A stretch of DNA of 64,000 nt from contig NZ_CP034444.1 in NCBI RefSeq assembly GCF_003952385.1, positions 2,790,001 through 2,854,000 on the forward strand, given 5' to 3'. The position numbers were made by a program, and so were the translations under genes. The notes below the pieces were generated by a model. The model ran no database searches. It was not told where the DNA came from and saw nothing but the letters and a program-made list of their open reading frames with translations. Each line of letters opens with the position of its first letter. Position 1 is the stretch's first letter. Source of the DNA: Mesorhizobium sp. M1D.F.Ca.ET.043.01.1.1 (GTDB lineage: Bacteria; Pseudomonadota; Alphaproteobacteria; Rhizobiales; Rhizobiaceae). Positions 1 to 64,000 of the stretch are shown in pieces.

Positions 1-27
1 GCGTGCGTCCCCGAGAGGGGGCTCGCC

Positions 28-879
28 ATGATTTCCAGCCTGTTTCGAATTGGCCTTGCCTGGCTGCTGCCGTGGCTGTGCGCGACGGCACTCGCGGACG
101 CCACCAGCTTTCCCGAGCTGAACAATACCGTTCCCGGCCATCAGGACGTTACCTATCTTGACCTCGCCAGGATGGTCATTCCCGATCTGAGCCCCGGCAA
201 GAACGGCTTCTACGACGGCACCGTGCCGATCGAGATGCGCCATATCTCCGCTGGCGACGATGGCGGCTCGCCGCCTGCGACCACCAGCCTGTCCAATGCC
301 GAAGTGCTCGCCATCAGGGCCGCCGGCAAGGACCGGTTGGCGATGCTCTACGATCTCGGCTTCGGCTCCGACAGCGCCGAGAGTTATGCCGTTCTGGCTC
401 TCTACGACCTGACTGGCAAGCCGAGGCTGCTCGACGCGATGAATGTCGCCGTCGACAGGAGCACTTCCTTTCGCGAACCCGGCAAGGTTTCGATCGCCGC
501 CGGCGACGATGCCATCGTCACCATGAGCACGCATTTCAACTCGAACCAGGGTTATGCCGGCACGATGCTGATCATGGTCCGCAACGACCGCTTTCAGCTG
601 ATCGACGAGATCTATACGTTCGACGAAAACTACTGCGCCTACCGGCGCACGCAAAACCTGGCCTTCCGGAGCCTTGGCGGCCAAAAGCCTTATGCGCCCA
701 TCAAGGTCACGGTGACGGACGCGACGGTGCCGAGCGAGGAAAGCTGCGGCGAGGCGCCGCCAAAGGCCACCTCTCATGACATTTCCGTCACCTACCATTG
801 GGACAAGGCCAAGTCGCGCTACGTCAAGAATTCCGACGCCTTCGAGAAATTGTCAGCAGAAAACGAGAAACGCTTCTGA
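28..879 (+). CDS. Secreted protein of unknown function
   Basis: The 283-residue product starts with a typical Sec signal peptide: a hydrophobic core around residues 7-22 (IGLAWLLPWLCATALA) and probable cleavage near ALA-DA. The rest is hydrophilic with no membrane segment, so a periplasmic location is likely. It has two Cys near positions 210 and 237 that could pair. I recognise no family. The ATG is preceded by a purine-rich stretch (GAGGGGG) at good distance. It reads in the same direction as the PEP-mutase-like gene at 959, with about 80 bases between, so co-transcription is possible but not shown. The function is unknown. Confidence 0.75.
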   Translation: MISSLFRIGLAWLLPWLCATALADATSFPELNNTVPGHQDVTYLDLARMVIPDLSPGKNGFYDGTVPIEMRHISAGDDGGSPPATTSLSNAEVLAIRAAGKDRLAMLYDLGFGSDSAESYAVLALYDLTGKPRLLDAMNVAVDRSTSFREPGKVSIAAGDDAIVTMSTHFNSNQGYAGTMLIMVRNDRFQLIDEIYTFDENYCAYRRTQNLAFRSLGGQKPYAPIKVTVTDATVPSEESCGEAPPKATSHDISVTYHWDKAKSRYVKNSDAFEKLSAENEKRF

Positions 880-958
880 ACCAAACGCATTCATTTGCCC
901 GGCCCCGGCCCGCGCGGTAGATTCCGCCCACAACCCCGATCATGATTGAGGACCCGCC

Positions 959-1762
959 ATGGACAAGGGCAAGATTTTTCGCGATCTGCACACTTCCACC
1001 TTCGTCATGCCCAATCCCTGGGATATCGGCACGACCAAGCTTCTTTCATCCTTCGGCTTCAAGGCGTTGGCCACGACCAGCGCCGGCTTCGCCTTCTCGC
1101 GCGGCCTGCCTGACGGCGCCGTGACCTTCGAGGCAATGATCCACCATTGCCGCGAGGTGACGGCGGCGACCGACCTGCCGGTTTCGGCCGATCTCGAGCG
1201 CGGCAAGGGCGACAGCCCCGAGCAGGCGGCCGAAACCATCTTCGCGGCCGAGGCCGCCGGCCTTGCCGGCTGCTCGATAGAGGACCATACCGGCGACGCC
1301 GATAATCCGATCTACGAGTTCTCGCATGCGGTCGAGCGCGTCGCCGCGGCCGTCGAGGCGGCTCGCGCGCTCAAGCGCGATTTCGTCTTCACCGCGCGGG
1401 CCGAGAATTTCCTCTGGGGCAAGACCGATCTCGACGACACGATCAAGCGGCTGCAGGCCTTCGAGAAGGCCGGCGCGGACGTGCTCTATGCACCGGGCCT
1501 GAGCGATGTGGGAACCGTGCGGACGGTCTGCTCGGCGGTGAGCAAGCCCGTCAACATCATGGCGCGGCCGGGCTTCACCGTCGCCGACCTTGCCAATGCC
1601 GGCGTCAAACGCATCTCGCTCGGGCCGTGGCTGACGAATTTCGCCTATGGCATGCTGGAAACCGCGGCGCGCGAGATCCAGCAGGACGGCACCTTCGGCT
1701 TCACACGCGCGGCGATGCCGTTCGGCAAGCTGCAGGCGCTCTTCCGCGACACCAGCGAATGA
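959..1762 (+). CDS. Isocitrate lyase/PEP mutase superfamily protein
   Basis: The 267-residue protein matches the short ICL/PEP-mutase family, whose members cleave or form C-C or C-P bonds on 2-oxo acids with Mg2+. Visible family features are the N-terminal PNPWDIGTTKLL segment, the ADLERGKG strand that carries the metal-binding acidic residue, AGLAGCSIEDHTG (around residues 97-109), TARAENFLWG (around 143-152) and the late NIMARPGF strand. The usual lyase catalytic motif KKCGH is not present, so it is probably not a true isocitrate lyase. The specific substrate (2-methylisocitrate, oxaloacetate, a phosphonate or other) cannot be told from sequence. The ATG has a GAGG ribosome site 10 bases upstream. 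It converges on the gene ending at 1766. Confidence 0.85.
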   Translation: MDKGKIFRDLHTSTFVMPNPWDIGTTKLLSSFGFKALATTSAGFAFSRGLPDGAVTFEAMIHHCREVTAATDLPVSADLERGKGDSPEQAAETIFAAEAAGLAGCSIEDHTGDADNPIYEFSHAVERVAAAVEAARALKRDFVFTARAENFLWGKTDLDDTIKRLQAFEKAGADVLYAPGLSDVGTVRTVCSAVSKPVNIMARPGFTVADLANAGVKRISLGPWLTNFAYGMLETAAREIQQDGTFGFTRAAMPFGKLQALFRDTSE

Positions 1763-1765
1763 TGC

Positions 1766-2467
1766 TTAAGGCCGCGCCGCTTCGCGCGCGGACACCGCCT
1801 TGTGCAGATGCACCATCATGGCGGCGGCGAAAAGCGGCGTCAGAAGGTTGAGCAGCGGCACCGCAAGGAAGGCAGCGATGACCAGCCCGGCCAGGAACAC
1901 CGTGCCAGCATATTTGCGGCGAAGCGCCTTGGCTCCAGCCTCGGGACGGAATCGCATGGCGGCGAATTCGAAGAACTCGCGCCCAAGCAGGTAGCCGTTG
2001 ACGATGAAGAAGGCGGCGATGTTGATGCCCGGCACCAGGAGCAGAAGCAGGGCGACGATGTTGCCGAGGATGACGACGCCGAAGAACTTTGTCGCCAGCA
2101 CCAGAGAATGCAGCGCCGGCACGGCGCGGCCGGGCGGATCGTCAGGATAGTCGGTGCGCTCGACCACCTCGGCGACGTCGTCGAGGAACAAGCCGGCGAT
2201 GATCGCCGTCACCGGCGCGATAAGCAGCGCCATCCCAACGGCCAAAATGATGCCGGCAATAATGCCGCCCAACCATCCGGCCCAGGAGGGTAGTCCCGGA
2301 ACAAGCGTCTGCAGCCACGGCCAGGCCAGCCATTCGAGCAGGCTCTCGATGCCGAACCATAGAGCAACCAGCGCCAACACGGTGAGCCCGAGCGTCTTTA
2401 CGAAGACGGAGCGGAATTCGGGCGAGAACAGCTGGCTGGCGGCGGCGCGGGCTGCGTCAAGAATCAC
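1766..2467 (-). CDS. EI24/CysZ-like integral membrane protein
   Basis: The 233-residue protein has about five hydrophobic segments (near 25-45, 62-85, 125-150, 155-165 and 190-220) and the layout of the EI24 domain family, often annotated as sulfate transporter CysZ. The central FFIVNGYLLGREFFEFAAMR stretch is typical of that family. A role in sulfate uptake is only inferred from family naming; many alphaproteobacterial members have no tested substrate. The start is GTG. It lies 64 bases downstream of the EamA gene in the same direction, so the two may share a transcript. Confidence 0.75.
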   Translation of the reverse strand: MILDAARAAASQLFSPEFRSVFVKTLGLTVLALVALWFGIESLLEWLAWPWLQTLVPGLPSWAGWLGGIIAGIILAVGMALLIAPVTAIIAGLFLDDVAEVVERTDYPDDPPGRAVPALHSLVLATKFFGVVILGNIVALLLLLVPGINIAAFFIVNGYLLGREFFEFAAMRFRPEAGAKALRRKYAGTVFLAGLVIAAFLAVPLLNLLTPLFAAAMMVHLHKAVSAREAARP

Positions 2468-2531
2468 GGCGTCTTCAACCCCTCATCGAGAAAGACGCTT
2501 CCGACATAGGCAGGGTCGCCCCCCGGTGCAA

Positions 2532-3434
2532 CTACCGCGCAAGCCTGGCCTGCCTCGCAGGAATCGTCATGGCCGCGACGCCGGCCACGACGAAGGCCAT
2601 GCCCAGCCAGGCGGTCGGCCCCAGGCTCTCGCCCAGGAAGGCGGCGCCGATGCCGATGCCGATCGGCACGCGCAGATAGGCCTGTGAGGTGGTGCCGACC
2701 GAGCCCAGCGTGTGGATGAGCCGGAAGAAGATCGAGAAGGCGAGCGCCGTCGAGAACACCGAAAGCCCGAACAGGGCCAGGATCGACGCCATCGACGGCG
2801 TCAATGTCCAGGGCCGGTCGAAGACGAGGCTCAACGGTATCAGGATCGCGGCGCCGCAGATCATCGAGCCGGCGGCCGGAACCATGGGGTCCAGGCCTCT
2901 GAAGTTTCGGCCAAAGATGGCGGCGCCGGCGTAGCAGATGGTGGCGGCGACGACCGCGAGCTGCGCCCAGAGCTGATGGCCTATGCCGCCAAGAGCCTCG
3001 GTGCCGACGATGAGGCAGATGCCGGCAATGCCGGCGCCGACGCCGGCCAGCTTGCGCATCGTCACCGGCTCGTGGCGGGTGATCAGCGCCGTCAGCAGGA
3101 AGGTGAAGATCGGCGACGTCGCGTTGAGGATGGTGGCAAGGCCGGCGTCGATCGAACGTTCGGCGGCGGCGATCAGCGTGAACGGGATGACACTGTTCAG
3201 GCAGGCCTGGAACATGAAGCGGCGCCAGGTGGCCACATCCCGCGGCATGGCAAGGCCGCGCCAGCGGATGAGGCCAAGCAGGATGCCGCCGGCGACAAGC
3301 GTGCGTGCGGCGATAAAGGTCACCGGCGGGATCGTCTCGACGCCGATCTTGATGAAGGTGTAGGAGGCGCCCCACAACACCGCCAGCAGGCCAAGCAGCG
3401 CCAGTTCGCTCGTCATCCCGGTCTTTTCGGACAT
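2532..3434 (-). CDS. EamA-family DMT transporter
   Basis: The 300-residue protein has about ten transmembrane helices formed by two EamA repeats. The first repeat starts with LLGLLAVLWGASYTFIKIG and the second follows residue 150. This is the drug/metabolite transporter fold used for efflux of amino acids and metabolites across the inner membrane; the substrate cannot be predicted. The open frame runs far upstream (to 4736) but that part is antisense to the kinase gene. The start chosen here, ATG at 3434 giving MSEKTGMTSE, places the first helix at the correct distance; a second ATG (MTSELALL) lies six codons later. It is divergent from the PfkB kinase gene. Confidence 0.85.
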   Translation of the reverse strand: MSEKTGMTSELALLGLLAVLWGASYTFIKIGVETIPPVTFIAARTLVAGGILLGLIRWRGLAMPRDVATWRRFMFQACLNSVIPFTLIAAAERSIDAGLATILNATSPIFTFLLTALITRHEPVTMRKLAGVGAGIAGICLIVGTEALGGIGHQLWAQLAVVAATICYAGAAIFGRNFRGLDPMVPAAGSMICGAAILIPLSLVFDRPWTLTPSMASILALFGLSVFSTALAFSIFFRLIHTLGSVGTTSQAYLRVPIGIGIGAAFLGESLGPTAWLGMAFVVAGVAAMTIPARQARLAR

Positions 3435-3713
3435 TCGTTGGTTCGTGCCTTCAGCCTGTTGCGGGAAACGCACCGGTCCTAGCCCACGGCGCGGCAGAAA
3501 CGTTTCGATGACGGTGAAACCATAACCGTCAGCAGCGCGACTGTTGTGGGCCAGTTGGACACGAACACTGCCGCAGCCGGCGAACATTCCCGGCCACGAT
3601 CGGCGCGACGCAAGCCGGCGCCGATTTTCGGGGTAGGCAAAGCGGCCGTGAGCCGCTAGACCCGCGCCCGGCCGGCATGGCAGAAAGCCGGTGGCTCGTT
3701 GGCGGAGACATTG

Positions 3714-4706
3714 ATGCCGGAATATGACGTGCTTTGCATCGGCAATGCCATTGTCGACATCATCGCCCAGTGCGACGACGCCTTCCTCGAGACCAACGGC
3801 ATCATCAAGGGAGCGATGAACCTGATCGACACCAGGCGCGCCGAGCTGCTCTACAGCCGCATGGGCCCGGCGATCGAGGCCTCCGGCGGCAGCGCCGGCA
3901 ACACGGCGGCCGGCATCGCCAGCTTCGGCGGCCGCGCCGCCTTCTTCGGCAAGGTCTCGAGCGACCCGCTCGGCGAAATCTACACCCACGACATCCAGGC
4001 CCAGGGCGTCGCCTTCGACACCAAGCCACTCCAGGGCCAGCCGCCGACGGCGCGGTCGATGATCTTCGTCACGCCGGACGGCGAGCGCTCGATGAACACC
4101 TATCTCGGCGCCTGCGTCGAGCTCGGTCCCGAGGATGTCGAGGCCGACAAGGCCTCCGGCGCCAAGGTCACCTATTTCGAGGGCTATCTGTGGGATCCGC
4201 CGCGCGCCAAGGAAGCGATCCGGCAGACGGCGAAACTGGCGCATGAAGCCGGACGCGAAGTGTCGATGACGCTGTCGGACTCGTTCTGCGTCGACCGCTA
4301 CCGCGACGAGTTCCTCGACCTGATGCGCTCGGGCACCGTCGACATCGTCTTCGCCAACAGCCACGAGATCAAATCGCTCTACCAGACCTCGTCTTTCGAG
4401 GACGCGCTGGCGGCGATCCGCAAGGATTGCAAGATCGCAGCCGTCACCCGCTCGGAGAAGGGCTCGGTGATCGTGCGTGGCGACGAGACCGTCACCATCG
4501 AGGCGACGACGATCCGCGAACTGGTCGACACCACCGGCGCCGGCGACCTCTACGCCGCCGGCTTCCTTTATGGCTACACTGCTGGACGCAGCCTGAAGGA
4601 TTGCGGCAACCTCGGCTCGCTGGCGGCCGGGCTGGTGATCCAGCAGATCGGGCCGCGGCCGCGGCAGAATTTGCGCAGCGCGGCCCAACTGGCGGGGTTG
4701 CTTTAG
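3714..4706 (+). CDS. PfkB-family carbohydrate kinase, adenosine kinase-like
   Basis: The 330-residue cytoplasmic kinase transfers phosphate from ATP to a sugar or nucleoside hydroxyl. The PfkB/ribokinase marks are the N-terminal DVLCIGNAIVDI strand, the glycine-rich GGSAGNTAAGIASFGG segment (signature 1, around 54-69) and DTTGAGDLYAAGFLYG (signature 2, around 270-285), where the Asp of GAGD is the catalytic base. Rhizobial homologues of this type are usually annotated adenosine kinase; that assignment is from family resemblance. The ATG at 3714 is preferred over an in-frame TTG at 3699 because it starts right before the conserved strand. Confidence 0.88.
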   Translation: MPEYDVLCIGNAIVDIIAQCDDAFLETNGIIKGAMNLIDTRRAELLYSRMGPAIEASGGSAGNTAAGIASFGGRAAFFGKVSSDPLGEIYTHDIQAQGVAFDTKPLQGQPPTARSMIFVTPDGERSMNTYLGACVELGPEDVEADKASGAKVTYFEGYLWDPPRAKEAIRQTAKLAHEAGREVSMTLSDSFCVDRYRDEFLDLMRSGTVDIVFANSHEIKSLYQTSSFEDALAAIRKDCKIAAVTRSEKGSVIVRGDETVTIEATTIRELVDTTGAGDLYAAGFLYGYTAGRSLKDCGNLGSLAAGLVIQQIGPRPRQNLRSAAQLAGLL

Positions 4707-4837
4707 TTCCGCTGGGTCACCGCGACCGGACGCCAAATGAGGCCGTCTGTCGCGCCGCTGTCATAGATCGCTCCTACAGGCATAGTGGGCGTTTCGTGAC
4801 TGACATTTCGGGATGTCCGCAGCAGTTGGGGTGCCAC

Positions 4838-4903
4838 ATGCAGGACAGCAACCTTTACGGTCGCTGCGTCTGTTGCCGTTGCGATTGCCGCTTTCCGTTG
4901 TAG
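4838..4903 (+). CDS. Putative 21-residue Cys-rich leader peptide (uORF)
   Basis: This short frame starts with ATG, has a GGGG purine run 7 bases upstream, and encodes a 21-residue peptide whose middle reads GRCVCCRCDCRFPL: five Cys in eight residues. It ends 53 bases before the start of the MbcA-like gene. A run of Cys codons in a short upstream ORF could act as a cysteine- or stress-sensing translation attenuator, or the peptide itself could bind metal. It may also be a chance product of the TTGC-rich DNA here; only conservation would decide. Confidence 0.35.
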   Translation: MQDSNLYGRCVCCRCDCRFPL

Positions 4904-4956
4904 CCGTTCAAAGACGAGCCGCAGCTTGGGAGGAGCGCGGCGCGCAAGACAGATGC

Positions 4957-5661
4957 ATGACCAGATTTCAGAATCCGCCTGAGGGAATTTCGCAAGAGGC
5001 CTTGGCCGGGCTGGTGGCCGAGGCGGTCCAGCAGGCTTTGATGCAGCATGGCGTGCTGCTGGATGCGGAAGCCCTGGGTTCCGCCAGCGCGATTGCCGGC
5101 AGCGTTGCCGCCGCCCTTCCCTTCCTGCCGCAGGTGCAGCGGCTTGCGATCGCTTCCTTCAAAGGCGGCTGGACCGAACTGACGTCGGAATTTTTCCGCG
5201 CGGCGGCGGAAAAGATCGTGCGCGCCGGCCAGGCAGGCGCCGGCAGCGTGGACGAACGCCCTGGAGTCGGGCTCGCCAAACCTGCTTCGCAGCCCTTGGC
5301 CGAGCGAGCCTCGGAGCTCCAGTCGATGCTCATCGAAGACTGGGCCGGCGAGGTTGCGGGCTCGACCTATCTCGAAGAGAAATTCCGCATCCCCCGCTCG
5401 ACCCTGCATCGCTGGCAAAGGCGGGGCGAGGTCGTCGCGCTGCGCAAGGGCGGCCGCAAACACGTCTTTCCGCTGGCGCAGTTCGTCGACGGCAGGCCGG
5501 CTCCGGGCATAGGCGACGTGCTGGCGGCGATCACCAGTCCGAGGCTGGCCTGGTTCTGGCTCATTCGGCCCTGCCCCGAGTTGGATGATCGTATCCCCAT
5601 CGAGATGCTGCGCAACGATATGGTCGAGGACGTGGTTCGCGTCGCGCGCAGCTTGTCCTGA
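4957..5661 (+). CDS. MbcA/ParS/Xre-like protein (antitoxin-type C-terminus), orphan
   Basis: The 234-residue protein has an Ala-rich N-terminal half with no recognised domain, then a helix-turn-helix-like stretch (YLEEKFRIPRSTLHRWQRRG, around 151-170). Its C-terminus (around 195-234) resembles the MbcA/ParS/Xre toxin-binding domain: AWFWLIRPCPELDDRIPIEML followed by a short helical end. Such proteins usually pair with a RES-domain toxin. No RES gene is next to it, so a role as a stand-alone regulator is possible. The ATG at 4957 was chosen because the in-frame extension to 4813 is low-quality sequence covering the Cys-rich uORF. Confidence 0.6.
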   Translation: MTRFQNPPEGISQEALAGLVAEAVQQALMQHGVLLDAEALGSASAIAGSVAAALPFLPQVQRLAIASFKGGWTELTSEFFRAAAEKIVRAGQAGAGSVDERPGVGLAKPASQPLAERASELQSMLIEDWAGEVAGSTYLEEKFRIPRSTLHRWQRRGEVVALRKGGRKHVFPLAQFVDGRPAPGIGDVLAAITSPRLAWFWLIRPCPELDDRIPIEMLRNDMVEDVVRVARSLS

Positions 5662-6034
5662 TTTCCCGACGCGAGCCCGCGTTTAGCTTACCGTCCACGG
5701 CGCCATTAGCCGGATAAGAATTCGTCATAAGATCGTAATAATTGGCACATATGGCACATTTGTAAGTCAACACTTTTGTCTCTAACGTATATATTGTGCA
5801 ATATGTGCCGTTCTTTCAAATATGTGACGTGATATTTACGCAACAAGACTTCTTTAAGAGTCCAAAAGACGCTTTTCAGACACAATCTCTGTTGTGAACC
5901 ACGGACGGTTGGGCCATGTCGATGGCGAAGAAGCGGCGCTGGTGCGCGGCTTTTTCAACGATGGGGACGGGGTGGCAAAAAAGCCGGATGGCATGCCGAG
6001 CCTGTCTTGAACCTTTGACTGGAGATTCAAGAAA
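5662..6034 (+). promoter_or_regulatory. AT-rich porin upstream region with four GGCACAT-type motifs
   Basis: This 373-base gap is clearly richer in A/T than its surroundings. It holds two direct copies of TGGCACAT (5743-5750 and 5752-5759) and two copies in the opposite sense, AATATGTGCC (5800-5809) and AATATGTGAC (5819-5828). GGCACATAT at 5744-5752 is the exact reverse complement of ATATGTGCC at 5801-5809. The arrangement suggests binding sites for a dimeric regulator in front of the porin gene. The regulator is not known. No clear -35/-10 pair could be assigned with confidence. Confidence 0.5.
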
Positions 6035-7162
6035 ATGAACATCAAGAGCCTTCTTCTCGGCTCAGCTGCGGCCCTGATCGCAGTTTCGGGCGCCCGCGCC
6101 GCCGACGCGGTCACCGTCGCCGAGCCGGAACCGGCCGAATACGTCAAGATCTGCGACGTCTATGGCGCGGGTTACTTCTACATCCCCGGCACCGAGACCT
6201 GCCTGCGCGTCGGCGGCTACGTCCGCTATGACGCCGGCTTCGGCGACGTCGGCTCCTTCGACGGCCGCAAGACCACCGACGTCCAGGACGGCGACTCGCA
6301 GAACAGCTGGAACAAGAACGCCCGCTTCGCGCTGAAGACCTGGACCGGCCAGGAAACCGAACTCGGCACATTGAAGACCTATACCGAGACGCGTTTCAAC
6401 TTCAAGAATGGCGGCCCGACGAGCACGCCAACGCTGAACTTCGCCTGGATCCAGCTCGGCGGCCTGCGCGTCGGTAAGGACGAATCGGTCTACGACTCGT
6501 TCATCGGCTACGCCGGCAGTGTCATCCAGGACACGACCATCCCGTATGGCATCAAGGACACCAATCTCGTCAGCTACTACTTCGACGCCGGCAACGGTTT
6601 CTCGGGCGTGATCTCGCTCGAAGAAGGCGCGAACGACAAGGGCATATTCGGCACGATCGACAGCTATGTCCCGCATGTCGTCGGCGGCGTGAAGTACAAG
6701 GGCGACTGGGGCGCGATCACCGGCGTCGTTGCCTATGACAGCGCCTACGAGGAAGTGGCCGGCAAGGTTCGTTTGGACGTCAACGTCACCAAGGAACTGT
6801 CGCTGTTCATCATGGGCGGCTACGGCACCGACGATAACCTCAACGACGCGACCAATGCCATCAATGCTCACGGTCGCGGCTTCTACAAGCCGTGGGGCGG
6901 CAACTGGGCTGTCTGGGGCGGCGGCACCTACAAGTTCAATGCGAAGACGGCGTTCAACCTTCAGGCGTCGGCCGACGACGACAAGAACTATGCGCTGGCC
7001 GCGAACATCGCCTACACGATCGTTCCGGGCTTCACGATCACGACCGAAGTCGACTGGGATCACTACGGTCACTTCGGCGATGGCACCTCGGCCGTCAATT
7101 GGACCAAGGCCGACAAGAAGAACAGCGTCGGCGGCATCGTCCGCTTCCAGCGCTCGTTCTGA
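6035..7162 (+). CDS. Outer-membrane porin, Omp2b/alphaproteobacterial porin family
   Basis: The 375-residue protein begins with a Sec signal peptide ([22 protein letters not shown], cleaved before ADAV). It continues as a 16-strand-type beta barrel typical of the Porin_2 family of Rhizobiales: [31 protein letters not shown] near the N-terminus with the two conserved Cys, many alternating aromatic/polar strands, and a C-terminal Phe (RFQRSF) needed for outer-membrane insertion. It forms water-filled pores for small solutes. A GGAG site lies 10 bases before the ATG. A strong intrinsic terminator follows 21 bases after the stop, so the gene is probably monocistronic. Confidence 0.95.
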
Positions 7163-7183
7163 TCGAACTCCACACCCAACGGA

Positions 7184-7213
7184 AAGGCCCGCGGCATCGC
7201 CGCGGGCCTTTTT
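7184..7213 (+). terminator. Rho-independent terminator of the porin gene
   Basis: A perfect 11-bp stem (AAGGCCCGCGG, 7184-7194, with CCGCGGGCCTT, 7200-7210), a 5-base loop and a run of five T (7209-7213) follow the porin stop codon. Since the stem is flanked by A and T runs it may also serve the convergent malic enzyme gene. Confidence 0.9.
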
Positions 7214-7257
7214 GTTGGTTGCTGACCCACAGTGTTTGCAGCGAGCCTTTCGGCTCG

Positions 7258-9537
7258 TCAGTTGCTCGCCGTATAGGCCGCGATCGCCGCCATGTTGACG
7301 ATGTCGGAATCCTTGGCGTTGAGCGAGACGATCTGGACCGGCTTGTTCAAGCCGACCAGCAGCGGGCCGATGACGGTCGAGCCGCCGAGTTCCTGCAGCA
7401 TCTTGGTAGAGATCGATGCCGAGTGGAAGGCCGGCATGATCAGCACATTGGCGGGACCGGTGAGCCTGATGAACGGATACTGCGCCATGGCGCGCGGGTT
7501 CAGCGCCACGTCGGCGGCCATCTCGCCGTCATATTCGAAATCGACGCGGCGCTTGTCGAGGATGCGCACGGCCTCCTGAACGCGCTCGGAACGCTCGCCC
7601 TGCGGGTGGCCGAAGGTGGAATAGGCGAGCATGGCGATCCTCGGCTCGTAGCCCATGCGGCGGGCAAAGCCGGCCGCTTCCTCGGCGATGTCGGCGATCT
7701 GCTCGGCATTCGGCATGTCGTGCACGGCGGTGTCGGCAACGAGCACCGTGCGGCCCCTTGCCAGCACGATCGACACGCCGACAACGCGGTGACCCGGCTT
7801 GGCGTCGATGACGCGGCGGATGTCGTCGAGCGCGGTGGAATAGTTGCGCGTCACGCCGGTGACGATGCCGTCGGCGTCGCCCAGCGCCACCATGCAGGCG
7901 GCGAAATGGTTGCGGTCGTTGTTGATCAGGCGCTGGCAGTCGCGGAACAGGTAGCCTTTCCGCTGCATGCGTTCGTAGAGATAGTCGGTGTAGATCGAGT
8001 TACGGCGCGACAGCCTGGCGTTGATGATCTCGAGCCCCTGCTTGTTGAGCTCGATGCCGGCGTTGCGGGCATTCTCCTTGATGACGTCGTCGCGGCCGAG
8101 CAGGATCGCCGTGCCGAGCTTCTGGTTCACATAGGAGACGGCGGCGCGCATCACCTGCTCCTCCTCGCCCTCGGCGAAGACGATGCGCTTCGGCTGGCGG
8201 CGGACGCGGTCATAGATGCGCTGCAGCGTGGAGGCGATCGGGTCGCGGCGGGCCGACAGCTCATGCGCGTAGCGGTCGAGGTCGAGGATCGGCTTGCGGG
8301 CGACGCCGGACTCCATCGCCGCCTTCGCGACCGCCAGCGGGATCGCCGAGATCAGGCGCGGATCGAACGGCACCGGAATGATGTAGTTGGGGCCGAATTT
8401 CGGCCGGTTGCCCTGATAGGCGGCGGCGACGTCGTCCGGCACGTCCTGGCGCGCCAGTTCGGCCAATGCGTGTGCCGCGGCGATCTTCATCTCGTCATTG
8501 ATGGTGGTGGCCCGGACATCCAGCGCGCCGCGGAAGATATAGGGGAAGCCGAGAACATTGTTGACCTGGTTCGGGTAATCCGAGCGGCCGGTCGCCATGA
8601 TGGCATCGGTGCGGATCTCGCCCACTTCCTCGGGCGTGATTTCCGGATCGGGATTGGCCATGGCGAAGATGATGGGGTTCTTTGCCATCGACTGCACCAT
8701 GGCGGGGGTCAGCGCGCCCTTGGCTGACAAGCCGAGGAAGACGTCGGCGCCGTCAAGCGCCTCGGCGAGGCTGCGCGCCTCGGTCTTGACCGCATGCGCC
8801 GATTTCCACTGGTTCATGCCTTCGGTGCGACCCTGGAAGACCACGCCCTTGGTGTCGCACAGGATGATGTTTTCGGGCGAAAAGCCCATCGCCTTCATCA
8901 GTTCGATGCAGGCGATGCCGGCAGCGCCCGCGCCGTTGCAGACCATCTTCGTGGTCTTCATGTCGCGGCCGGTGATCTCCAGCGCGTTGATAAGCCCGGC
9001 GGCCGAGATGATGGCGGTGCCGTGCTGGTCGTCATGGAAGACGGGAATGTCCATCAGCTCGCGCAGGCGCTGCTCGATGATGAAGCATTCCGGCGCCTTG
9101 ATGTCCTCGAGGTTGATGCCGCCGAAGGAAGGTCCGAGGAAGCGCACGCAGTTGATGAACTCGTCGGCGTCCTCGGTCGCTACCTCAAGATCGACCGAAT
9201 CGACATCGGCGAAGCGCTTGAACAGCACCGCCTTGCCCTCCATCACCGGCTTCGAGGCCAGCGCGCCGAGATTGCCGAGCCCCAAGATGGCGGTGCCGTT
9301 GGAGATGACGGCGACCATGTTGCCGCGCGTGGTGTAGTCGAAGGCGCGGCTCGGGTCCTCGGCGATGGCGCGCACCGGAACGGCGACGCCCGGCGAATAG
9401 GCGAGGCTGAGGTCGCGCTGGGTGGCCATCGGCTTGGTGGCGACGATCTCCAGCTTGCCCGGCCGCCCCATGGCGTGGAATTCGAGCGCTTCCTGCGCGC
9501 TGACGGAGGGCCCGCTGCTTTCGGTTTTCCTGGCCAT
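7258..9537 (-). CDS. maeB: NADP-dependent malic enzyme, phosphotransacetylase-like fusion
   Basis: The 759-residue enzyme decarboxylates malate oxidatively to pyruvate, giving NAD(P)H. Residues 1-430 are the malic enzyme part: the YSPGVAVPV segment, TRGNMVAVISNGTAILGLGN, FHDDQHGTAIISAAGLINAL, and the NAD(P)-binding MVCNGAGAAGIACIELMKAMG. Residues 440-759 are the phosphate acetyl/butyryltransferase-like domain found in MaeB-type enzymes, regulatory rather than catalytic in studied cases. From memory, the malic gene next to mutS in Sinorhizobium is tme (NADP type); that is the basis for the cofactor suggestion. The ATG at 9537 (MARKTESS) has a GAGGAAA ribosome site; the open frame extends 21 codons further but without a better start. 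Confidence 0.93.
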   Translation of the reverse strand: MARKTESSGPSVSAQEALEFHAMGRPGKLEIVATKPMATQRDLSLAYSPGVAVPVRAIAEDPSRAFDYTTRGNMVAVISNGTAILGLGNLGALASKPVMEGKAVLFKRFADVDSVDLEVATEDADEFINCVRFLGPSFGGINLEDIKAPECFIIEQRLRELMDIPVFHDDQHGTAIISAAGLINALEITGRDMKTTKMVCNGAGAAGIACIELMKAMGFSPENIILCDTKGVVFQGRTEGMNQWKSAHAVKTEARSLAEALDGADVFLGLSAKGALTPAMVQSMAKNPIIFAMANPDPEITPEEVGEIRTDAIMATGRSDYPNQVNNVLGFPYIFRGALDVRATTINDEMKIAAAHALAELARQDVPDDVAAAYQGNRPKFGPNYIIPVPFDPRLISAIPLAVAKAAMESGVARKPILDLDRYAHELSARRDPIASTLQRIYDRVRRQPKRIVFAEGEEEQVMRAAVSYVNQKLGTAILLGRDDVIKENARNAGIELNKQGLEIINARLSRRNSIYTDYLYERMQRKGYLFRDCQRLINNDRNHFAACMVALGDADGIVTGVTRNYSTALDDIRRVIDAKPGHRVVGVSIVLARGRTVLVADTAVHDMPNAEQIADIAEEAAGFARRMGYEPRIAMLAYSTFGHPQGERSERVQEAVRILDKRRVDFEYDGEMAADVALNPRAMAQYPFIRLTGPANVLIMPAFHSASISTKMLQELGGSTVIGPLLVGLNKPVQIVSLNAKDSDIVNMAAIAAYTASN

Positions 9538-9780
9538 GATGCTTTTGATTTCCTCGCCTTGCGGCACCGCTTGGGACGGGTGCTTGCTTATGGTTCTCAC
9601 GGATTAAGGCTACACGCGGCCGCTGTAAACCGACAAGCCGGGCCAAGCTGCCTCGATGCGCGCAGGTCCAGGCAGTGCCGAGGCTCGGTTGGCAGGCGAC
9701 TGGCAGCATGGCTCGCGGTTTCCCCTGCTTTTCGAGCGCCCGGCATTAAACCCTCCTGTCACATCTGCTAGCGTTCCGGC

Positions 9781-12516
9781 ATGAACATGCACATGCCGAC
9801 CGATCCCGACGCCCAGGAAACGACGACGCCGGCGCCAGCCACGGGCGGCGTCACGCCGATGATGGAGCAGTATATCGAGATCAAGGCGGCGAACCCGGAT
9901 TCGCTGCTCTTCTACCGCATGGGCGATTTCTACGAGCTGTTCTTCGACGACGCCGAAAAGGCCAGCCAGGCGCTCGGCATCGTGCTCACCCGGCGCGGCA
10001 AGCACCAGGGCCACGACATTCCGATGTGCGGCGTGCCGGTGCATGCGGCGGACGACTATCTGCAGAAGCTGATCGCGCAAGGTTTTCGCGTTGCCGTGTG
10101 CGAGCAGATCGAGGACCCGGCCGAGGCCAAGAAACGCGGCTCGAAATCGGTGGTGCGCCGCGATGTGGTGCGGCTGGTCACGCCCGGCACCATCACCGAG
10201 GACAAGCTGCTCGCGCCGTCGGAATCGAGCTTCCTGATGGCGCTGGGCAGGGTGAAGGGCGGCAATGCGGCCAGCCAGGGCAGTTTCGCCCTCGCCTGGA
10301 TCGACATTTCGACCGGCGCGTTCCGGGTCGCCGAGACGTCGGCGGAGCGGCTGCTCGCCGACATCTTCCGCGTCGATCCGCGCGAGTTGATCGTCGCCGA
10401 GCCGGTCTTCCACGACCCGGAATTTCGGCCGGTGTTCGACGTGCTTGGCCGGGTCGCCAGCCCGCAGCCGCCTTCGCTGTTCGATTCGGCATCGGCGACG
10501 GGCCGCATCGCCCGTTTCTTCGAGGTGGCGACGCCGGACAGTTTCGGCACTTTCTCGCGCGCCGAGCTGTCGGCGATCTCGGGCGCGATCGCCTATGTCG
10601 AGAAGACGCAGAGGGCGGAGCGCCCGCCGCTGTCGCGGCCCGAGCGCGAGGAAAGCGGCTCGACGCTGTTCATCGACCCGGCGACGCGCGCCAACCTGGA
10701 ACTGTTGCGCACACTTTCCGGCAACCGCGAGGGCTCGCTGTTCAAGGCGATCGACCGCACGGTGACCGGAGGCGGGGCGAGACTGCTCGCCGACCGGCTG
10801 ATGGCGCCGCTGACCGATCCGGCGGCGATCTCCGCAAGGCTGGATTCGGTGTCGTTCTTTCGTGCCGAGACGCGGCTTTGCCAAGGATTGCGGGCAAGTC
10901 TGAAGAGCGTCGCCGACATGCCGAGGGCGCTGTCCAGGCTGGCGCTCAACCGCGGCGGCCCGCGCGACCTCGGCGCGCTGCGCGCCGGCTTCGAGGCAGC
11001 CGGCGCCATCGCGGCTCTGTTCGCGACGACGGTGCTGCCGGCCGAACTGGCCGCCGCGCTAACGGCGATCAATGCTTTGCCCGAGGCGCTCGCGCGCCAC
11101 CTCAGCGAGGCGCTCGACGACGAGTTGCCGGTCATCAAGCGCGACGGCGGCTTCGTGCGGTCGAGCTATCATGCCGAGCTCGACGAGATGCGGGCGTTGC
11201 GGGACGAGTCGCGAAAAGTGATCGCCGGGCTGGAGCGCTCGCTGATCGAGGAGACCGGCATCCGCTCGCTGAAGATCCGGCACAACAACGTGCTAGGCTA
11301 CTATATCGAGGTGACGGCGAACCACCACGCCGTCATGACTGGGAGCGATGCGGCCAAGGCGCGCTTCATCCACCGCCAGACCATGGCCAACGCCATGCGC
11401 TTCACCACGACGGAACTGGCGGAGCTGGAATCGAAGATCGCCAACGCCGCCGACAAGGCGCTGAGCATCGAGCTCGCAGCCTTCGACCGGCTGACGGCGG
11501 AGGTGGTCGGCGAGGCCGAGAGCATCCGCGCCGGCGCCGAGGCGCTCGCCGTGCTCGACGTGTCGTCGGCGCTGGCGCTGCTTTCCGAAAGCGAGGGCTG
11601 GTGCCGGCCGCTGGTCGATTCCAGCCTGGCCTTCGAGATTTCCGGCGGGCGCCATCCTGTGGTCGAACAGGCGCTGAGGCGCTCTGGCGAGGGCCCGTTC
11701 GTCGCCAACGACTGCAACCTTTCGCCCGAAGGCGGCGCCAAGGCCGGCGCGATCTGGCTGCTCACCGGCCCCAATATGGGCGGTAAGTCGACCTTCCTGC
11801 GGCAAAACGCCTTGATCGCCATCCTGGCCCAGACCGGCTCCTTTGTGCCGGCCGAAAGCGCCCATATCGGCATCGTCGACCGCCTGTTTTCGCGCGTCGG
11901 CGCCTCAGACGACCTGGCGCGCGGCCGCTCGACCTTCATGGTCGAGATGGTCGAGACGGCGGCGATCCTCAACCAAGCCGGCGAGCGGGCGCTGGTCATC
12001 CTCGATGAGATCGGCCGCGGCACCGCGACCTTCGACGGATTGTCGATCGCCTGGGCGGCGGTGGAATACCTGCACCAGAAGAACCGCTGCCGCGCGATCT
12101 TCGCCACGCATTTCCACGAAATGACGGTGCTGGCCGTCAAATTGCCCCGGCTCCACAACGTCACCATGCGGGTCAAGGAGTGGGAAGGCGACGTCGTCTT
12201 CCTGCACGAGGTCGGCAAGGGCGCGGCAGACCGCTCCTACGGCGTGCAGGTGGCGCGACTCGCCGGCCTGCCGGAAGCAGTGGTCGCGCGCGCCAAGGAA
12301 GTTCTGCACCAGCTTGAGGAGGGCGAAGTCTCGGGCAAGACCAACCGGCTGGTCGACGACCTGCCGCTGTTTTCGGTGGCGGTGAAGCGCGAAGCGCCGA
12401 AGCCAGTGAAAAGCGATGCGCTGGGCGAAGCGCTCGGCGCGATCAATCCGGACGAGATGACGCCGCGCGAGGCGCTGGAGGCGCTCTACCGGCTGAAGGG
12501 ATTGGCGACACGGTAG
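9781..12516 (+). CDS. mutS: DNA mismatch repair protein MutS
   Basis: The 911-residue ATPase recognises mispaired bases and starts MutHL-type or methyl-independent mismatch repair. Domain I starts near residue 25 and has the mismatch-wedging Phe-x-Glu motif at F50-Y51-E52 ([13 protein letters not shown]). The clamp/lever region is central. The C-terminal ABC-type ATPase has Walker [11 protein letters not shown] (about 662-671), Walker [12 protein letters not shown] and the ATHFHEM switch. Length is normal for the family, with a short extra N-terminus. It sits next to maeB, as in other rhizobia, but glnD is displaced about 9 kb downstream. Its stop abuts the stop of the convergent gene at 12517. 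Confidence 0.98.
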
Positions 12517-13164
12517 TCAAAACAATCGGAACATCGGCGTCACCAGCCTTGCCGACTGGAGCCAGCCGAGCAATTCGACCGCAAGTATCGCTACAAGGAA
12601 GTAAGAGCTGTCGATGGCGGTCCGCCTCAGCGCCACCGAGTCGAAGGCGACGGGAGACGAGCCCAAGACGTCGTCGTAGTCGCGCCGCAGACGGGGAAAG
12701 AAGGCCGGCACGCTTTGACAATAGCGCCAATAGGCCTCGCCAAAGATGGCGTCCAGCGTGATCGCTTCGCGCGTCGCGACATAGGAAAAGACCAGAAAGG
12801 TGAAGGCAAAGAGAAACGCCGATAGGGTCAGCGACCCGAATGTCAGCCCGACGCCAGCCAGTCCAAGGGCAGAGAAGAAATAGAGTGGATTGCGCGTATA
12901 GGCATAAGGGCCGGTTGTGACGAGTTCACGGTTTTTGCGTCCGCCAACATATAGCGATGCCCAGCAACGGCCGCCGATGCAGACGAGGATCAGCACGGTA
13001 CCCACAAATTCCAGCATTTCGCGAAAGGTGCTGCCTTGCGGCCATCCACTCTCCGCAAGCAGGGCCGGCGCCAAGACGACGGGAGCAACCAGCCAAAGGA
13101 AACGCATCCTTCTGCCCTGTTGAAAAGCCGTCGCGGAAAACGGCATCCGGGACTTCTTCTGCAT
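12517..13164 (-). CDS. Isoprenylcysteine carboxyl methyltransferase-like membrane protein
   Basis: The 215-residue protein has about five membrane segments and the ICMT/PEMT-type C-terminal signature TTGPYAYTRNPLYF, followed by a membrane helix and a late acidic/aromatic FGEAYWRYCQSVPAFFPR block. Proteins of this family methylate isoprenylcysteine or phospholipids; bacterial members mostly have unknown substrates. The last about 45 residues form an additional hydrophobic helix. Two starts are possible (GTG at 13173, ATG at 13164). It follows the DUF3313 gene at close spacing in the same direction, which suggests one transcript under the TetR operator at 14146. Confidence 0.75.
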   Translation of the reverse strand: MQKKSRMPFSATAFQQGRRMRFLWLVAPVVLAPALLAESGWPQGSTFREMLEFVGTVLILVCIGGRCWASLYVGGRKNRELVTTGPYAYTRNPLYFFSALGLAGVGLTFGSLTLSAFLFAFTFLVFSYVATREAITLDAIFGEAYWRYCQSVPAFFPRLRRDYDDVLGSSPVAFDSVALRRTAIDSSYFLVAILAVELLGWLQSARLVTPMFRLF

Positions 13165-13177
13165 TTGCGTCACTGCC

Positions 13178-14092
13178 TCAGTCGTTGCGCACCGCGGCTC
13201 CCTTGTCGGTCCAGGCCGGCGGCAATCCCATCCGATCGCCGAGGAACCCGACCAGGCCGGGCGATTTGCCGAATGCCTTGCAGGCCGGGTATTTAGGCCC
13301 GCCGCCGAACATGGCGCGCAGCTCCGCCTTGGTCGGGAGCGACGGCAGCTTGCCGAAGGGCGTCTCGCCGGTGACCAGGAGCTTGCTAAAATCGTGGCCG
13401 AACTTCGCCGCCAGGTCGTAAGCGTCGCCCTCCCGGGCGACTCGGCCGGAATCCAGCAGGGCGTTCGCGCCGCGTCCCCAGATCATGGCTGCCGCCTGCT
13501 TGCCGTTGTCACCATTCGCTTCGGCTTCAAGCGACAGGCTGCCCAATCCGATCGGCAGGCGCGGGACCGGAATGTGTATGTCGGGCAGCGCGACGGAAAC
13601 CGCCGTGGACGCGACTTTCGAAACGCCTGCCGCCAGCGCATTCGTCGGCGCAGCATGCGTTACCATCGCGTGGACCGTCAGGTCGGCCGGCTCGGTCAGG
13701 CCGACCAGTCGAAAGCGCTGGCTCAGGCCGGAGCAAAGAGTCCTGTCGACGGCATTCACGATCAGGCCGCGCTGCGCCGGTGTCAATGTCGATTTTCCGG
13801 CGGCGGGCTGCGAAAAGCCCGTCGGAATTATCCGAACGGTTTTTGCCGCAAGCACGTCGTCCTTGCTCACCCGCATGAGTGAGCGAGCCAACAAACCGTC
13901 CGACGGTTTCAACTCGTCATAGGATTGCAGCGAGCCTACCTGGTCCAGCGGCGCGGACGCGCAGCCAACCGCGAGCATGCTCAAGACCAGTGCAAACGGC
14001 CATATTACGCGGTGATCCGCGCGGCACGCGAGCGGATCGAACGGTCCTCGACCGAGGTGAGCCTCGCGACGGGAACGCAAGCAAGCTGCCAT
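13178..14092 (-). CDS. DUF3313-type lipoprotein
   Basis: The product is 304 residues from the ATG at 14092. A hydrophobic stretch ends in a lipobox (LAVGC, followed by ASAP), so the mature protein is probably lipid-anchored at the Cys and faces the periplasm. The rest (SYDELKPSDGLLARS, then KTVRIIPTGF and a long LTVHAMVTH strand) fits the DUF3313 family, whose biochemical role is unknown. The start is uncertain: the signal peptide would be unusually long (about 40 residues before the Cys) and an upstream frame runs to 14161. The gene is divergent from a TetR gene, with a perfect palindrome between them. Confidence 0.7.
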   Translation of the reverse strand: MAACLRSRREAHLGRGPFDPLACRADHRVIWPFALVLSMLAVGCASAPLDQVGSLQSYDELKPSDGLLARSLMRVSKDDVLAAKTVRIIPTGFSQPAAGKSTLTPAQRGLIVNAVDRTLCSGLSQRFRLVGLTEPADLTVHAMVTHAAPTNALAAGVSKVASTAVSVALPDIHIPVPRLPIGLGSLSLEAEANGDNGKQAAAMIWGRGANALLDSGRVAREGDAYDLAAKFGHDFSKLLVTGETPFGKLPSLPTKAELRAMFGGGPKYPACKAFGKSPGLVGFLGDRMGLPPAWTDKGAAVRND

Positions 14093-14145
14093 GGATGCCT
14101 CTGTCTGGGTGCGCCCGGCGGGGGCGTGTTGAGGGACGATCAATA

Positions 14146-14162
14146 ATTGCACTGAGTGCAAT
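14146..14162. promoter_or_regulatory. Probable TetR-family operator
   Basis: A perfect 17-base palindrome ATTGCACT-G-AGTGCAAT lies between the divergent lipoprotein gene (start 14092) and the TetR gene (start 14261). Its length and position are what TetR-family repressors use for autoregulation and control of the divergent target. Inferred, not tested. Confidence 0.7.
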
Positions 14163-14260
14163 AAATTGATGGCGCGATTATGACGAGGCGTGATGGCGGG
14201 ACTTGAATGTGCACCAAATTTCTTGTCGCATTTGAGGAACGGGCGTGGCAGGAGCGCTCC

Positions 14261-14851
14261 ATGAACGACGCGTCAAAACCAGAAGGCCTGCGCGAGCGGA
14301 AGCGGCGAGAAACGTCCCGCCGCATCGCTGAGGCCGGCCTGAACGCTTTCCTGGCCAATGGCTACGACGCGACCACGCTTGACCAGATAGCTGCAGCCGC
14401 CGGCATCTCGCGCCGGACGTTCTTCCACTATTTCAAGAGCAAGGACGAGGTTCTGCTGGCGTCTCTGGGCACCTACGCGAGCATAGTCAAAGCCATGATC
14501 CTTGCCGAGCCACCAACCGGATCGGCGATCGACATCGCCCGAGGCGCATTGCTCAATCTTGTCGGCAGTGTCCAGGGATCAGAAATGATGGTGACCGCCA
14601 AGATCATGCGGGAGAGCAAGACGCTGCGCTCGCGCACGCATGCGGGCTACCTGCAGCTCGAGCAAGCCATCTTCGACGGCTTATCCGATTTGCGGCCGAA
14701 CCAGGCACGCAACAGTCTGCGGCTGGTCTCCCTGGTGGCGGTCGTGGCGTTGCGTCTGGCCGTGGAAACATGGCAGCAGCAACAGGCCAGGCATCCTCTG
14801 GCAGGATATGTCCGGGATGCCTTTGAAAGGCTGAAAACCGAGATTCGATAA
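14261..14851 (+). CDS. TetR/AcrR-family transcriptional regulator
   Basis: The 196-residue repressor has an N-terminal TetR helix-turn-helix (residues about 10-56): RRIAEAGLNAFLANGYDATT then LDQIAAAAGISRRTFFHYFKSKDEVL. The C-terminal ligand-binding half carries a MftR-like helical pattern. The ATG at 14261 (MNDASKPEG) has a GGAG site 7 bases upstream and is preferred to the frame start at 14207. It probably controls itself and the divergent DUF3313/ICMT-like pair through the palindrome at 14146-14162. The ligand is unknown. Confidence 0.9.
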   Translation: MNDASKPEGLRERKRRETSRRIAEAGLNAFLANGYDATTLDQIAAAAGISRRTFFHYFKSKDEVLLASLGTYASIVKAMILAEPPTGSAIDIARGALLNLVGSVQGSEMMVTAKIMRESKTLRSRTHAGYLQLEQAIFDGLSDLRPNQARNSLRLVSLVAVVALRLAVETWQQQQARHPLAGYVRDAFERLKTEIR

Positions 14852-14893
14852 GTCCAGTCGTCTGAGGCGCAGCCAAGAACAGAAGCTGTTGTG

Positions 14894-14921
14894 TTGACTC
14901 ATTGTACCGAACGGTACAATG
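14894..14921 (+). promoter_or_regulatory. Promoter with perfect TetR-type operator
   Basis: A 22-base perfect inverted repeat, CATTGTACCG-AA-CGGTACAATG (14900-14921), directly follows a TTGACT -35-like hexamer (14894-14899) and contains TACAAT (14915-14920) as a -10-like hexamer, with a slightly short 15-base spacer. A repressor bound here would cover the promoter. The best candidate is the TetR protein encoded second in the downstream operon (15430-15999). Confidence 0.7.
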
Positions 14922-14955
14922 TCGGTTGATCATCATCAGCCGACAGGAGATCCCG

Positions 14956-15420
14956 ATGAGCCGTCCGCCATTGCCGCCCTTCACGGCCGAAACAGCAGCG
15001 CAAAAGGCGCGGCTCGCGGAGGATGCCTGGAACAGCCGCGACCCGGAACGGGTTTCGCTTGCCTATACCGAGGATAGCGTCTGGCGGAACCGGGCCGAAT
15101 TCATTGTCGGCCGCGGCGAGGTCCTCGGCTTCCTGAGGCGCAAGTGGGCGCGCGAGCTGGATTATCGCCTGATCAAGGAAGTCTGGACCTGGAACGGAAA
15201 CCGCATCGCGGTGCGCTTTGCCTATGAATGGCATGACGACAGCGGCCACTGGTTCCGTTCCTACGGCAACGAGAACTGGGAGTTCGACGAAGCCGGGCTG
15301 ATGCGGCGGCGTGTGGCGAGCATCAACGACCTGCCGATCGCCGAGAGCGAGCGCAAATATCACTGGCCGCTCGGCCGCCGGCCGGACGATCATCCCGGCG
15401 TGACCGAGCTCGGGCTGTAG
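14956..15420 (+). CDS. DUF1348 / NTF2-like (SnoaL-fold) protein
   Basis: The 154-residue small cytoplasmic protein is of the DUF1348 family within the NTF2-like fold. Recognisable segments are [71 protein letters not shown] and the C-terminal [18 protein letters not shown]. The molecular function is unknown. The ATG has an AGGAG site. It is the first gene behind the TetR-type promoter and is followed 9 bases later by a TetR gene, so the pair is likely one autoregulated operon. Confidence 0.9.
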
Positions 15421-15429
15421 AGCGCGCCA

Positions 15430-15999
15430 ATGCGCAGGATCGCGCCCGATCGTGACGGCCTGCTGGCCATGATCGGCGAGGTCTTTCGCGAGCATGGCTA
15501 TGCGGGCGCCAGCCTGGCCTTGATTGGCGCGGCGACAGGGCTCGGCAAGGGAAGCCTTTATCACTTCTTTCCCGGAGGCAAGGAAGAGATGGCGAGCGCC
15601 GTCATCGCCCATATCGACGGCTGGTTCGAGGACAACGTGTTTGCGCCGCTGCGCGACAGCACCGATCCGCAGGTCGGGATCGAGCGGATGCTCGAGGCGA
15701 CGGACAGCTATTTCCGCTCGGGACGGCGCGTTTGCCTGATCGGCGCTCTCGCGCTGGAGGAATCGCGCGATCTCTTCGCTGGCCAGATACAAGACTATTT
15801 CGGCCGTTGGGTCACGCATCTTGCCGAAGCGCTGGCGCGATCCGGGCGCCGGCTTGAAGAGGCCGGCGAGTTGGCCGAGGAAACCGTCGCCGCCATCCAG
15901 GGCGCATTGACACTTGCCCGTGCCGCCAAAGACCTCGATGTGTTTTCGAGAGCATTGCGGCGACTACGGATGCGGCTTGGGCCGCCGGCCAAGATCTAG
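15430..15999 (+). CDS. TetR/AcrR-family transcriptional regulator
   Basis: The 189-residue protein has a TetR DNA-binding domain at the N-terminus (LLAMIGEVFREHGYAGASLA, then a recognition helix region GLGKGSLYHFFPGGKEEM). The C-terminal region resembles the TetR_C domain of YcdC/QacR-like proteins that sense small organic compounds. It most likely represses its own operon through the palindrome at 14900-14921. The gene converges on the MBL hydrolase gene, with 9 bases between the stops. Confidence 0.9.
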   Translation: MRRIAPDRDGLLAMIGEVFREHGYAGASLALIGAATGLGKGSLYHFFPGGKEEMASAVIAHIDGWFEDNVFAPLRDSTDPQVGIERMLEATDSYFRSGRRVCLIGALALEESRDLFAGQIQDYFGRWVTHLAEALARSGRRLEEAGELAEETVAAIQGALTLARAAKDLDVFSRALRRLRMRLGPPAKI

Positions 16000-16008
16000 C
16001 CTTGGTTG

Positions 16009-16818
16009 CTACAAAGGTTCGAAGCGGAAGGCTGTTTCGGTTCGGGAAACCCGGCCGACGCCCGGTGAATCGAGATGCGCTCCTGCAACGCACCAGCCGT
16101 TGTCGGCGGCAAGGGCCAATATCCGCAACCGGGTCGCCCGCGCCTGTTCCTGGTCGGCGTCGAATTCCCACGCGATCTCGGGCCGATCGAACTGAAGCGA
16201 CGGCACATGCACGAGATCGCCCCAGGCCAACAAGGTTTCGCCGCCGCTCGTGACACGAAAGCAGGTATGGCCGACTTCATGACCCGGGGTGGCGATCGCC
16301 TCGATCCTCGCGCTCAGGCGCTGTCCCGGGTCCAAAGGCTGCGCCCGATCATGGAAGCGGCTCAATCTCGCTTGCGACCGGAACATGTCGAGCTCGGCTC
16401 GAGGCACGAACAGGCGGGCGAGCTGCGGGAAGCCGTCCCTACCGTCCGGACGGATGAGACCATGGATATGGTCGAGATGGGTGTGGGTGAAGGCGACCGT
16501 GCGTATCCGATCGGCGGCGATCTTCGCCCCACTCAGCGCCTGCGGCAGAAAGCCCATCGTCGGATGCCAGGCGTTTGAGGATCCCGTGTCGATCAGCGTG
16601 ATCTCTTCGCCTTCGTCGATGGCAAAGGCATTCACCGACAATCTCAGTGCGCCGTCCAAGAGCGGTACCTGCGACGGGAGATCGTCGCCTAATGGCTTGT
16701 CTCCCGGCTGGCGAAGTCGCCGGACCGGCATGTCGACATACCCGTCTCGCAGCGACGTGACCCTGATGTCGCCGACCTTGTAGGTCGTGTGATACGGCCC
16801 GGTCGAGATTCGTCGCAA
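16009..16818 (-). CDS. MBL-fold metallo-hydrolase
   Basis: The 269-residue protein has the metallo-beta-lactamase fold: the metal-binding motif THTHLDHIHG (around 111-120), a further His in ATPGHEVGHT (around 176-185), an Asp in LLAWGDLVH and a late His in VAGAHLD. The layout is close to AHL-lactonase/MBL hydrolases that use two Zn ions, but the substrate cannot be told. No signal peptide is seen. The start is TTG at 16818, chosen because a GGGAG site lies just upstream and no ATG fits before the conserved N-terminus. Confidence 0.85.
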   Translation of the reverse strand: MRRISTGPYHTTYKVGDIRVTSLRDGYVDMPVRRLRQPGDKPLGDDLPSQVPLLDGALRLSVNAFAIDEGEEITLIDTGSSNAWHPTMGFLPQALSGAKIAADRIRTVAFTHTHLDHIHGLIRPDGRDGFPQLARLFVPRAELDMFRSQARLSRFHDRAQPLDPGQRLSARIEAIATPGHEVGHTCFRVTSGGETLLAWGDLVHVPSLQFDRPEIAWEFDADQEQARATRLRILALAADNGWCVAGAHLDSPGVGRVSRTETAFRFEPL

Positions 16819-16861
16819 CGCTTGCTCCCTTTCAACCGCACATTTTGCAGTGAGGTTTCGG

Positions 16862-17752
16862 CTAGATCATCTCCAGGCCGCGCTTGCGCGTCGGCGGCGG
16901 GAAGGCGCGGTCGAGATCGGCAAAATCTTCCGCTGTCAGAGCGATGTCGAGCGCGGCGGCGTTCTGACGAACGTGTTCCTGCCGGCTGGCCTTCGGGATG
17001 GCGATGACGCCCTTCTGCGCCATCACCCAGGCAAGCGCGATCTGCGCGGCCGCCGCGTCGTGGCGGGCGGCGATCGCGTCGAGCCTGGCGTTGCGGGCGA
17101 GCGCACCCTGCTCGACCGGCGAATAGGCCATCAACGGGATGCCGCGCTCGAAGCTCCACGGCCCGAGATCGAATTCCGGGCCGCGCCGCGAGAGATTATA
17201 GAGGACCTGGTTGGTCTGGACGTTGGCGCCGGAGGGCAGGCCGACCAGTTCCTCCATCTCGTCGGTGTCGAAATTGCTGACACCCCAGTGGCGGATCTTG
17301 CCTGCCGCCTTCAGGGCCTCGAAGGCTTCGACGGTTTCGGCCAACGGCACGCTGCCCGGCCAGTGCAGCAGATAGAGATCGATGCGGTCGGTTGCGAGCC
17401 GCCTCAAACTGTTCTCGCAGGCCCGCTTGACGCCGGCGCGCGAGGCATTGGTCGGCAGCACTTTGGAAACCAGGAAAGTCTCGTCGCGGCGCCCGGCAAT
17501 CGCTTCCGCCACCACCTCCTCGGCCCCGCCGCCGGCATACATCTCCGCCGTATCGATCAGCGTGATGCCGAGGTCGAGGCCGAGCCTCAATGCCGCGACC
17601 TCGTCAGGGCGGCGCCGGCGGTCCTCGCCCATCTTCCATGTGCCTTGACCCAGCACCGGAACGGCTTCGCCGGATGCCAGAGTGGTGGTTCTGATTTCAG
17701 AAGACTTGGTTTTGGAAGATATGGGTTTGGAAGACGTCGGCTTGGAAGACAT
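16862..17752 (-). CDS. Aldo/keto reductase
   Basis: The 296-residue NADPH-dependent oxidoreductase has a TIM-barrel AKR fold. Visible motifs are [23 protein letters not shown] (catalytic Asp and Tyr), FLVSKVLP (Lys), DLYLLHWPG (His), [11 protein letters not shown], and the cofactor-binding [16 protein letters not shown] near the C-terminus. The extreme N-terminus is a short repetitive Ser/Lys stretch ([17 protein letters not shown]) from tandem copies of a TTGGAAGAC-like unit. Removing it would leave a normal AKR. It is third in a run with the DUF305 and copper ATPase genes. Confidence 0.92.
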
Positions 17753-17849
17753 GGGGGGCTAGCTCCGCGTGAAGCGGGATCGCAGCACAGGCATGGCCGA
17801 AAATCCAGACCGAAGTCCTCGCTTCCGTCCGGATTCCAGCGCGGAGGGA

Positions 17850-18239
17850 CTACTTCACCGGATGCTTGGCAAGCCAGTCCTGCATCTCCTTGATCTCGGC
17901 TTCCTGCGCCTTGACGACGCCTTCCGCGAGCATGCGGATTTCTGGGTCCTTGCCGTTGGCGATCACCACCTTGGCCATGTCGATCGCGCCCTGGTGATGC
18001 GGGATCATGCCGCGAACGAAGTCGACATCGGCATTGCCGGTATAGTTGAGCATCATGTCCGTGTGCATCTTGTCCATCGCTGCCTTGTAGCCGACGGTGG
18101 CGGGGCTGTCCGCGCCCATCGCCATGCCGGTCATATCGTGCTTCATCTCCTCGGACTGCGCCGGAACGCTTTCGAGGAACACCGCCAGCAGCATTCCCGC
18201 CGCCATCAGCAGCAGCACAATCTTCTTGGCCAAGGTCAT
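17850..18239 (-). CDS. DUF305 periplasmic/exported copper-associated protein
   Basis: The 129-residue protein has an N-terminal hydrophobic signal or anchor (residues 4-25). A short Met/His-rich segment follows (MKHDMTGMAMG), then the DUF305 helical domain with its hallmark RGMIPHHQGAIDMAKVV (around 76-92). Members of this ferritin-like family often sit in copper or other metal resistance loci and the Met/His side chains are suited to Cu binding; the function here is inferred. It lies 44 bases after the copper ATPase gene, same strand, so it should be under the same HmrR/CueR-type promoter. Confidence 0.85.
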   Translation of the reverse strand: MTLAKKIVLLLMAAGMLLAVFLESVPAQSEEMKHDMTGMAMGADSPATVGYKAAMDKMHTDMMLNYTGNADVDFVRGMIPHHQGAIDMAKVVIANGKDPEIRMLAEGVVKAQEAEIKEMQDWLAKHPVK

Positions 18240-18283
18240 CCATGATCTCCTGTTGAATGGAATGTCGTATTTGGGAGCTTCGC

Positions 18284-20794
<2,511 letters not shown>

Positions 20795-20829
20795 GAGCAA
20801 ATGCCTCGGGATTCTCGAATTGAGGCGGA

Positions 20830-20858
20830 GGTAGTCCTTCCAGCAACTGGAAGGTCAA
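20830..20858 (-). promoter_or_regulatory. HmrR/CueR-type MerR-family promoter for copA
   Basis: On the minus strand a TTGACC -35 (20858-20853) and a weak TACCTC-like -10 are separated by 19 bases, the over-long spacer typical of MerR activators. The spacer contains a perfect dyad CCTTCCAG-CAA-CTGGAAGG (20836-20854), which matches the CueR/HmrR operator pattern. The matching regulator gene is at 34201-34590, not adjacent. Confidence 0.8.
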
Positions 20859-20993
20859 GACGTGCTTTTCGCTTTTTTCCGCCTTGCCTTGTCGCGAATG
20901 CCCGACCTGGAAAACGCCCCGGACAAAATCCGCACCAAACCTCGCAGGCATGTTATGGACACCGGCATTTGATACTCGCACCGATCCCGCCTG

Positions 20994-21845
20994 ATGAAAT
21001 GCCTTGTCATCAACCTCGACCGGTCCAGCGATCGGCTGGCCCATGTGATCGCGGAGTTCGACCGGATCGGGATTCCGTTCGAGCGGATCGCCGCGGTGGA
21101 TGCGCTTGGGCGGCCGGACCTTGCCTCGCTCCAGCAGCTGCCGGAGCGTATTCCCGGGTTGCGCCTGACCGACACCGAGATCGCATGCGTGCTCAGCCAC
21201 AGAGCATGCTGGTCGATCATTGCCGCGGGTGACGATGCGCATGTCGCTGTGTTCGAAGACGACGTTGTCTTCTCGGCCAGTGCCGGCGTCCTGCTCGCCG
21301 ACGCAGGCTGGGTTCCCGCCGATGCCGACATCGTCAAGCTGGAGACCTTCTTCCAGCAGACGACGATCGGGCTCCGGCGGGTCAACACCGGCCGCGGTTC
21401 TTCGGTGAGGAGGCTGCACACGCTTCATACCGGCTCTGCCGGCTACATCCTGTCGAAGCGGATCGCCGGCGCGCTCGTCGAGGCTACCGACGAGATCGAT
21501 GTACCGGCCGACCACGTGCTGTTCGATCCGGTGCTTCAACCCTGGCCCGACCGGATAATGTATCAACTCAGCCCGGCCCTATGCGCGCAGGAACAGCACC
21601 TCGGACAGGAGGCGGCCCGGCTGCCGAGCCTGATCGAGCAGGAACGTCGAACGCGGTTCGCGCCAGCCGGTAAGGACAAAGAGCCTCGACGATCGATGGC
21701 GACGAAGGTGATGCGCGAGATCGAGCGGCTGGCCCGCCGGCTGGCTAAGGTCTGCCGGCTGCGATATTCCCCGATCGTGCCGTTCGAGCACCATGGCCAG
21801 CGCGTTCGCCCGCCCCATACACAGCGCCGCGAAAACACGCTATAG
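20994..21845 (+). CDS. Glycosyltransferase family 25 protein (LPS type)
   Basis: The 283-residue cytoplasmic glycosyltransferase has the GT25 pattern. It shows an N-terminal [13 protein letters not shown] strand, [19 protein letters not shown], the acidic VFEDDVVF motif that binds the nucleotide sugar and metal (around 84-91), and [16 protein letters not shown] with a following D-x-x-L segment. Family members add galactose or glucose to lipooligosaccharide core. The C-terminal 70 residues are basic and not conserved in the family as far as I can see. Its stop is 11 bases before glnD, an unusual neighbour. Confidence 0.85.
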
Positions 21846-21856
21846 ACGCCGCCGAA

Positions 21857-24652
21857 ATGGCAAAGATCTCCCTGAAACTCGACGAAATCATCAATGGCGA
21901 CGCCTTGCGCGGTGACCTGGCGGCGGCGAGCGCCGGCGACGGCTCCAGCAAGGCTACCCGCACGGCTGTTCTCCAGCTGCTCAAGGGCAGGCTTGGCGAA
22001 GGACGGTCGATCGCGGAAGCGATGCTGAAGGAGGATGGCGGCGGCAATGCCTGCGCCGAGCGGCTGTCGCATCTGATGGACGAGCTGATCAGGGCGCTTT
22101 ACGACTTCGCCGCGACCCATGTCTACCGGGTCAAGAATCGATCCGCGGCCGAGCGCATGGCGGTCGTCGCGGTCGGCGGCTACGGGCGCGGCACGCTGGC
22201 GCCGGGTTCCGACATCGACCTGTTGTTCCTGCTTCCCTACAAGCAGACGCCGTGGGGCGAGCAGATCGTCGAATACATGCTCTACATGCTTTGGGACATG
22301 GGGCTGAAGGTCGGCCACGCCACCCGCAACATCGAGGAATGCCTGAGGCAGTCGCGCACCGACATCACCATCCGTACCTCGATCCTTGAAGCACGCTTCC
22401 TGTGGGGCGAACAGAAGCTCTATGACGAATTGCTGACCCGCTTCGACCATGAGGTGGTGCGCACCACCGGACCGGAATATGTCCAGGCCAAGCTCGCCGA
22501 GCGCGACGAGCGCCACGCCAAGGCAGGCGAGAGCCGCTATCTGGTTGAGCCCAACGTCAAGGACGGCAAGGGCGGCTTGCGCGACCTGCAGACGCTGTTC
22601 TGGATCGGCAAATATTTCTATCGCGTGCGCACCGGCGAGGAGCTGGTCGAGAAAGGCGTCTTCACCGAGGCCGAGTACCGCGAATTCCAGAAGGCGGAAG
22701 ATTTCCTGTGGGCGGTGCGCTGCCACATGCACTTCCTCACCGGCAAGGCTGAGGAACGGCTGCATTTCGACATCCAGCGCGAGATCGCGGAGCGGCTGGG
22801 CTACACCACGCATCCCGGCCTGTCGGCGGTCGAGCGCTTCATGAAGCACTACTTCCTCGTCGCCAAGGATGTCGGGGATCTCACTCGCATCTTCTGCGCC
22901 GCGCTGGAGGAAGAGCAGGCCAAGCACGTGCCCGGCTTCAACCGCATCTTCCTCACCTTCTCGCGGCGCAAGCGCAAGCTTGCCGGCACATCCGACTTCA
23001 TCGTCGACAACCACCGCATCAACATCGCCGATGACAGCGTGTTCGAGCGCGATCCGGTCAACCTGCTCAGGCTGTTCTGGTTCGCCGACAAGCACGGGCT
23101 GGAATTCCATCCCGACGCGCTGAAGCTGCTCACGCGCTCGCTCGGCCTGGTCAACAAGTCGCTGCGGCGCGACGAGGAGGCCAACCGGCTGTTCCTCGAC
23201 ATCCTCACCTCGGACCGCAATGCCGAGCTCAATCTCAGGCGCATGAACGAGGCGGGACTGCTCGGCAGGCTGATCCCGGACTTCGGCAAGATCGTCGCCA
23301 TGATGCAGTTCTCGATGTACCACCACTACACGGTGGACGAGCATCTCATCCGCTGCATCGGCGTGCTGGCCGAGATCGAGCGCGGCGACGGCGCGAAAGT
23401 GCATCCGCTGGCCCATTCGCTGATGCCCGGGCTGAAGAAGAGCCGCGAGGCGCTCTATGTCGCGGTGCTTTTGCACGACATCGCCAAGGGCCGGCCGGAA
23501 GACCATTCCGAAGCCGGCGCCAGGATCGCGCGCCGCATCTGCCCGCATATGGGGCTGTCAGCCGCCGACACCGAGACGGTCGCCTGGCTGGTCGAGAACC
23601 ATCTCGTCATGTCGATGACGGCGCAGACGCGCGACCTCAACGACCGCAAGACGATCGAGGACTTCGCCTCGATCGTGCAGTCGGTCGAGCGGCTGAAGCT
23701 GCTCCTGATCCTGACCGTCTGCGACATCAGGGGCGTCGGGCCGGGCGTGTGGAACGGCTGGAAAGGGCAGCTGCTGCGCACGCTTTATTTCGAGACCGAG
23801 CTGCTATTGACCGGCGGGTTCTCCGAAGTCTCGCGCGCCGAGCGCACTTCCGCGGCGCGCGAGCGATTGGCCGAGGCGCTCTCCGCCTGGCCGGCGAAGG
23901 AGCGCAAGCGTTATGTCGCGCAGCATTACGAAAACTATCTTTTGACGGTCGACCTGCCCGACCAGTTGCGGCACGCCGAATTCGTCCGCGAGGCAGACGC
24001 AGCCGGCAAGAAGCTCGCCACCATGGTGAAGACGCACGAGTTCGAGGCGGTGACCGAAATCACGGTGCTGGCGCCGGACCATCCGCGCCTGCTTTCGGTG
24101 ATTGCCGGTGCCTGCGCCGCAGCCGGGGGCAACATCGTCGACGCGCAGATCTTCACCACCTCCGACGGGCGCGCGCTGGATACCATCCTGATCGGCCGGG
24201 AATTCGACCGCGACGAGGACGAGCGGCGGCGCGCCGAGCGCGTCGGCAAGCTGATCGAGGACGTGCTGTCCGGAAAGAGCTGGCTGCCGGAGATGATCGA
24301 GAAGCGCACCAAGCCGAAGCGCGGCGCCAAGGTCTTCCGCATTCCGCCGCGCGCCGAGATCCGCAACACGCTGTCGAACCGTTTTTCCGTGATCGAGATC
24401 GAGGGGCTGGACCGGCCGGGCCTGCTGTCCGAGATCACCGGCGCGCTGTCGGACCTTTCGCTCGACATCGCATCGGCCCACATCACCACTTTCGGTGAGA
24501 AGGTGATCGACACCTTCTACGTCACCGACCTCACCGGCCAGAAGATCGACAGCCCGACACGCACGGCCACAATCCACAAGCGGCTGATCGACACGCTCGA
24601 AGGCAACGCGCCCGAACGCAACGGCAAGACCAAGGCGGCCGCCGCCGAGTGA
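21857..24652 (+). CDS. glnD: [Protein-PII] uridylyltransferase/uridylyl-removing enzyme GlnD
   Basis: The 931-residue bifunctional nitrogen sensor uridylylates PII (GlnB/GlnK) when glutamine is low and removes UMP when it is high. In order: nucleotidyltransferase domain with GGYGRG (107-112) and GSDIDLL (117-123), an NTase-associated helical region, an HD phosphohydrolase domain ([17 protein letters not shown], about 538-554), and two C-terminal ACT domains (about 731 and 844 onward) that bind glutamine. All key residues are present and the length is normal for rhizobia. In related genomes glnD follows mutS directly; here a 9-kb cassette lies between. murJ follows 46 bases later. Confidence 0.98.
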
Positions 24653-24698
24653 CCATCACCATCCATTTGACGCAATTCCGCAGGCAGTCATCCAGCGC

Positions 24699-26270
24699 AT
24701 GAGCCTTGTCAAGAAATTCGCCACCGTCGCTTCCGGCACGCTGATGAGCCGCGCGCTGGGTTTCGGCCGCGAGATGCTGATGGCGGCCGCTCTCGGCACC
24801 GGGCCGGTCGCCGACGCCTTCAACGCCGCCTTCCAGTTCCCCAACACCTTCCGCAGGCTGTTCGCCGAGGGCGCCTTCAACGCCGCCTTCGTGCCGCTGT
24901 TCGCCAAGGAGATCGAGACGCACGGCACCGACGGCGCCAAGCGTTTTTCCGAGGAAGTGTTCGGCGTGCTGTTCTCGGCGCTGCTCGCGCTGACCATCGC
25001 GATGGAACTGGCGATGCCGCTGATCGTGCGCTACCTGGTGGCGCCGGGCTTCGCCGACATCCCGGGCAAGTTCGAGACGACCGTCCGGCTCGCGACGATC
25101 ATGTTCCCCTATCTGATCTGCATGTCGCTCGGCGCCATGATGGCGGGCATGCTGAACTCGCTGCGCCGCTATTTCGCGGCGGCGATCGCGCCCGCCTTCC
25201 TCAACATCATCCTGATCGGCGTGCTCGCCTATGCCTGGTATCATGGGCTGGACGCGCATGCTGTCGGCTTCGGGCTCTCCTGGGGCGTGCTGGCGGCGGG
25301 CATCGTGCAGCTCGCCATCGTCTGGGTGGCAGTGCGCCATGCCGGCATCTCGATCGGCTTCCGCCGGCCGAAGATGACGCCCAACGTCAAGCGGCTGCTG
25401 ATCCTGGCGCTGCCGGCGGCGATCACCGGCGGCATCACCCAGATCAACCAGCTGATCGGCACGGCGATCGCCTCTGGGCAGAACAGCGCCGTGTCGTCGC
25501 TGGCCTATGCCGACCGCATCTACCAGCTGCCGCTCGGCGTCGTCGGCGTGGCGGTGGCGATCGTGCTGTTGCCGGAACTGTCGCGGGCGCTGAAATCGGG
25601 CAATCTGATCGAGGCGGCCAATCTGCAGAACCGCTCGGTCGAGTTCACGCTGTTCATGACCTTGCCGGCGGCGGCGGCGCTCTGGGTGATGTCGGAGCCG
25701 ATCGTGCGGCTGGTCTATGAGCGCGGCGCCTTCGCCGCCAACCACTCGACGCCGATCGTCGCCTCGATCCTGGCGATCTTCGGCCTCGGCCTGCCGGCTT
25801 TCGTGCTGATCAAGGCCTTCACGCCCGGCTATTTCGCGCGCGAGGACACGCGCACGCCGATGATCTTCGCCGCCATCTCGGTCGGTGTGAACGTCGCCAC
25901 GGCGCTCACCTTGTTTCCCTCGATGGGCGCGCCAGGCATCGCGGTCGCGTCCGCCGTCGCCGGCTGGGTCAACGCGCTGATGCTGCTCGGCATGCTGATC
26001 CGGCGCGGCCATTGGGGCCGCGACGTCCCGCTCATGAAACGCATTCCAAGGCTGGTGCTGTCGGCGGCGGTGATGGCGGTCGCGCTTTACTTCGCCGAGC
26101 ACTACTTCGCCACAAAACTCGGACCCGGCTCGCCGCTGGTCATCAAGGCGACGACGCTCCTCGCGCTCGTCGGCGGGGGTGCCGCGCTCTACTTCATCAC
26201 CGCTTTCGGCACCGGCGGCGCCGATTTCGGCATGATCCGCAGGAACATCGGGCGAAACCGTAACGGCTAG
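24699..26270 (+). CDS. murJ: Lipid II flippase MurJ (MviN)
   Basis: The 523-residue inner-membrane protein has about 14 transmembrane helices of the MOP/MATE-like MviN family and moves the peptidoglycan precursor lipid II to the periplasmic face. Diagnostic N-terminal sequence is TLMSRALGFGREMLMAAALGTG, followed by ADAFNAAFQFPNTFRRLFAEGAFN, where the Arg residues (RR and the GREM Arg) match those essential in E. coli MurJ. It is 46 bases from glnD, same strand, as in other rhizobia. Confidence 0.97.
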   Translation: MSLVKKFATVASGTLMSRALGFGREMLMAAALGTGPVADAFNAAFQFPNTFRRLFAEGAFNAAFVPLFAKEIETHGTDGAKRFSEEVFGVLFSALLALTIAMELAMPLIVRYLVAPGFADIPGKFETTVRLATIMFPYLICMSLGAMMAGMLNSLRRYFAAAIAPAFLNIILIGVLAYAWYHGLDAHAVGFGLSWGVLAAGIVQLAIVWVAVRHAGISIGFRRPKMTPNVKRLLILALPAAITGGITQINQLIGTAIASGQNSAVSSLAYADRIYQLPLGVVGVAVAIVLLPELSRALKSGNLIEAANLQNRSVEFTLFMTLPAAAALWVMSEPIVRLVYERGAFAANHSTPIVASILAIFGLGLPAFVLIKAFTPGYFAREDTRTPMIFAAISVGVNVATALTLFPSMGAPGIAVASAVAGWVNALMLLGMLIRRGHWGRDVPLMKRIPRLVLSAAVMAVALYFAEHYFATKLGPGSPLVIKATTLLALVGGGAALYFITAFGTGGADFGMIRRNIGRNRNG

Positions 26271-26369
26271 GCCCTTCGTAAGCTGACCCGAACTCCACGC
26301 CAGCTGTTGAGACGCCAGCGCCAGGTCGTGTATTACCTTTCGTCAGCGAGTCGGTTGGAGATCCGTTGA

Positions 26370-26900
26370 ATGCAAACGCTGTCGCTTGACGATTTCGTTG
26401 ATGACAAACCATGGCGCGACGACATTCCTTTGCTGGAGGACATTTCCAACGGCAATCTGATAGCCGGCGTCCGGATTCAACGACTGATCACACGTGGAGA
26501 CGAGCGTGGCGATCTTACGGTTCTCATGTCGGCGCTGCGAGAGCCCATCACCCCGCCGCCGCATGTCTATCTGGTATCGGCCGAGCCGGGATCGATCAGG
26601 GCATGGGTCTATCACAGGCGGCAGTTCGACCGACTCGCCTATACAAATGGCGACATCAGGGTCGTGCTCTACGATCTGCGCGAGGATAGCCCGACATACC
26701 GAAAACTGGAGATTATCGACGTCGGCGCGGCCAACAAGGTCCTGCTGACAATTCCGCCGTGTGTCGTTCATGGGGTTCAAAATCGCGGCAAGAGCACCGC
26801 GACATTCGTCAACATGCCGACCAACTTCTACGACCCTGAAACTCCCGACAAATCGCGAATTCCTTTCGATCACCCGGGCGTCCCGTACAGATTCGAATAA
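26370..26900 (+). CDS. dTDP-4-dehydrorhamnose 3,5-epimerase-family protein (RmlC-like cupin)
   Basis: The 176-residue protein has a cupin fold related to RmlC, which epimerises dTDP-4-keto-6-deoxyglucose on the way to rhamnose. Key pieces are RGWVYHRRQ-like sequence IRAWVYHRRQFDRLAY (the usual metal-free catalytic His region), GDIRVVLYDLREDSPTYRKLE, and LLTIPPCVVHGVQNRG, the common P(P/A)GxxHG segment. It has a good GGAG site. A glycosyltransferase gene begins 1 base after its stop, so both likely act in a surface polysaccharide. No other rml genes are present, so the exact substrate is open. Confidence 0.85.
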   Translation: MQTLSLDDFVDDKPWRDDIPLLEDISNGNLIAGVRIQRLITRGDERGDLTVLMSALREPITPPPHVYLVSAEPGSIRAWVYHRRQFDRLAYTNGDIRVVLYDLREDSPTYRKLEIIDVGAANKVLLTIPPCVVHGVQNRGKSTATFVNMPTNFYDPETPDKSRIPFDHPGVPYRFE

Positions 26901-26901
26901 G

Positions 26902-28203
26902 GTGACGACGTTTTCCGTCATCATGGCGACCTACAATCGCGGCAGGCACATTCTTCCGTCGATACATTCGGTGCTGCGCCAAACCCGCCAGGACTTCGAA
27001 CTGCTGGTGGTGGGCGATTGCTGCACGGACGATACAGCCGATGTGGTCCGGGCGCTTGCGTCTCCTCGAATCCGCTGGGCGAACCTGCCAGAGCGCGGCG
27101 GCAGCCAGGCCTTCCCCAACAATGCGGGCATAGAAATGGCGCGCGGGCAATACATTGCCTATCTCGGTCATGACGATATCTGGGCCCCGGACCATCTCCA
27201 GGCGCTCGCCGATCATTTCGGGCGAGAACCGCGACCGGACTTTGTCGTCAGCGGCGCGATCTTTCACGGCCCCAGGGCAAGCAATTATCGCTGGGTGACC
27301 GGCATATTCAGTGAACCGGACGCCGCTCTGAAACACTTCTTTCCGCCTTCGAGTTTCGGCCACCGACGCGACGTCGTCGATCGGATCGGCAAGTGGCGCA
27401 ATCCGAAAGAGATAACAGCGCCGGTCGACTCGGATTTCATGCTGCGAGCGACAAGGTCAGGCATGCATTTCATGTCGACGCAGCGAATCACCGTCCAGAA
27501 ATTCGCGGCCGGTCACCGTTACCTGAGCTATCTGAGCCAAAGCTCGGACGAGCAGGACCGAATGGTCCGACGAATGGCCCGGCCTGGATTTGACGGCTAT
27601 CTGGCCTCCGAAGTGGCCAAGGCGAAGGCAGCCAACGCCTACATGGTCGTCGTCCATCCGGATTACGAGCAATTCGAGAAAGGCCAGCTTGCGACCCAGA
27701 TCGCGACGAACAAGGGCATCGTCCGCCCCGACCTGCGCGACCTCAGGCGGCGCGAGGTCATCAGGCAGGACAACACCGCAAAGGCGCTCGACTGGTTTCC
27801 GCTCCAAACGGCCGCCGGCTGGACAATCTGGGTTGGCTGCAATCCGCGCCCAAAGCTGCTTGTGCCGTTCAAATATGACGGCAAGGCGCGGATTCGCATG
27901 GACATATGGCACCTTCACCGCGAGGCGCTGACCGGGCTCAAACTGGCTGCAAACGGCCAGCCGGTTGCGGCAAGCGTTTCCGGAGCGCGCCAGGAGGGCG
28001 ATCTCTGGACCGCGCAAGCGACGTTTGAAACGGCGCTGCGAAAGGACGATCATACGATCCTCGAGCTTCACCTCACCAGATTGCAGAGACCCGCAGGACG
28101 CAACGGCATCGGCGTAGCCGACATAGAGGTTACGCCGCTTGGGTGGCGAAGCATTGTTGCAAAGGGAACGCAGCTGCTCGCCAAGTTTCGGCCAGCCCGC
28201 TGA
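26902..28203 (+). CDS. Glycosyltransferase family 2 with unknown C-terminal domain
   Basis: The 433-residue product starts with a GT-A glycosyltransferase domain (residues 1-230). It has FSVIMATYNRGRHILPSIHSV, the UDP-binding VVGDCCTDDTADV and the metal-binding YLGHDDIWAPDHL (DxD-like HDD), then VDSDFMLRA as probable catalytic base region. The remaining about 200 residues form a separate mostly beta, hydrophilic part that I do not recognise. The start is GTG at 26902, just after the stop of the epimerase gene; the open frame runs upstream inside that gene but without sense. The two genes are placed between murJ and trpS. Confidence 0.85.
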   Translation: MTTFSVIMATYNRGRHILPSIHSVLRQTRQDFELLVVGDCCTDDTADVVRALASPRIRWANLPERGGSQAFPNNAGIEMARGQYIAYLGHDDIWAPDHLQALADHFGREPRPDFVVSGAIFHGPRASNYRWVTGIFSEPDAALKHFFPPSSFGHRRDVVDRIGKWRNPKEITAPVDSDFMLRATRSGMHFMSTQRITVQKFAAGHRYLSYLSQSSDEQDRMVRRMARPGFDGYLASEVAKAKAANAYMVVVHPDYEQFEKGQLATQIATNKGIVRPDLRDLRRREVIRQDNTAKALDWFPLQTAAGWTIWVGCNPRPKLLVPFKYDGKARIRMDIWHLHREALTGLKLAANGQPVAASVSGARQEGDLWTAQATFETALRKDDHTILELHLTRLQRPAGRNGIGVADIEVTPLGWRSIVAKGTQLLAKFRPAR

Positions 28204-28280
28204 TATCTCTTGCCGCGTTTTTCGCCTTCGTCCATAAGCGCGCGGTCGCAAGACTTTCGCCGCGCGCGGTTTCCAGCCGC

Positions 28281-28319
28281 ATGATCGGCTCCAAAAAGTC
28301 TGCAACTTTTTGGAATCAT
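28281..28319. repeat. Dispersed hairpin element before trpS
   Basis: A perfect 10-bp stem (TCCAAAAAGT, 28290-28299, with ACTTTTTGGA, 28305-28314) and a CTGCA loop is flanked by an outer ATGAT/ATCAT pair. Similar short palindromes with a CTGCA loop are, as I recall, scattered in Mesorhizobium intergenic regions. It lies 35 bases before the trpS start and may influence the transcript 5' end. Confidence 0.65.
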
Positions 28320-28353
28320 GCTTATACGGCCCTCCACAAGCCCTGAGGAACTC

Positions 28354-29421
28354 ATGTCCGCCTTCAAGCCACTCGTCTTTTCGGGCGTCCAGCCGACCGG
28401 CAATCTGCATCTCGGCAACTATCTCGGCGCCATCAAGAAATTCGTCGCCCTCCAGGAACAGTCCGACTGCATCTATTGCGTCGTCGACCTGCATTCGCTG
28501 ACGGCGCAGCTCGTCTACCAGGATCTCGGCGACCAGACGCGCTCGATCACCGCCGCGTTCCTCGCCTCCGGCATCGACCCCAAGAAGCACATCGTCTTCA
28601 ACCAGTCGCGGGTCATCCAGCACGCCGAGCTTGCCTGGATCTTCAACTGCGTGGCGCGCATCGGCTGGATGAACAAGATGACGCAGTTCAAGGACAAGGC
28701 CGGCAAGGACCGCGAGAACGCCTCGCTCGGCCTGCTCGCCTATCCGAGCCTGATGGCCGCCGACATCCTGCTCTACCGCGCCACCCATGTGCCGGTGGGC
28801 GAGGATCAGAAGCAGCATCTGGAGCTCACCCGCGACATCGCGCAGAAATTCAACAACGACTTCTCGGAACGCATCGCAGCACTTGGCGTCGGCGTCGAGA
28901 TGGAGGTCGGCGAGGAGACCGTGAACGGCTATTTCCCGATCACCGAACCGGTGATCGGCGGTCCGGCGGCGCGCATCATGAGCCTGCGCGACGGCTCGAA
29001 GAAGATGTCGAAGTCCGACCCGTCTGACCTGTCGCGCATCAACCTGACGGACGACGCCGACACCATCTCGAAGAAGATCCGCAAGGCCAAGACCGATCCG
29101 GAGCCCTTGCCGAGCGAGCTCGACGGGCTGGAAAGCCGGCCGGAAGCGGAGAACCTGGTCGGCATCTATGCCGGGCTCGCCGAAATCTCCAAGGCCGACG
29201 TGCTGAAGGAATATGGCGGCCAGCAGTTTTCCGTGTTCAAGCCGGCGCTGGCCGACCTTGCGGTGGAAAAGCTCGCGCCGATCGCCTCCGAGATGCGCCG
29301 CATCGAAGGCGACCGCGCCTATGTCGATGCCGTGCTCAAGGACGGCGGCGAGCGCGCCCGCGCGATCGCCGAGGGCACGATGAAGACGGTTCGCGACATC
29401 ATCGGCCTGCTGCAGGACTGA
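28354..29421 (+). CDS. trpS: Tryptophanyl-tRNA synthetase
   Basis: The 355-residue class I aminoacyl-tRNA synthetase charges tRNA-Trp with tryptophan. The HIGH-like motif [11 protein letters not shown] lies at residues 15-25 and the KMSKS motif at about 217-221 ([10 protein letters not shown]). The [16 protein letters not shown] segment is typical of TrpRS. ATG at 28354 ([14 protein letters not shown]) has an AGGAA ribosome site and fits the family N-terminus; the open frame extends 12 codons upstream into the hairpin region and is rejected as start. Length is standard. Confidence 0.98.
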
Positions 29422-29447
29422 TCGATCCTCCCTGGTTGAGTCCGTCA

Positions 29448-29479
29448 CCATGACCCGGCGGCTTGCCGCCGGGTCATGG
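29448..29479. terminator. Strong hairpin without U-tract after trpS
   Basis: A perfect 14-bp stem (CCATGACCCGGCGG with CCGCCGGGTCATGG) and a CTTG loop lies 26 bases after the trpS stop. There is no T run, so it is either a weak or factor-assisted terminator or an mRNA-end stabiliser between trpS and the stress protein gene. Confidence 0.6.
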
Positions 29480-29520
29480 CGGTGGCAGATTGCGGCCGAA
29501 TTGATACCGGGCAGATAGAC

Positions 29521-30012
29521 ATGGTCTCCAAACGCCTCAGCCGCGAAGCCGGCCATCGCCGCAAGTTCCTGGCGATCATCGACGACACGCCGGAATGCGA
29601 GCGCGCCGTCGCCTACGCCTCGAAGCGGGCGCAAAGCACCAGCGGCGTGCTGGTGCTGCTCTATGTCATCGAGCCGGACGATTTTCAGCACTGGCTGGGG
29701 GTCGAGAAGATCATGCGCGAGGAAGCCAACGCGACCGCGCGCGCGGCGCTCGATACCTACGCCAACAAGGTGCGCCAGAAGGTCGGCATCGAGCCGGAGC
29801 TGGTGGTGCGCGAGGGCAAGCCGCCCGAAGAGATCCACAAGCTGATCGAGGAAGACCAGGACATCGCCATCCTGGTGCTGGCGGCCGGCGCCGGCAAGGA
29901 AGGTCCGGGACCGCTGGTGAGCGCCGTGGCCGGCCGGGGCGCCGCCTTCCCCATCCCGGTCACCGTGGTGCCGCAGAACCTCTCCGACGAGGAAATCGAG
30001 AGCCTGGCCTGA
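29521..30012 (+). CDS. Universal stress protein (UspA) family
   Basis: The 163-residue cytoplasmic protein has the UspA fold: the N-terminal strand RKFLAIIDDTPECERAVAYA with the first nucleotide-binding Asp, VLVLLYVIEP, a central helix, and ILVLAAGAGKEGPGPLVSAV. The usual G-x2-G-x9-G-(S/T) ATP motif is degenerate. ATG at 29521 is preferred over an upstream ATG at 29476, which lies within the 14-bp hairpin. In rhizobia this gene usually stands between trpS and the nfu-type gene, which here is pushed away by a glucosidase-like gene. Confidence 0.85.
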   Translation: MVSKRLSREAGHRRKFLAIIDDTPECERAVAYASKRAQSTSGVLVLLYVIEPDDFQHWLGVEKIMREEANATARAALDTYANKVRQKVGIEPELVVREGKPPEEIHKLIEEDQDIAILVLAAGAGKEGPGPLVSAVAGRGAAFPIPVTVVPQNLSDEEIESLA

Positions 30013-30179
30013 TCGGCCAAGGCCTCTCCCCGACCCGGCAGACGCTTCCCGCCTGACGACGTCCCTGGAGCTATTTCGGCGCAATCGCTCAACCATGGAC
30101 TGCGACGCGGCCCTTGGCCTGCGCTTGCGGCGCGCCATTTGGAATCGTCGACGAAACGACAATCCCAAACGGAGCGCCG

Positions 30180-32505
30180 ATGGCCAAATCAAAGCGGGAG
30201 ACGAAGCGGAGCGGTACGTCGAAGCCGCAAGACAGAGCGGCCGAACCCGCCGCGACGCCACCCCGCCCGCCGGGTGCACGAGCCCGGCAGGAAGCCCGGC
30301 AGCCCCCGCCCCTTGCGCGGCATGGACGCAGACATCGTCTGCTCGCCAAGCGCCATCCGGCAATGGTCGACAGCATCGCGGGCGCGGTAACCGTCAAGAG
30401 CCTCGACCTCTACTACGTCGTCGCTTCGGACGCGCAGATCCCCATGAAAGGCGAGCACGGCTTCGGGCTCTATTTCCACGACTGCCGCTTCCTCGGCGGC
30501 TATCGGATGGCGCTGGCTGGCATGACGCCCATCGTGCTCGCCTCGACCGCGCAGAAGGGCTACGCGGCGCTTTTTGAGCTGACCAATCCCGACCTGCATT
30601 TCGAGCGGGAAGAAACGATCCCCAAGGATGAGCTCGGCATCCGCTGGGAGCGCATGCTCGATGCGGGGCAAACATGCGTGCGGGAGGTTCTGACCATCCA
30701 GAACTTCGGCCACCAGCGGCATGGCTTTCCGCTGACCTTGCAATTCCGCGCCGGTTTCCAGGACATCTTCGACGTGCGTGGGCTGGTGCGGCAGGACCTC
30801 GGCAGACCCCAGCGGGCCGCCTGGCGGCAAGGCCGGCTGCATTTTGTCTATCACGGGGCCGACCGGCTGCGCAGGACGGCGACGATCGCCTTCTCGCCCC
30901 GGCCCGACGCCACGCACGAAACCACGGCCGAGTTCCAGATCGACGTGCCGGCAGGCGAAACACGGATCATCGCGGTAACGATAGAGCTGCATGAATATTC
31001 GGAAGATGCCGAAGCCAACCACCTGAACCAGCGGCCGACGGTCGCGCTCGACGACCTTGCGGTAAACCTTCAGGCCGGCTCGGAGGAATGGCTGGAGCGG
31101 CATACGAGGCTCGACAGCGACAGCCTGCTGCTCAACCGGATCATGGATCGCTCGCTGCGCGACCTGGCGATGCTCCGATCGGATTTGGGCAGCCGCGAGT
31201 ATTTTGCCGCCGGCGTGCCCTGGTTCGTCGCCCTGTTCGGGCGCGACAGCCTGATCGTCGCGCTCGAAATGCTCGCCTTTCAGCCGGAGATCGCCGCCCA
31301 GACGCTGCGTCTTTCTCGCCAGCTATCAGGGGCGTCGGTCGGACCGATGGCGGGAGGAGCAGCCCGGCAAGATCCTGCATGAATTGCGCGTCGGTGAGCT
31401 TGCCGGAGCGGACAATGTCCCGCATGCCAGGTTCTACGGCACTGTGGATGCGACCCCGCTCTTCCTGGTGCTGCTCGGCCGCTATGCGGCCTGGACAGGC
31501 GATCTCGGGCTGTTTCGCGAGTTGCAGGAACCCGTCGAGAGAGCGCTGGGCTGGATCGCCAGGGCCGGAGATCACCACGGCGAGGGCTATCTCAAATACC
31601 GGCCCTGCGAGAGCGGCCTCATCAATCAGGGATGGAAGGACTCGCCCGACGCGATCGCCAGAACCGACGGCGGCATCGCCAGGCCGCCGATCGCGCTTGT
31701 CGAGGTGCAAGGCTATGTCTTTGCCGCCAAGCATGCCATCGCCGATCTTTACGAGCGCATAGGCGAACGCAATCGCGCCAAGCAGCTTCGCGGCGAAGCC
31801 GAAAAGCTTCGGATACGGCTCAACCGCGACTTCTGGTGCGAGGAGCAGGGCATCTTTGCCCTTGCGCTCGAAGCACGAAGCCGCCAGGTCGGGTGCGTTT
31901 CCTCAAATCCCGGGCAGGCGTTGTGGACCGGTATAGCCGATAAGGACAAGGGCCGCCGGACGGTTTGGCGGCTGATGCAGGACGACATGTTCAGCGGCTG
32001 GGGCGTGCGCACGCTCTCCACCACGGAGCGCCGCTACAGCCCTGTCGGATATCATCTCGGAACCGTCTGGCCGCACGACAATGCGCTGCTGGCAGCCGGC
32101 TGCCGACGATATGGCGAGGACGACGCGGCGCTGCGGATATTCACAGCCATCACCGAGGCGGCAATGCATTTCCGCCATCTTCGGCTGCCCGAGGCGATGG
32201 CTGGCTTTCCGCGCAAGGATTTTCAGGTGCCGGTGCACTATCCCGTGGCCTGCCACCCGCAGGCATGGGCGGCCGGAGCGGTGCCGTTCCTCATAACCAC
32301 CTGCCTCGGCCTGGAGCCTGATGCCTTCGCCGACAAGCTTCGGATCGTACGGCCGCGCTTGCCCGATTTCGTCAACCGCATCGCGCTTCGCGGGCTGCGG
32401 GTCGGGGAGGCAAGCGCCGACCTCGAATTCTGGCGGACGGCCGACGGAGCCGAGGTCAACATCCAGAAGACGAGTGGACAACTCAGCGTGGAAGTCGGAG
32501 GATAG
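30180..32505 (+). pseudogene. Amylo-alpha-1,6-glucosidase-like protein, frameshifted
   Basis: Two adjacent frames together give a glycogen-debranching-type enzyme of about 775 residues. The N-terminal part (to about 31310) has the GDE N-terminal beta domain (DLYYVVASDAQIP, HGFGLYFHDCRFLGGYRM). The junction has the family motif GVPWFVALFGRDSLI. The second part (ending 32505) has the (alpha/alpha)6 barrel with EGYLKYRP, GWKDSPDAI, YSPVGYHLGTVWPHDNALLAAG and HPQAWAAGA. At 31312-31314 a run of three T where two are expected shifts the frame; correcting it gives LASYQGRR and continues smoothly into the second frame. Either a recent mutation or a sequencing error. The basic, Pro-rich first 60 residues are atypical. 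Confidence 0.85.
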
Positions 32506-32602
32506 GCCTGCCGTGATCGAGCGCTCCGCCACGGCAAAAACATTCCGCCAGCCAGCCGTTCGGGCGACGTGTTTCGCTTGAATGTCCAGCCGATAGAGCC
32601 TA

Positions 32603-32619
32603 TTTAGAACTATTCCAAA
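32603..32619. promoter_or_regulatory. Iron control element (Irr box)-like site
   Basis: The sequence TTTAGAA-CTA-TTCCAAA differs in one base from the Irr-binding consensus TTTAGAA-N3-TTCTAAA known from Rhizobiales. It lies 31 bases before the NifU-like gene, within the expected promoter region, so iron-dependent control by Irr is likely. Confidence 0.7.
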
Positions 32620-32650
32620 CTATCGGCCCGGGAAGGGCCTGGAGATACCC

Positions 32651-33220
32651 ATGTTCATCCAGACCGAATCGACGCCGAACCCGGCGACGTTGAAGTTCCT
32701 GCCCGGCAAGGAAGTGCTGCGCGAGGGCACCGCCGATTTCCGCGACGCCGCAACGGCCGCCGAGGCCTCGCCGCTGGCCGGCCGGCTGTTCGAGATCCCT
32801 GGCGTGACCGGCGTCTTCTTCGGCTACGATTTCATCACCGTGACCAAGGACGGGCCGGACTGGCAGCACCTGAAGCCGGCGATCCTCGGCGCCATCATGG
32901 AGCACTTCATGTCGGGCGCCCCCGTCATGGCTTCGACGGCTCCCGCGAGCGAATCCGGCCAGACCGGCGAGTTCTACGACAAGGCCGACGAGGAGCTGGT
33001 GCTGACCATCAAGGAGCTGCTCGACACCAGGGTGCGCCCGGCTGTCGCGCAGGACGGCGGCGACATCACCTTCCGCGGCTTCGAGAACGGCACCGTGTTC
33101 CTGCACATGAAGGGCGCCTGCGCCGGCTGCCCGTCATCGACGGCGACGCTGAAGCACGGCATCCAGAACCTGCTTCGCCATTTCGTTCCCGAGGTTCAGC
33201 AGGTCGAGCAGGTCGCCTGA
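32651..33220 (+). CDS. NifU/NfuA-family iron-sulfur cluster carrier
   Basis: The 189-residue cytoplasmic protein has an N-terminal Nfu_N domain (MFIQTESTPNPATLKFLPGK to about residue 88) and a C-terminal NifU domain (about 110-185). The domain holds the cluster-binding CxxC in GACAGCPSSTATLKHGI. It carries and delivers assembled [4Fe-4S] clusters to target enzymes. The arrangement is that of mitochondrial NFU1 and alphaproteobacterial homologues. An Irr-type box precedes it, which fits iron-regulated Fe-S supply. A terminator follows. Confidence 0.95.
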   Translation: MFIQTESTPNPATLKFLPGKEVLREGTADFRDAATAAEASPLAGRLFEIPGVTGVFFGYDFITVTKDGPDWQHLKPAILGAIMEHFMSGAPVMASTAPASESGQTGEFYDKADEELVLTIKELLDTRVRPAVAQDGGDITFRGFENGTVFLHMKGACAGCPSSTATLKHGIQNLLRHFVPEVQQVEQVA

Positions 33221-33263
33221 TCATTTTCGCAGCGTCTGCTGCGATACAAATCGCCAAAAACAA

Positions 33264-33290
33264 AAAACCGGGCCCCAACAGCCCGGTTTT
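33264..33290. terminator. Bidirectional intrinsic terminator
   Basis: A stem of AAAACCGGGC (33264-33273) with GCCCGGTTTT (33281-33290) and a 7-base loop is flanked by A and T runs, between the convergent nfu-type and L,D-transpeptidase genes. It can stop transcription from both sides. Confidence 0.85.
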
Positions 33291-33358
33291 CTGTCTGTGG
33301 ACGTCTGTTGTTGCCTAGACGGTCCGCGCACGAAAGCTTTTGTCCGCGGTCATCGTGA

Positions 33359-33976
33359 TCACATCACGACGACCTTGGCGCCGACCGAGGTGCGGTCGTA
33401 GAGATCGATGATGTCCTGGTTCATCAGCCGGATGCAGCCCGACGACATCGCCTTGCCGATCGAGAACCACTCCGGGCTGCCATGCAGGCGGTAGCCCATG
33501 TCGCCGCCCTTGTTGAAGAGATACATGGCGCGCGCGCCGAGCGGGTTCATCAGGCCGGGGTCCATGCCGCCGGCGAACTTGGCGAGTTCGGGCTGGCGCC
33601 TGATCATCTGCGAAGGCGGGGTCCAGGTCGGCCATTCGCGCTTCAGCGCGATATGGGCGGTGCCGTGCCATTCGAAGCCTTCGCGGCCGACGCCGATGCC
33701 GTAGCGGATCGCCAGGCCGTCGCCCTCGACGAAGTAGAGGAACTTGTTCTGGGTGTCGACGATGATGGTGCCCGGCTTCTCCGAAGTGTCGTAGCGCACT
33801 TCCTGCCGGTGGAAGCGGGCCGGAACCTTCTCGATCGGGATGCGCGGCAGATGATAGCCGGCATCCGTCATCGCGCCATAGTTGTTGGTGAAGAGTTGCC
33901 CGCCGATGGTGCTGCAACCGCTAACCGCGGTCGAGAGCGCAAGGGCGGCGAGGATTGCAAGTGACTTCAAGCGCAT
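33359..33976 (-). CDS. L,D-transpeptidase (YkuD family) lipoprotein
   Basis: The 205-residue protein begins with a lipoprotein signal peptide (MRLKSLAILAALALSTAVSGC, lipobox AVSGC). The YkuD catalytic domain follows (about 70-205) with the HGSPEWFSIGKAMSSGCIRL block, in which His and the Cys of SGCIRL form the active site. It makes 3-3 peptide crosslinks in peptidoglycan or links outer-membrane proteins to it. Anchored by lipid, it acts in the periplasm. It is transcribed alone, convergent to the nfu-type gene. Confidence 0.93.
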   Translation of the reverse strand: MRLKSLAILAALALSTAVSGCSTIGGQLFTNNYGAMTDAGYHLPRIPIEKVPARFHRQEVRYDTSEKPGTIIVDTQNKFLYFVEGDGLAIRYGIGVGREGFEWHGTAHIALKREWPTWTPPSQMIRRQPELAKFAGGMDPGLMNPLGARAMYLFNKGGDMGYRLHGSPEWFSIGKAMSSGCIRLMNQDIIDLYDRTSVGAKVVVM

Positions 33977-34200
33977 GAAAGGTCCGACGCCCTGCCGTTA
34001 TATCAGCGGCACGAGTCGGCCGCTTTCCCGCCATCATTCATGCTGGCATTTCTTTTGCTTGCCAAGCGCGCACTGCCTATATGCATGGGTTGACGCGCCG
34101 GTAAGTGCCGAACTGCGGCATTTCGGCAACAGGGCTCACAGGATTGTGAAGCAAAATCAATGGGGCGGCCGGAAGGGCGCCAGAGATCAAGGAGAGCGCC

Positions 34201-34590
34201 ATGAATGTCGGAGATGCTGCCGAGCGTTCGGGCCTGCCGGCCAAGACCATAAGATATTATGAGGAGATCGGCCTGATCCGGCCGGCCCGGGCCGATAACG
34301 GCTACCGCGACTACTCGCGCGACGACATCCACCGGCTGGCCTTCCTGCGCCGGGCCCGCAACCTCGGCTTTTCAATCGACGATTGCAGGCAGCTGATGGC
34401 GCTCTATCAGGACCGCGACCGCGCCAGCCACGACGTGCGCGAAATCGCCAGCGCCCATGTCAGGGCGATCGAGGAGAAGGTGCGCGAATTGCAGTCGATG
34501 CGCGCGACACTGCAGAAGCTGATCCACGCCTGCCACGGCGACAACCGGCCGGACTGCCCGATACTGGATGACATGGCAGGGGTGGCCTGA
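34201..34590 (+). CDS. hmrR: MerR-family copper-responsive regulator (HmrR/CueR)
   Basis: The 129-residue activator has an N-terminal MerR winged HTH (MNVGDAAERSGLPAKTIRYY EEIGL, residues 1-25), a dimerisation helix, and the C-terminal metal loop CHGDNRPDCPIL whose two Cys (around 111 and 119) are spaced as in CueR for Cu(I)/Ag(I). It should activate the copA promoter at 20830-20858, which has the matching dyad and 19-base spacer, although the gene lies about 13 kb away. A GGAG site precedes the ATG. Confidence 0.9.
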   Translation: MNVGDAAERSGLPAKTIRYYEEIGLIRPARADNGYRDYSRDDIHRLAFLRRARNLGFSIDDCRQLMALYQDRDRASHDVREIASAHVRAIEEKVRELQSMRATLQKLIHACHGDNRPDCPILDDMAGVA

Positions 34591-34638
34591 TGGCATCGCG
34601 CCGGACCTGGACAAGCGTCCGATCCCCATCTTAGCTCG

Positions 34639-34744
34639 CTAGAGCAATTCCAAGAAAAGTGTGAGCGGTTTTCCGTCCGGAATTGCGTAAAAACAAAGGA
34701 GATAGGGCGTTTCGCCGTTTCCGTGAAACGGTGAAACGCACTAG
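34639..34744 (+). repeat. Dispersed intergenic repeat, copy A (about 106 bp)
   Basis: Bounded by CTAG at both ends (34639-34642, 34741-34744), it has an internal palindrome around the segments AGAGCAATTCC and GGAATTGCG and a second around GTTTCGCCGTTTCC/GTGAAACGGTGAAAC. Shorter copies with the same GCAATTCC...GGAATTGCG core are at 56276-56336 (opposite sense) and 58366-58420. It resembles the RIME-like elements of rhizobia. Confidence 0.8.
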
Positions 34745-34777
34745 CCAGCAACACTCGGCGGCAAGGAGTACCTCACC

Positions 34778-35071
34778 GTGAAGGGATATTGGCTCATCAT
34801 CGGCACCGAGATTTCGGACCAGCAAGCGCAAGCCGAATATGGACGGTTGTGGAAGCCCATAGGCGAGAAGTATCAAGCGCGCCTCAGTTCGATGAAAAAT
34901 CCGCCCTTGCTAGTGGAGGCGCGCGATGCGGGCAGGCTGGTCGTCGTCGAATTCCCGACATTGGAAATCGCCAAGGCTTGCTATGCCGACCCGGCCTATG
35001 AGGAAGCCAAGCGGCTTGCCCTGCAAGCGTCGAACCGTGTTCTACTCATCTTCGAAGGGGAACTCGGGTAG
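34778..35071 (+). CDS. DUF1330 family protein
   Basis: The 97-residue protein fits the small dimeric alpha/beta-barrel DUF1330 family: KGYWLIIGTEISDQQAQAEYGRLW at the N-terminus, then a hydrophobic strand LVVVEFPTLEIAKACYADPAYEEAKRL, typical of the family's conserved W-YxDPaY segment. The function is unknown. The start is GTG at 34778 with an AAGGAG site 8 bases upstream. It is placed just after the dispersed repeat, at the edge of a group of small orphan genes. Confidence 0.8.
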   Translation: MKGYWLIIGTEISDQQAQAEYGRLWKPIGEKYQARLSSMKNPPLLVEARDAGRLVVVEFPTLEIAKACYADPAYEEAKRLALQASNRVLLIFEGELG

Positions 35072-35077
35072 CCAGAA

Positions 35078-35152
35078 TGAAGGGCTCTACAACGAGAAAA
35101 GTTGCGAAGCCGCCACCGCCAAAGGACAATAGGCCCGCCAAGGACAAATAAG
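35078..35152 (+). CDS. Possible 24-residue basic/Pro-rich peptide
   Basis: A short ATG-to-TAA frame immediately after the DUF1330 gene encodes a peptide with a Lys/Pro-rich middle (RKVAKPPPPKDNRPAK). No known family. Its close spacing (6 bases) to the previous stop is the only support, so it may be spurious. Confidence 0.25.
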
Positions 35153-35163
35153 GCACTTGTTCC

Positions 35164-35361
35164 GTGAACGAAACACCGCGCAAGCTCAAACCGCTAGAGC
35201 GGTTCAGGCTCATGATGCTTGAGGCAAGCCTGGATCGAGACAAGAACTACAGGGAGCGCTGGCGCCGATACGAACTAGAGGGCTGGCTAAACGGCGTCTG
35301 CTTCGTCGCATTGCTGGGATTCTGCATCGTCGCCTGGTTCTTATTCAAAAGCGCTCGCTGA
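35164..35361 (+). CDS. Small single-span membrane protein, unknown
   Basis: The 65-residue protein has a charged N-terminal half (RKLKPLERFRLMM, then DRDKNYRERWRRYELEGW) and one transmembrane helix at the C-terminus (GVCFVALLGFCIVAWFLFKS). The start is GTG at 35164. No known family. It follows the DUF1330 gene in the same direction. Confidence 0.5.
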   Translation: MNETPRKLKPLERFRLMMLEASLDRDKNYRERWRRYELEGWLNGVCFVALLGFCIVAWFLFKSAR

Positions 35362-35382
35362 ATCCGGGGCGTCTTAGCGCTT

Positions 35383-35601
35383 TTACCGCTCGCGGTAGAG
35401 CATCCAGAGCGACAACGCCACGAGACCGAATGCGATCAAGATCAATTCGACCCAATAGAGATAGGGGTCTTGCACCCGCTCTACGAAGGGACCCGCAAAT
35501 CTGATCCGGCCTGCCCAGAGCGAACTGGCAACTAGATGGATGCCAATGACCTCCATAGCGATTGAAACGCCTAGCATCATTCGCGGGTCAGGTTCTCTCA
35601 T
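35383..35601 (-). CDS. Small two-span membrane protein, unknown
   Basis: The 72-residue protein has two hydrophobic helices (about 9-27 and 50-68) joined by a polar loop (RIRFAGPFVERVQDPYLYW). No known family. It faces away from the following genes and has no clear operon partner. Confidence 0.5.
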   Translation of the reverse strand: MREPDPRMMLGVSIAMEVIGIHLVASSLWAGRIRFAGPFVERVQDPYLYWVELILIAFGLVALSLWMLYRER

Positions 35602-35727
35602 GTGCGTTTCATATCGACGCCCTAAGGACTAGCCGCGATTCGCCCTTCGTTCACGACATTAGCGCAATCTAATAAGCGGACATGCACCCTGTACGTACAT
35701 GGCCGAACTGGCCCGGCGCAAGAACCC

Positions 35728-35949
35728 CTAGCGCTGGGGCTTTTTGTTAGACTGACCTATTAGCCGCTCCCAATGGGCGACGTGCACCGCTTGCGTTTCC
35801 ATGAACTTGAGCAGGAATTCTTCGGCCTCCGCTGTCGGATGACCATCCTGTGCAAGCCTTTCGATGAGCGCGCGCTGGCGGGCGATTATTGCCTCGCCTT
35901 CACGGACGTGGCGCTCTGCCATTTGCACGAGAGTTTCGCGGCGCGGCAT
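35728..35949 (-). CDS. Small helical protein, unknown
   Basis: The 73-residue all-helical, soluble protein starts MPRRETLVQMAERHVREGEA and continues IARQRALIERL. Short proteins with this start recur in Rhizobiales genomes as far as I recall, with no known role. It is 6 bases downstream of the gene at 35956-36141 in the same direction, so the two may be coexpressed. Confidence 0.55.
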   Translation of the reverse strand: MPRRETLVQMAERHVREGEAIIARQRALIERLAQDGHPTAEAEEFLLKFMETQAVHVAHWERLIGQSNKKPQR

Positions 35950-35955
35950 GGCACT

Positions 35956-36141
35956 TTACTTCCGTATAATCCACTCCAGCATGTCGGGATCTACTTCCTT
36001 CTGCCCGGTGTAGGTCTGGACGAGTTGCGCAGCGAAGTCTCGCCATTGGCTCTCGGGCAGTTTCTTGTCCCGGACCTCTTTGTGAAACGCTGATTTTATG
36101 ATTTCGGCATCCATTGCCGACAAGGGTTTTGAATTCGCCAT
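35956..36141 (-). CDS. Small soluble protein, unknown
   Basis: The 61-residue product is counted from the ATG at 36141 (MANSKPLSAMDAEIIK); the frame extends to 36171. The body, HKEVRDKKLPESQWRDFAAQ, is helical and polar. No known family. It precedes the 35728 gene by 6 bases. Confidence 0.5.
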   Translation of the reverse strand: MANSKPLSAMDAEIIKSAFHKEVRDKKLPESQWRDFAAQLVQTYTGQKEVDPDMLEWIIRK

Positions 36142-36572
36142 GTGCCCCTCATTGGCGGGGGCGAAGACCATTCCCCGCGAACTGGGGGATTATATCTCTA
36201 CACGACCAATCTCGCGAGTCTTTATGAAGGCCAGAAGGCTTTTGGAGACACTGTGGCGCTGATCGGAAGCTAGGGAAGCCTAGCGCTCGCGGTCTTCCTT
36301 ATCGGAAATGGTCTTCGTCCTGATTGGCAACCCTGGCCGCACCGAATGCTCGGTTTTCCGCAGCAATTCACGAGAACGATGGATCGACACTCTACTGGTT
36401 CGAACCAACAGTTCTTGATTTGAATCGCGCGCACCCCGCGCGGGGAATCTGTCTTGGCGCACAGCGCTCTCCCATTCTCAGACGGGAGCGCGTTGGTTGT
36501 CTCTCAGGCGCCAATGATGTCCAGTGGATGGTTACCGGCGATGGAAAGAAGCTAGGGCCGTTCGAATAATGG
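36142..36572. other. Intergenic stretch with no supported gene
   Basis: Several short frames occur on both strands (up to 81 codons) but none resembles a known protein, has a convincing ribosome site, or agrees with the codon use of neighbours. I see no RNA gene or clear repeat in it. Confidence 0.4.
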
Positions 36573-36758
36573 TCAAGTCTCGATTGTGACAATGCGTGCA
36601 ACCGTCTCGCTCCGAAGGGCGGCCAGTTGCTGCCTCAGCGCCATGGCTTGCTCGATCTGAGCCCAAGCTTCCAACCGCATGCGCCTGTTTTCAAGCCGCA
36701 ACTCTTCGGCTCGCTTGATGACGGAAAGATATTCGTCGCCATTTTCCATCGCCGCCAA
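36573..36758 (-). CDS. Small coiled-coil protein, unknown
   Basis: The 61-residue product is highly helical with heptad-like spacing (IKRAEELRLENRRMRLEAWA, then QIEQAMALRQQL). There are two possible starts (36758 and 36749). No known family; it could be a short regulator or a random frame. Confidence 0.4.
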   Translation of the reverse strand: MAAMENGDEYLSVIKRAEELRLENRRMRLEAWAQIEQAMALRQQLAALRSETVARIVTIET

Positions 36759-36913
36759 ACGGCGATGTCGCGAAAAGGTTCCGCTGCTGCCAATCGTGAA
36801 CAGGCTATTACCTGAATGCCGGCCTGTCCGGAATTAATCCCTATTACAGTCTTGGTTTGTCAAATATATAATCGCCGCGTCGGGGCGGGTTCAAACCGTG
36901 AACAAAATCTGGC

Positions 36914-37426
36914 ATGGTGCCGGCCATGCCACTCGTTTCCCCGATTCCCCTCAACCCCTTGATCGACGGACGCCAGTCCGAGCGCGCCATGCTGGTGCGG
37001 CGCGGCGTGCAGCGGTTGCTCAGCCAAATGGGCGCGCATGTGCTGCCGGAGCTGTCGCTCGCCACCGGACGCCGCGCGGATCTCGTCGCGCTGACCCGGC
37101 AGGGCGACATCTGGATCATCGAGATCAAATCCTCGATCGAGGATTTTCGCGTCGACCGCAAATGGCCTGACTACCGGCTGCATTCGGACCGGTTCTTCTT
37201 CGCCACCCATCCCGGCGTGCCGCAGGAGATTTTTCCGGAGGAATGCGGCTTCATCCTCTCCGACGGCTATGGCGCCGAGATCCTGCGCGAAGCGCCGGAG
37301 CACCGCATGGCGGCCGCGACGCGCAAAGCGCTGATGCTGAGGATCGCCCGCGCGGGCGCGGCCAGACTGCTGGCTGCGGAGCTTGCCGGTGTCGCGGTGC
37401 CGGCGCTCGACGGCGAGAGCGAATAG
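36914..37426 (+). CDS. mmcB: MmcB-family DNA repair protein
   Basis: The 170-residue protein resembles Caulobacter MmcB, a damage-inducible protein for lesion repair. It has a PD-(D/E)xK nuclease-like core: RRADLVALTRQGDIWIIEIKSSIEDFRVDRKW, in which D, E and K (IEIK) form the motif, followed by WPDYRLHSDRFFFATHPGVP and a C-terminal Ala-rich helix. Either of two ATGs (36914 or 36926) could be the start. In Caulobacter the gene is under SOS control; no LexA box was sought successfully here. Confidence 0.85.
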   Translation: MVPAMPLVSPIPLNPLIDGRQSERAMLVRRGVQRLLSQMGAHVLPELSLATGRRADLVALTRQGDIWIIEIKSSIEDFRVDRKWPDYRLHSDRFFFATHPGVPQEIFPEECGFILSDGYGAEILREAPEHRMAAATRKALMLRIARAGAARLLAAELAGVAVPALDGESE

Positions 37427-37469
37427 ACCGGCTCATTCGGCCTGTTGAGGCTTCGCCTGCGGCGCTTGC

Positions 37470-37560
37470 GCCGCCCCTCATCCCCCTGCCGGGACCTTCT
37501 CCCCGTAGACGGGCAGAGGGGAGAGTGCCGCGACCTTTGCGGTCGCCCGTGAAAATTGTT
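37470..37560. repeat. Dispersed REP-like element
   Basis: It has the form CCCTCATCCCCCTGCCGGGA followed by a CTTCTCCCCGT/ACGGG...GGGGAG hairpin (stem 37499-37504 with 37518-37523). Sequences of this style are common between rhizobial genes. It fills most of the gap between mmcB and the SDR gene. Confidence 0.55.
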
Positions 37561-37651
37561 TGACGCTCACCGATGATTTCCGCTTGCCCCGGCTGTCCTT
37601 ACCTGCATGGCGCGTCCGGATGGTCCGGCGGCCAGGAAAAAGAGGTGATCC

Positions 37652-38398
37652 ATGGCATCGTTGAAAGGTCAGAATGTCGTCGTCATCGGAGGCAGCCGAG
37701 GTGTCGGCCGCGCGATCGCGGAAGCAGCGCTTGGCGAAGGGGCGGCGGTGCTCGCCGTCGCCCGCGGCGCAACGGACCTCAAACAGCTCGGCTGGGAATT
37801 GCCCGGCGTGAGGACGCTTGCGGCCGATGCGACGGACGAGACGGCGCCCGAGGCGGTCTTCGAGGCGCTTGCGCCGGACGTGCTGGTGGTCTCGGCGGGC
37901 GCGCTTGCCCCGTCCGCGCCGGTGCAGGAGCAGAGTTGGGAGGTGTTCTCGGCAAACTGGGAGATGGACGTCAAGGCGTCGTTCCTGTTCTGCAGGGCAG
38001 CGCTCCAGGGGCGGCTGAAGCCGGGCAGCCGGGTGATCCTGATCTCCAGCGGGGCGGCCTTCAGCGGCGGGCCGCCGAATTCCGGCAGCTATGGCGGCGC
38101 CAAACGCATGCAGGTGTTCCTCGCCGGCCACTGCCAAAAGGAATCGGATCGGCTCGGCCTCGGCCTGCGCTTCATGGCGCTCTCGCCGATGCGTATCATG
38201 CCCGGCACCGGGGTCGGCGATCGCGGCATAGACGGCATTTCGGCCTATATGGGCATTCGCCCGACGGACTTTCTCGCCAGCCTGACCGATATGCAGACCC
38301 CGGCCGATGTCGGGCGCGCGGTGGTTCAGCTTGCCACCGCGACGCCGCAGGGCAGCTCGTTCGCGGTCAGCGGCGCAGGACTTGCGGCGGCGGCATGA
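37652..38398 (+). CDS. Short-chain dehydrogenase/reductase
   Basis: The 248-residue NAD(P)-dependent oxidoreductase has the cofactor motif VVIGGSRGVGRAIAEAAL (residues 10-27, TGxxxGxG type), a VVSAGAL (NAG-like) element, and ILISSGAAFSGGPPNSGSYGGAKRMQ carrying Ser, Tyr and Lys of the catalytic set. The substrate is unknown. An AGAGGTGATCC ribosome site precedes the ATG. An ECF sigma gene follows 42 bases later, same strand. Confidence 0.9.
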   Translation: MASLKGQNVVVIGGSRGVGRAIAEAALGEGAAVLAVARGATDLKQLGWELPGVRTLAADATDETAPEAVFEALAPDVLVVSAGALAPSAPVQEQSWEVFSANWEMDVKASFLFCRAALQGRLKPGSRVILISSGAAFSGGPPNSGSYGGAKRMQVFLAGHCQKESDRLGLGLRFMALSPMRIMPGTGVGDRGIDGISAYMGIRPTDFLASLTDMQTPADVGRAVVQLATATPQGSSFAVSGAGLAAAA

Positions 38399-38440
38399 GG
38401 CGCGCAGGATCCCGGCCAACTCCAGCATCGCGGGCCCCGC

Positions 38441-39475
38441 ATGACTGACGCTCCTGACCCTCTCGAGCCCCTGGGCCGGTCAGGCCAGCCGATCCTCGAT
38501 CGGCTGGCTTTCGAGCGCCTGGCCATGGCGCACAAGCGCGAGCTCAAGCTGCACTGCTACCGGATGATGGGCTCGCTCAACGAGGCGGAGGACCTTGTCC
38601 AGGACACCCTGCTCCGCGCCTGGCGCGCAAGGTTGCAATTCGATGGGCGGGGCTCGGCGCGCGGCTGGCTCTACGCCATCGCCACCAACAATTGCCTCAA
38701 CGCCATCAAGGCCAGAGCAGCATCGCGCCGCATGCTGGAACTGCCCGGACGAGCGCCCTCCGACGGATCGGCCAGCGGCGGACCCGCCGCCGAGATCGCC
38801 TGGCTGGAGCCCTATCCGGACAGCGAGCTTCCGAACCTCGCCGCGATCGAGCCCGGTCCGGAGGCACGCTACGAGGCCCGGGAGGCGGTGCAACTCGCCT
38901 TCGTCGCGGCGATCCAGCTCCTGCCGCCAAGGCAGCGGGCCGCCCTGCTTCTGTGCGACGTGCTGGGATGGTCCGCCGTCGAGACGGCGCAGCTGCTGGG
39001 CGGGTCGACCGCCTCGATCAACAGCGCGCTGCAGCGGGCCCGCGCCAAGCTTGGAGAGCGATATCCCGAGGGCCGCCCCTCGCAGCCGTCACGGCCAAGC
39101 CAGCAGGAGGGCCTGCTGCTCGAACGCTACATGCAAGCCTGGCAGGCCGACAATCTCGACGGCCTCGTCGACCTGCTGCGGGAAGGCGCCACCTACCACA
39201 TGCCGCCATGGCGGGAATGGTATTACGGCCGCGAGGCAATCCGCGGCTTCCTCGCGACCGTGTGGGGCAATTTTGCCGGCTATCGCACGGTGGCCACCAG
39301 GGCCAACGGCCAGCCCGCCGCCGGTGTCTACGCGCGGAGCCATCAGGATCAAGCGTGGCGACCGCACTCCCTGCATGTCATCGAGCCTGACGGCGGCGCT
39401 ATTGCTTCACTGACGATCTATGTGCCGCCGCTCGGACCCGACCTGTTCGCCGCCTTCGGCCTGCCGCCAGCTTAG
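38441..39475 (+). CDS. ECF sigma factor with SnoaL-like C-terminal domain
   Basis: The 344-residue sigma-70-family factor has region 2 at LKLHCYRMMGSLNEAEDLVQDTLLRAWR (about 35-63) and region 4 at LPPRQRAALLLCDVLGWSA, then VETAQLLGGSTASINSALQRARAK (about 165-210). A C-terminal extension of about 120 residues (GLLLERYMQAWQADNLDGLV, MPPWREWYYGREAI) has the SnoaL fold, which in such ECF groups acts as a built-in regulator in place of an anti-sigma factor. It is close to the SigX5-type subfamily. It ends 1 base before the convergent nhaA stop. Confidence 0.92.
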   Translation: MTDAPDPLEPLGRSGQPILDRLAFERLAMAHKRELKLHCYRMMGSLNEAEDLVQDTLLRAWRARLQFDGRGSARGWLYAIATNNCLNAIKARAASRRMLELPGRAPSDGSASGGPAAEIAWLEPYPDSELPNLAAIEPGPEARYEAREAVQLAFVAAIQLLPPRQRAALLLCDVLGWSAVETAQLLGGSTASINSALQRARAKLGERYPEGRPSQPSRPSQQEGLLLERYMQAWQADNLDGLVDLLREGATYHMPPWREWYYGREAIRGFLATVWGNFAGYRTVATRANGQPAAGVYARSHQDQAWRPHSLHVIEPDGGAIASLTIYVPPLGPDLFAAFGLPPA

Positions 39476-39476
39476 T

Positions 39477-40667
39477 CTAGTCTTCCGCCTCTTCAGTTTC
39501 TCCGACCGCCGGCGCGACCAGCAGCACCGCGGCGCCGACCAGTGCCGCAACCAGCGAACCCGCAAGAATGCCGACCTTCACCGCGTCCTGGAGCGCCGCG
39601 TCACTGGCGAAGGCGAGCAGGCCGATGAACAGGCTCATGGTGAAGCCGATGCCGCACAGAAGCGAGATGCCCAGCATGTGCAGCCAGCCGGCATTGACCG
39701 GCAGGTCGGCGAGGCCGAGCCGGATGGCGAGGGCCGAGGAGCCGAAGACGCCGACCAGCTTGCCGAGCACCAGGCCGGCGGCGACGCCGAGCGTCAGCGG
39801 CTCGACAAGTGCGGCGAGGCTCAGGCCGCCGAGCGACACGCCGGCATTGGCGAAGCCGAAGATCGGGATGACGATGAAGGGGACGAGCTTGTGCAGGCCG
39901 TGTTCCAGCCGGTGCAGCGGCGAATGCTCCAGATCGCGGCCGATGCCGGGCGAACGCTCGAGCGGAATGGTGAGCGCCAGCGCCACGCCGGCAAGCGTGG
40001 CATGCACGCCCGACTTCAGCACCAGCACCCACAGCACCGCGCCGATCACGAGATAGGGCAACAGCTTCATCACCCGCATGCGGTTGAGCACGATCAACAC
40101 GGCGATGGCCGCGAAGGCCGCCGCCAGATAGGCGAGCGACAGGCCGCTGGTGTAGAACAGCGCGATGATGATGACAGCGCCGAGGTCGTCGATGATGGCC
40201 AAGGCGGTGAGGAAGACCTTCAGCGAGGCCGGCACGCGATTGCCGAGCAGCGAGAGCACGCCGAGCGCGAAGGCGATGTCGGTGGCGGTCGGGATCGCCC
40301 AGCCGGAAAGGGCGGCCTGATTGTCGCGGTTGATCAGGACATAGACCAGCGCCGGAACCACCATGCCTCCCGCCGCCGCGATGCCGGGCAGCACGCGGCG
40401 CGGCCAGGTCGAGAGCTGGCCGTCCAGCATCTCGCGCTTGATCTCCAGCCCGACCAGCAGGAAGAACACCGCCATCAGCCCGTCGTTGATCCAGTGCGAG
40501 ACGCTGAGCGGTCCGAGATAGGCGTGGAGCACGCCAAAGTAAGTATCGGCGAGCGGCGAATTGGCGACGATTAGCGCCAGCGCCGCTGCCGCCATCAGGA
40601 TGATGCCGCCGGCCGCCTCGCCGTCGAGGAATTCGCGAAGGATCGATTTCGGCCGCTCGTCGCGCAT
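39477..40667 (-). CDS. nhaA: Na+/H+ antiporter NhaA
   Basis: The 396-residue inner-membrane antiporter has about 12 helices and exchanges internal Na+ or Li+ for protons. Conserved parts are [32 protein letters not shown] (Asp equivalent of D133) and [17 protein letters not shown] with the D163/D164 ion-binding pair. A GGAGGGG ribosome site precedes the ATG. It follows actR in the same direction, 78 bases away. Confidence 0.95.
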
Positions 40668-40745
40668 GTCCCCTCCGTCACATGGCCCGTCGGCCAGGAT
40701 AGTGTTGCCGGATGATGCGCAAGCGCCGCTGGCGACGCACGCAGG

Positions 40746-41309
40746 TCAGCGCGGCGCGCGCTTGGCCAGTATCCGCTGCAGGGTGCGGCGGTGCATGTTG
40801 AGCCGGCGGGCGGTCTCGGAGACGTTGCGGTCGCACATTTCATAGACGCGCTGGATGTGCTCCCAGCGCACGCGGTCGGCCGACATCGGGTTTTCCGGCG
40901 GCGCCGCGCGCTCGCCAGCGGTGCGGGTCAGCGCCGCGAAGACATCGTCGGCGTCGGCCGGCTTGGACAGGTAGTCGACGGCGCCGAGCTTCACCGCGGT
41001 CACCGCGGTGGCGATGTTGCCGTAGCCGGTCAGGATGATGGTGCGGGAATCGTCACGCTTCTCGCGGATGGCGGCGACCACGTCGAGGCCGTTGCCGTCG
41101 CCCAGCCGCATATCGACCACCGCATAGGCCGGCGGATGGGCGCGCGCCTTGGCGACGGCCTCCTCCACGCTTTCCGCCGTCTCGACCGCGAAGCCCCTGG
41201 TTTCCATGGCGCGGGCAAGCCGGGTGAGGAACGGCTTGTCGTCGTCGACGATCAGCAGCGAGGTGTCCTCGCCTTCGACCATTGCGCCAGTGGTTTCGTC
41301 TGCGCTCAT
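40746..41309 (-). CDS. actR: Redox-responsive response regulator ActR (RegA/PrrA family)
   Basis: The 187-residue response regulator has a receiver domain with acidic VDDD (21-24), phosphorylated D66 (YAVVDMRLGDGNG), T in ILTGYGN and K in YLSKPAD. The linker is followed by a Fis-type HTH NVSETARRLNMHRRTLQRIL. In related bacteria the ActSR/RegBA system controls respiration, CO2 and nitrogen fixation genes and acid tolerance. Its kinase is encoded just upstream. Confidence 0.95.
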   Translation of the reverse strand: MSADETTGAMVEGEDTSLLIVDDDKPFLTRLARAMETRGFAVETAESVEEAVAKARAHPPAYAVVDMRLGDGNGLDVVAAIREKRDDSRTIILTGYGNIATAVTAVKLGAVDYLSKPADADDVFAALTRTAGERAAPPENPMSADRVRWEHIQRVYEMCDRNVSETARRLNMHRRTLQRILAKRAPR

Positions 41310-41414
41310 CTCATCAGCATCCTACTGCCTTACTTTTACGCAGATACAATTCTGCAACAGCAATGTCCAATTTTTACAGCCGGCAACAGACCTGCCATGC
41401 AGCAAACGCAACGC

Positions 41415-42740
41415 TCAGGCATTGTCGAACATGGTTCCGGACAACTGTTCGGGGTTGAGGAAGACGCCGCGCGGCCAGGTGATCTGCACCACCGCGCCCT
41501 CGCCGAGCCCGCTCGAATTGCGAAAATCGGTCGTGGCGCCCGAGCGCTCCAGCAGGGTCTTGGCGATGAAAAGCCCGAGCCCGAGGCCGCCGCCGGCCTC
41601 AGTTCCCTGGCGCGTCGACATATAGGGCTCGCCGATGCGGTCGATGATCTCCGGCGGAAAGCCCGGTCCGTCGTCGATAATGGAGAATGAGACCTCCTCA
41701 TTGTCCCAGTTCCAGCTGACGGTGACCGTGCTCTTGGCGAAGTCGACGGCGTTCTCGACCAGGTTGCCGAGCCCGTAGATGACGCCGGGACTGCGCTGCC
41801 CGACCGGCTCCGGGCCGATGCGCTCGCCGGGGCGCAGCCGGATCGAGATGCCGAAGTCGCGGTGCGGCGCCGTCACCTCCTCGACCAGCGAGGTCAGCGG
41901 CAGGCGCGAAAGATGCGCCTCGCCCTCCGAGGACAGGCTGGTCAGCCGCTTCAGGATCTCGCGGCAACGCTCGCTTTGCGAGCGCAGCAGCTTCACGTCC
42001 TCGCTGAATTTCGGGTCCTCGCCCAGCGCCTTTTCCATTTCCTTGGCGACGACGGTGATGGTGGCCAAGGGCGTGCCGAGCTCATGCGCGGCGGCGGCGG
42101 CAAGCCCGTCGAGCGCGGAAAGATGCTGCTCGCGCTGAAGCACCAGCTCGGTGGCCGCGAGCGCGTTGGCGAGCAGGCGCGCCTCCGCCGCGACGCGGAA
42201 GGCGTATATCGCGGTGAAGGCGATCGAGGCGAACACCGCCATCCACATGCCGGCGACATAGATGAAGGGCATCGGCAGCGGCGCGTAATCGTACCAGGGC
42301 AGCGGCAGGTGGAAGAACACAAGCAGCGTGGCCGCCACGATGACCAGCGCGCCGAGCACCGCCGTGAGGCGCAGCGGCAGCGACGCGGCGGAGATGACGA
42401 CCGGCACCGAGAGCAGGACCGAGAACGGATTGGTCAAACCGCCGGTGATATAGAGCAGGCCGGCCAGCTGCAGGCTGTCGATGGTCAGGATGACGAAGGC
42501 CGAGAGCGGAGTCAGCCGGTGCGCCGCCGGATAGCGGAAGGTGAGCCAGAGGTTCATCCAGGCCGAGCAGGCAATGAGCGCGAAGCACATCGAGACCGGC
42601 AGCGGGAATTTCAGACCGTAGGCGACGACCAGCACCGCGACGCTCTGGCCGACGATGGCAAGCCAGCGCAGGCGGATCAGCGTGTTGAGCCGCAGCCGCT
42701 GGCTCTGCTGGGAATCGGGCGCGCGCAGGATGTTGATCAT
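41415..42740 (-). CDS. actS: Redox sensor histidine kinase ActS (RegB/PrrB family)
   Basis: The 441-residue membrane kinase has six N-terminal helices (residues about 23-185) containing the RegB ubiquinone-binding heptapeptide GGLTNPF (100-106). The dimerisation domain has H219 (AAAHELGTPLATI) and C259 (RSQSERCREIL), matching the redox-active Cys of RegB. The ATP-binding domain has N (NLVENAVDFA), DDGPGFP and GGGLGLGLFIAK. It phosphorylates ActR according to quinone redox state. A 105-base gap separates it from actR, same strand. Confidence 0.95.
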   Translation of the reverse strand: MINILRAPDSQQSQRLRLNTLIRLRWLAIVGQSVAVLVVAYGLKFPLPVSMCFALIACSAWMNLWLTFRYPAAHRLTPLSAFVILTIDSLQLAGLLYITGGLTNPFSVLLSVPVVISAASLPLRLTAVLGALVIVAATLLVFFHLPLPWYDYAPLPMPFIYVAGMWMAVFASIAFTAIYAFRVAAEARLLANALAATELVLQREQHLSALDGLAAAAAHELGTPLATITVVAKEMEKALGEDPKFSEDVKLLRSQSERCREILKRLTSLSSEGEAHLSRLPLTSLVEEVTAPHRDFGISIRLRPGERIGPEPVGQRSPGVIYGLGNLVENAVDFAKSTVTVSWNWDNEEVSFSIIDDGPGFPPEIIDRIGEPYMSTRQGTEAGGGLGLGLFIAKTLLERSGATTDFRNSSGLGEGAVVQITWPRGVFLNPEQLSGTMFDNA

Positions 42741-42876
42741 CGACTTACGATTATAACCGCAGGAGGGTGAGCGCTAGTGGCGCTGTGAAGGCGACTTACC
42801 GGGTTTGGCAGCCGTGTTTCACCGTTCGTCTCGGTTCACTATCATGAACATTCGGGATTGGCCGAGGCCGCTCGCG

Positions 42877-43061
42877 ACTTCGTCATCCACGGGCGGAGCG
42901 ACGCGAAGCGGAGCGCAGACCCGAGGATCCATTCCGTGACTTCGAGGCTTTGCGATGGTTCAGAATTCTGTTCCGCTGCATTTTACGGTCAAGGTAACGG
43001 AATGGATCCTCGGGTCTACGCGCGTCGCTTCGCTCCTTGCTCCGCCCGTGGATGACGAAGT
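42877..43061. repeat. Large imperfect inverted repeat (64/68-base arms)
   Basis: The left arm (42877-42940) and right arm (42994-43061) are near-exact reverse complements. Both carry CGTCATCCACGGGCGGAGC at the outer end and GAGGATCCATTCCGT at the inner end. The 53-base spacer has no gene. The arms differ in a 10-base section near the middle. I recall similar sequences as dispersed elements in Mesorhizobium. It lies between divergently oriented upstream regions: actS promoter side on the left and the hrpB 3' end on the right. Confidence 0.85.
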
Positions 43062-43132
43062 GATGGCGTTTGCGCCAATCGCCAACGCACATTGCCCCAC
43101 TAACGCTAATGGCCTGCCGAAGCGGCACGAAC

Positions 43133-45595
43133 CTACGTCCCTCTTGGCTTGGCGCGGCTGGTGGCGGCGGCGAGCAGCGGGTTTTCCGGCCAGACATGTT
43201 TTGGGTAGCGGCCGCGCATGTCGGTGCGCACGTCCGCCCATGAACCGCGCCAGAAGCCGGGCAGGTCGCGCGTCGTCTGGATCGGGCGATGCGCCGGCGA
43301 CAGCAGCTCCAGCGTCAGCGGCACGGTGCCGCCGGCGATCGCCGGATGGCGGTCGAGGCCGAACAACTCCTGCACGCGGATCGCCAGCACCGGCCATTCG
43401 CCGTCATAGCGGATCGGCACCCGACTGCCCGACGGCGCGTCGAAATGGGTCGGCGCCAGCGCGTCGACTTTGCGCTGCAGCGCGTGCGGGACCAGCGACA
43501 GCAGCCCGGCCGCGAGCGCGCCGGAGTTGATAGCGGAGAACGACGCCGCGCCGGTGAGAAACGGCAGCAGCCAGTCGTCGAGGCGGCCGAGAAGCGCTTC
43601 GTCGGTCACATCGGGCCAGGGCGCGCCGAGGCCGCGATGGAGCCAGCCGAGCCGCTGGCGCAGCGCCTTGGCCTCCTTGCTCCAGTCGAGCAGCGACAGG
43701 CCGTGCTCGCGCAGCGCATCGAGGATTGCCCGATCCGCATCGGCGCCCGATGGTGCCGGCAGCATGCGCTCGGCAAGCGTGATGGCGCCAAGGCGCGCAG
43801 TCTCGCGCACGCGCACGGCGCGCCGCTCGCGGTCGAAGCCGGTTTCGCGCTTCGTCTCGATGCGGTCGGCAAGTGCTGCACGGATGTCGGCTTCGTCGAC
43901 GGGAGCAGCGGCGGTGATGCGGGCATTCTGCGCCTTGCCTTGCAGATCCGCGACGACCAGCCAGGTCTCGCCGGCCAACGGATCGGCGGCGTCGACCATG
44001 GCGCCGGAGCCGTTGGCGAGGACGAAGCGGCCGCGCTCGCCGCGCGCCCTGGCGACGCGATCCGGCCAGGCGTGGATGAGGAGCGCGCCGGCCGGAACCG
44101 GCATAGCGCTTTTTCCGCCGCCGGCTTGCTTCGCCAGGCGTTCGGCCAGCTGCCGGGCGGCATTGGCGCGCGGCGATTTCTCGCTGCCAAAGCGCATCAG
44201 CCGCCGTTCCAGATCGGCGCTGTCGCCGCCGAGTCCGCGCTCGGTAAGCAGCACCGCAAGAGTCGCCGCTTCGAGCGCCTGTCCGCCCTTCACCGCTTCC
44301 GCCACCATATGCGCGAGCCGCACCGGCAGCGCCAGCTTGCGCATCGCAGCACCCACCTCGGTCAGCCGGCCGGCGTCGTCGATGGCGTGGAGCGCGCGCA
44401 GCAGCACCCGCGCCTCGTTGAGCGCCGGCCCCGGCGGCGGATCGAGAAAGGACAGGCTCGACGGATCGGCAACGCCGAAGGCGGCGCAGTCGAGCAACAG
44501 GCCGGACAGGTCGGCCTCGAGGATTTCCGGCGGCGTGAAGGCGGGAAGCGCTGCCGTCTGCTCGGCGCGCCACAGCCGGATGGCGAGGCCGGCTTGCGTG
44601 CGCCCGGCGCGGCCGGCGCGCTGGTCGGCGGAAGCCTTGCTGACGCGCACGGTTTCCAGCCGCGTCAGGCCGCTTGCCGGCTCGTAGCGCGGCAGCCGCG
44701 ACAGGCCGGAATCGATGACGACGCGCACGCCGTCGATGGTGATCGAGGTCTCCGCGATCGATGTCGCCAGCACCACCTTGCGGCGGCCGGCCGGCGCCGG
44801 TTTGATCGCCGCGTCCTGCGCCCTGTTGTCCAATTGGCCATAGAGCGGGACGATATCGGTGTCGGCCGCGACATTGCCCAGAAGCCGCTCAGCCGTGCGC
44901 TCGATCTCACGCTGTCCTGGCAGGAAGGCGAGCACGCTGCCCTGTTCGGTGGCTAAAGCCGAGCGGATCGCCCTGGCCATCGCGTCCTCGATGGCCACGC
45001 CGGCCGGACGTTCGTCATAGCGGATCTCGACCGGGTAGGCGCGGCCTTCGCTTTCAATGACCGGTGCTCCTGAAAGAAATTTCGCAACGCGCGCGCCGTC
45101 GAGCGTCGCTGACATGACCAGCAGGCGCAGCTCCGGCAGCAACGCCCCCTGCACGTCGAGCGCCAGGGCGAGGCCGAAATCGCCGTCGAGCGAACGCTCG
45201 TGGAATTCGTCGAAGATCACCGCAGAGACGCCCGGCAGCTCCGGATCGTCGAGGATCATGCGGGACAAAACACCTTCGGTGACGACGAGGATCTTCGTCC
45301 GCGCCGAAGTGCGGTTCTCCATGCGCATGGCGTAGCCGACGGTGCCGCCGGGCTCCTCGCCGAGCAGCTCGGCCATGCGGCGGGCGGCGGCGCGGGCAGC
45401 CAGCCGGCGCGGCTCGAGCAGGACAATGCGACCCGAACCCAGCCATGGCGCATCGAGCAGCGCCAGCGGCACCAGCGTCGTCTTGCCGGCGCCGGGCGGC
45501 GCCACCAGCACGGCGCTGTTGCCGCCTTCAAGCGCCTGCCCGAGCGCCGGCAGCACGGCGGTGACCGGGAGTTCCGGCAGAAGTCCTGTCCTCAT
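43133..45595 (-). CDS. hrpB: ATP-dependent helicase HrpB
   Basis: The 820-residue DExH-box helicase belongs to the DEAH/HrpA-HrpB group. Walker A APPGAGKTT (about 32-40), the DEFHERS box, SATLD (motif III), a helicase C-terminal domain with TSIAETSITIDGV and QRAGRAGR (motif VI), and the HrpB C-terminal domain (RIPIRYDG, RPIQTTRDLPGFW and WPENPLLA near the end) are present. It probably unwinds RNA; the cellular role is not settled. It is followed by convergent non-coding sequence. Confidence 0.95.
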   Translation of the reverse strand: MRTGLLPELPVTAVLPALGQALEGGNSAVLVAPPGAGKTTLVPLALLDAPWLGSGRIVLLEPRRLAARAAARRMAELLGEEPGGTVGYAMRMENRTSARTKILVVTEGVLSRMILDDPELPGVSAVIFDEFHERSLDGDFGLALALDVQGALLPELRLLVMSATLDGARVAKFLSGAPVIESEGRAYPVEIRYDERPAGVAIEDAMARAIRSALATEQGSVLAFLPGQREIERTAERLLGNVAADTDIVPLYGQLDNRAQDAAIKPAPAGRRKVVLATSIAETSITIDGVRVVIDSGLSRLPRYEPASGLTRLETVRVSKASADQRAGRAGRTQAGLAIRLWRAEQTAALPAFTPPEILEADLSGLLLDCAAFGVADPSSLSFLDPPPGPALNEARVLLRALHAIDDAGRLTEVGAAMRKLALPVRLAHMVAEAVKGGQALEAATLAVLLTERGLGGDSADLERRLMRFGSEKSPRANAARQLAERLAKQAGGGKSAMPVPAGALLIHAWPDRVARARGERGRFVLANGSGAMVDAADPLAGETWLVVADLQGKAQNARITAAAPVDEADIRAALADRIETKRETGFDRERRAVRVRETARLGAITLAERMLPAPSGADADRAILDALREHGLSLLDWSKEAKALRQRLGWLHRGLGAPWPDVTDEALLGRLDDWLLPFLTGAASFSAINSGALAAGLLSLVPHALQRKVDALAPTHFDAPSGSRVPIRYDGEWPVLAIRVQELFGLDRHPAIAGGTVPLTLELLSPAHRPIQTTRDLPGFWRGSWADVRTDMRGRYPKHVWPENPLLAAATSRAKPRGT

Positions 45596-45644
45596 GGCGC
45601 CCGCATATCAGCGGCAATGCACAGCGCGCAACCGCCCCGACAAG

Positions 45645-46535
45645 TCACAGCCTGGTGCGCGTGAACGGGTTCCAGCGCACGGTGCCGAGCCGCACCTCCT
45701 CGCGCACCATGGTCAGCAAGCCGGAGGCGCCGACGACGGCCAGGCCGACCAGGGAAAGCGCATCGGGGTATTCCTTGAAGAACAGCGCTCCCAGCACAAC
45801 CGCCCAGACGATCTGCGAATAATGCGTCGGCGCGATCCGGTTGGCCGGAGCGTATTTGGCAGCCAGGAGCTGCAGCAGTTGACCGCCGGCGGTGAAGATC
45901 CCGTCCAGCACCAGCCAAGCCAATTGCCCGATATTGGGAAGCGAGAAAGATGTCGCGACCGCGCCGACCCCGTTGAACAGCAACCCGCAGCCGATCAGCG
46001 TGCCCAGCATGGTCGTGCGCTTTTCCTGCTGGGCGAGCGAGCGCATCAGGATAACGCTGGTTGCCGCCAGGAAGGCGTTGGCGAAGGCGGCGAGATGGCC
46101 GAGATGCAATTCGCGAAAGCCCGGCCGCACCACCAGCATGACGCCAGCAAAGCCGGCGACGACGGCAAGCCATCGCCAGGGTCCGACGCTTTCCTTCAGG
46201 ATGACGGTCGAAAGAATGGTGACCAGCAGCGGCGCCAGGAAGATCAGCGCGTAGACTTCCGCAAGCGGGATGGTGGTGAAGGCATAGACGCTGAGCACGC
46301 CCGACGCGATGCCTGCCCAGGCGCGCGCCTGCACCGCCCATGGCCGTTTGGTGCGCCAGAAGTCGCGCCACCGCTCATCGGCCGGGCGGGTGAAGAACAG
46401 GGAACAGCCGGCAAACAAGGTCACGAAGAATCCGATCTCGAAGACGGTGAACTGCCCGCCGAGGCTCTTGATGACGGCATCGCTGCACGAATAGCTTGCA
46501 TAGGCGATCAGGGCGAGCAGGATTCCGTTCGGCAC
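45645..46535 (-). CDS. EamA-family DMT transporter
   Basis: The 296-residue membrane protein has ten helices as two EamA repeats (LLALIAYASYSCSDAVIKSLGG at the start; the second repeat begins near residue 150 with AFANAFLAATSVILMRSL). The substrate is unknown. The start is GTG at 46535. It is divergent from the PIG-L gene with only 23 bases between start codons, so their promoters would overlap. Confidence 0.85.
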   Translation of the reverse strand: MPNGILLALIAYASYSCSDAVIKSLGGQFTVFEIGFFVTLFAGCSLFFTRPADERWRDFWRTKRPWAVQARAWAGIASGVLSVYAFTTIPLAEVYALIFLAPLLVTILSTVILKESVGPWRWLAVVAGFAGVMLVVRPGFRELHLGHLAAFANAFLAATSVILMRSLAQQEKRTTMLGTLIGCGLLFNGVGAVATSFSLPNIGQLAWLVLDGIFTAGGQLLQLLAAKYAPANRIAPTHYSQIVWAVVLGALFFKEYPDALSLVGLAVVGASGLLTMVREEVRLGTVRWNPFTRTRL

Positions 46536-46558
46536 GTTTCGATTTCCGGGAGAGGCAA

Positions 46559-47248
46559 GTGAAGATACTGGCGCTAGGGGCTCATCCCGATGACATCGAG
46601 ATATTCATGTTCGGTACGCTGGCTGCCTACAAGGCGCTAGGCGCAGAGCTGACTTTTGCGGTAGCCACCGACGGTGCCAAGGGCGGCAAGGGCGATCCGA
46701 CGGCACTCGTCAAGGCACGGCGCGAGGAGGCGACCGAAGCGGCCGGCCTGCTCGGCGTCACGCCGCGTTTCCTCGACTTCCCCGACGGAGCGCTGGTCGC
46801 GGACGCCGCGCTCATCGGCGCGCTGAAGGCGCTGATCGGCGAGGTCAAGCCCGATCTCGCGATCACCCACGCGCCGAACGACTATCACGGCGACCACCGG
46901 GCGCTGGCGGACGGCGTGCGCATCGCCGCGTCCTTCGCGGTGCCGGTGCTGCATGCCGACACGCTCGGCGGCACCGGCTTTTCGCCGACGCACTATGTCG
47001 ACATCTCCGCACATTGCGACATCAAGGCGCAAGCGATCCGCGCGCATCGCTCGCAGGATCCGGAACGCTTCTTCGAAGGCGCGCGCACGCAGAACGCGTT
47101 CCGGGCCGGGCAATGCAACGGCGCGCCCGACGCACTGGCCGAGGCCTTCCGCTTCGAGGCTGTCTTCCCCTTCGCCGACATCCGCGAATTGCTGCCGCCC
47201 GCGCCGCCGATCCGGCCGGTGACGGTCAGCACGAAGACGGTCAGCTAG
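46559..47248 (+). CDS. PIG-L family deacetylase
   Basis: The 229-residue Zn-dependent N-deacetylase of the LmbE/PIG-L family has the HPDDIE metal motif at the N-terminus (residues 9-14 of KILALGAHPDDIE) and NDYHGDHRA, which gives the third metal ligand. Members remove acetyl groups from GlcNAc-type substrates, lipid precursors or antibiotics; which one is unknown. The start GTG at 46559 has a GGGAGAGG site; the longer frame to 46496 would overlap the divergent EamA gene. Confidence 0.88.
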   Translation: MKILALGAHPDDIEIFMFGTLAAYKALGAELTFAVATDGAKGGKGDPTALVKARREEATEAAGLLGVTPRFLDFPDGALVADAALIGALKALIGEVKPDLAITHAPNDYHGDHRALADGVRIAASFAVPVLHADTLGGTGFSPTHYVDISAHCDIKAQAIRAHRSQDPERFFEGARTQNAFRAGQCNGAPDALAEAFRFEAVFPFADIRELLPPAPPIRPVTVSTKTVS

Positions 47249-47381
47249 AGCGTTCACACCTTTCCTGAGTTGCTCTGAGCCGGCTGACGAACGATCCGGC
47301 TGAAGCAGCCCGCGGCTATTTCCCAATGATTTCAACCACCCTTTTCGCCATGCTGCGGCGCAGCAACGAATTCGCTTGCGT

Positions 47382-47421
47382 TGTTTAGTAAAAAGAGCAT
47401 CACTAAACAAATTACTAAACA
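47382..47421. promoter_or_regulatory. Operator-like cluster upstream of the ABC/Dha operon
   Basis: Three copies of TGTTTAGT: one forward (47382-47389) and two reversed as ACTAAACA (47402-47409 and 47414-47421). The reversed copies are 12 bases apart, about one helical turn. The site is about 100 bases before the binding protein gene. It is probably the binding site of the operon's repressor. Confidence 0.65.
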
Positions 47422-47449
47422 TCGGCGGCGCATCGCGCGCCATGTTCAG

Positions 47450-47476
47450 GCCCTCGGAGGAGCGAGGGTCGAGGGC
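47450..47476 (+). promoter_or_regulatory. Leader with mutually exclusive hairpins
   Basis: CCCTCG (47451-47456) can pair with CGAGGG at 47463-47468, or GCCCTCG (47450-47456) with CGAGGGC at 47470-47476. Only one can form at a time. The segment is 46 bases before the binding protein start and within a 27-codon frame (47442-47525) that ends overlapping that ATG. Confidence 0.3.
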
Positions 47477-47521
47477 TCTTGAAACCGTCATCCGGACGTG
47501 TTTCGCAAATGGGAGGAAGGC

Positions 47522-48853
47522 ATGAAATCGACCTTGAAACTGGCGTTGGGTCTGGCCTCGGCGATCACCGCGTCGACCGCCGTCTCGAACGCCGCGCATG
47601 CGGAAGACCTGACGCTTTGCTGGGCGGCCTGGGATCCGGCCAACGCGCTCGTGGAACTGTCCAAGGATTTTACCAAGGAAACCGGCATCGGCATGAAGTT
47701 CGAGTTCGTGCCGTGGACCAACTACGCCGACCGCTTCCTCAACGAGCTGAACTCGCACGGCAAGCTCTGTGACCTGATCATCGGCGACAGCCAGTGGATC
47801 GGCGGCGCCGCCGAGAACGGCCACTACGTCAAGCTGAACGACTTCTTCGACAAGGAGAAGATCAGCATGGACGACTTCGTGCCGGCGACCGTGGTCGGCT
47901 ATTCGGAATGGCCGAAGAACTCGCCCAACTACTGGGCGCTGCCCGCCATGGGCGACGTGGTCGGCTGGACCTATCGCAAGGACTGGTTCTCGCGGCCCGA
48001 GCTGCAGAAGGAATTCAAGGAGAAGTATGGCTGGGACCTCGCCGCGCCGACCACCTTCGACCAGCTGAAGCAGATTGCCGAGTTCTTCCAGAAGCGGCAG
48101 ATCGACGGCAAGACCGTCTATGGCGCCTCGATCTACACCGAGCGCGGCTCGGAAGGCATCACCATGGGCGCCATGGATGTGCTCTACAGCTTCGGTTTCC
48201 AGTACGAGAACCCGAAGAAGCCCTATGAGATGGACGGGTTCGTCAACTCCGAGAAATCGGTGAAGGGCCTGGAATTCTACAAGGCGCTCTATGATTGCTG
48301 CACGCCGCCCGGCGCCTCCAACAGCTACATGGGCGAAGGCGTCGACGCCTTCAAATCCGGCCAGGTGGCGATGCATATGAACTTCGCCTTTACCTGGCCC
48401 GGCCTGCAGAAGGACGAGAATGTCGGCGGCGACAAGATCGGCTACTTCGTCAACCCGAAGGGCCCCGATGGCGACCAGTTCGCGCAGCTCGGCGGCCAGG
48501 GCATTTCAGTGGTCTCCTATTCCGACAAGCAGGAATCGGCGCTGAAATACATCAAGTGGTTCGCTAACAAGGACGTGCAGGCCAAGTGGTGGTCGCTCGG
48601 CGGCTATTCCTGCCTGAACTCCGTCGTCAAGGACCCGAAGTTCCCGTCCAGCCAGCCCTACGCGCAGGCCTTCCTCGACTCGATGGCCATCGTGAAGGAC
48701 TTCTGGGCCGAACCAAGCTACGCACCGCTGCTGCAGGCCTCGCAGAAGCGCTTCCATGACTATGTGGTGGCGGGCCAGGGCTCAGCCAAGGACGCGCTCG
48801 ACGGCCTCGTCAAGGACTGGACGCAGGTCTTCCAGGACGATGGCAAGATGTAG
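47522..48853 (+). CDS. ABC transporter extracellular solute-binding protein
   Basis: The 443-residue protein starts with a Sec signal peptide (residues 1-27, ending AAHAED). The mature part is a family 1 sugar-type binding protein: LTLCWAAWDPANALVELSKD, PALPAMGDVVGWTYRKDWFS (WALPAMGD...) and YMGEGVDAFKSGQVAMHMNF, a common hinge strand. Cys occur near the N-terminus and as a CC pair (ALYDCCTPPG), so a disulfide is likely. The ligand is not known; the downstream kinases suggest dihydroxyacetone, erythrulose or a related keto-sugar or polyol. ATG at 47522 with a GGAGGAAGG site. It is the first gene of the operon. Confidence 0.9.
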   Translation: MKSTLKLALGLASAITASTAVSNAAHAEDLTLCWAAWDPANALVELSKDFTKETGIGMKFEFVPWTNYADRFLNELNSHGKLCDLIIGDSQWIGGAAENGHYVKLNDFFDKEKISMDDFVPATVVGYSEWPKNSPNYWALPAMGDVVGWTYRKDWFSRPELQKEFKEKYGWDLAAPTTFDQLKQIAEFFQKRQIDGKTVYGASIYTERGSEGITMGAMDVLYSFGFQYENPKKPYEMDGFVNSEKSVKGLEFYKALYDCCTPPGASNSYMGEGVDAFKSGQVAMHMNFAFTWPGLQKDENVGGDKIGYFVNPKGPDGDQFAQLGGQGISVVSYSDKQESALKYIKWFANKDVQAKWWSLGGYSCLNSVVKDPKFPSSQPYAQAFLDSMAIVKDFWAEPSYAPLLQASQKRFHDYVVAGQGSAKDALDGLVKDWTQVFQDDGKM

Positions 48854-48975
48854 TCGGGGCAAGATGTAAGGCTCCTCCCGAGCTTGATCGAGGCGTCCCG
48901 TGCCGCCCTTGGCACGGGACGCAGTTCAGATAAATTCCATTGTCGAGAGCTACCGTGACCGAAGCAGGACTAACC

Positions 48976-49923
48976 ATGCTCAATCGGACTGCGGACAATG
49001 CTGCCCGGGCGACCCCGGAACCATTGGCCAAGACGATCCGGGGCATCAGCGACAAGGGCCTCGCCTGGCTGTTCATCTCGCCGACGATCCTCCTGCTGCT
49101 TGCCATCAACATCTTCCCGCTGTTCTGGGCGATCTATCTGTCGTTCACCAACTTCCGCGCCAACCGCCCCAACGAAGTGGTGAAAAACCTGGGGCTCTCG
49201 AACTACCGGCGCATCCTCGGCGACCAGGACATCTGGATCGCCATGCAGACCACCGCGCATTTCGTGTTCTGGACGATCCTCTTGCAGACGGTGATCGGCT
49301 TCACGCTGGCCTGGCTGATCGACCGCAAATTCCGCGGCCATGCCTTCTGGACGACGATCATCCTGGTGCCGATGATGCTGTCGCCGGCGGTGGTCGGCAA
49401 TTTCTGGCGCTTCCTCTACGAGCCGCAGATCGGGCTGTTTTCCTACGTCATCTCCTTCGTCACCGGCATTCCGCCGACGAATGTGCAGATGCTGTCCAAT
49501 GTCGAGCTGGCGCCTTGGGCGATCATCATCGTCGATACCTGGATGTGGACGCCTTACGTGATGCTGATATGCCTCGCCGGCCTGCGCTCCATCCCCGAAT
49601 ACATTTATGAGGCGGCCGAGGTCGACCGCGCCTCCAACTGGCGGCAGTTCTGGTCGATCACGCTGCCGATGGCGCTGCCCTTCATCATGCTAGCGGTGCT
49701 GTTCCGCGGCATCGAGAATTTCAAGATGTTCGACATGGTCAATCTCTTGACCGGCGGCGGGCCAGGCTCGACCACCGAGGTCGCCTCGATCACGCTGAAG
49801 CGGCAGGCCTTCGAAAGCTGGCGCACCGGCTATTCCTCAGCCTTCGCCATCATCCTCTTCGTCGCGGTGTTCGGGCTGGCCAACATCTACGTCAAGGCGC
49901 TCAACAAGGTGAAGCAGAGATGA
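48976..49923 (+). CDS. ABC transporter permease (sugar/polyol type, first)
   Basis: The 315-residue inner-membrane protein has six helices and the permease EAA loop EAAEVDRASNWRQFWSITLP (around 210-229) that docks onto the ATPase. The late VNLLTGGGPGSTTEVASI strand is typical of sugar-family (MalF-like) permeases. ATG at 48976 has a GGA site; the frame reaches 48940. Its stop overlaps the start of the next permease by four bases. Confidence 0.92.
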   Translation: MLNRTADNAARATPEPLAKTIRGISDKGLAWLFISPTILLLLAINIFPLFWAIYLSFTNFRANRPNEVVKNLGLSNYRRILGDQDIWIAMQTTAHFVFWTILLQTVIGFTLAWLIDRKFRGHAFWTTIILVPMMLSPAVVGNFWRFLYEPQIGLFSYVISFVTGIPPTNVQMLSNVELAPWAIIIVDTWMWTPYVMLICLAGLRSIPEYIYEAAEVDRASNWRQFWSITLPMALPFIMLAVLFRGIENFKMFDMVNLLTGGGPGSTTEVASITLKRQAFESWRTGYSSAFAIILFVAVFGLANIYVKALNKVKQR

Positions 49924-50870
49924 GCCTGACCACCGCCCATTCCGTCGTCGCGCCGTCGTCGAACTCGAAGCGGCTCGCAGGGGTGCTCGTCGTCGGCTAC
50001 GCGCTTATCTCGATCGTGCCGTTGCTGTGGATTTTCGCCACCAGCTTCAAGACGCCGCCGGATTCGATCGCCTATCCGCCGAAGATCGTCTTCCAGCCGA
50101 GCATCGAGGGCTATTGCAACCTGTTCACGACCCGAACCCGCCAGACGCCGGAGTACATCAACTCGCTCGGACCGGCGACCGGCTTCTGCGACGAGACGGT
50201 GCGCAAGCGCAACATGGTCATCGCCGGGCCGTCGAACTTCCTGCCGCGCTTCGTCAACTCGCTGATCATCGCCTTCGGCTCGACGTTCTGCGCGGTGTTC
50301 CTCGGCACGCTCTCGGCCTACGGCTTTTCGCGCTTCAAGGTGCCGCTGGCGGACGACCTTCTGTTCTTCATCCTGTCGACGCGCTTCATGCCGCCGATCG
50401 CGGTGGCGATCCCGATCTACCTGATGTACCGCGAGCTCGGCCTCTCCGACACCGCACTCGGCATGATCCTGCTCTACACAGCGGTCAACGTCTCGCTGGC
50501 GGTCTGGCTACTCAAGGGCTTCATCGACGAGATCCCGCGCGAATATGAGGAAGCGGCGATGATCGACGGCTACACCAGGCTGCAGGCCTTCTGGCGCACC
50601 GTGCTGCCGCAGGCGACGACCGGCATCGCAGCGACCGCCATCTTCTGCCTGATCTTCGCCTGGAACGAGTATGCTTTCGCGGCACTGTTGACGTCCGGCA
50701 CGGCGCAGACGGCGCCGCCCTTCATCCCGACCATCATCGGCGAAGGCGGCCAGGACTGGCCGGCGGTGGCCGCAGGCACGACGATCTTCCTGGTGCCGAT
50801 CCTGGTCTTCACCATCCTGCTCCGCAAGCAATTGCTGCGCGGCATCACCTTCGGCGCGGTGCGCAAATGA
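49920..50870 (+). CDS. ABC transporter permease (sugar/polyol type, second)
   Basis: The 316-residue MalG-like permease has six helices and the EAA loop EEAAMIDGYTRLQAFWRTVLP (around 203-223). Between helices 1 and 2 there is an unusually long periplasmic loop (about residues 60-110; TRTRQTPEYINSLGPATGFC, then DETVRKRN), which may contact the binding protein. Overlaps the first permease (ATGA) and the next small gene (ATGA), so translation is coupled. Confidence 0.92.
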   Translation: MSLTTAHSVVAPSSNSKRLAGVLVVGYALISIVPLLWIFATSFKTPPDSIAYPPKIVFQPSIEGYCNLFTTRTRQTPEYINSLGPATGFCDETVRKRNMVIAGPSNFLPRFVNSLIIAFGSTFCAVFLGTLSAYGFSRFKVPLADDLLFFILSTRFMPPIAVAIPIYLMYRELGLSDTALGMILLYTAVNVSLAVWLLKGFIDEIPREYEEAAMIDGYTRLQAFWRTVLPQATTGIAATAIFCLIFAWNEYAFAALLTSGTAQTAPPFIPTIIGEGGQDWPAVAAGTTIFLVPILVFTILLRKQLLRGITFGAVRK

Positions 50871-51073
50871 GCACGATCCAGCCCGCAAGACGCAAATCCC
50901 GCTGGCCGACCTGGGCAAGGCGCGGCCTGATGGAAAACATCGCCACGGCAATCATCGCCATCGGCTTCTTGATGCTGTTCCAGTCCTTCGCGCTGGCGCT
51001 CTACAGCTATTCCTTCGTCACCATGCTCGCCGGCACGGCAATGTTCATCATCGTCTCGAAATTCCCGGAATAG
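50867..51073 (+). CDS. Small two-span membrane protein of the ABC system
   Basis: The 68-residue protein has a basic N-terminus (RRKSRWPTWARRG) and two hydrophobic helices (about 25-43 and 46-62). It overlaps the second permease (ATGA) and is 2 bases before the first ATPase, so it is made together with the transporter. I recall small membrane proteins in the same position in the rhizobial glycerol importer (GlpU of GlpSTPQUV). A role as an accessory membrane subunit is inferred. Confidence 0.75.
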   Translation: MSTIQPARRKSRWPTWARRGLMENIATAIIAIGFLMLFQSFALALYSYSFVTMLAGTAMFIIVSKFPE

Positions 51074-51075
51074 CC

Positions 51076-52182
51076 ATGGCCGAGATCCGCGTTCAGAATC
51101 TGAGGAAAGCCTTCGGCGAGTTCGTCGCCGTGCAGGATTCCAACTTCGTCGTCGAGGATGGCGAGTTCTTCGTCATGCTCGGCCCGTCCGGCTGCGGCAA
51201 GACGACGACGCTGAGGATGATTGCCGGCCTCGAATTGCCGACCGGCGGCAAGATACTGCTCGGCGGCGAGGACGTCACCATGCGCCGGGCGCGCGAGCGC
51301 GACATCGCCTTCGTCTTCCAGCTCTTCGCGCTCTATCCACACATGAACGTGCGCCGGAATATCGGCTTCCCGCTGCTGGCGCAGGGCATGCCCTCGGCCG
51401 AGATCCGCGCGCGGGTCGAGGAGACGGCGAAGCTCTTGCGCATCGACCATCTGCTCGACAAATCCGTCTCCGGCCTTGCCGGCGGCGACCGCCAGCGCGT
51501 CGCGCTCGGCCGCGCCATCGTGCGGCGGCCGAAATGTTTCCTGATGGACGAGCCGCTCGGAACCCTCGACACCGAATTCCGCGACCTGATGGTGCATGAG
51601 CTGCGCGAGCTGCACAACCGCATCCACGCCACCACCGTCTATGTCACGCACGACCAGATGGAAGCGATGTCGATGGCCGACAAGATTGCGGTGATGAACC
51701 ACGGCGTCATCGAGCAGTTCGGAAGCCCGCGCGAAATCTACGACCGACCGGCGACGATGTTCGTCGCCGACTTCATCGGTTCGCCGCCGATGAATTTCCT
51801 GCGCTTCGGCGGCGGGCTCGCCAGGGGCGCGAAGGAGATCGTCGTGCAGGGCGCCAAGGTCGCGGTGCCGGAGGTGCGCGAGGACATCGCGCCCGCCGAC
51901 ATGGCGCTCGGCATCCGGCCCGAGCACATCCGCTTCGATGACGGCTCGAAGCTGCGCGGCGCGATCTACGGCACCGAATATCTCGGCACCACGCAGATCG
52001 TCGCGGTGGAGACGGCCGACGGCATCATCAAGGCGCGGGTGCCGGCCGGCATCCATCTGAACCCCGGCGAGCAGGTCGGGCTGACGCTGAGCAGCGCGCG
52101 GCTGTCGCTGTTCGAGAAAGGCTCGGGCCGCGCGGTGAAGACCGCCATGCATGATCAGGCAGCGGAGGCGCGTCATGGCTGA
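51076..52182 (+). CDS. ABC transporter ATPase with altered signature motif
   Basis: The 368-residue ATPase has Walker A GPSGCGKTT (residues 37-45), Walker B CFLMDEPLGTLD, H-loop VTHDQMEAM, and a C-terminal TOBE domain (GIRPEHIRFDD, GTEYLGTTQIV). The signature is LAGGDRQRV instead of the usual LSGGQ, and the D-loop is GTLDTE. In an ATPase pair one such member may bind ATP without efficient hydrolysis at one site. Ends by overlapping the second ATPase gene by eight bases. Confidence 0.92.
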   Translation: MAEIRVQNLRKAFGEFVAVQDSNFVVEDGEFFVMLGPSGCGKTTTLRMIAGLELPTGGKILLGGEDVTMRRARERDIAFVFQLFALYPHMNVRRNIGFPLLAQGMPSAEIRARVEETAKLLRIDHLLDKSVSGLAGGDRQRVALGRAIVRRPKCFLMDEPLGTLDTEFRDLMVHELRELHNRIHATTVYVTHDQMEAMSMADKIAVMNHGVIEQFGSPREIYDRPATMFVADFIGSPPMNFLRFGGGLARGAKEIVVQGAKVAVPEVREDIAPADMALGIRPEHIRFDDGSKLRGAIYGTEYLGTTQIVAVETADGIIKARVPAGIHLNPGEQVGLTLSSARLSLFEKGSGRAVKTAMHDQAAEARHG

Positions 52183-53188
52183 CGTCCAGGTCCACGGTGT
52201 GACCAAAAGCTTCGGCGACACCGTTGCCGTCAACGATCTCGACCTGCAGATCAAGGACGGCGAGTTCGTCGTGCTGCTCGGCCCGACCGGTGCCGGCAAG
52301 ACGACGACGCTCAGGCTGATCGCCGGGCTGGAGCGGCCGGACAGCGGCACGATCCGCATTGGCGGGCACGACGCGACGACATTGTCGCCGGCCGAGCGCG
52401 ACACCGCCTTCGTCTTCCAGCAATACTCGCTCTACCCGCATCTTTCGGTCTTCGACAACCTCGCCTTCCCGCTGCGCTCGCCGGCGCGGCGCTTCCCCGA
52501 AGAGGCGATCCGCCGCCGGGTCGAGGAAGTGGCACGCATGGTGCGCATCGACCACAAGCTCAACAACCGCTCGACCAGGCTGTCGGGCGGCGAGATGCAG
52601 CGCGTCGCTATCGGCCGCGCCCTGGTGCGCAAGCCCGCGATCTACCTGATGGACGAGCCGTTGTCCTCGCTCGACGCCAAGCTGCGTGGCGACCTTCGGC
52701 TGGAGCTGAAACGCATCCAATCCGAGCTCGGCGCCACCATGCTCTATGTCACGCACGACCAGATCGAAGCGATGACCATGGCCGACCGCATCGGCATCCT
52801 CTCTGAAGGCGTACTGGTGCAAATCGGCACCCCGCGCGCGATCTATTCGGAGCCGGCAAACCTGCATGTCGCGGCCCGCCTCGGCCAGCCGGCGATCAAC
52901 CTTTTGCCGGCCGGCCTGCTGCCTGACGGCGGCGCGCCGACCGGCACGAAGACAATCGGCGCCCGCACCGAGCATCTGTCGATCGAGAAGGCGGCGAACG
53001 GCCATGCCGACGGCGTCGTCGACTGGGTCGAGCATCTCGGCGACCAGAACCATCTGCATGTGACAGTGGGCGCAAAGAAGCTGGTGACGCTCACCGATCC
53101 CGACACGGCGCTGGCAAAAGGAGACAAGGTGACGATCCGCTATCGCTCGCCGCTTTATTTCGGCTCGGACGGGCAAAGACTGATGTAG
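52175..53188 (+). CDS. ABC transporter ATPase (canonical)
   Basis: The 337-residue sugar-type ATPase (MalK/UgpC-like) has Walker A GPTGAGKTT, Q-loop FVFQQYSLYP, a normal signature RLSGGEMQRVAIGRA, Walker B YLMDEPLSSLDAKLR, H-loop VTHDQIEAMTM, and a TOBE domain at the C-terminus. It likely pairs with the ATPase encoded at 51076 to form a heterodimer. The MADVQVHGVTKSFG start at 52175 is used; the frame reaches 52151 inside the previous gene. Confidence 0.93.
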   Translation: MADVQVHGVTKSFGDTVAVNDLDLQIKDGEFVVLLGPTGAGKTTTLRLIAGLERPDSGTIRIGGHDATTLSPAERDTAFVFQQYSLYPHLSVFDNLAFPLRSPARRFPEEAIRRRVEEVARMVRIDHKLNNRSTRLSGGEMQRVAIGRALVRKPAIYLMDEPLSSLDAKLRGDLRLELKRIQSELGATMLYVTHDQIEAMTMADRIGILSEGVLVQIGTPRAIYSEPANLHVAARLGQPAINLLPAGLLPDGGAPTGTKTIGARTEHLSIEKAANGHADGVVDWVEHLGDQNHLHVTVGAKKLVTLTDPDTALAKGDKVTIRYRSPLYFGSDGQRLM

Positions 53189-53248
53189 GCGACCGAGCAC
53201 GCCGCGCACGCCGATTGACGACTCGCAGATACGGACTGGACGAAATCC

Positions 53249-54892
53249 ATGAAGCACTTTTTCAACCGCAAAGAGACGATCGTCACCGAGGCGCTGGACG
53301 GCTTTCTGGCCACCGCAGGTTCGGGCACACTGGCACGCCTCGACGGCTATCCCGAGATCAAGGTCGTGCTGCGGTCCGACTGGGACAAGACGAAGGTCGC
53401 CGTGGTTTCCGGCGGCGGCGCCGGGCACGAGCCGTCGCATGCCGGCTTCGTCGGCGCCGGCATGCTGACGGCCGCCGTGTCGGGCGAGATCTTTGCTTCG
53501 CCGAGCGTCGAAGCGGTGCTGGCGGCGATCCGCGCGACGACCGGGCCGGCAGGCTGCCTTTTGATCGTCAAGAACTACACGGGCGACCGGCTCAATTTCG
53601 GGCTCGCCGCCGAAAAGGCGCGCGCGGAAGGTTTTGCGGTCGAGATGGTGATCGTCGCCGACGACATCGCGCTGCCCGACATCACGCAGCCGCGCGGCGT
53701 CGCCGGCACGCTGTTCGTGCACAAGATCGCCGGGCACCTCTCGGAAGCCGGCCGTGACCTGCCATCGGTTGCCGCAGCGGCGCGCGCGGCGGCGAAAGAC
53801 ATCGTTTCGCTCGGCATCTCGCTCTCCTCCTGCTCCATCCCGGGCCAGACGCATGAAGACCGTTTTGGCGCCGACGACGGCGAGCTCGGCCTCGGCATCC
53901 ATGGCGAGCCCGGCGTCGAGCGCATCGCGCTGCAGAGCGCCGGCAAGCTGGTCGCCATCATGGCCGAGCGGCTTGCCGCGCGGCTCGATCCGCACAGCCG
54001 TTACGCCTTGCTGATCAACAATCTCGGATCGGTGCCGCCGCTGGAAATGTCGCTCATCGCGAATGCCGTGCTCGCCTCGCCACTGGCAAAGGCGGTGACG
54101 CTGACGATCGGCCCCGGACATCTGATGACCGCGCTCAACATGAACGGCTTCTCGCTGTCGCTGATCAGGCTGGATGCCGAGCGCGAGGCGGCGCTCTCGG
54201 CGCCGGTCGGCCCGCATGCCTGGCTGCCGGCGAAGCCGGTTCGCCAGCCAGTCGTGGTGGAAATGGCCAAACCTGCCATTCGCGACGCCGCCAGGCCGGC
54301 CAGCCGCGATGCGGGCGCCGAGCGGCTGATCGCCACGGTCTGCGAGAAACTTATCTCGCTCGAACAGACGCTGAACGGCCTGGACGCCAAGGCCGGCGAC
54401 GGCGACACCGGGTCGACGGTGGCGACCGGCGCGCGCAGCGTGCTTCACCGCCTCGATACGCTGCCGCTTGCCGACAGGGCCGCAACGCTCGCCGCGATCG
54501 GCGATACGCTGGGAACCTCGATGGGCGGTTCCAGCGGCGTGCTCTTGTCGATCTTCTTCACCGCCGCTGCCCAGTCGCTCAGAGGCGGCGCGCCGCTCGG
54601 CAAGGCGCTGCTCGCCGGCCTCGACCGGATGACCTTCTACGGCGGCGCGAAAATCGGCGACCGCACCATGGTCGATGCGCTGGAGCCGGCGCTCAAGGCG
54701 CTCGACGCACGCGGGCTGGAAACGGCCGCATCGGCCGCGCGGCACGGCGCGGAGACGACCATGGCGATGCAGAAGGCGAAGGCGGGGCGCTCGGCCTATA
54801 TCGGCCGGCAGCTTGACGGCGTAGCGGATCCAGGCGCCTTTGCGGTGGCCGAAGCTTTCACGGCCGTGGCGGCCATGTTCGCGCCGGCATGA
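53249..54892 (+). CDS. Fused DhaK-DhaL dihydroxyacetone/keto-sugar kinase
   Basis: The 547-residue kinase joins a DhaK domain (about 1-330) and a DhaL domain (about 350-547), as in ATP-dependent DAK enzymes. The DhaK part has H60 (GGGAGHEP), D113 (KNYTGD) and substrate-binding H218 (GLGIHGEPG), equivalent to E. coli DhaK H56, D109 and H218. The DhaL part has LDAKAGDGDTGS for Mg-ADP/ATP and GTSMGGSSGVLLSIFF. It can phosphorylate Dha or a C4 ketose such as erythrulose; which is unknown. The presence of separate DhaL, DhaM and DhaK in the same operon is unusual. Confidence 0.9.
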   Translation: MKHFFNRKETIVTEALDGFLATAGSGTLARLDGYPEIKVVLRSDWDKTKVAVVSGGGAGHEPSHAGFVGAGMLTAAVSGEIFASPSVEAVLAAIRATTGPAGCLLIVKNYTGDRLNFGLAAEKARAEGFAVEMVIVADDIALPDITQPRGVAGTLFVHKIAGHLSEAGRDLPSVAAAARAAAKDIVSLGISLSSCSIPGQTHEDRFGADDGELGLGIHGEPGVERIALQSAGKLVAIMAERLAARLDPHSRYALLINNLGSVPPLEMSLIANAVLASPLAKAVTLTIGPGHLMTALNMNGFSLSLIRLDAEREAALSAPVGPHAWLPAKPVRQPVVVEMAKPAIRDAARPASRDAGAERLIATVCEKLISLEQTLNGLDAKAGDGDTGSTVATGARSVLHRLDTLPLADRAATLAAIGDTLGTSMGGSSGVLLSIFFTAAAQSLRGGAPLGKALLAGLDRMTFYGGAKIGDRTMVDALEPALKALDARGLETAASAARHGAETTMAMQKAKAGRSAYIGRQLDGVADPGAFAVAEAFTAVAAMFAPA

Positions 54893-54902
54893 AGGACTGA
54901 GC

Positions 54903-55502
54903 ATGGCCGCATCCGACTTCTCACGATTGATCGCGGCGGCGGCGGACACGGTCGCGACGCACGCCGACGAGTTGACCGCGCTCGACCAGGCGATCGGCGA
55001 CGGCGACCACGGGCTGAACATGAAGCGCGGCTTCGAGGCCGTGCGCGCCGAGACCGGGGCCATCGCCGAGAAGCCGCTGCCGGACGCGCTGAAGGCTGTA
55101 GGCACCAAGCTGGTGATGACGGTGGGCGGTGCTTCCGGTCCGCTGTTCGGCACGCTGTTCATGGCGCTTGGCAAGGAATTGCCCGCGGCACCCGACCGCG
55201 CCGCGCTGACGGCGGCGCTGGGCAAGGCGATCGAAGCGGTTTCAGCGCGCGGCAAATCGCAGCCGGGACAAAAAACCATGCTCGACGTGCTGCAGCCGGT
55301 GTATGAGGCGCTGGCGCAAGGCAAGACGGCCAGCGAAATCGCCGACGCCGCCGATGACGCGGCAGACGCAACCGTGCCGATGAAGGCCCTGCGCGGGCGC
55401 GCCTCCTTCCTGGGGGAGCGCTCGATCGGGCATATGGACGCCGGGGCGCGCTCGACCGCGCTCTTGGTGCGCGCAGTCGCTGAAGCGATCGAGGGTTCTT
55501 GA
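54903..55502 (+). CDS. dhaL: DhaL subunit of PEP-dependent dihydroxyacetone kinase
   Basis: The 199-residue all-helical protein resembles E. coli DhaL, which holds ADP as a bound cofactor and passes phosphate from DhaM to substrate on DhaK. The Mg-ADP site is LDQAIGDGDHGLNM (D28, D33, D35), with VGGASGPLFGTLFMALG and RGRASFLGERSIGHMDAGA later. ATG at 54903 lies 10 bases after the fused kinase. Its TGA overlaps the dhaM ATG by one base. Confidence 0.95.
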   Translation: MAASDFSRLIAAAADTVATHADELTALDQAIGDGDHGLNMKRGFEAVRAETGAIAEKPLPDALKAVGTKLVMTVGGASGPLFGTLFMALGKELPAAPDRAALTAALGKAIEAVSARGKSQPGQKTMLDVLQPVYEALAQGKTASEIADAADDAADATVPMKALRGRASFLGERSIGHMDAGARSTALLVRAVAEAIEGS

Positions 55503-55891
55503 TGAGCAATGTCGGCATCGTCATCGTATCGCATTCGCCGCTGGTTGCCGAAGGCACGGCCGACATGGTGCGCCAGATGGTTGGCGACGAGGTGCCGCTT
55601 GCGTGGTGCGGCGGAAACGGCCATGGCGGGCTCGGCACCAGCGTCGAGGCGATAATGGGCGCGATCGACAAGGCCTGGTCGGAAGCGGGCGTCGCGATCC
55701 TCGTCGATCTCGGCGGCGCCGAGACCAACAGCGAGATGGCGGTCGAGATGATCGGCGAGCCGCGAGCACACAGAATTGTCGTCTGCAACGCGCCGATCGT
55801 CGAGGGCGCGGTGATGGCGGCGACGGAATCCTCCGGCGGCGCCTCGCTCAAGGAAGTGGTGGCGACCGCGCATGAATTGTCGCCGTCGTGA
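55502..55891 (+). CDS. dhaM: DhaM, EIIA-Man-type phosphocarrier of Dha kinase
   Basis: The 129-residue protein has the DhaM/EIIA-Man fold. The strand VGIVIVSHSPLVAEGTADMV carries the phosphorylated His (H11), and VAILVDLGGAETNSEMAVEM is the family's second conserved segment. It receives phosphate from HPr and rephosphorylates ADP on DhaL. In E. coli, DhaM carries fused HPr and partial EI domains; here they are separate genes. It overlaps dhaL by one base. Confidence 0.93.
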   Translation: MSNVGIVIVSHSPLVAEGTADMVRQMVGDEVPLAWCGGNGHGGLGTSVEAIMGAIDKAWSEAGVAILVDLGGAETNSEMAVEMIGEPRAHRIVVCNAPIVEGAVMAATESSGGASLKEVVATAHELSPS

Positions 55892-55910
55892 GTGAACGGG
55901 AACCGACCGA

Positions 55911-56213
55911 ATGTCCGCATCCGCCGAAGCTACGGTACTGATCACCCACGAGGTGGGCCTGCACGCGCGCCCTTCGGTGAAGTTCACCAAGCTCGCCAAG
56001 TCGTTCGCGGCCGAGGTGGAAGTGGCCGTCGCCGCCAACGGCCCCTGGGTCGACGCCAAGAGCATCGTCAAGGTGATGGCGGCCAAGGCGCCGAAGGGGA
56101 CCTTGCTGCACATAAGGGCGCGAGGCGACGGCGCGAGCGAAGCGGTCGGCGCGCTGGTCGATCTGGTGCAGCGTGATTTCGACGAGGACAGGGACCATGC
56201 CCGGTCCGCTTGA
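55911..56213 (+). CDS. HPr phosphocarrier protein
   Basis: The 100-residue HPr-family protein has the active site HEVGLHARPSVKFTKLA, with H18 as the phosphorylated residue, and KSIVKVMAAKAPKGTLL with S51 at the position of the regulatory Ser of HPr. It passes phosphate from EI to DhaM. It starts 19 bases after dhaM. It is distinct from the PTS-Ntr NPr of rhizobia, which is not in this window. Confidence 0.93.
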   Translation: MSASAEATVLITHEVGLHARPSVKFTKLAKSFAAEVEVAVAANGPWVDAKSIVKVMAAKAPKGTLLHIRARGDGASEAVGALVDLVQRDFDEDRDHARSA

Positions 56214-56275
56214 AACGGGCGGATGCGGCCTCCTGTCCGCTGGAGCCGTTCAGCAACCTCTGAACTGCTCCGGCC

Positions 56276-56336
56276 ATCTGTCTTTACGCAATTCCGGACG
56301 GAAAGCCGCGTCACAGTTTTCCAGGAATTGCTCTAG
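56276..56336 (-). repeat. Dispersed intergenic repeat, copy B (partial)
   Basis: This is a partial copy, in opposite orientation, of the repeat at 34639-34744, with the GCAATTCC...GGAATTGCT core and a CTAG end at 56333-56336. It lies between HPr and EI genes and ends 2 bases before the EI start codon. Its AGGA at the end serves as the likely ribosome site of EI. Confidence 0.75.
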
Positions 56337-56338
56337 GA

Positions 56339-57922
56339 ATGCCGGCCATGCGGATTGAAGGCATTCCCGCCTCTCCAGGCTATGCCGAAGGGCCGCTGTT
56401 CGACCTCGACCGGCCGCCGGCCGCCTACAGAAGCAAGGCGAACGCGGCGGAGGAAATGACAGCGCTGCAGGCGGCTATCGGCAAGGCGGTAAGCCGACTA
56501 ACGTTACTGGTCGAAAACACCGACGGCGACGCCGCCAGCATACTCGAATTTCATATCGCGATGCTGGAGGACGACGCACTGAGCGGTCCGGCCTTCGTGT
56601 CGATCGGCTCCGGGGAGCCCGCCGACGTCGCCTGGCGGGCAGCGCTCGATGCCGAGATCGCCGGCTACGATGCATCTGACCAGGACTATTTCCGCGCGCG
56701 CGCCGCCGACCTGCGCGACATCCGCGATCAGGTACTGCGGTCGCTGAGCGAGGACAGAGACATGGCGGCACCCCCCGGCGCCATCCTCTGTGGCGAGGAC
56801 ATCGCGCCGACGCGCTTCCTCGAAACCGACTGGAGCAGCGGCGGCGGCATTGCGCTGAAGGCCGGCAGCTCGGCCAGCCATGTCGCCATGCTGGCGCGCT
56901 CGCGCGGCGTGCCGATGGTGGTGGGGCTTGGCGCGTTCGCGGATAAACCGGCAGGGAACGCGCTGCTCGACGCCGAGCACGGCCGCATCGTGCTCTCGCC
57001 CTCGCCTGCGGAACGCGACGCATTCCGGCAGTCGTCCGCCTCCTTCGCGGCACGGCAGGGCAAGGCGCGGATTTTTCTCGCCCGGCCCGCCGCAACCAAG
57101 ACCGGAACGCCCGTGCGGGTGCAAGTGAACATCGCCTACCCTTCCGATGTCGACGGCATCGATATCGCCACCTGTGACGGCGTCGGCCTGATGCGGACGG
57201 AATTCCTGTTCGGCAGGACGCTGCCGGACGAGGAGACGCAGTATCTTGCCTATCGCAAGGTGCTGGAATGGGCCGGAGAAAAGCCGGTGACCATTCGCAC
57301 CGTCGATGCCGGCGGCGACAAGCCGGTTCCGGGTTTCACCGTCGAGGAGACCAACCCGTTTCTCGGCCTGCGCGGCATCAGGCTGTCGCTGGCGCGGCGC
57401 GACGTTTTCCGGGTGCAGATCCGGGCATTGCTGCGCGCCGCCGTACACGGCAATCTGAAGGTGATGTTTCCGATGATCGCCACCGCCGAAGAGTACGCCC
57501 AAGCCGCGGCGCTGTTCGCCGAAGAGCAGACGGCGCTTGCCGCGCGCGGCATGGCGCACGAAATACCGCCGCTCGGCATCATGGTCGAGGTGCCATCGGT
57601 AGCGATCGCGCCGGAAGCCTTCGCCAACGTCGCCTTCTTCTCGATCGGCTCCAACGATCTGACGCAATATGTGATGGCGGCCGCGCGCGACAACACGGCC
57701 GTCGCGTCTCTCAATTCAGTCCGCCATCCCGCCGTGCTGCGGCTGATCGCTGCGGTCGCGGCATACGGGCGGGAGAAAGACATTCCGGTCAGCCTCTGCG
57801 GCGATGCCGGCGGCGATCCGGCCGCCATCCCGGCGCTGCTCGAGGCCGGCCTGCGCGATCTTTCGGTGGCTCCGGCCCAGCTTGCGATGGCCAAGGCGGC
57901 CATCGCGGATGTTTCGGTGTAA
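56339..57922 (+). CDS. PTS enzyme I (phosphoenolpyruvate-protein phosphotransferase)
   Basis: The 527-residue EI takes phosphate from PEP and gives it to HPr. The N-terminal phosphohistidine domain has H181 (AGSSASHVAMLARSRGVPMVVGLG). The C-terminal PEP-binding barrel has DGVGLMRTEFLFG, TIRTVDAGGDKPVPGF, NPFLGLRGIR, GSNDLTQYVMAAARDN and the Cys of SLCGDAGGD (C487). It starts directly with the MRIEGIPASPGYAEG segment, so it has no GAF domain and is a sugar-type EI, not EI-Ntr. Two ATGs (56339, 56348) are possible. It is about 45 residues shorter than E. coli PtsI. Confidence 0.95.
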   Translation: MPAMRIEGIPASPGYAEGPLFDLDRPPAAYRSKANAAEEMTALQAAIGKAVSRLTLLVENTDGDAASILEFHIAMLEDDALSGPAFVSIGSGEPADVAWRAALDAEIAGYDASDQDYFRARAADLRDIRDQVLRSLSEDRDMAAPPGAILCGEDIAPTRFLETDWSSGGGIALKAGSSASHVAMLARSRGVPMVVGLGAFADKPAGNALLDAEHGRIVLSPSPAERDAFRQSSASFAARQGKARIFLARPAATKTGTPVRVQVNIAYPSDVDGIDIATCDGVGLMRTEFLFGRTLPDEETQYLAYRKVLEWAGEKPVTIRTVDAGGDKPVPGFTVEETNPFLGLRGIRLSLARRDVFRVQIRALLRAAVHGNLKVMFPMIATAEEYAQAAALFAEEQTALAARGMAHEIPPLGIMVEVPSVAIAPEAFANVAFFSIGSNDLTQYVMAAARDNTAVASLNSVRHPAVLRLIAAVAAYGREKDIPVSLCGDAGGDPAAIPALLEAGLRDLSVAPAQLAMAKAAIADVSV

Positions 57923-57929
57923 GGACGGC

Positions 57930-58361
57930 ATGGCCAAGGCAGCCAAGATACAGGAAGCCGGTTCGGAAGACGCGATCCGCGCCTACAAGACGATCCTGTC
58001 GCAGGTCATCGACCAGCGGCCTTCCGGCATGCGCCAGCGGCTTGCCGATGCGCTCGGCAAGCATCGCAGCTTTGTCACGCAGATCTCAAGCCCGGCCTAT
58101 TCGATCCCCATTCCGTCGAAGCATTTGCCTTCCATCTTTTCCGTCTGCCATTTCAGCCCGGCCGAGCGCGACCAGTTCCTGGTCGCCTACCACCAGGCGC
58201 ATCCCGGCAAGCTGCCGGCAGCTTCGGGGCCGCGCAAGACGCGCCACGTCTCGCTCATCGTGCCGGATTTCGGCGACGACAGGCAGAATGCCGCGCTCGA
58301 CCGGGCGATCAACGAATTCATCCAGAAGATAACCAGCATCGCCGGCAAGGGCAGCGGCTGA
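57930..58361 (+). CDS. Small HTH-like protein of the Dha operon, putative regulator
   Basis: The 143-residue protein has an Xre/Cro-like helix-turn-helix (MRQRLADALGKHRSFVTQIS) followed by SIPIPSKHLPSIFSVCHF, then a helical C-terminus. I do not recognise a named family. It starts 7 bases after EI, so it is translated with the phosphorelay, and it is the only DNA-binding-type protein in the operon. It may bind the TGTTTAGT sites upstream or read out the phosphorylation state, but this is inference. Confidence 0.7.
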   Translation: MAKAAKIQEAGSEDAIRAYKTILSQVIDQRPSGMRQRLADALGKHRSFVTQISSPAYSIPIPSKHLPSIFSVCHFSPAERDQFLVAYHQAHPGKLPAASGPRKTRHVSLIVPDFGDDRQNAALDRAINEFIQKITSIAGKGSG

Positions 58362-58365
58362 GAAA

Positions 58366-58420
58366 GCTATTCCGGGAAAAGTGTGCAGCGGTTTTTCCGT
58401 TCGGAATTGCGCAGATCAAA
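58366..58420 (+). repeat. Dispersed intergenic repeat, copy C (partial)
   Basis: The GCTATTCCGGGAAAAGTGTG...GGAATTGCGCA core matches the repeats at 34639 and 56276, here with the same sense as copy A. It lies between the HTH gene and dhaK, whose GGGAGG ribosome site lies just after it. Confidence 0.75.
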
Positions 58421-58441
58421 GATCATTTCGGGAGGACTGCC

Positions 58442-59428
58442 ATGAAGAAATTCATAAACGCGGTGGACACGGTGCTGACCGAAAGCCTCGACGGTTTCGT
58501 CGCCGCCCATTCCGACATCCTGACGCTCGGCGAGGAGCACAAATTCGTTCGCCGCAAGACGCTCAAGCCGGGCAAGGTGGCGCTGATCTCGGGTGGCGGC
58601 TCCGGCCATGAGCCGCTGCATGGCGGGCTGGTCGGCCACGGCATGCTGGACGCCGCCTGCCCCGGCCAGGTCTTCACCTCGCCGACGCCGGACCAGATGC
58701 TGGCTGCCGCCCAGGCCGTCGACACCGGCGCCGGTTGCCTGTTCATCGTCAAGAACTACGAAGGCGACGTGATGAACTTCGACATGGCGGCCGAAATGTT
58801 GGACGGCGTGCTGCAGGTGGTGACCAATGACGACGTCGCGGTCGAGAATTCGTCCTACACGACCGGGCGGCGCGGCGTCGCCGGCACGCTGGTGGTGGAA
58901 AAGATCGTCGGCGCCGCGGCCGAGCAAGGCATGGCGCTGCCCGAGCTCAAGGCAATCGGCGATCGCGTCAACGCGGCGACGCGCTCGATGGGCGTGGCGC
59001 TGACCAGCTGCACCGTGCCGGCGGCGGGCAAGCCGACTTTCGAGATCGGCGACAGCGAGATGGAGTTCGGCGTCGGCATCCATGGCGAGCCCGGCAGGCG
59101 ACGCGACGCGCTGAAGAGCGCTGACGCCATCGCCGAGGAGATCTGCGCGGCGATCCTCGGCGATCTTGGCGACCGCGCCAAGGGGCCGGCTCTGCTGTTC
59201 ATCAACGGTTTCGGCGGCACGCCGTCGATGGAGCTTTACCTGATGTACAACAGCGCCCGCGAAATCTTCGAGAGCAACGGTGTGACGGTGGCCCGCTCGC
59301 TGGTCGGCTCCTACGTCACCTCGCTCGACATGGCTGGATGCTCGATCACGCTGACGATGCTCGACGACGAGACGACGGCGCTGTGGGACGCCCCGGTGCA
59401 TACGGCGGCGCTGCGCTGGGGGATGTAG
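58442..59428 (+). CDS. dhaK: DhaK subunit of PEP-dependent dihydroxyacetone kinase
   Basis: The 328-residue protein binds dihydroxyacetone covalently through a His hemiaminal. Conserved E. coli residues are all present: H56 (GGGSGHEP), D109 (KNYEGD) and H214 (GVGIHGEPG, equivalent to H218). CTVPAAGKPTFEIGDSEMEFG and the C-terminal LDDETTALWDAPVHTAAL match canonical DhaK well. It is shorter than E. coli DhaK (356) because of a deletion after the substrate His. It has no DhaL domain, so it fits the separate DhaL. It is the last gene of the operon, 17 bases from the next gene. Confidence 0.95.
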   Translation: MKKFINAVDTVLTESLDGFVAAHSDILTLGEEHKFVRRKTLKPGKVALISGGGSGHEPLHGGLVGHGMLDAACPGQVFTSPTPDQMLAAAQAVDTGAGCLFIVKNYEGDVMNFDMAAEMLDGVLQVVTNDDVAVENSSYTTGRRGVAGTLVVEKIVGAAAEQGMALPELKAIGDRVNAATRSMGVALTSCTVPAAGKPTFEIGDSEMEFGVGIHGEPGRRRDALKSADAIAEEICAAILGDLGDRAKGPALLFINGFGGTPSMELYLMYNSAREIFESNGVTVARSLVGSYVTSLDMAGCSITLTMLDDETTALWDAPVHTAALRWGM

Positions 59429-59444
59429 CCCCGCTGGCATCGCC

Positions 59445-60530
59445 ATGACTTTTCTGCGACCATATTCGCGGAATTTGCATGCCATTCGCGACGTTGCCCG
59501 GTTGATGCTGCCACCGCTTTCGCCTGCCGATGAAAAACTGCTGCTCGACTTTGCCGACCCCGAGGTGCCGGCCGACCGTGGCCGGAATCTTTCGGCAAGC
59601 AGCTTGACGGCGCTGCTCGCCAATGCCGAATTCCACGGCGTGCTGCCGATCATGCTGCGCAAGCTCCGGGAAATCGGCGACGCCAGCCTGCCGGAAGATG
59701 CCGTCCCGCGGCAGAAGCTCTCCGAGCTGCGCGATCAGGCGACGCTGGTGACCGGGCAGTCGATGCTGCTGCAATATCACGGCGACCGGATCATGAAGGC
59801 GCTGGCGGCGAAGGGCATTCCCGCCCGCATCGTCAAAGGTCCGGTGTTCGCGCGAAAACTCTATCACCATGCCGCCGACCGGCCGTTCACCGACATCGAC
59901 ATTTTGGTCGGTCCCGCCAGCATCGGCGAGGCCAATAGCGTCATTTCCGGCTGCGGCTTCAAGCTTGCCAGCGGCGAGGCGGAATCGCATGAGTTGCAGG
60001 AGTTCAAGTGGCTGGAGAAGGAGAACTCCAGCCTGCTGATAGAGCTGCACGGCAACCTGGTGCACGACACAGGCATGCGGCGGCGGCTGTCGCTCGGCTT
60101 TCGCGAGTTGGAAATCATCGACGGCGGCGAGGCCAATACGCCGGCGGCGCTGCTCACCATCGCCATCGTTCACGCCGCCGGCGGCCACAAATTCCACCGG
60201 CTGCAGCTTTGCGTCGACGTGTTGCAGGGCGTGCGTGCGCTGCAGTCGCCGGAGGCGGAAGCGCGCCTGCTCGAGACCGCGCGCATGACCGGCATCGAGC
60301 TCGAGCTGGCGACCGTCCTCAACGTGACCGGACGCCTGTTCGAGGAACCGCGCGCGATCGAGCTCGCCAACCGCATCAAGCCCGATCTTTCAATACGGCT
60401 CGCCAAGTGGCTGATCACCGGGAACATGCTGCTCAGGGTCAATTCACGGGACAAGATGCGCTCGCGCCTCAGCCGCGACGCCTTCCGCTGGGTCCAGCGG
60501 TTGGCCCGGCCGAGGCCCTATCCGGCCTGA
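59445..60530 (+). CDS. Nucleotidyltransferase family protein (NTP_transf_5 type) of RiPP-type locus
   Basis: The 361-residue protein resembles the nucleotidyltransferase family found in lasso-type RiPP gene clusters. The core is IPARIVKGPVFARKLYHHAA followed by DRPFTDIDILVGPASIG (D-x-D metal motif around 145-150), then LIELHGNLVH and a helical C-terminus. It may transfer a nucleotide to the peptide or to a phosphate group on it. It starts 17 bases after dhaK, same strand, but faces the maturation genes head-on: its stop is 44 bases from the kinase gene stop. Not proven to act with them. Confidence 0.8.
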   Translation: MTFLRPYSRNLHAIRDVARLMLPPLSPADEKLLLDFADPEVPADRGRNLSASSLTALLANAEFHGVLPIMLRKLREIGDASLPEDAVPRQKLSELRDQATLVTGQSMLLQYHGDRIMKALAAKGIPARIVKGPVFARKLYHHAADRPFTDIDILVGPASIGEANSVISGCGFKLASGEAESHELQEFKWLEKENSSLLIELHGNLVHDTGMRRRLSLGFRELEIIDGGEANTPAALLTIAIVHAAGGHKFHRLQLCVDVLQGVRALQSPEAEARLLETARMTGIELELATVLNVTGRLFEEPRAIELANRIKPDLSIRLAKWLITGNMLLRVNSRDKMRSRLSRDAFRWVQRLARPRPYPA

Positions 60531-60574
60531 GAGCCCGTTTCGGGCTCTGCGATCCTTCAATGGAAAGTATCCGT

Positions 60575-61564
60575 CTAAGCCTGATCAAGCACGGCGCGGA
60601 TCAACGCCGCCGTGTCCTCCGGCCTCGAGCCGACTTCCAGGGTGAAGGTCGGGACTGCCTTGACCAGCGCCGCGATCGTCGCCATGCGCCGTTTCTGCAT
60701 CGGCAAGAGGCCGGTCATGCCGGTCCTGACGTTGTCGGTGGCAAGCGCAACCATCGCATCGGTCCTGGCCATGGGCATGAGCCTGGTCTGGCCGTCGGCC
60801 GAGCGCGCCAGATGCAAGAGCGCCGCGACCGGTCTCGCGCGCACATCCTCGACGCGGATGATCTCGGCAAGACGCTCCAGCGGGACGGCCTGCTCACCCT
60901 CGGCGTCCCATTTGTCGCCGAGGCAGGGAGCGAGGAATGGCAGCATCGCCGCGGTGTTGCGATGGATCTTCACCTTGCGCGGCATGCCCCAGGCCGTGAC
61001 GCCCCCTGCTTTCGCGCCGAGGATCATGACATCGTCCGAGCAAAGGCCAAAGCCCAGCGACGCCAGCGCCATCGACGTCGTCGACTTGCCGGTGCCGCTC
61101 GGCGCGTGGATCAGCACCAGCGCCTCGCGGCCAGGCAGCGTCAGGCCGGCGGTATGGAGCATGTGCTGCCCGGCAGCATCCAGCGCGGCATCCAGCACCA
61201 TCATCAGCAGCGTCCATTTGACCTTGCTGTCGGGATGAACGCGGATTTCGGCCGAGCCCTCACAGGCATGGATCGAGGCCGTCTGCAGGCCGGGAAAGAC
61301 CAGATGGACGATGTCTCCGGCGTCGATGATCCGGCAATGGCCGTCCAGCGGCACCTCGCCGTCGAAGGCGAGCTTGCCCGCCGGGTTTTCCGGCAGCGCC
61401 GACGTTTCGCGGATATCGATGCGAAAACCGGGGTCGACCGCTTCATCGACACGCAAGGTGCCGAGCATCAGGTCGAAGCTCGGCCAAAGCTCGGCGCGCT
61501 CTACCGATATGCCGATGACCTGGCCGTCGAGGTCATAGCGGAAGCTGGTTGCCGCTCCGGTCAA
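60575..61564 (-). CDS. HprK-like kinase of RiPP-type locus
   Basis: The 329-residue protein has an HPr kinase/phosphorylase-like C-terminal domain with a P-loop HAPSGTGKSTTSMALASLG (Walker A at about 154-162) and FGLCSDDVMILG. The N-terminal half is a beta-rich part that differs from HprK. In related clusters (paeninodin-type) such a kinase phosphorylates a Ser of the peptide. The start is TTG at 61564, overlapping the stop of the B2 gene, so translation is coupled. Confidence 0.85.
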   Translation of the reverse strand: MTGAATSFRYDLDGQVIGISVERAELWPSFDLMLGTLRVDEAVDPGFRIDIRETSALPENPAGKLAFDGEVPLDGHCRIIDAGDIVHLVFPGLQTASIHACEGSAEIRVHPDSKVKWTLLMMVLDAALDAAGQHMLHTAGLTLPGREALVLIHAPSGTGKSTTSMALASLGFGLCSDDVMILGAKAGGVTAWGMPRKVKIHRNTAAMLPFLAPCLGDKWDAEGEQAVPLERLAEIIRVEDVRARPVAALLHLARSADGQTRLMPMARTDAMVALATDNVRTGMTGLLPMQKRRMATIAALVKAVPTFTLEVGSRPEDTAALIRAVLDQA

Positions 61565-61995
61565 GCGGCGCGCGCCTTCACGCTGCCGCCGGGATGGCGA
61601 TAGATTTCAACCATGTCGGGAAGGCTGTCGCTGACCACAGGCTTGCCGTCGAGGCAGACCCAGCAATGCGCCGACAGGCGCGGCTCGTGCATCGATTTGG
61701 CATCGACACCGAAGTGCAGGTCGGGGTCGAAACCGGCCATGCGCAGAAAGCGGAAACCGAGCAGCCCTTCCCTGAGGCATCTGCGGTCGCGCATGAGCCA
61801 AGGGCGCCGGACCGTTCGGTTGACCCGGGCGACGATGTACCTCCATGGCAGACCGCGATAGGGTGTGGGCAATCGCAGCGGCGCCAATTTCAGCACGCTT
61901 TCGAAATCGCGCCGGGCGACCAGCACCGGAAGCAAGCGGGCGCTGAGCCACAGATGGGTGCGAAAAACGGTGCGCAGGAACGGTCCGTCGGCCAT
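61561..61995 (-). CDS. Lasso peptide biosynthesis B2-type protease (transglutaminase-like)
   Basis: The 144-residue protein belongs to the B2 leader peptidase family. The catalytic triad appears as C73 (RRCLREGLLGFRFLRMAGF), H110 (LSAHCWVCLDGK) and D123 (PVVSDSLPD), with LHFGVDAKS before the His. In known systems B2 cleaves the leader from the precursor with help of the B1 protein. Its ATG overlaps the stop of B1 (ATGA), and its stop overlaps the kinase start. Confidence 0.9.
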   Translation of the reverse strand: MADGPFLRTVFRTHLWLSARLLPVLVARRDFESVLKLAPLRLPTPYRGLPWRYIVARVNRTVRRPWLMRDRRCLREGLLGFRFLRMAGFDPDLHFGVDAKSMHEPRLSAHCWVCLDGKPVVSDSLPDMVEIYRHPGGSVKARAA

Positions 61996-62282
61996 CACGC
62001 GCCCGGGTCGGCAAGGATGCCTTCGGCCACCAGTTCGGCGGCAAGGGCGGCGATATCCTCATCGAGCGTGGCCTTGTCGACTTCGAATTCGTCCGACAGC
62101 AGGTCGACGATCTGGTCAAGGCTGCGCGCGCCATCGACCTTGTCGAGGAAGGCTTCGGTGGTGCCGTTGCAGGTGTAGAGCTGGCCGCTGCGCGCCAGAA
62201 GCACGACGGCGCCGTCGCCGACATGCTGCACGGAGGCGTCTTCCGCCATCCGCAGAACCGTTTCAGAACCGATTTCAGCCAT
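61995..62282 (-). CDS. PqqD-family RiPP recognition protein (B1 type)
   Basis: The 95-residue protein has the PqqD/RRE fold that binds the leader: VLLARSGQLYTCNGTTEAFL, then DGARSLDQIVDLLSDEFEVD and a C-terminal helix EDIAALAAELVAEGIL. It is a separate domain, like B1 proteins of lasso systems. It lies 149 bases downstream of the precursor gene on the same strand, and is overlapped by B2. Confidence 0.9.
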   Translation of the reverse strand: MAEIGSETVLRMAEDASVQHVGDGAVVLLARSGQLYTCNGTTEAFLDKVDGARSLDQIVDLLSDEFEVDKATLDEDIAALAAELVAEGILADPGA

Positions 62283-62387
62283 ACGCCCGCTCCCTTGCCG
62301 AAGTGGAATTAGCGCGGCGCAAGGGTGCTGTCCATCGCCTGATGGCGGCCCTGCAATGCGCGGGCGATCGGATCTTCTCACGAGCGC

Positions 62388-62411
62388 CCCGGAAGAATAC
62401 CCGCTTCCGGG
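62388..62411 (-). promoter_or_regulatory. Hairpin between precursor and B1 genes
   Basis: A perfect 8-bp stem (CCCGGAAG, 62388-62395, with CTTCCGGG, 62404-62411) and 8-base loop lie about 20 bases after the precursor stop. There is no U run. It could protect the short precursor mRNA or reduce read-through, giving more peptide than enzyme. Confidence 0.55.
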
Positions 62412-62431
62412 CCAAGCAGATCGTCGGGTGG

Positions 62432-62527
62432 TCAGCCGGCCGGACCGATCGGGCCACTCGGGGCGGCAACGACCTTCGACAGCGTCTCGCGCTTGACCAA
62501 CAGCGGCTTTTCGTAGGTTCTCTTCAT
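62432..62527 (-). CDS. RiPP precursor peptide with lasso-type leader (31 residues)
   Basis: This short gene is outside normal length cutoffs. The product starts KRTYEKPLLVKRETLS, which holds the Y-x-x-P-x-L leader motif (Y5, P8, L10) recognised by B1/PqqD proteins. The C-terminal part is VVAAPSGPIGPAG: small residues, three Pro, one Ser (S24) and no Asp or Glu, so a macrolactam ring cannot be made. The GGGGA ribosome site precedes ATG at 62527. It is followed by B1, B2 and kinase genes on the same strand. The likely modification is Ser phosphorylation and leader removal (inferred). Confidence 0.8.
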   Translation of the reverse strand: MKRTYEKPLLVKRETLSKVVAAPSGPIGPAG

Positions 62528-62666
62528 CAAAATCCCCCAGAGAACAGTCCACCGCGGAAGGATGAGGGTCGGCTGTGATCGCTGTCAAGCCAGCGACTCC
62601 GTCAGGGTTGCCATCCTTCCCTTAAGTAAGCTAAGAATCCGCCGGGTTTTTTGGGGAGTGGACAGT

Positions 62667-62783
62667 ATGCGTTACAACTGGGATCGGGCTCCGACGGCTT
62701 TCGAGCGCCATCGGAAGGCATTGGCGGCCGCCATTCTGATCGCCGGCGGCGTCGGACTGATGCTGGCGGCGCTACCGCTCTAA
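62667..62783 (+). CDS. Small single-span membrane peptide, unknown
   Basis: The 38-residue product has a polar N-terminus (RYNWDRAPTAFERHRK) and one hydrophobic helix (ALAAAILIAGGVGLMLAALPL). ATG at 62667 has a GGGGAG site 9 bases upstream. It is divergent from the precursor gene, with about 140 bases between, and precedes prpE. No known family. Confidence 0.5.
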   Translation: MRYNWDRAPTAFERHRKALAAAILIAGGVGLMLAALPL

Positions 62784-62942
62784 GCCGGCTTTCTATCCGC
62801 GACCGGCCGAACGGCGCTCCAGGCGGAAGCGCTGCCTTGGGCAGATTTGCCAAGCGACGTCGACCAAAATGCGGGGAGACATGGCCGCGAGAAGCGGCTT
62901 AGGCTATGGCCAGACGACGAGATGTTCCTGGGAGGAAAGTCG

Positions 62943-64000
62943 ATGGCCTCACGCTACCGCGAAGTCTATGAGGGCTGGAAACGCGACCCTGCGGGGTTCT
63001 GGGCCGAGGCGGCCAAGGCGATCGACTGGTATTCGCCGGCCGAAAGCGTCTTCGACCCGGCGGCCGGCGTCTACGGCCGCTGGTTCGTCGGCGCCTCTTG
63101 CAACACCTGCTACAACGCCCTCGACCGCCATGTCGCCGGCGGCCGCGCCGACCAGCTGGCGCTGATCCATGACAGCGCGATTACCGGCACGATCCGGAAA
63201 TTCACCTATGCCGAACTGAAGCGCGAGGTCGTCGCGCTGGCCTCGGTGCTGAGGCATCGCGGCATCGGCAGGGGCGACCGCGTCATCATCTATATGCCGA
63301 TGGTGGCGGAGGCGGCTATCGCCATGCTCGCCTGTTCCCGCATCGGCGCCGTTCATTCGGTGGTCTTTGGCGGCTTCGCCTCGCATGAGCTCGCCACCCG
63401 CATCGACGACGCCAAGCCGAAGCTGATCGTCACCGCCTCCTGCGGCCTGGAGCCCGGCCGCGTCGTCGCCTACAAGCCGCTGCTCGACAAGGCGGTCGAG
63501 ATGTCGAAGCACAAGCCCGACGCCTGCCTGATCCTGCAGCGCGAGCAGCTGCGCTGCGAGATGAAGGACAATTACGACTTCGACTATGCCGACGCGGTTG
63601 CCCGCGAGCGGGCGGCGGGAGCCAATGTCGACTGCGTGCCGGTCTTGGCCACCGACCCGCTCTACATCATCTACACCTCCGGTACTACCGGGCAGCCGAA
63701 GGGCATCGTGCGCGACAATGGCGGCCACATGGTCGCGCTGAAATGGACGATGGACAACGAGTTCGGCGTCAAGCCGGGCGAGGTGTTCTGGGCGGCCTCC
63801 GACGTCGGCTGGGTGGTCGGCCATTCCTACATCGTCTACGGGCCGCTGCTGCATGGCGCGACCAGCGTGCTTTTCGAGGGCAAGCCGGTCGGCACGCCGG
63901 ACGCCGGCACCTACTGGCGGGTGATCTCGGAGCACGGCGTGGTCGCGCTGTTCACCGCGCCGACCGCCTTCCGCGCCATCAAGGGTCAGGATCCGCGCGG
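62943..64000 (+). CDS. prpE: Propionyl-CoA synthetase PrpE (partial, runs off window)
   Basis: The first 352 codons of an AMP-forming acyl-CoA synthetase. The N-terminus (SRYREVYEGWKRDPAGFWAE) and the linker WYSPAESVFDPAAGVYGRWF fit PrpE better than acetyl-CoA synthetase. The AMP-binding signature IIYTSGTTGQPKGIVRDNGG and FWAASDVGWVVGHSYIVYGPLLHGA are visible. It activates propionate (and some acetate) to acyl-CoA. A GGAGGAAAG site precedes ATG at 62943. The 3' part, with the catalytic Lys, is beyond the window. Confidence 0.9.
   Translation, partial: MASRYREVYEGWKRDPAGFWAEAAKAIDWYSPAESVFDPAAGVYGRWFVGASCNTCYNALDRHVAGGRADQLALIHDSAITGTIRKFTYAELKREVVALASVLRHRGIGRGDRVIIYMPMVAEAAIAMLACSRIGAVHSVVFGGFASHELATRIDDAKPKLIVTASCGLEPGRVVAYKPLLDKAVEMSKHKPDACLILQREQLRCEMKDNYDFDYADAVARERAAGANVDCVPVLATDPLYIIYTSGTTGQPKGIVRDNGGHMVALKWTMDNEFGVKPGEVFWAASDVGWVVGHSYIVYGPLLHGATSVLFEGKPVGTPDAGTYWRVISEHGVVALFTAPTAFRAIKGQDPR

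Follow-up and report, generated by a model that had tools for sequence, protein, structure and literature searches.

The 64,000-nucleotide Mesorhizobium stretch analysed here (the window) contains a set of genes for a peptide precursor, a PqqD-like B1 protein, a B2 protease, an HprK-like kinase (K) and, facing them, a nucleotidyltransferase (N). Open reading frames and profile matches place all five where a sequence-only reading had put them, and the gene overlaps claimed there are also real, with a few bases shared at B1/B2 and at B2/K in the operon order B1-B2-K. The features are as follows:

59505..60530, plus strand: N, nucleotidyltransferase of the NTP_transf_5 type (PF14907, 95.3 bits, cut-off 31.2)
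60575..61564, minus strand: K, kinase of the HprK/PEPCK fold (weak profile matches, conserved motif, fold)
61561..61998, minus strand: B2 leader peptidase (NF033537, 63.3 bits, cut-off 33; PF13471, 47.9 bits, cut-off 26)
61995..62282, minus strand: B1, PqqD-like RiPP recognition element (PF05402, 47.2 bits, cut-off 23.4)
62432..62527, minus strand: precursor gene, 31 amino acids, leader MKRTYEKPLLVKRETLSKVVA then core APSGPIGPAG (sequence and family alignments A1, A2)
62583..62588, minus strand: TTGACA, 61 nucleotides before the precursor start and probably its -35 promoter element
L049:12696-18537, outside the window and in opposite orientation to B1-B2-K: complete lasso cluster nearby in this genome

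Between the precursor and N lie B1, B2 and K alone, B2 being the sole peptidase there. B1 remains under the cut-off of NF033530 (40.2 bits against 70) and matches the lasso protein TfuB1 (PDB 6jx3) in sequence with an E-value of 3e-6. B2, which probably starts at the ATG at 61995, has Cys74 and His111 conserved in 39 of 39 aligned sequences, and its close relatives are annotated publicly as 'lasso peptide biosynthesis B2 protein'. The conserved residues of K are His137, the Walker A motif APSGxGK and Asp177-Asp178, and PEPCK, without HPr kinase itself, is among the Foldseek/VIA matches listed for it, an absence to which we give no weight. The best NCBIfam match of K, TIGR04352, reaches 31.1 bits against a cut-off of 200, on which we reject membership of HprK-related kinase A (HPr-rel-A). 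K stays under the cut-off of every curated kinase model and has an alanine at the first P-loop glycine of the lasso-cluster kinase BsfK, both of which weigh against the proposal made below. For N, the start at 59445 adopted in the sequence-only reading is probably 60 nucleotides too early and the ATG at 59505 likelier, since 9 of 38 related loci have a stop codon upstream of this position (in a tenth, L046, the stop falls close to the distal end of the match). N keeps the motifs Lys131-Gly132 and Asp150-x-Asp152 (numbered from 59445), and its structure model (pLDDT 89.8) weakly resembles antibiotic nucleotidyltransferases, the best Foldseek E-value being 0.025 and no hit reaching 0.001. Searching PDB sequences with K, B2 and N as queries brought no informative match.

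A profile search with Asn_synthase (PF00733) found no match anywhere in the window, which agrees with the absence of a cyclase noted earlier from the letters. Genome-wide the profile has seven matches, and the nearest (G000:C1:2880427-2881620) lies about 28 kb to the right of B2; it belongs to a complete lasso operon of its own, which is on the opposite strand and outside the transcript of B1-B2-K. From the gene at 58442-59428, presumably dihydroxyacetone kinase-like, to prpE there is no transporter-sized gene for an exporter. The same arrangement recurs in relatives: tblastn matched B1-B2-K-N in 38 of 38 related loci and found no cyclase in 37 of the 38, several of which end at contig ends (e.g. 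L016, L032, L036). In L045 alone an AsnB-like gene (24% identity) lies nearby, but in a separate divergent operon, and the lasso transporter of the own genome, used as a query on the 38 loci, gave distant ABC matches near locus edges and nothing closer. Since leader, serine and enzymes are conserved across loci, the locus is beyond chance. The processing features of the lasso class are both present (PqqD-like B1 with a YxxPxL leader, and a B2 peptidase), and both features of its cyclization (an in-cluster cyclase, and a core with an acidic residue plus tail) are absent.

The window precursor, the top match of family model A1 in its own genome, has a lasso-type YxxPxL leader with Val at -2. By the Y(-17) ruler described in PMC10368454, cleavage would fall after residue 21, leaving a predicted 10-residue core with Ser3. 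The lasso leader model NF033521 (lasso_leader_L3) does not match this precursor at E≤10. It is one of nine similar genes for 27–32-residue precursors scattered over the chromosome (family model, E<1e-4), the other eight lying outside the window; three of the nine score 15.9–17.1 bits with NF033521, under its cut-off of 19. Neighbours of the dispersed genes include GST, LysR, oxidoreductase and MscS genes, and no common modification gene was found at five own-genome sites (10 nearby genes scanned). At E≤1 precursor matches occur in 39 of 39 genomes (the own genome and those that carry the 38 related loci), the weakest best match being 3.0e-6. With the cut-off applied, each K-bearing genome has one K gene. 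In searches of the open-licence PMC literature we recognised no account of precursors dispersed in this way.

Alignment of these precursors brings out as fixed elements the YxxPxL leader (consensus MKKxYEKPxLxKREKLSxVTA; YxxP inside the first 12 residues in 141 of 143 unique precursors) and a near-universal core serine. The cores, delimited at a near-fixed distance from the proline and not at a measured site, are mostly 6–13 residues long. Each of the 141 unique precursors that were parsed has a serine at core positions 2–6 (shuffling within the core gives 85 on average and 103 at most); this count may favour Ser-bearing members, since cores with Ser were used to build the collecting model. 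Of the two unparsed precursors one is start-truncated, with Ser at core 5, and one comes from L046, where one precursor has no Ser at core 2–6 and its only core Ser at position 7. The serine is mostly at position 5 (also 4, 3 or 6), with Ser3 in some members, including the window precursor, while Ser3 is the reported target of both BsfK and LppK; this, like the L046 exception, weighs against the proposal below. No acidic ring residue is found in the homologues either: 0 of 141 parsed unique cores have Asp or Glu at positions 7–9 followed by at least five residues. The precursors are under purifying selection (dN/dS 0.125 in the leader, 0.274 in the core). TTGACA is found at -80 to -35 in 77 of the 144 records with enough upstream sequence and in 74 of the 141 distinct ones, against about one when upstream sequences are shuffled and 0 among the starts of 594 other genes. 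These control genes were predicted with a simple GC3 rule, and their starts are uncertain. An EcfG-type promoter matched one of the nine own-genome precursors. The full set of 149 records, a few of them genes fetched twice, favours typical members because 112 of them come from regions around the best-scoring matches of the genus search.

In a genus sample of 146 genomes, with 15 candidates scored per genome for K and 8 for the lasso cyclase (C), K is found in 97 and precursors in 100. As raw genome counts, which include shared ancestry, precursors are present in 97 of 97 K+ genomes (3–28 each, median 8) and in 3 of 49 K- genomes, one each; that three K- genomes retain a precursor weighs against the proposal below. 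Divided by both genes, they occur in 92/92 K+C+, 5/5 K+C-, 3/11 K-C+ and 0/38 K-C- genomes, so precursors follow K and not the lasso cyclase. The five K+C- genomes hold 6, 6, 6, 7 and 15 copies, one of these genomes (G309) being a draft estimated as 79% complete. G239 and G265, counted as C+ here, have C split into two separate matches and carry 12 and 7 precursors. The two loci are not independent, since a cyclase ortholog was matched in 92 of the 97 K+ genomes. Beyond the genus, a family-level sample has precursors in 6 of 151 genomes from five genera; B2 exceeds the cut-off in eight genomes, namely in all six of these and in 2 of the 145 others. The precursor model matches none of 384 other genomes of the class, 32 of which carry a lasso-type B2 (20 and 10 candidates scored per genome in these class-wide searches).

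We therefore consider it likely that many unlinked peptides are matured in trans by a single lasso-type locus that has no cyclase, yielding short, linear, Ser-phosphorylated products. About nine unlinked or loosely clustered genes would each make a precursor of about 30 residues, about half of them probably driven from a recognisable TTGACA element. B1 would bind the shared leader (YxxPxL, with TA or VA at its end) and hand the peptide to K, which may phosphorylate the conserved core serine, and to B2, a putative cysteine peptidase that would cut after residue 21 (window numbering) to release a linear core, mostly of 6–13 residues. A cyclisation step is not expected: no cyclase would be needed, and the cores have neither the acidic residue nor the tail that mark a lasso. 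The near-universal serine and the conserved catalytic residues of the kinase point to a linear, probably phosphorylated product. N probably decorates the phosphoserine with a nucleotide or sugar-phosphate group, and in some lineages an acyl group may be added by a formyltransferase, or by an AMP-ligase together with a GNAT protein. The sequence-only reading thus holds in that leader-recognition and cleavage genes are kept without a cyclase and would serve a linear, probably phosphorylated product, but its single precursor gives way to a dispersed family of substrates, nine here and 3–28 per K+ genome.

Could the cyclase of the lasso cluster 28 kb away instead act in trans and turn the precursor into a genuine lasso peptide? 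That cluster is complete (precursor, B1, B2, C, K, transporter and a facing N), and its cyclase accompanies K in nearly all K+ genomes, but it owns a separate B1, B2 and precursor. None of the parsed cores has the acidic residue with tail, all five K+C- genomes hold 6–15 precursors, 8 of 11 K-C+ genomes hold none, and the two genomes with a split cyclase keep theirs. On core composition and the K/C contrast we reject this reading, which keeps a very slight chance. We give even less credence to the idea of a lasso cluster in decay, with cyclase and transporter already lost. The gene content does equal that of the neighbouring cluster minus cyclase and ABC transporter, and the identity between the paralogues is low, but B1-B2-K-N persists in all 38 related loci and K in 97 of 146 genus genomes, the catalytic residues are conserved, and the precursors are under selection and have a recurring promoter element; on this conservation and selection we reject decay.

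The unlike contexts of the dispersed genes could also mean that they are short genes unrelated to the locus, each processed by enzymes of its own neighbourhood. This is very improbable in view of the co-occurrence with K (97/97 against 3/49) and, across genera, with B2 (all six precursor genomes against 2 of 145 others), of the leader, serine and promoter element held in common, and of the five sites scanned, where no modification enzyme recurs. A further explanation keeps maturation in trans but takes nucleotidylation or glycosyl-phosphorylation of the serine by N as the defining modification, with K preparing the site or acting elsewhere. N was matched in all 38 loci with its K-G...D-x-D motif kept, its model weakly resembles the antibiotic nucleotidyltransferases, and for pseudomycoidin the addition of hexoses to the phosphopeptide by its nucleotidyltransferase is reported (PMC8498205). 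However, deletion of lppN in a heterologous system, as reported in PMC13381572, changed nothing detectable, so the Bacillota system lends no support to a role of N; we regard this explanation as unlikely, though deserving attention.

Returning to trans maturation of linear phosphopeptides, the data point to a branch in the Alphaproteobacteria of peptides made without a cyclase and probably phosphorylated, with substrates spread chromosome-wide. If this is true, a lasso-type RRE/protease/kinase set is able to serve many unlinked genes, more than 140 substrates with one near-constant serine provide a natural panel for the study of such kinases, and peptide function in a large genus of root-nodule bacteria becomes addressable through a single locus. 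The label 'lasso peptide biosynthesis B2 protein', on the other hand, would steer genome miners towards a nonexistent knot. Tentatively, and with rather more doubt than confidence, we picture the lasso-type recognition, cleavage and kinase genes as having become a genome-wide system in which 3–28 mini-peptides per K+ genome, with a serine as the one core residue in common, would become phosphorylated and linear, receive a nucleotide or sugar-phosphate cap from N and, in some lineages, be acylated by interchangeable modules, to act as diversified intracellular or released signals and not as a single natural product.

The neighbouring lasso cluster has the same gene types (A, B1, B2, K and N) and is likely paralogous to the window locus, its proteins being 21–32% identical to the window ones over the best stretch; it differs in having a cyclase, a transporter and a core, GGAGTTALD..., with Asp9. 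One enzyme with many substrates, partly encoded far away, is known from the prochlorosins (ProcM and the ProcA peptides), which differ in their lanthipeptide chemistry and longer leaders. In the paeninodin and pseudomycoidin systems, as described in PMC8498205, an HprK-like kinase and in some a nucleotidyltransferase stand beside lasso genes, but there is a cyclase, the product is a lasso and a C-terminal serine is phosphorylated. Closer is the bsf lasso cluster of Bradymonas sediminis, where BsfK, helped by its B1, is reported to phosphorylate core Ser3 (PMC10368454). The likeness would extend to an HprK-like kinase that targets a serine inside the core with help from B1, and to a B2 that removes the leader, again aided by B1. 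Ile/Val at -2 is shared with the window precursor, and the catalytic residues H, GK and DD match too; unlike the window locus, bsf encodes a cyclase, and a Gly1/Asp8 ring is predicted for its peptide.

The linear polyphosphorylated peptides (LPP), which their authors state to be restricted to Bacillota, are likewise cyclase-less, and LppK is reported to phosphorylate core Ser3 (Popov et al. 2026, PMC13381572). From this account, an RRE, an HprK-like kinase and an NTP transferase, a YxxP leader, a serine near the core start as the kinase target (a presumed target here) and often a lasso cluster in the same genome would be common to both. The LPP clusters differ in their archaeal-type (SpI-like) signal peptidase LppS where the lasso B2 is found here, in an MsbA-like exporter (none in cis here), in 1–3 in-cluster precursors of 35–200 residues (about 30 residues and mostly unlinked here) and in the leader motif, YxxPxVLxHQxIxFETxxS as opposed to the consensus given above. 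Among published systems LPP and BsfK come nearest; a B2 in place of the signal peptidase, dispersed substrates and tiny cores would set the Mesorhizobium system apart.

The window covers G000:C1:2790001-2854000 on a single contig of 7.13 Mb, and its relatives put it within or beside Mesorhizobium. The gene set proposed by the sequence-only reading, with the precursor, the PqqD-like RRE (B1), the lasso-type leader peptidase (B2) and the HprK-like kinase (K) running leftward and the nucleotidyltransferase (N) rightward, is backed by family matches throughout. The B1, B2 and K genes overlap and look like a single operon. The precursor is set apart from them, about 150 bp upstream of B1, and has a TTGACA element to itself as well as purine-rich sequence ahead of its start. 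Our B2 scan of named genomes yielded 38 related loci, 32 of them close (30 titled Mesorhizobium plus the metagenome bins L015 and L016) and six more distant (Hoeflea L041, Chelativorans L044, Roseovarius L045, Hyphomicrobiaceae bins L046 and L047, and metagenome bin L042). B1, B2, K and N were matched in all 38, the B1 of L032 being cut by the contig end. The true start of N is probably at 59505, since a stop codon lies upstream of the residue at this position in 9 of the 38 loci (in L046 the stop is near the other end). The gene at 62944-64000, which we take, as previously named, to be prpE (propionyl-CoA ligase), adjoins the locus wherever the close loci extend far enough to show it, in all 32 but L032.

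The cyclase reported as missing is indeed missing, as no Asn_synthase match is found anywhere in the window. Seven such matches exist in the Mesorhizobium genome that contains it, the nearest at 2880427, within a complete lasso operon on the opposite strand:

L049:12696-18537 (G000:C1:2878696-2884537), strand opposite to the window locus: complete lasso cluster, outside the window and 28 kb from the locus

This cluster contains a predicted core, GGAGTTALDAAFPAHTPFDQLTFS, with predicted Gly1/Asp9 (GGAGTTALD...), together with B1, B2, the cyclase (C), K, an ABC transporter and a facing N. An ortholog of C was matched in 103 of 146 genus genomes (E<=1e-80). In two of these C appears as two separate matches (G239:C1:628774-630683 and G265:C1:3583056-3584737), with K and precursors kept, and judging from these matches the gene is probably broken there. 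The question whether relatives lack a cyclase throughout was addressed by tblastn with the own-genome cyclase as the query, up to 10 kb on each side of the 38 loci. None was found at 37; L045 has an AsnB-like gene, and its detection at 24% identity indicates the sensitivity of the search, which a still more distant cyclase could have escaped. The gene stands in a separate operon, beside a Mur-ligase gene:

L045:6322-9519, minus strand: AsnB-like and Mur-ligase-like pair, divergent from the B1-B2-K-N locus

The glutaminase of AsnB requires Cys2, but the AsnB-like protein begins with MSG in place of MCG and is perhaps no ordinary AsnB.

A precursor was present within the fetched stretch of 23 of the 38 loci and was not found in that of the other 15, which include L032, cut at B1. 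The alignment-derived precursor profile A1 matches all 39 whole genomes (E<=1); Hoeflea has the least significant best match, at 3.0e-6. Nine precursors were found in the own genome (A1, E<1e-4):

Window: one precursor gene
616 kb: three precursors
697 kb: two precursors
723 kb, 6520 kb and 114 kb: one precursor each

Genes near the precursors at the five other sites show no relationship to each other, and in genome G123 of the family sample both precursors lie far over a million bases away from B2.

Precursors and kinase occur together. Of the 146 genus genomes, 97 have K (E<=1e-20) and 100 have precursors (second profile A2, E<=1e-4). All 97 genomes with K have precursors (3-28 each, median 8); 3 of the 49 without K have them, one copy each. 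This association (Fisher's p = 8e-35, which ignores the shared ancestry of the genomes) is strong but partly inherited. Divided by cyclase (C at E<=1e-80, G239 and G265 counted as positive although C is only two separate matches there), precursors are found in 92/92 genomes with both K and C, 5/5 with K only (6, 6, 6, 7 and 15 copies; G309 is an incomplete draft), 3/11 with C only and 0/38 with neither. G239 and G265 retain 12 and 7 precursors. B2 (NF033537) is found in 112 of the 146, fitting the 97 with K plus 15 others. In the family sample precursors occur in 6 of 151 genomes from five genera, all six among the eight with B2 above the cut-off. In the class sample 33 of 385 genomes have B2, the own genome included, and only the own genome is matched by the precursor model, which thus does more than detect lasso leaders.

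The precursor collection comprises 149 gene records (143 unique proteins), of which 112, three quarters, come from regions around the best-scoring rows of one genus search. We divided leader from core by the Y(-17) spacing published for lasso leaders (PMC10368454) and could parse 141 unique precursors. Cores are 6-13 residues long in 131, and all 141 have Ser at core position 2-6, most commonly 5; within-core shuffles gave this in 85 on average and 103 at most. One of the two unparsed precursors has Ser5, and the other (L046) has its sole core Ser at 7. At position -2, 98 precursors have Thr, 35 have Val (the window precursor included) and eight have another residue. None of the 141 cores has Asp/Glu at 7-9 followed by at least five residues. 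In a subgroup two Cys flank the conserved Ser (VACPISHPCG, ILCTPSNPCP, VTCTISHPCP), and a disulfide loop is possible in such cores. Leaders show dN/dS of 0.125 and cores 0.274 (96 non-independent pairs from 77 genes, identity >=80%). Of 144 records, 77 (74 of 141 distinct) carry an exact TTGACA at -80..-35, and in 74 of the 77 it is 54-66 nt ahead of the start; shuffled upstreams give 1.06 on average. In a comparison set of 594 genes predicted with a simple GC3 rule, none has it there and seven have it within 200 nt. Six of the nine own precursors carry the element.

Some loci have additional enzymes. A formyltransferase-like gene adjoins N in 7 of the 38 (L013, L015, L022, L025, L028, L030 and L043):

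L013:11423-12463, minus strand: formyltransferase-like gene, PF00551
L042:3712-4035: partial formyltransferase match, about 3 kb from B1, 40% over 112 residues

A second precursor type (MTKK..SKTx or similar) occurs in all seven and in two of the 31 others (L021, L029). L041, L044, L045, L046 and L047 all have an AMP-ligase (at least 47% identity to that of L044) and a GNAT (at least 39%), on the same strand as the precursors in L046 and L047. These accessory modules suggest that an amine may be acylated in some lineages, belonging either to the peptide itself or to a sugar that N would attach.

The nearest published chemistry is that of the linear polyphosphorylated peptides (LPP) of Bacillota, where LppK puts multiple phosphates on core Ser3 of a linear product and a cyclase is absent (PMC13381572), and that of BsfK from a lasso cluster of Bradymonas sediminis, which phosphorylates Ser3 and is stimulated by B1 (PMC10368454). 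By analogy, B2 would cleave the window precursor after residue 21 and K would phosphorylate the conserved core Ser. This Ser varies in position, mostly between 3 and 6, a spread not expected from the known kinases, which prefer Ser3. Two defining lasso features were looked for and neither was found, and we do not regard the product as a lasso peptide. Nor does the system belong to LPP strictly defined: in contrast to LPP, the window locus has neither a SpI peptidase nor an exporter in cis, the leader is different and the substrates are mostly unlinked to the B1-B2-K-N locus. We therefore class it as a new variant among cyclase-less RiPPs with predicted phosphorylation, and its most unusual trait is the dispersal of its substrates.
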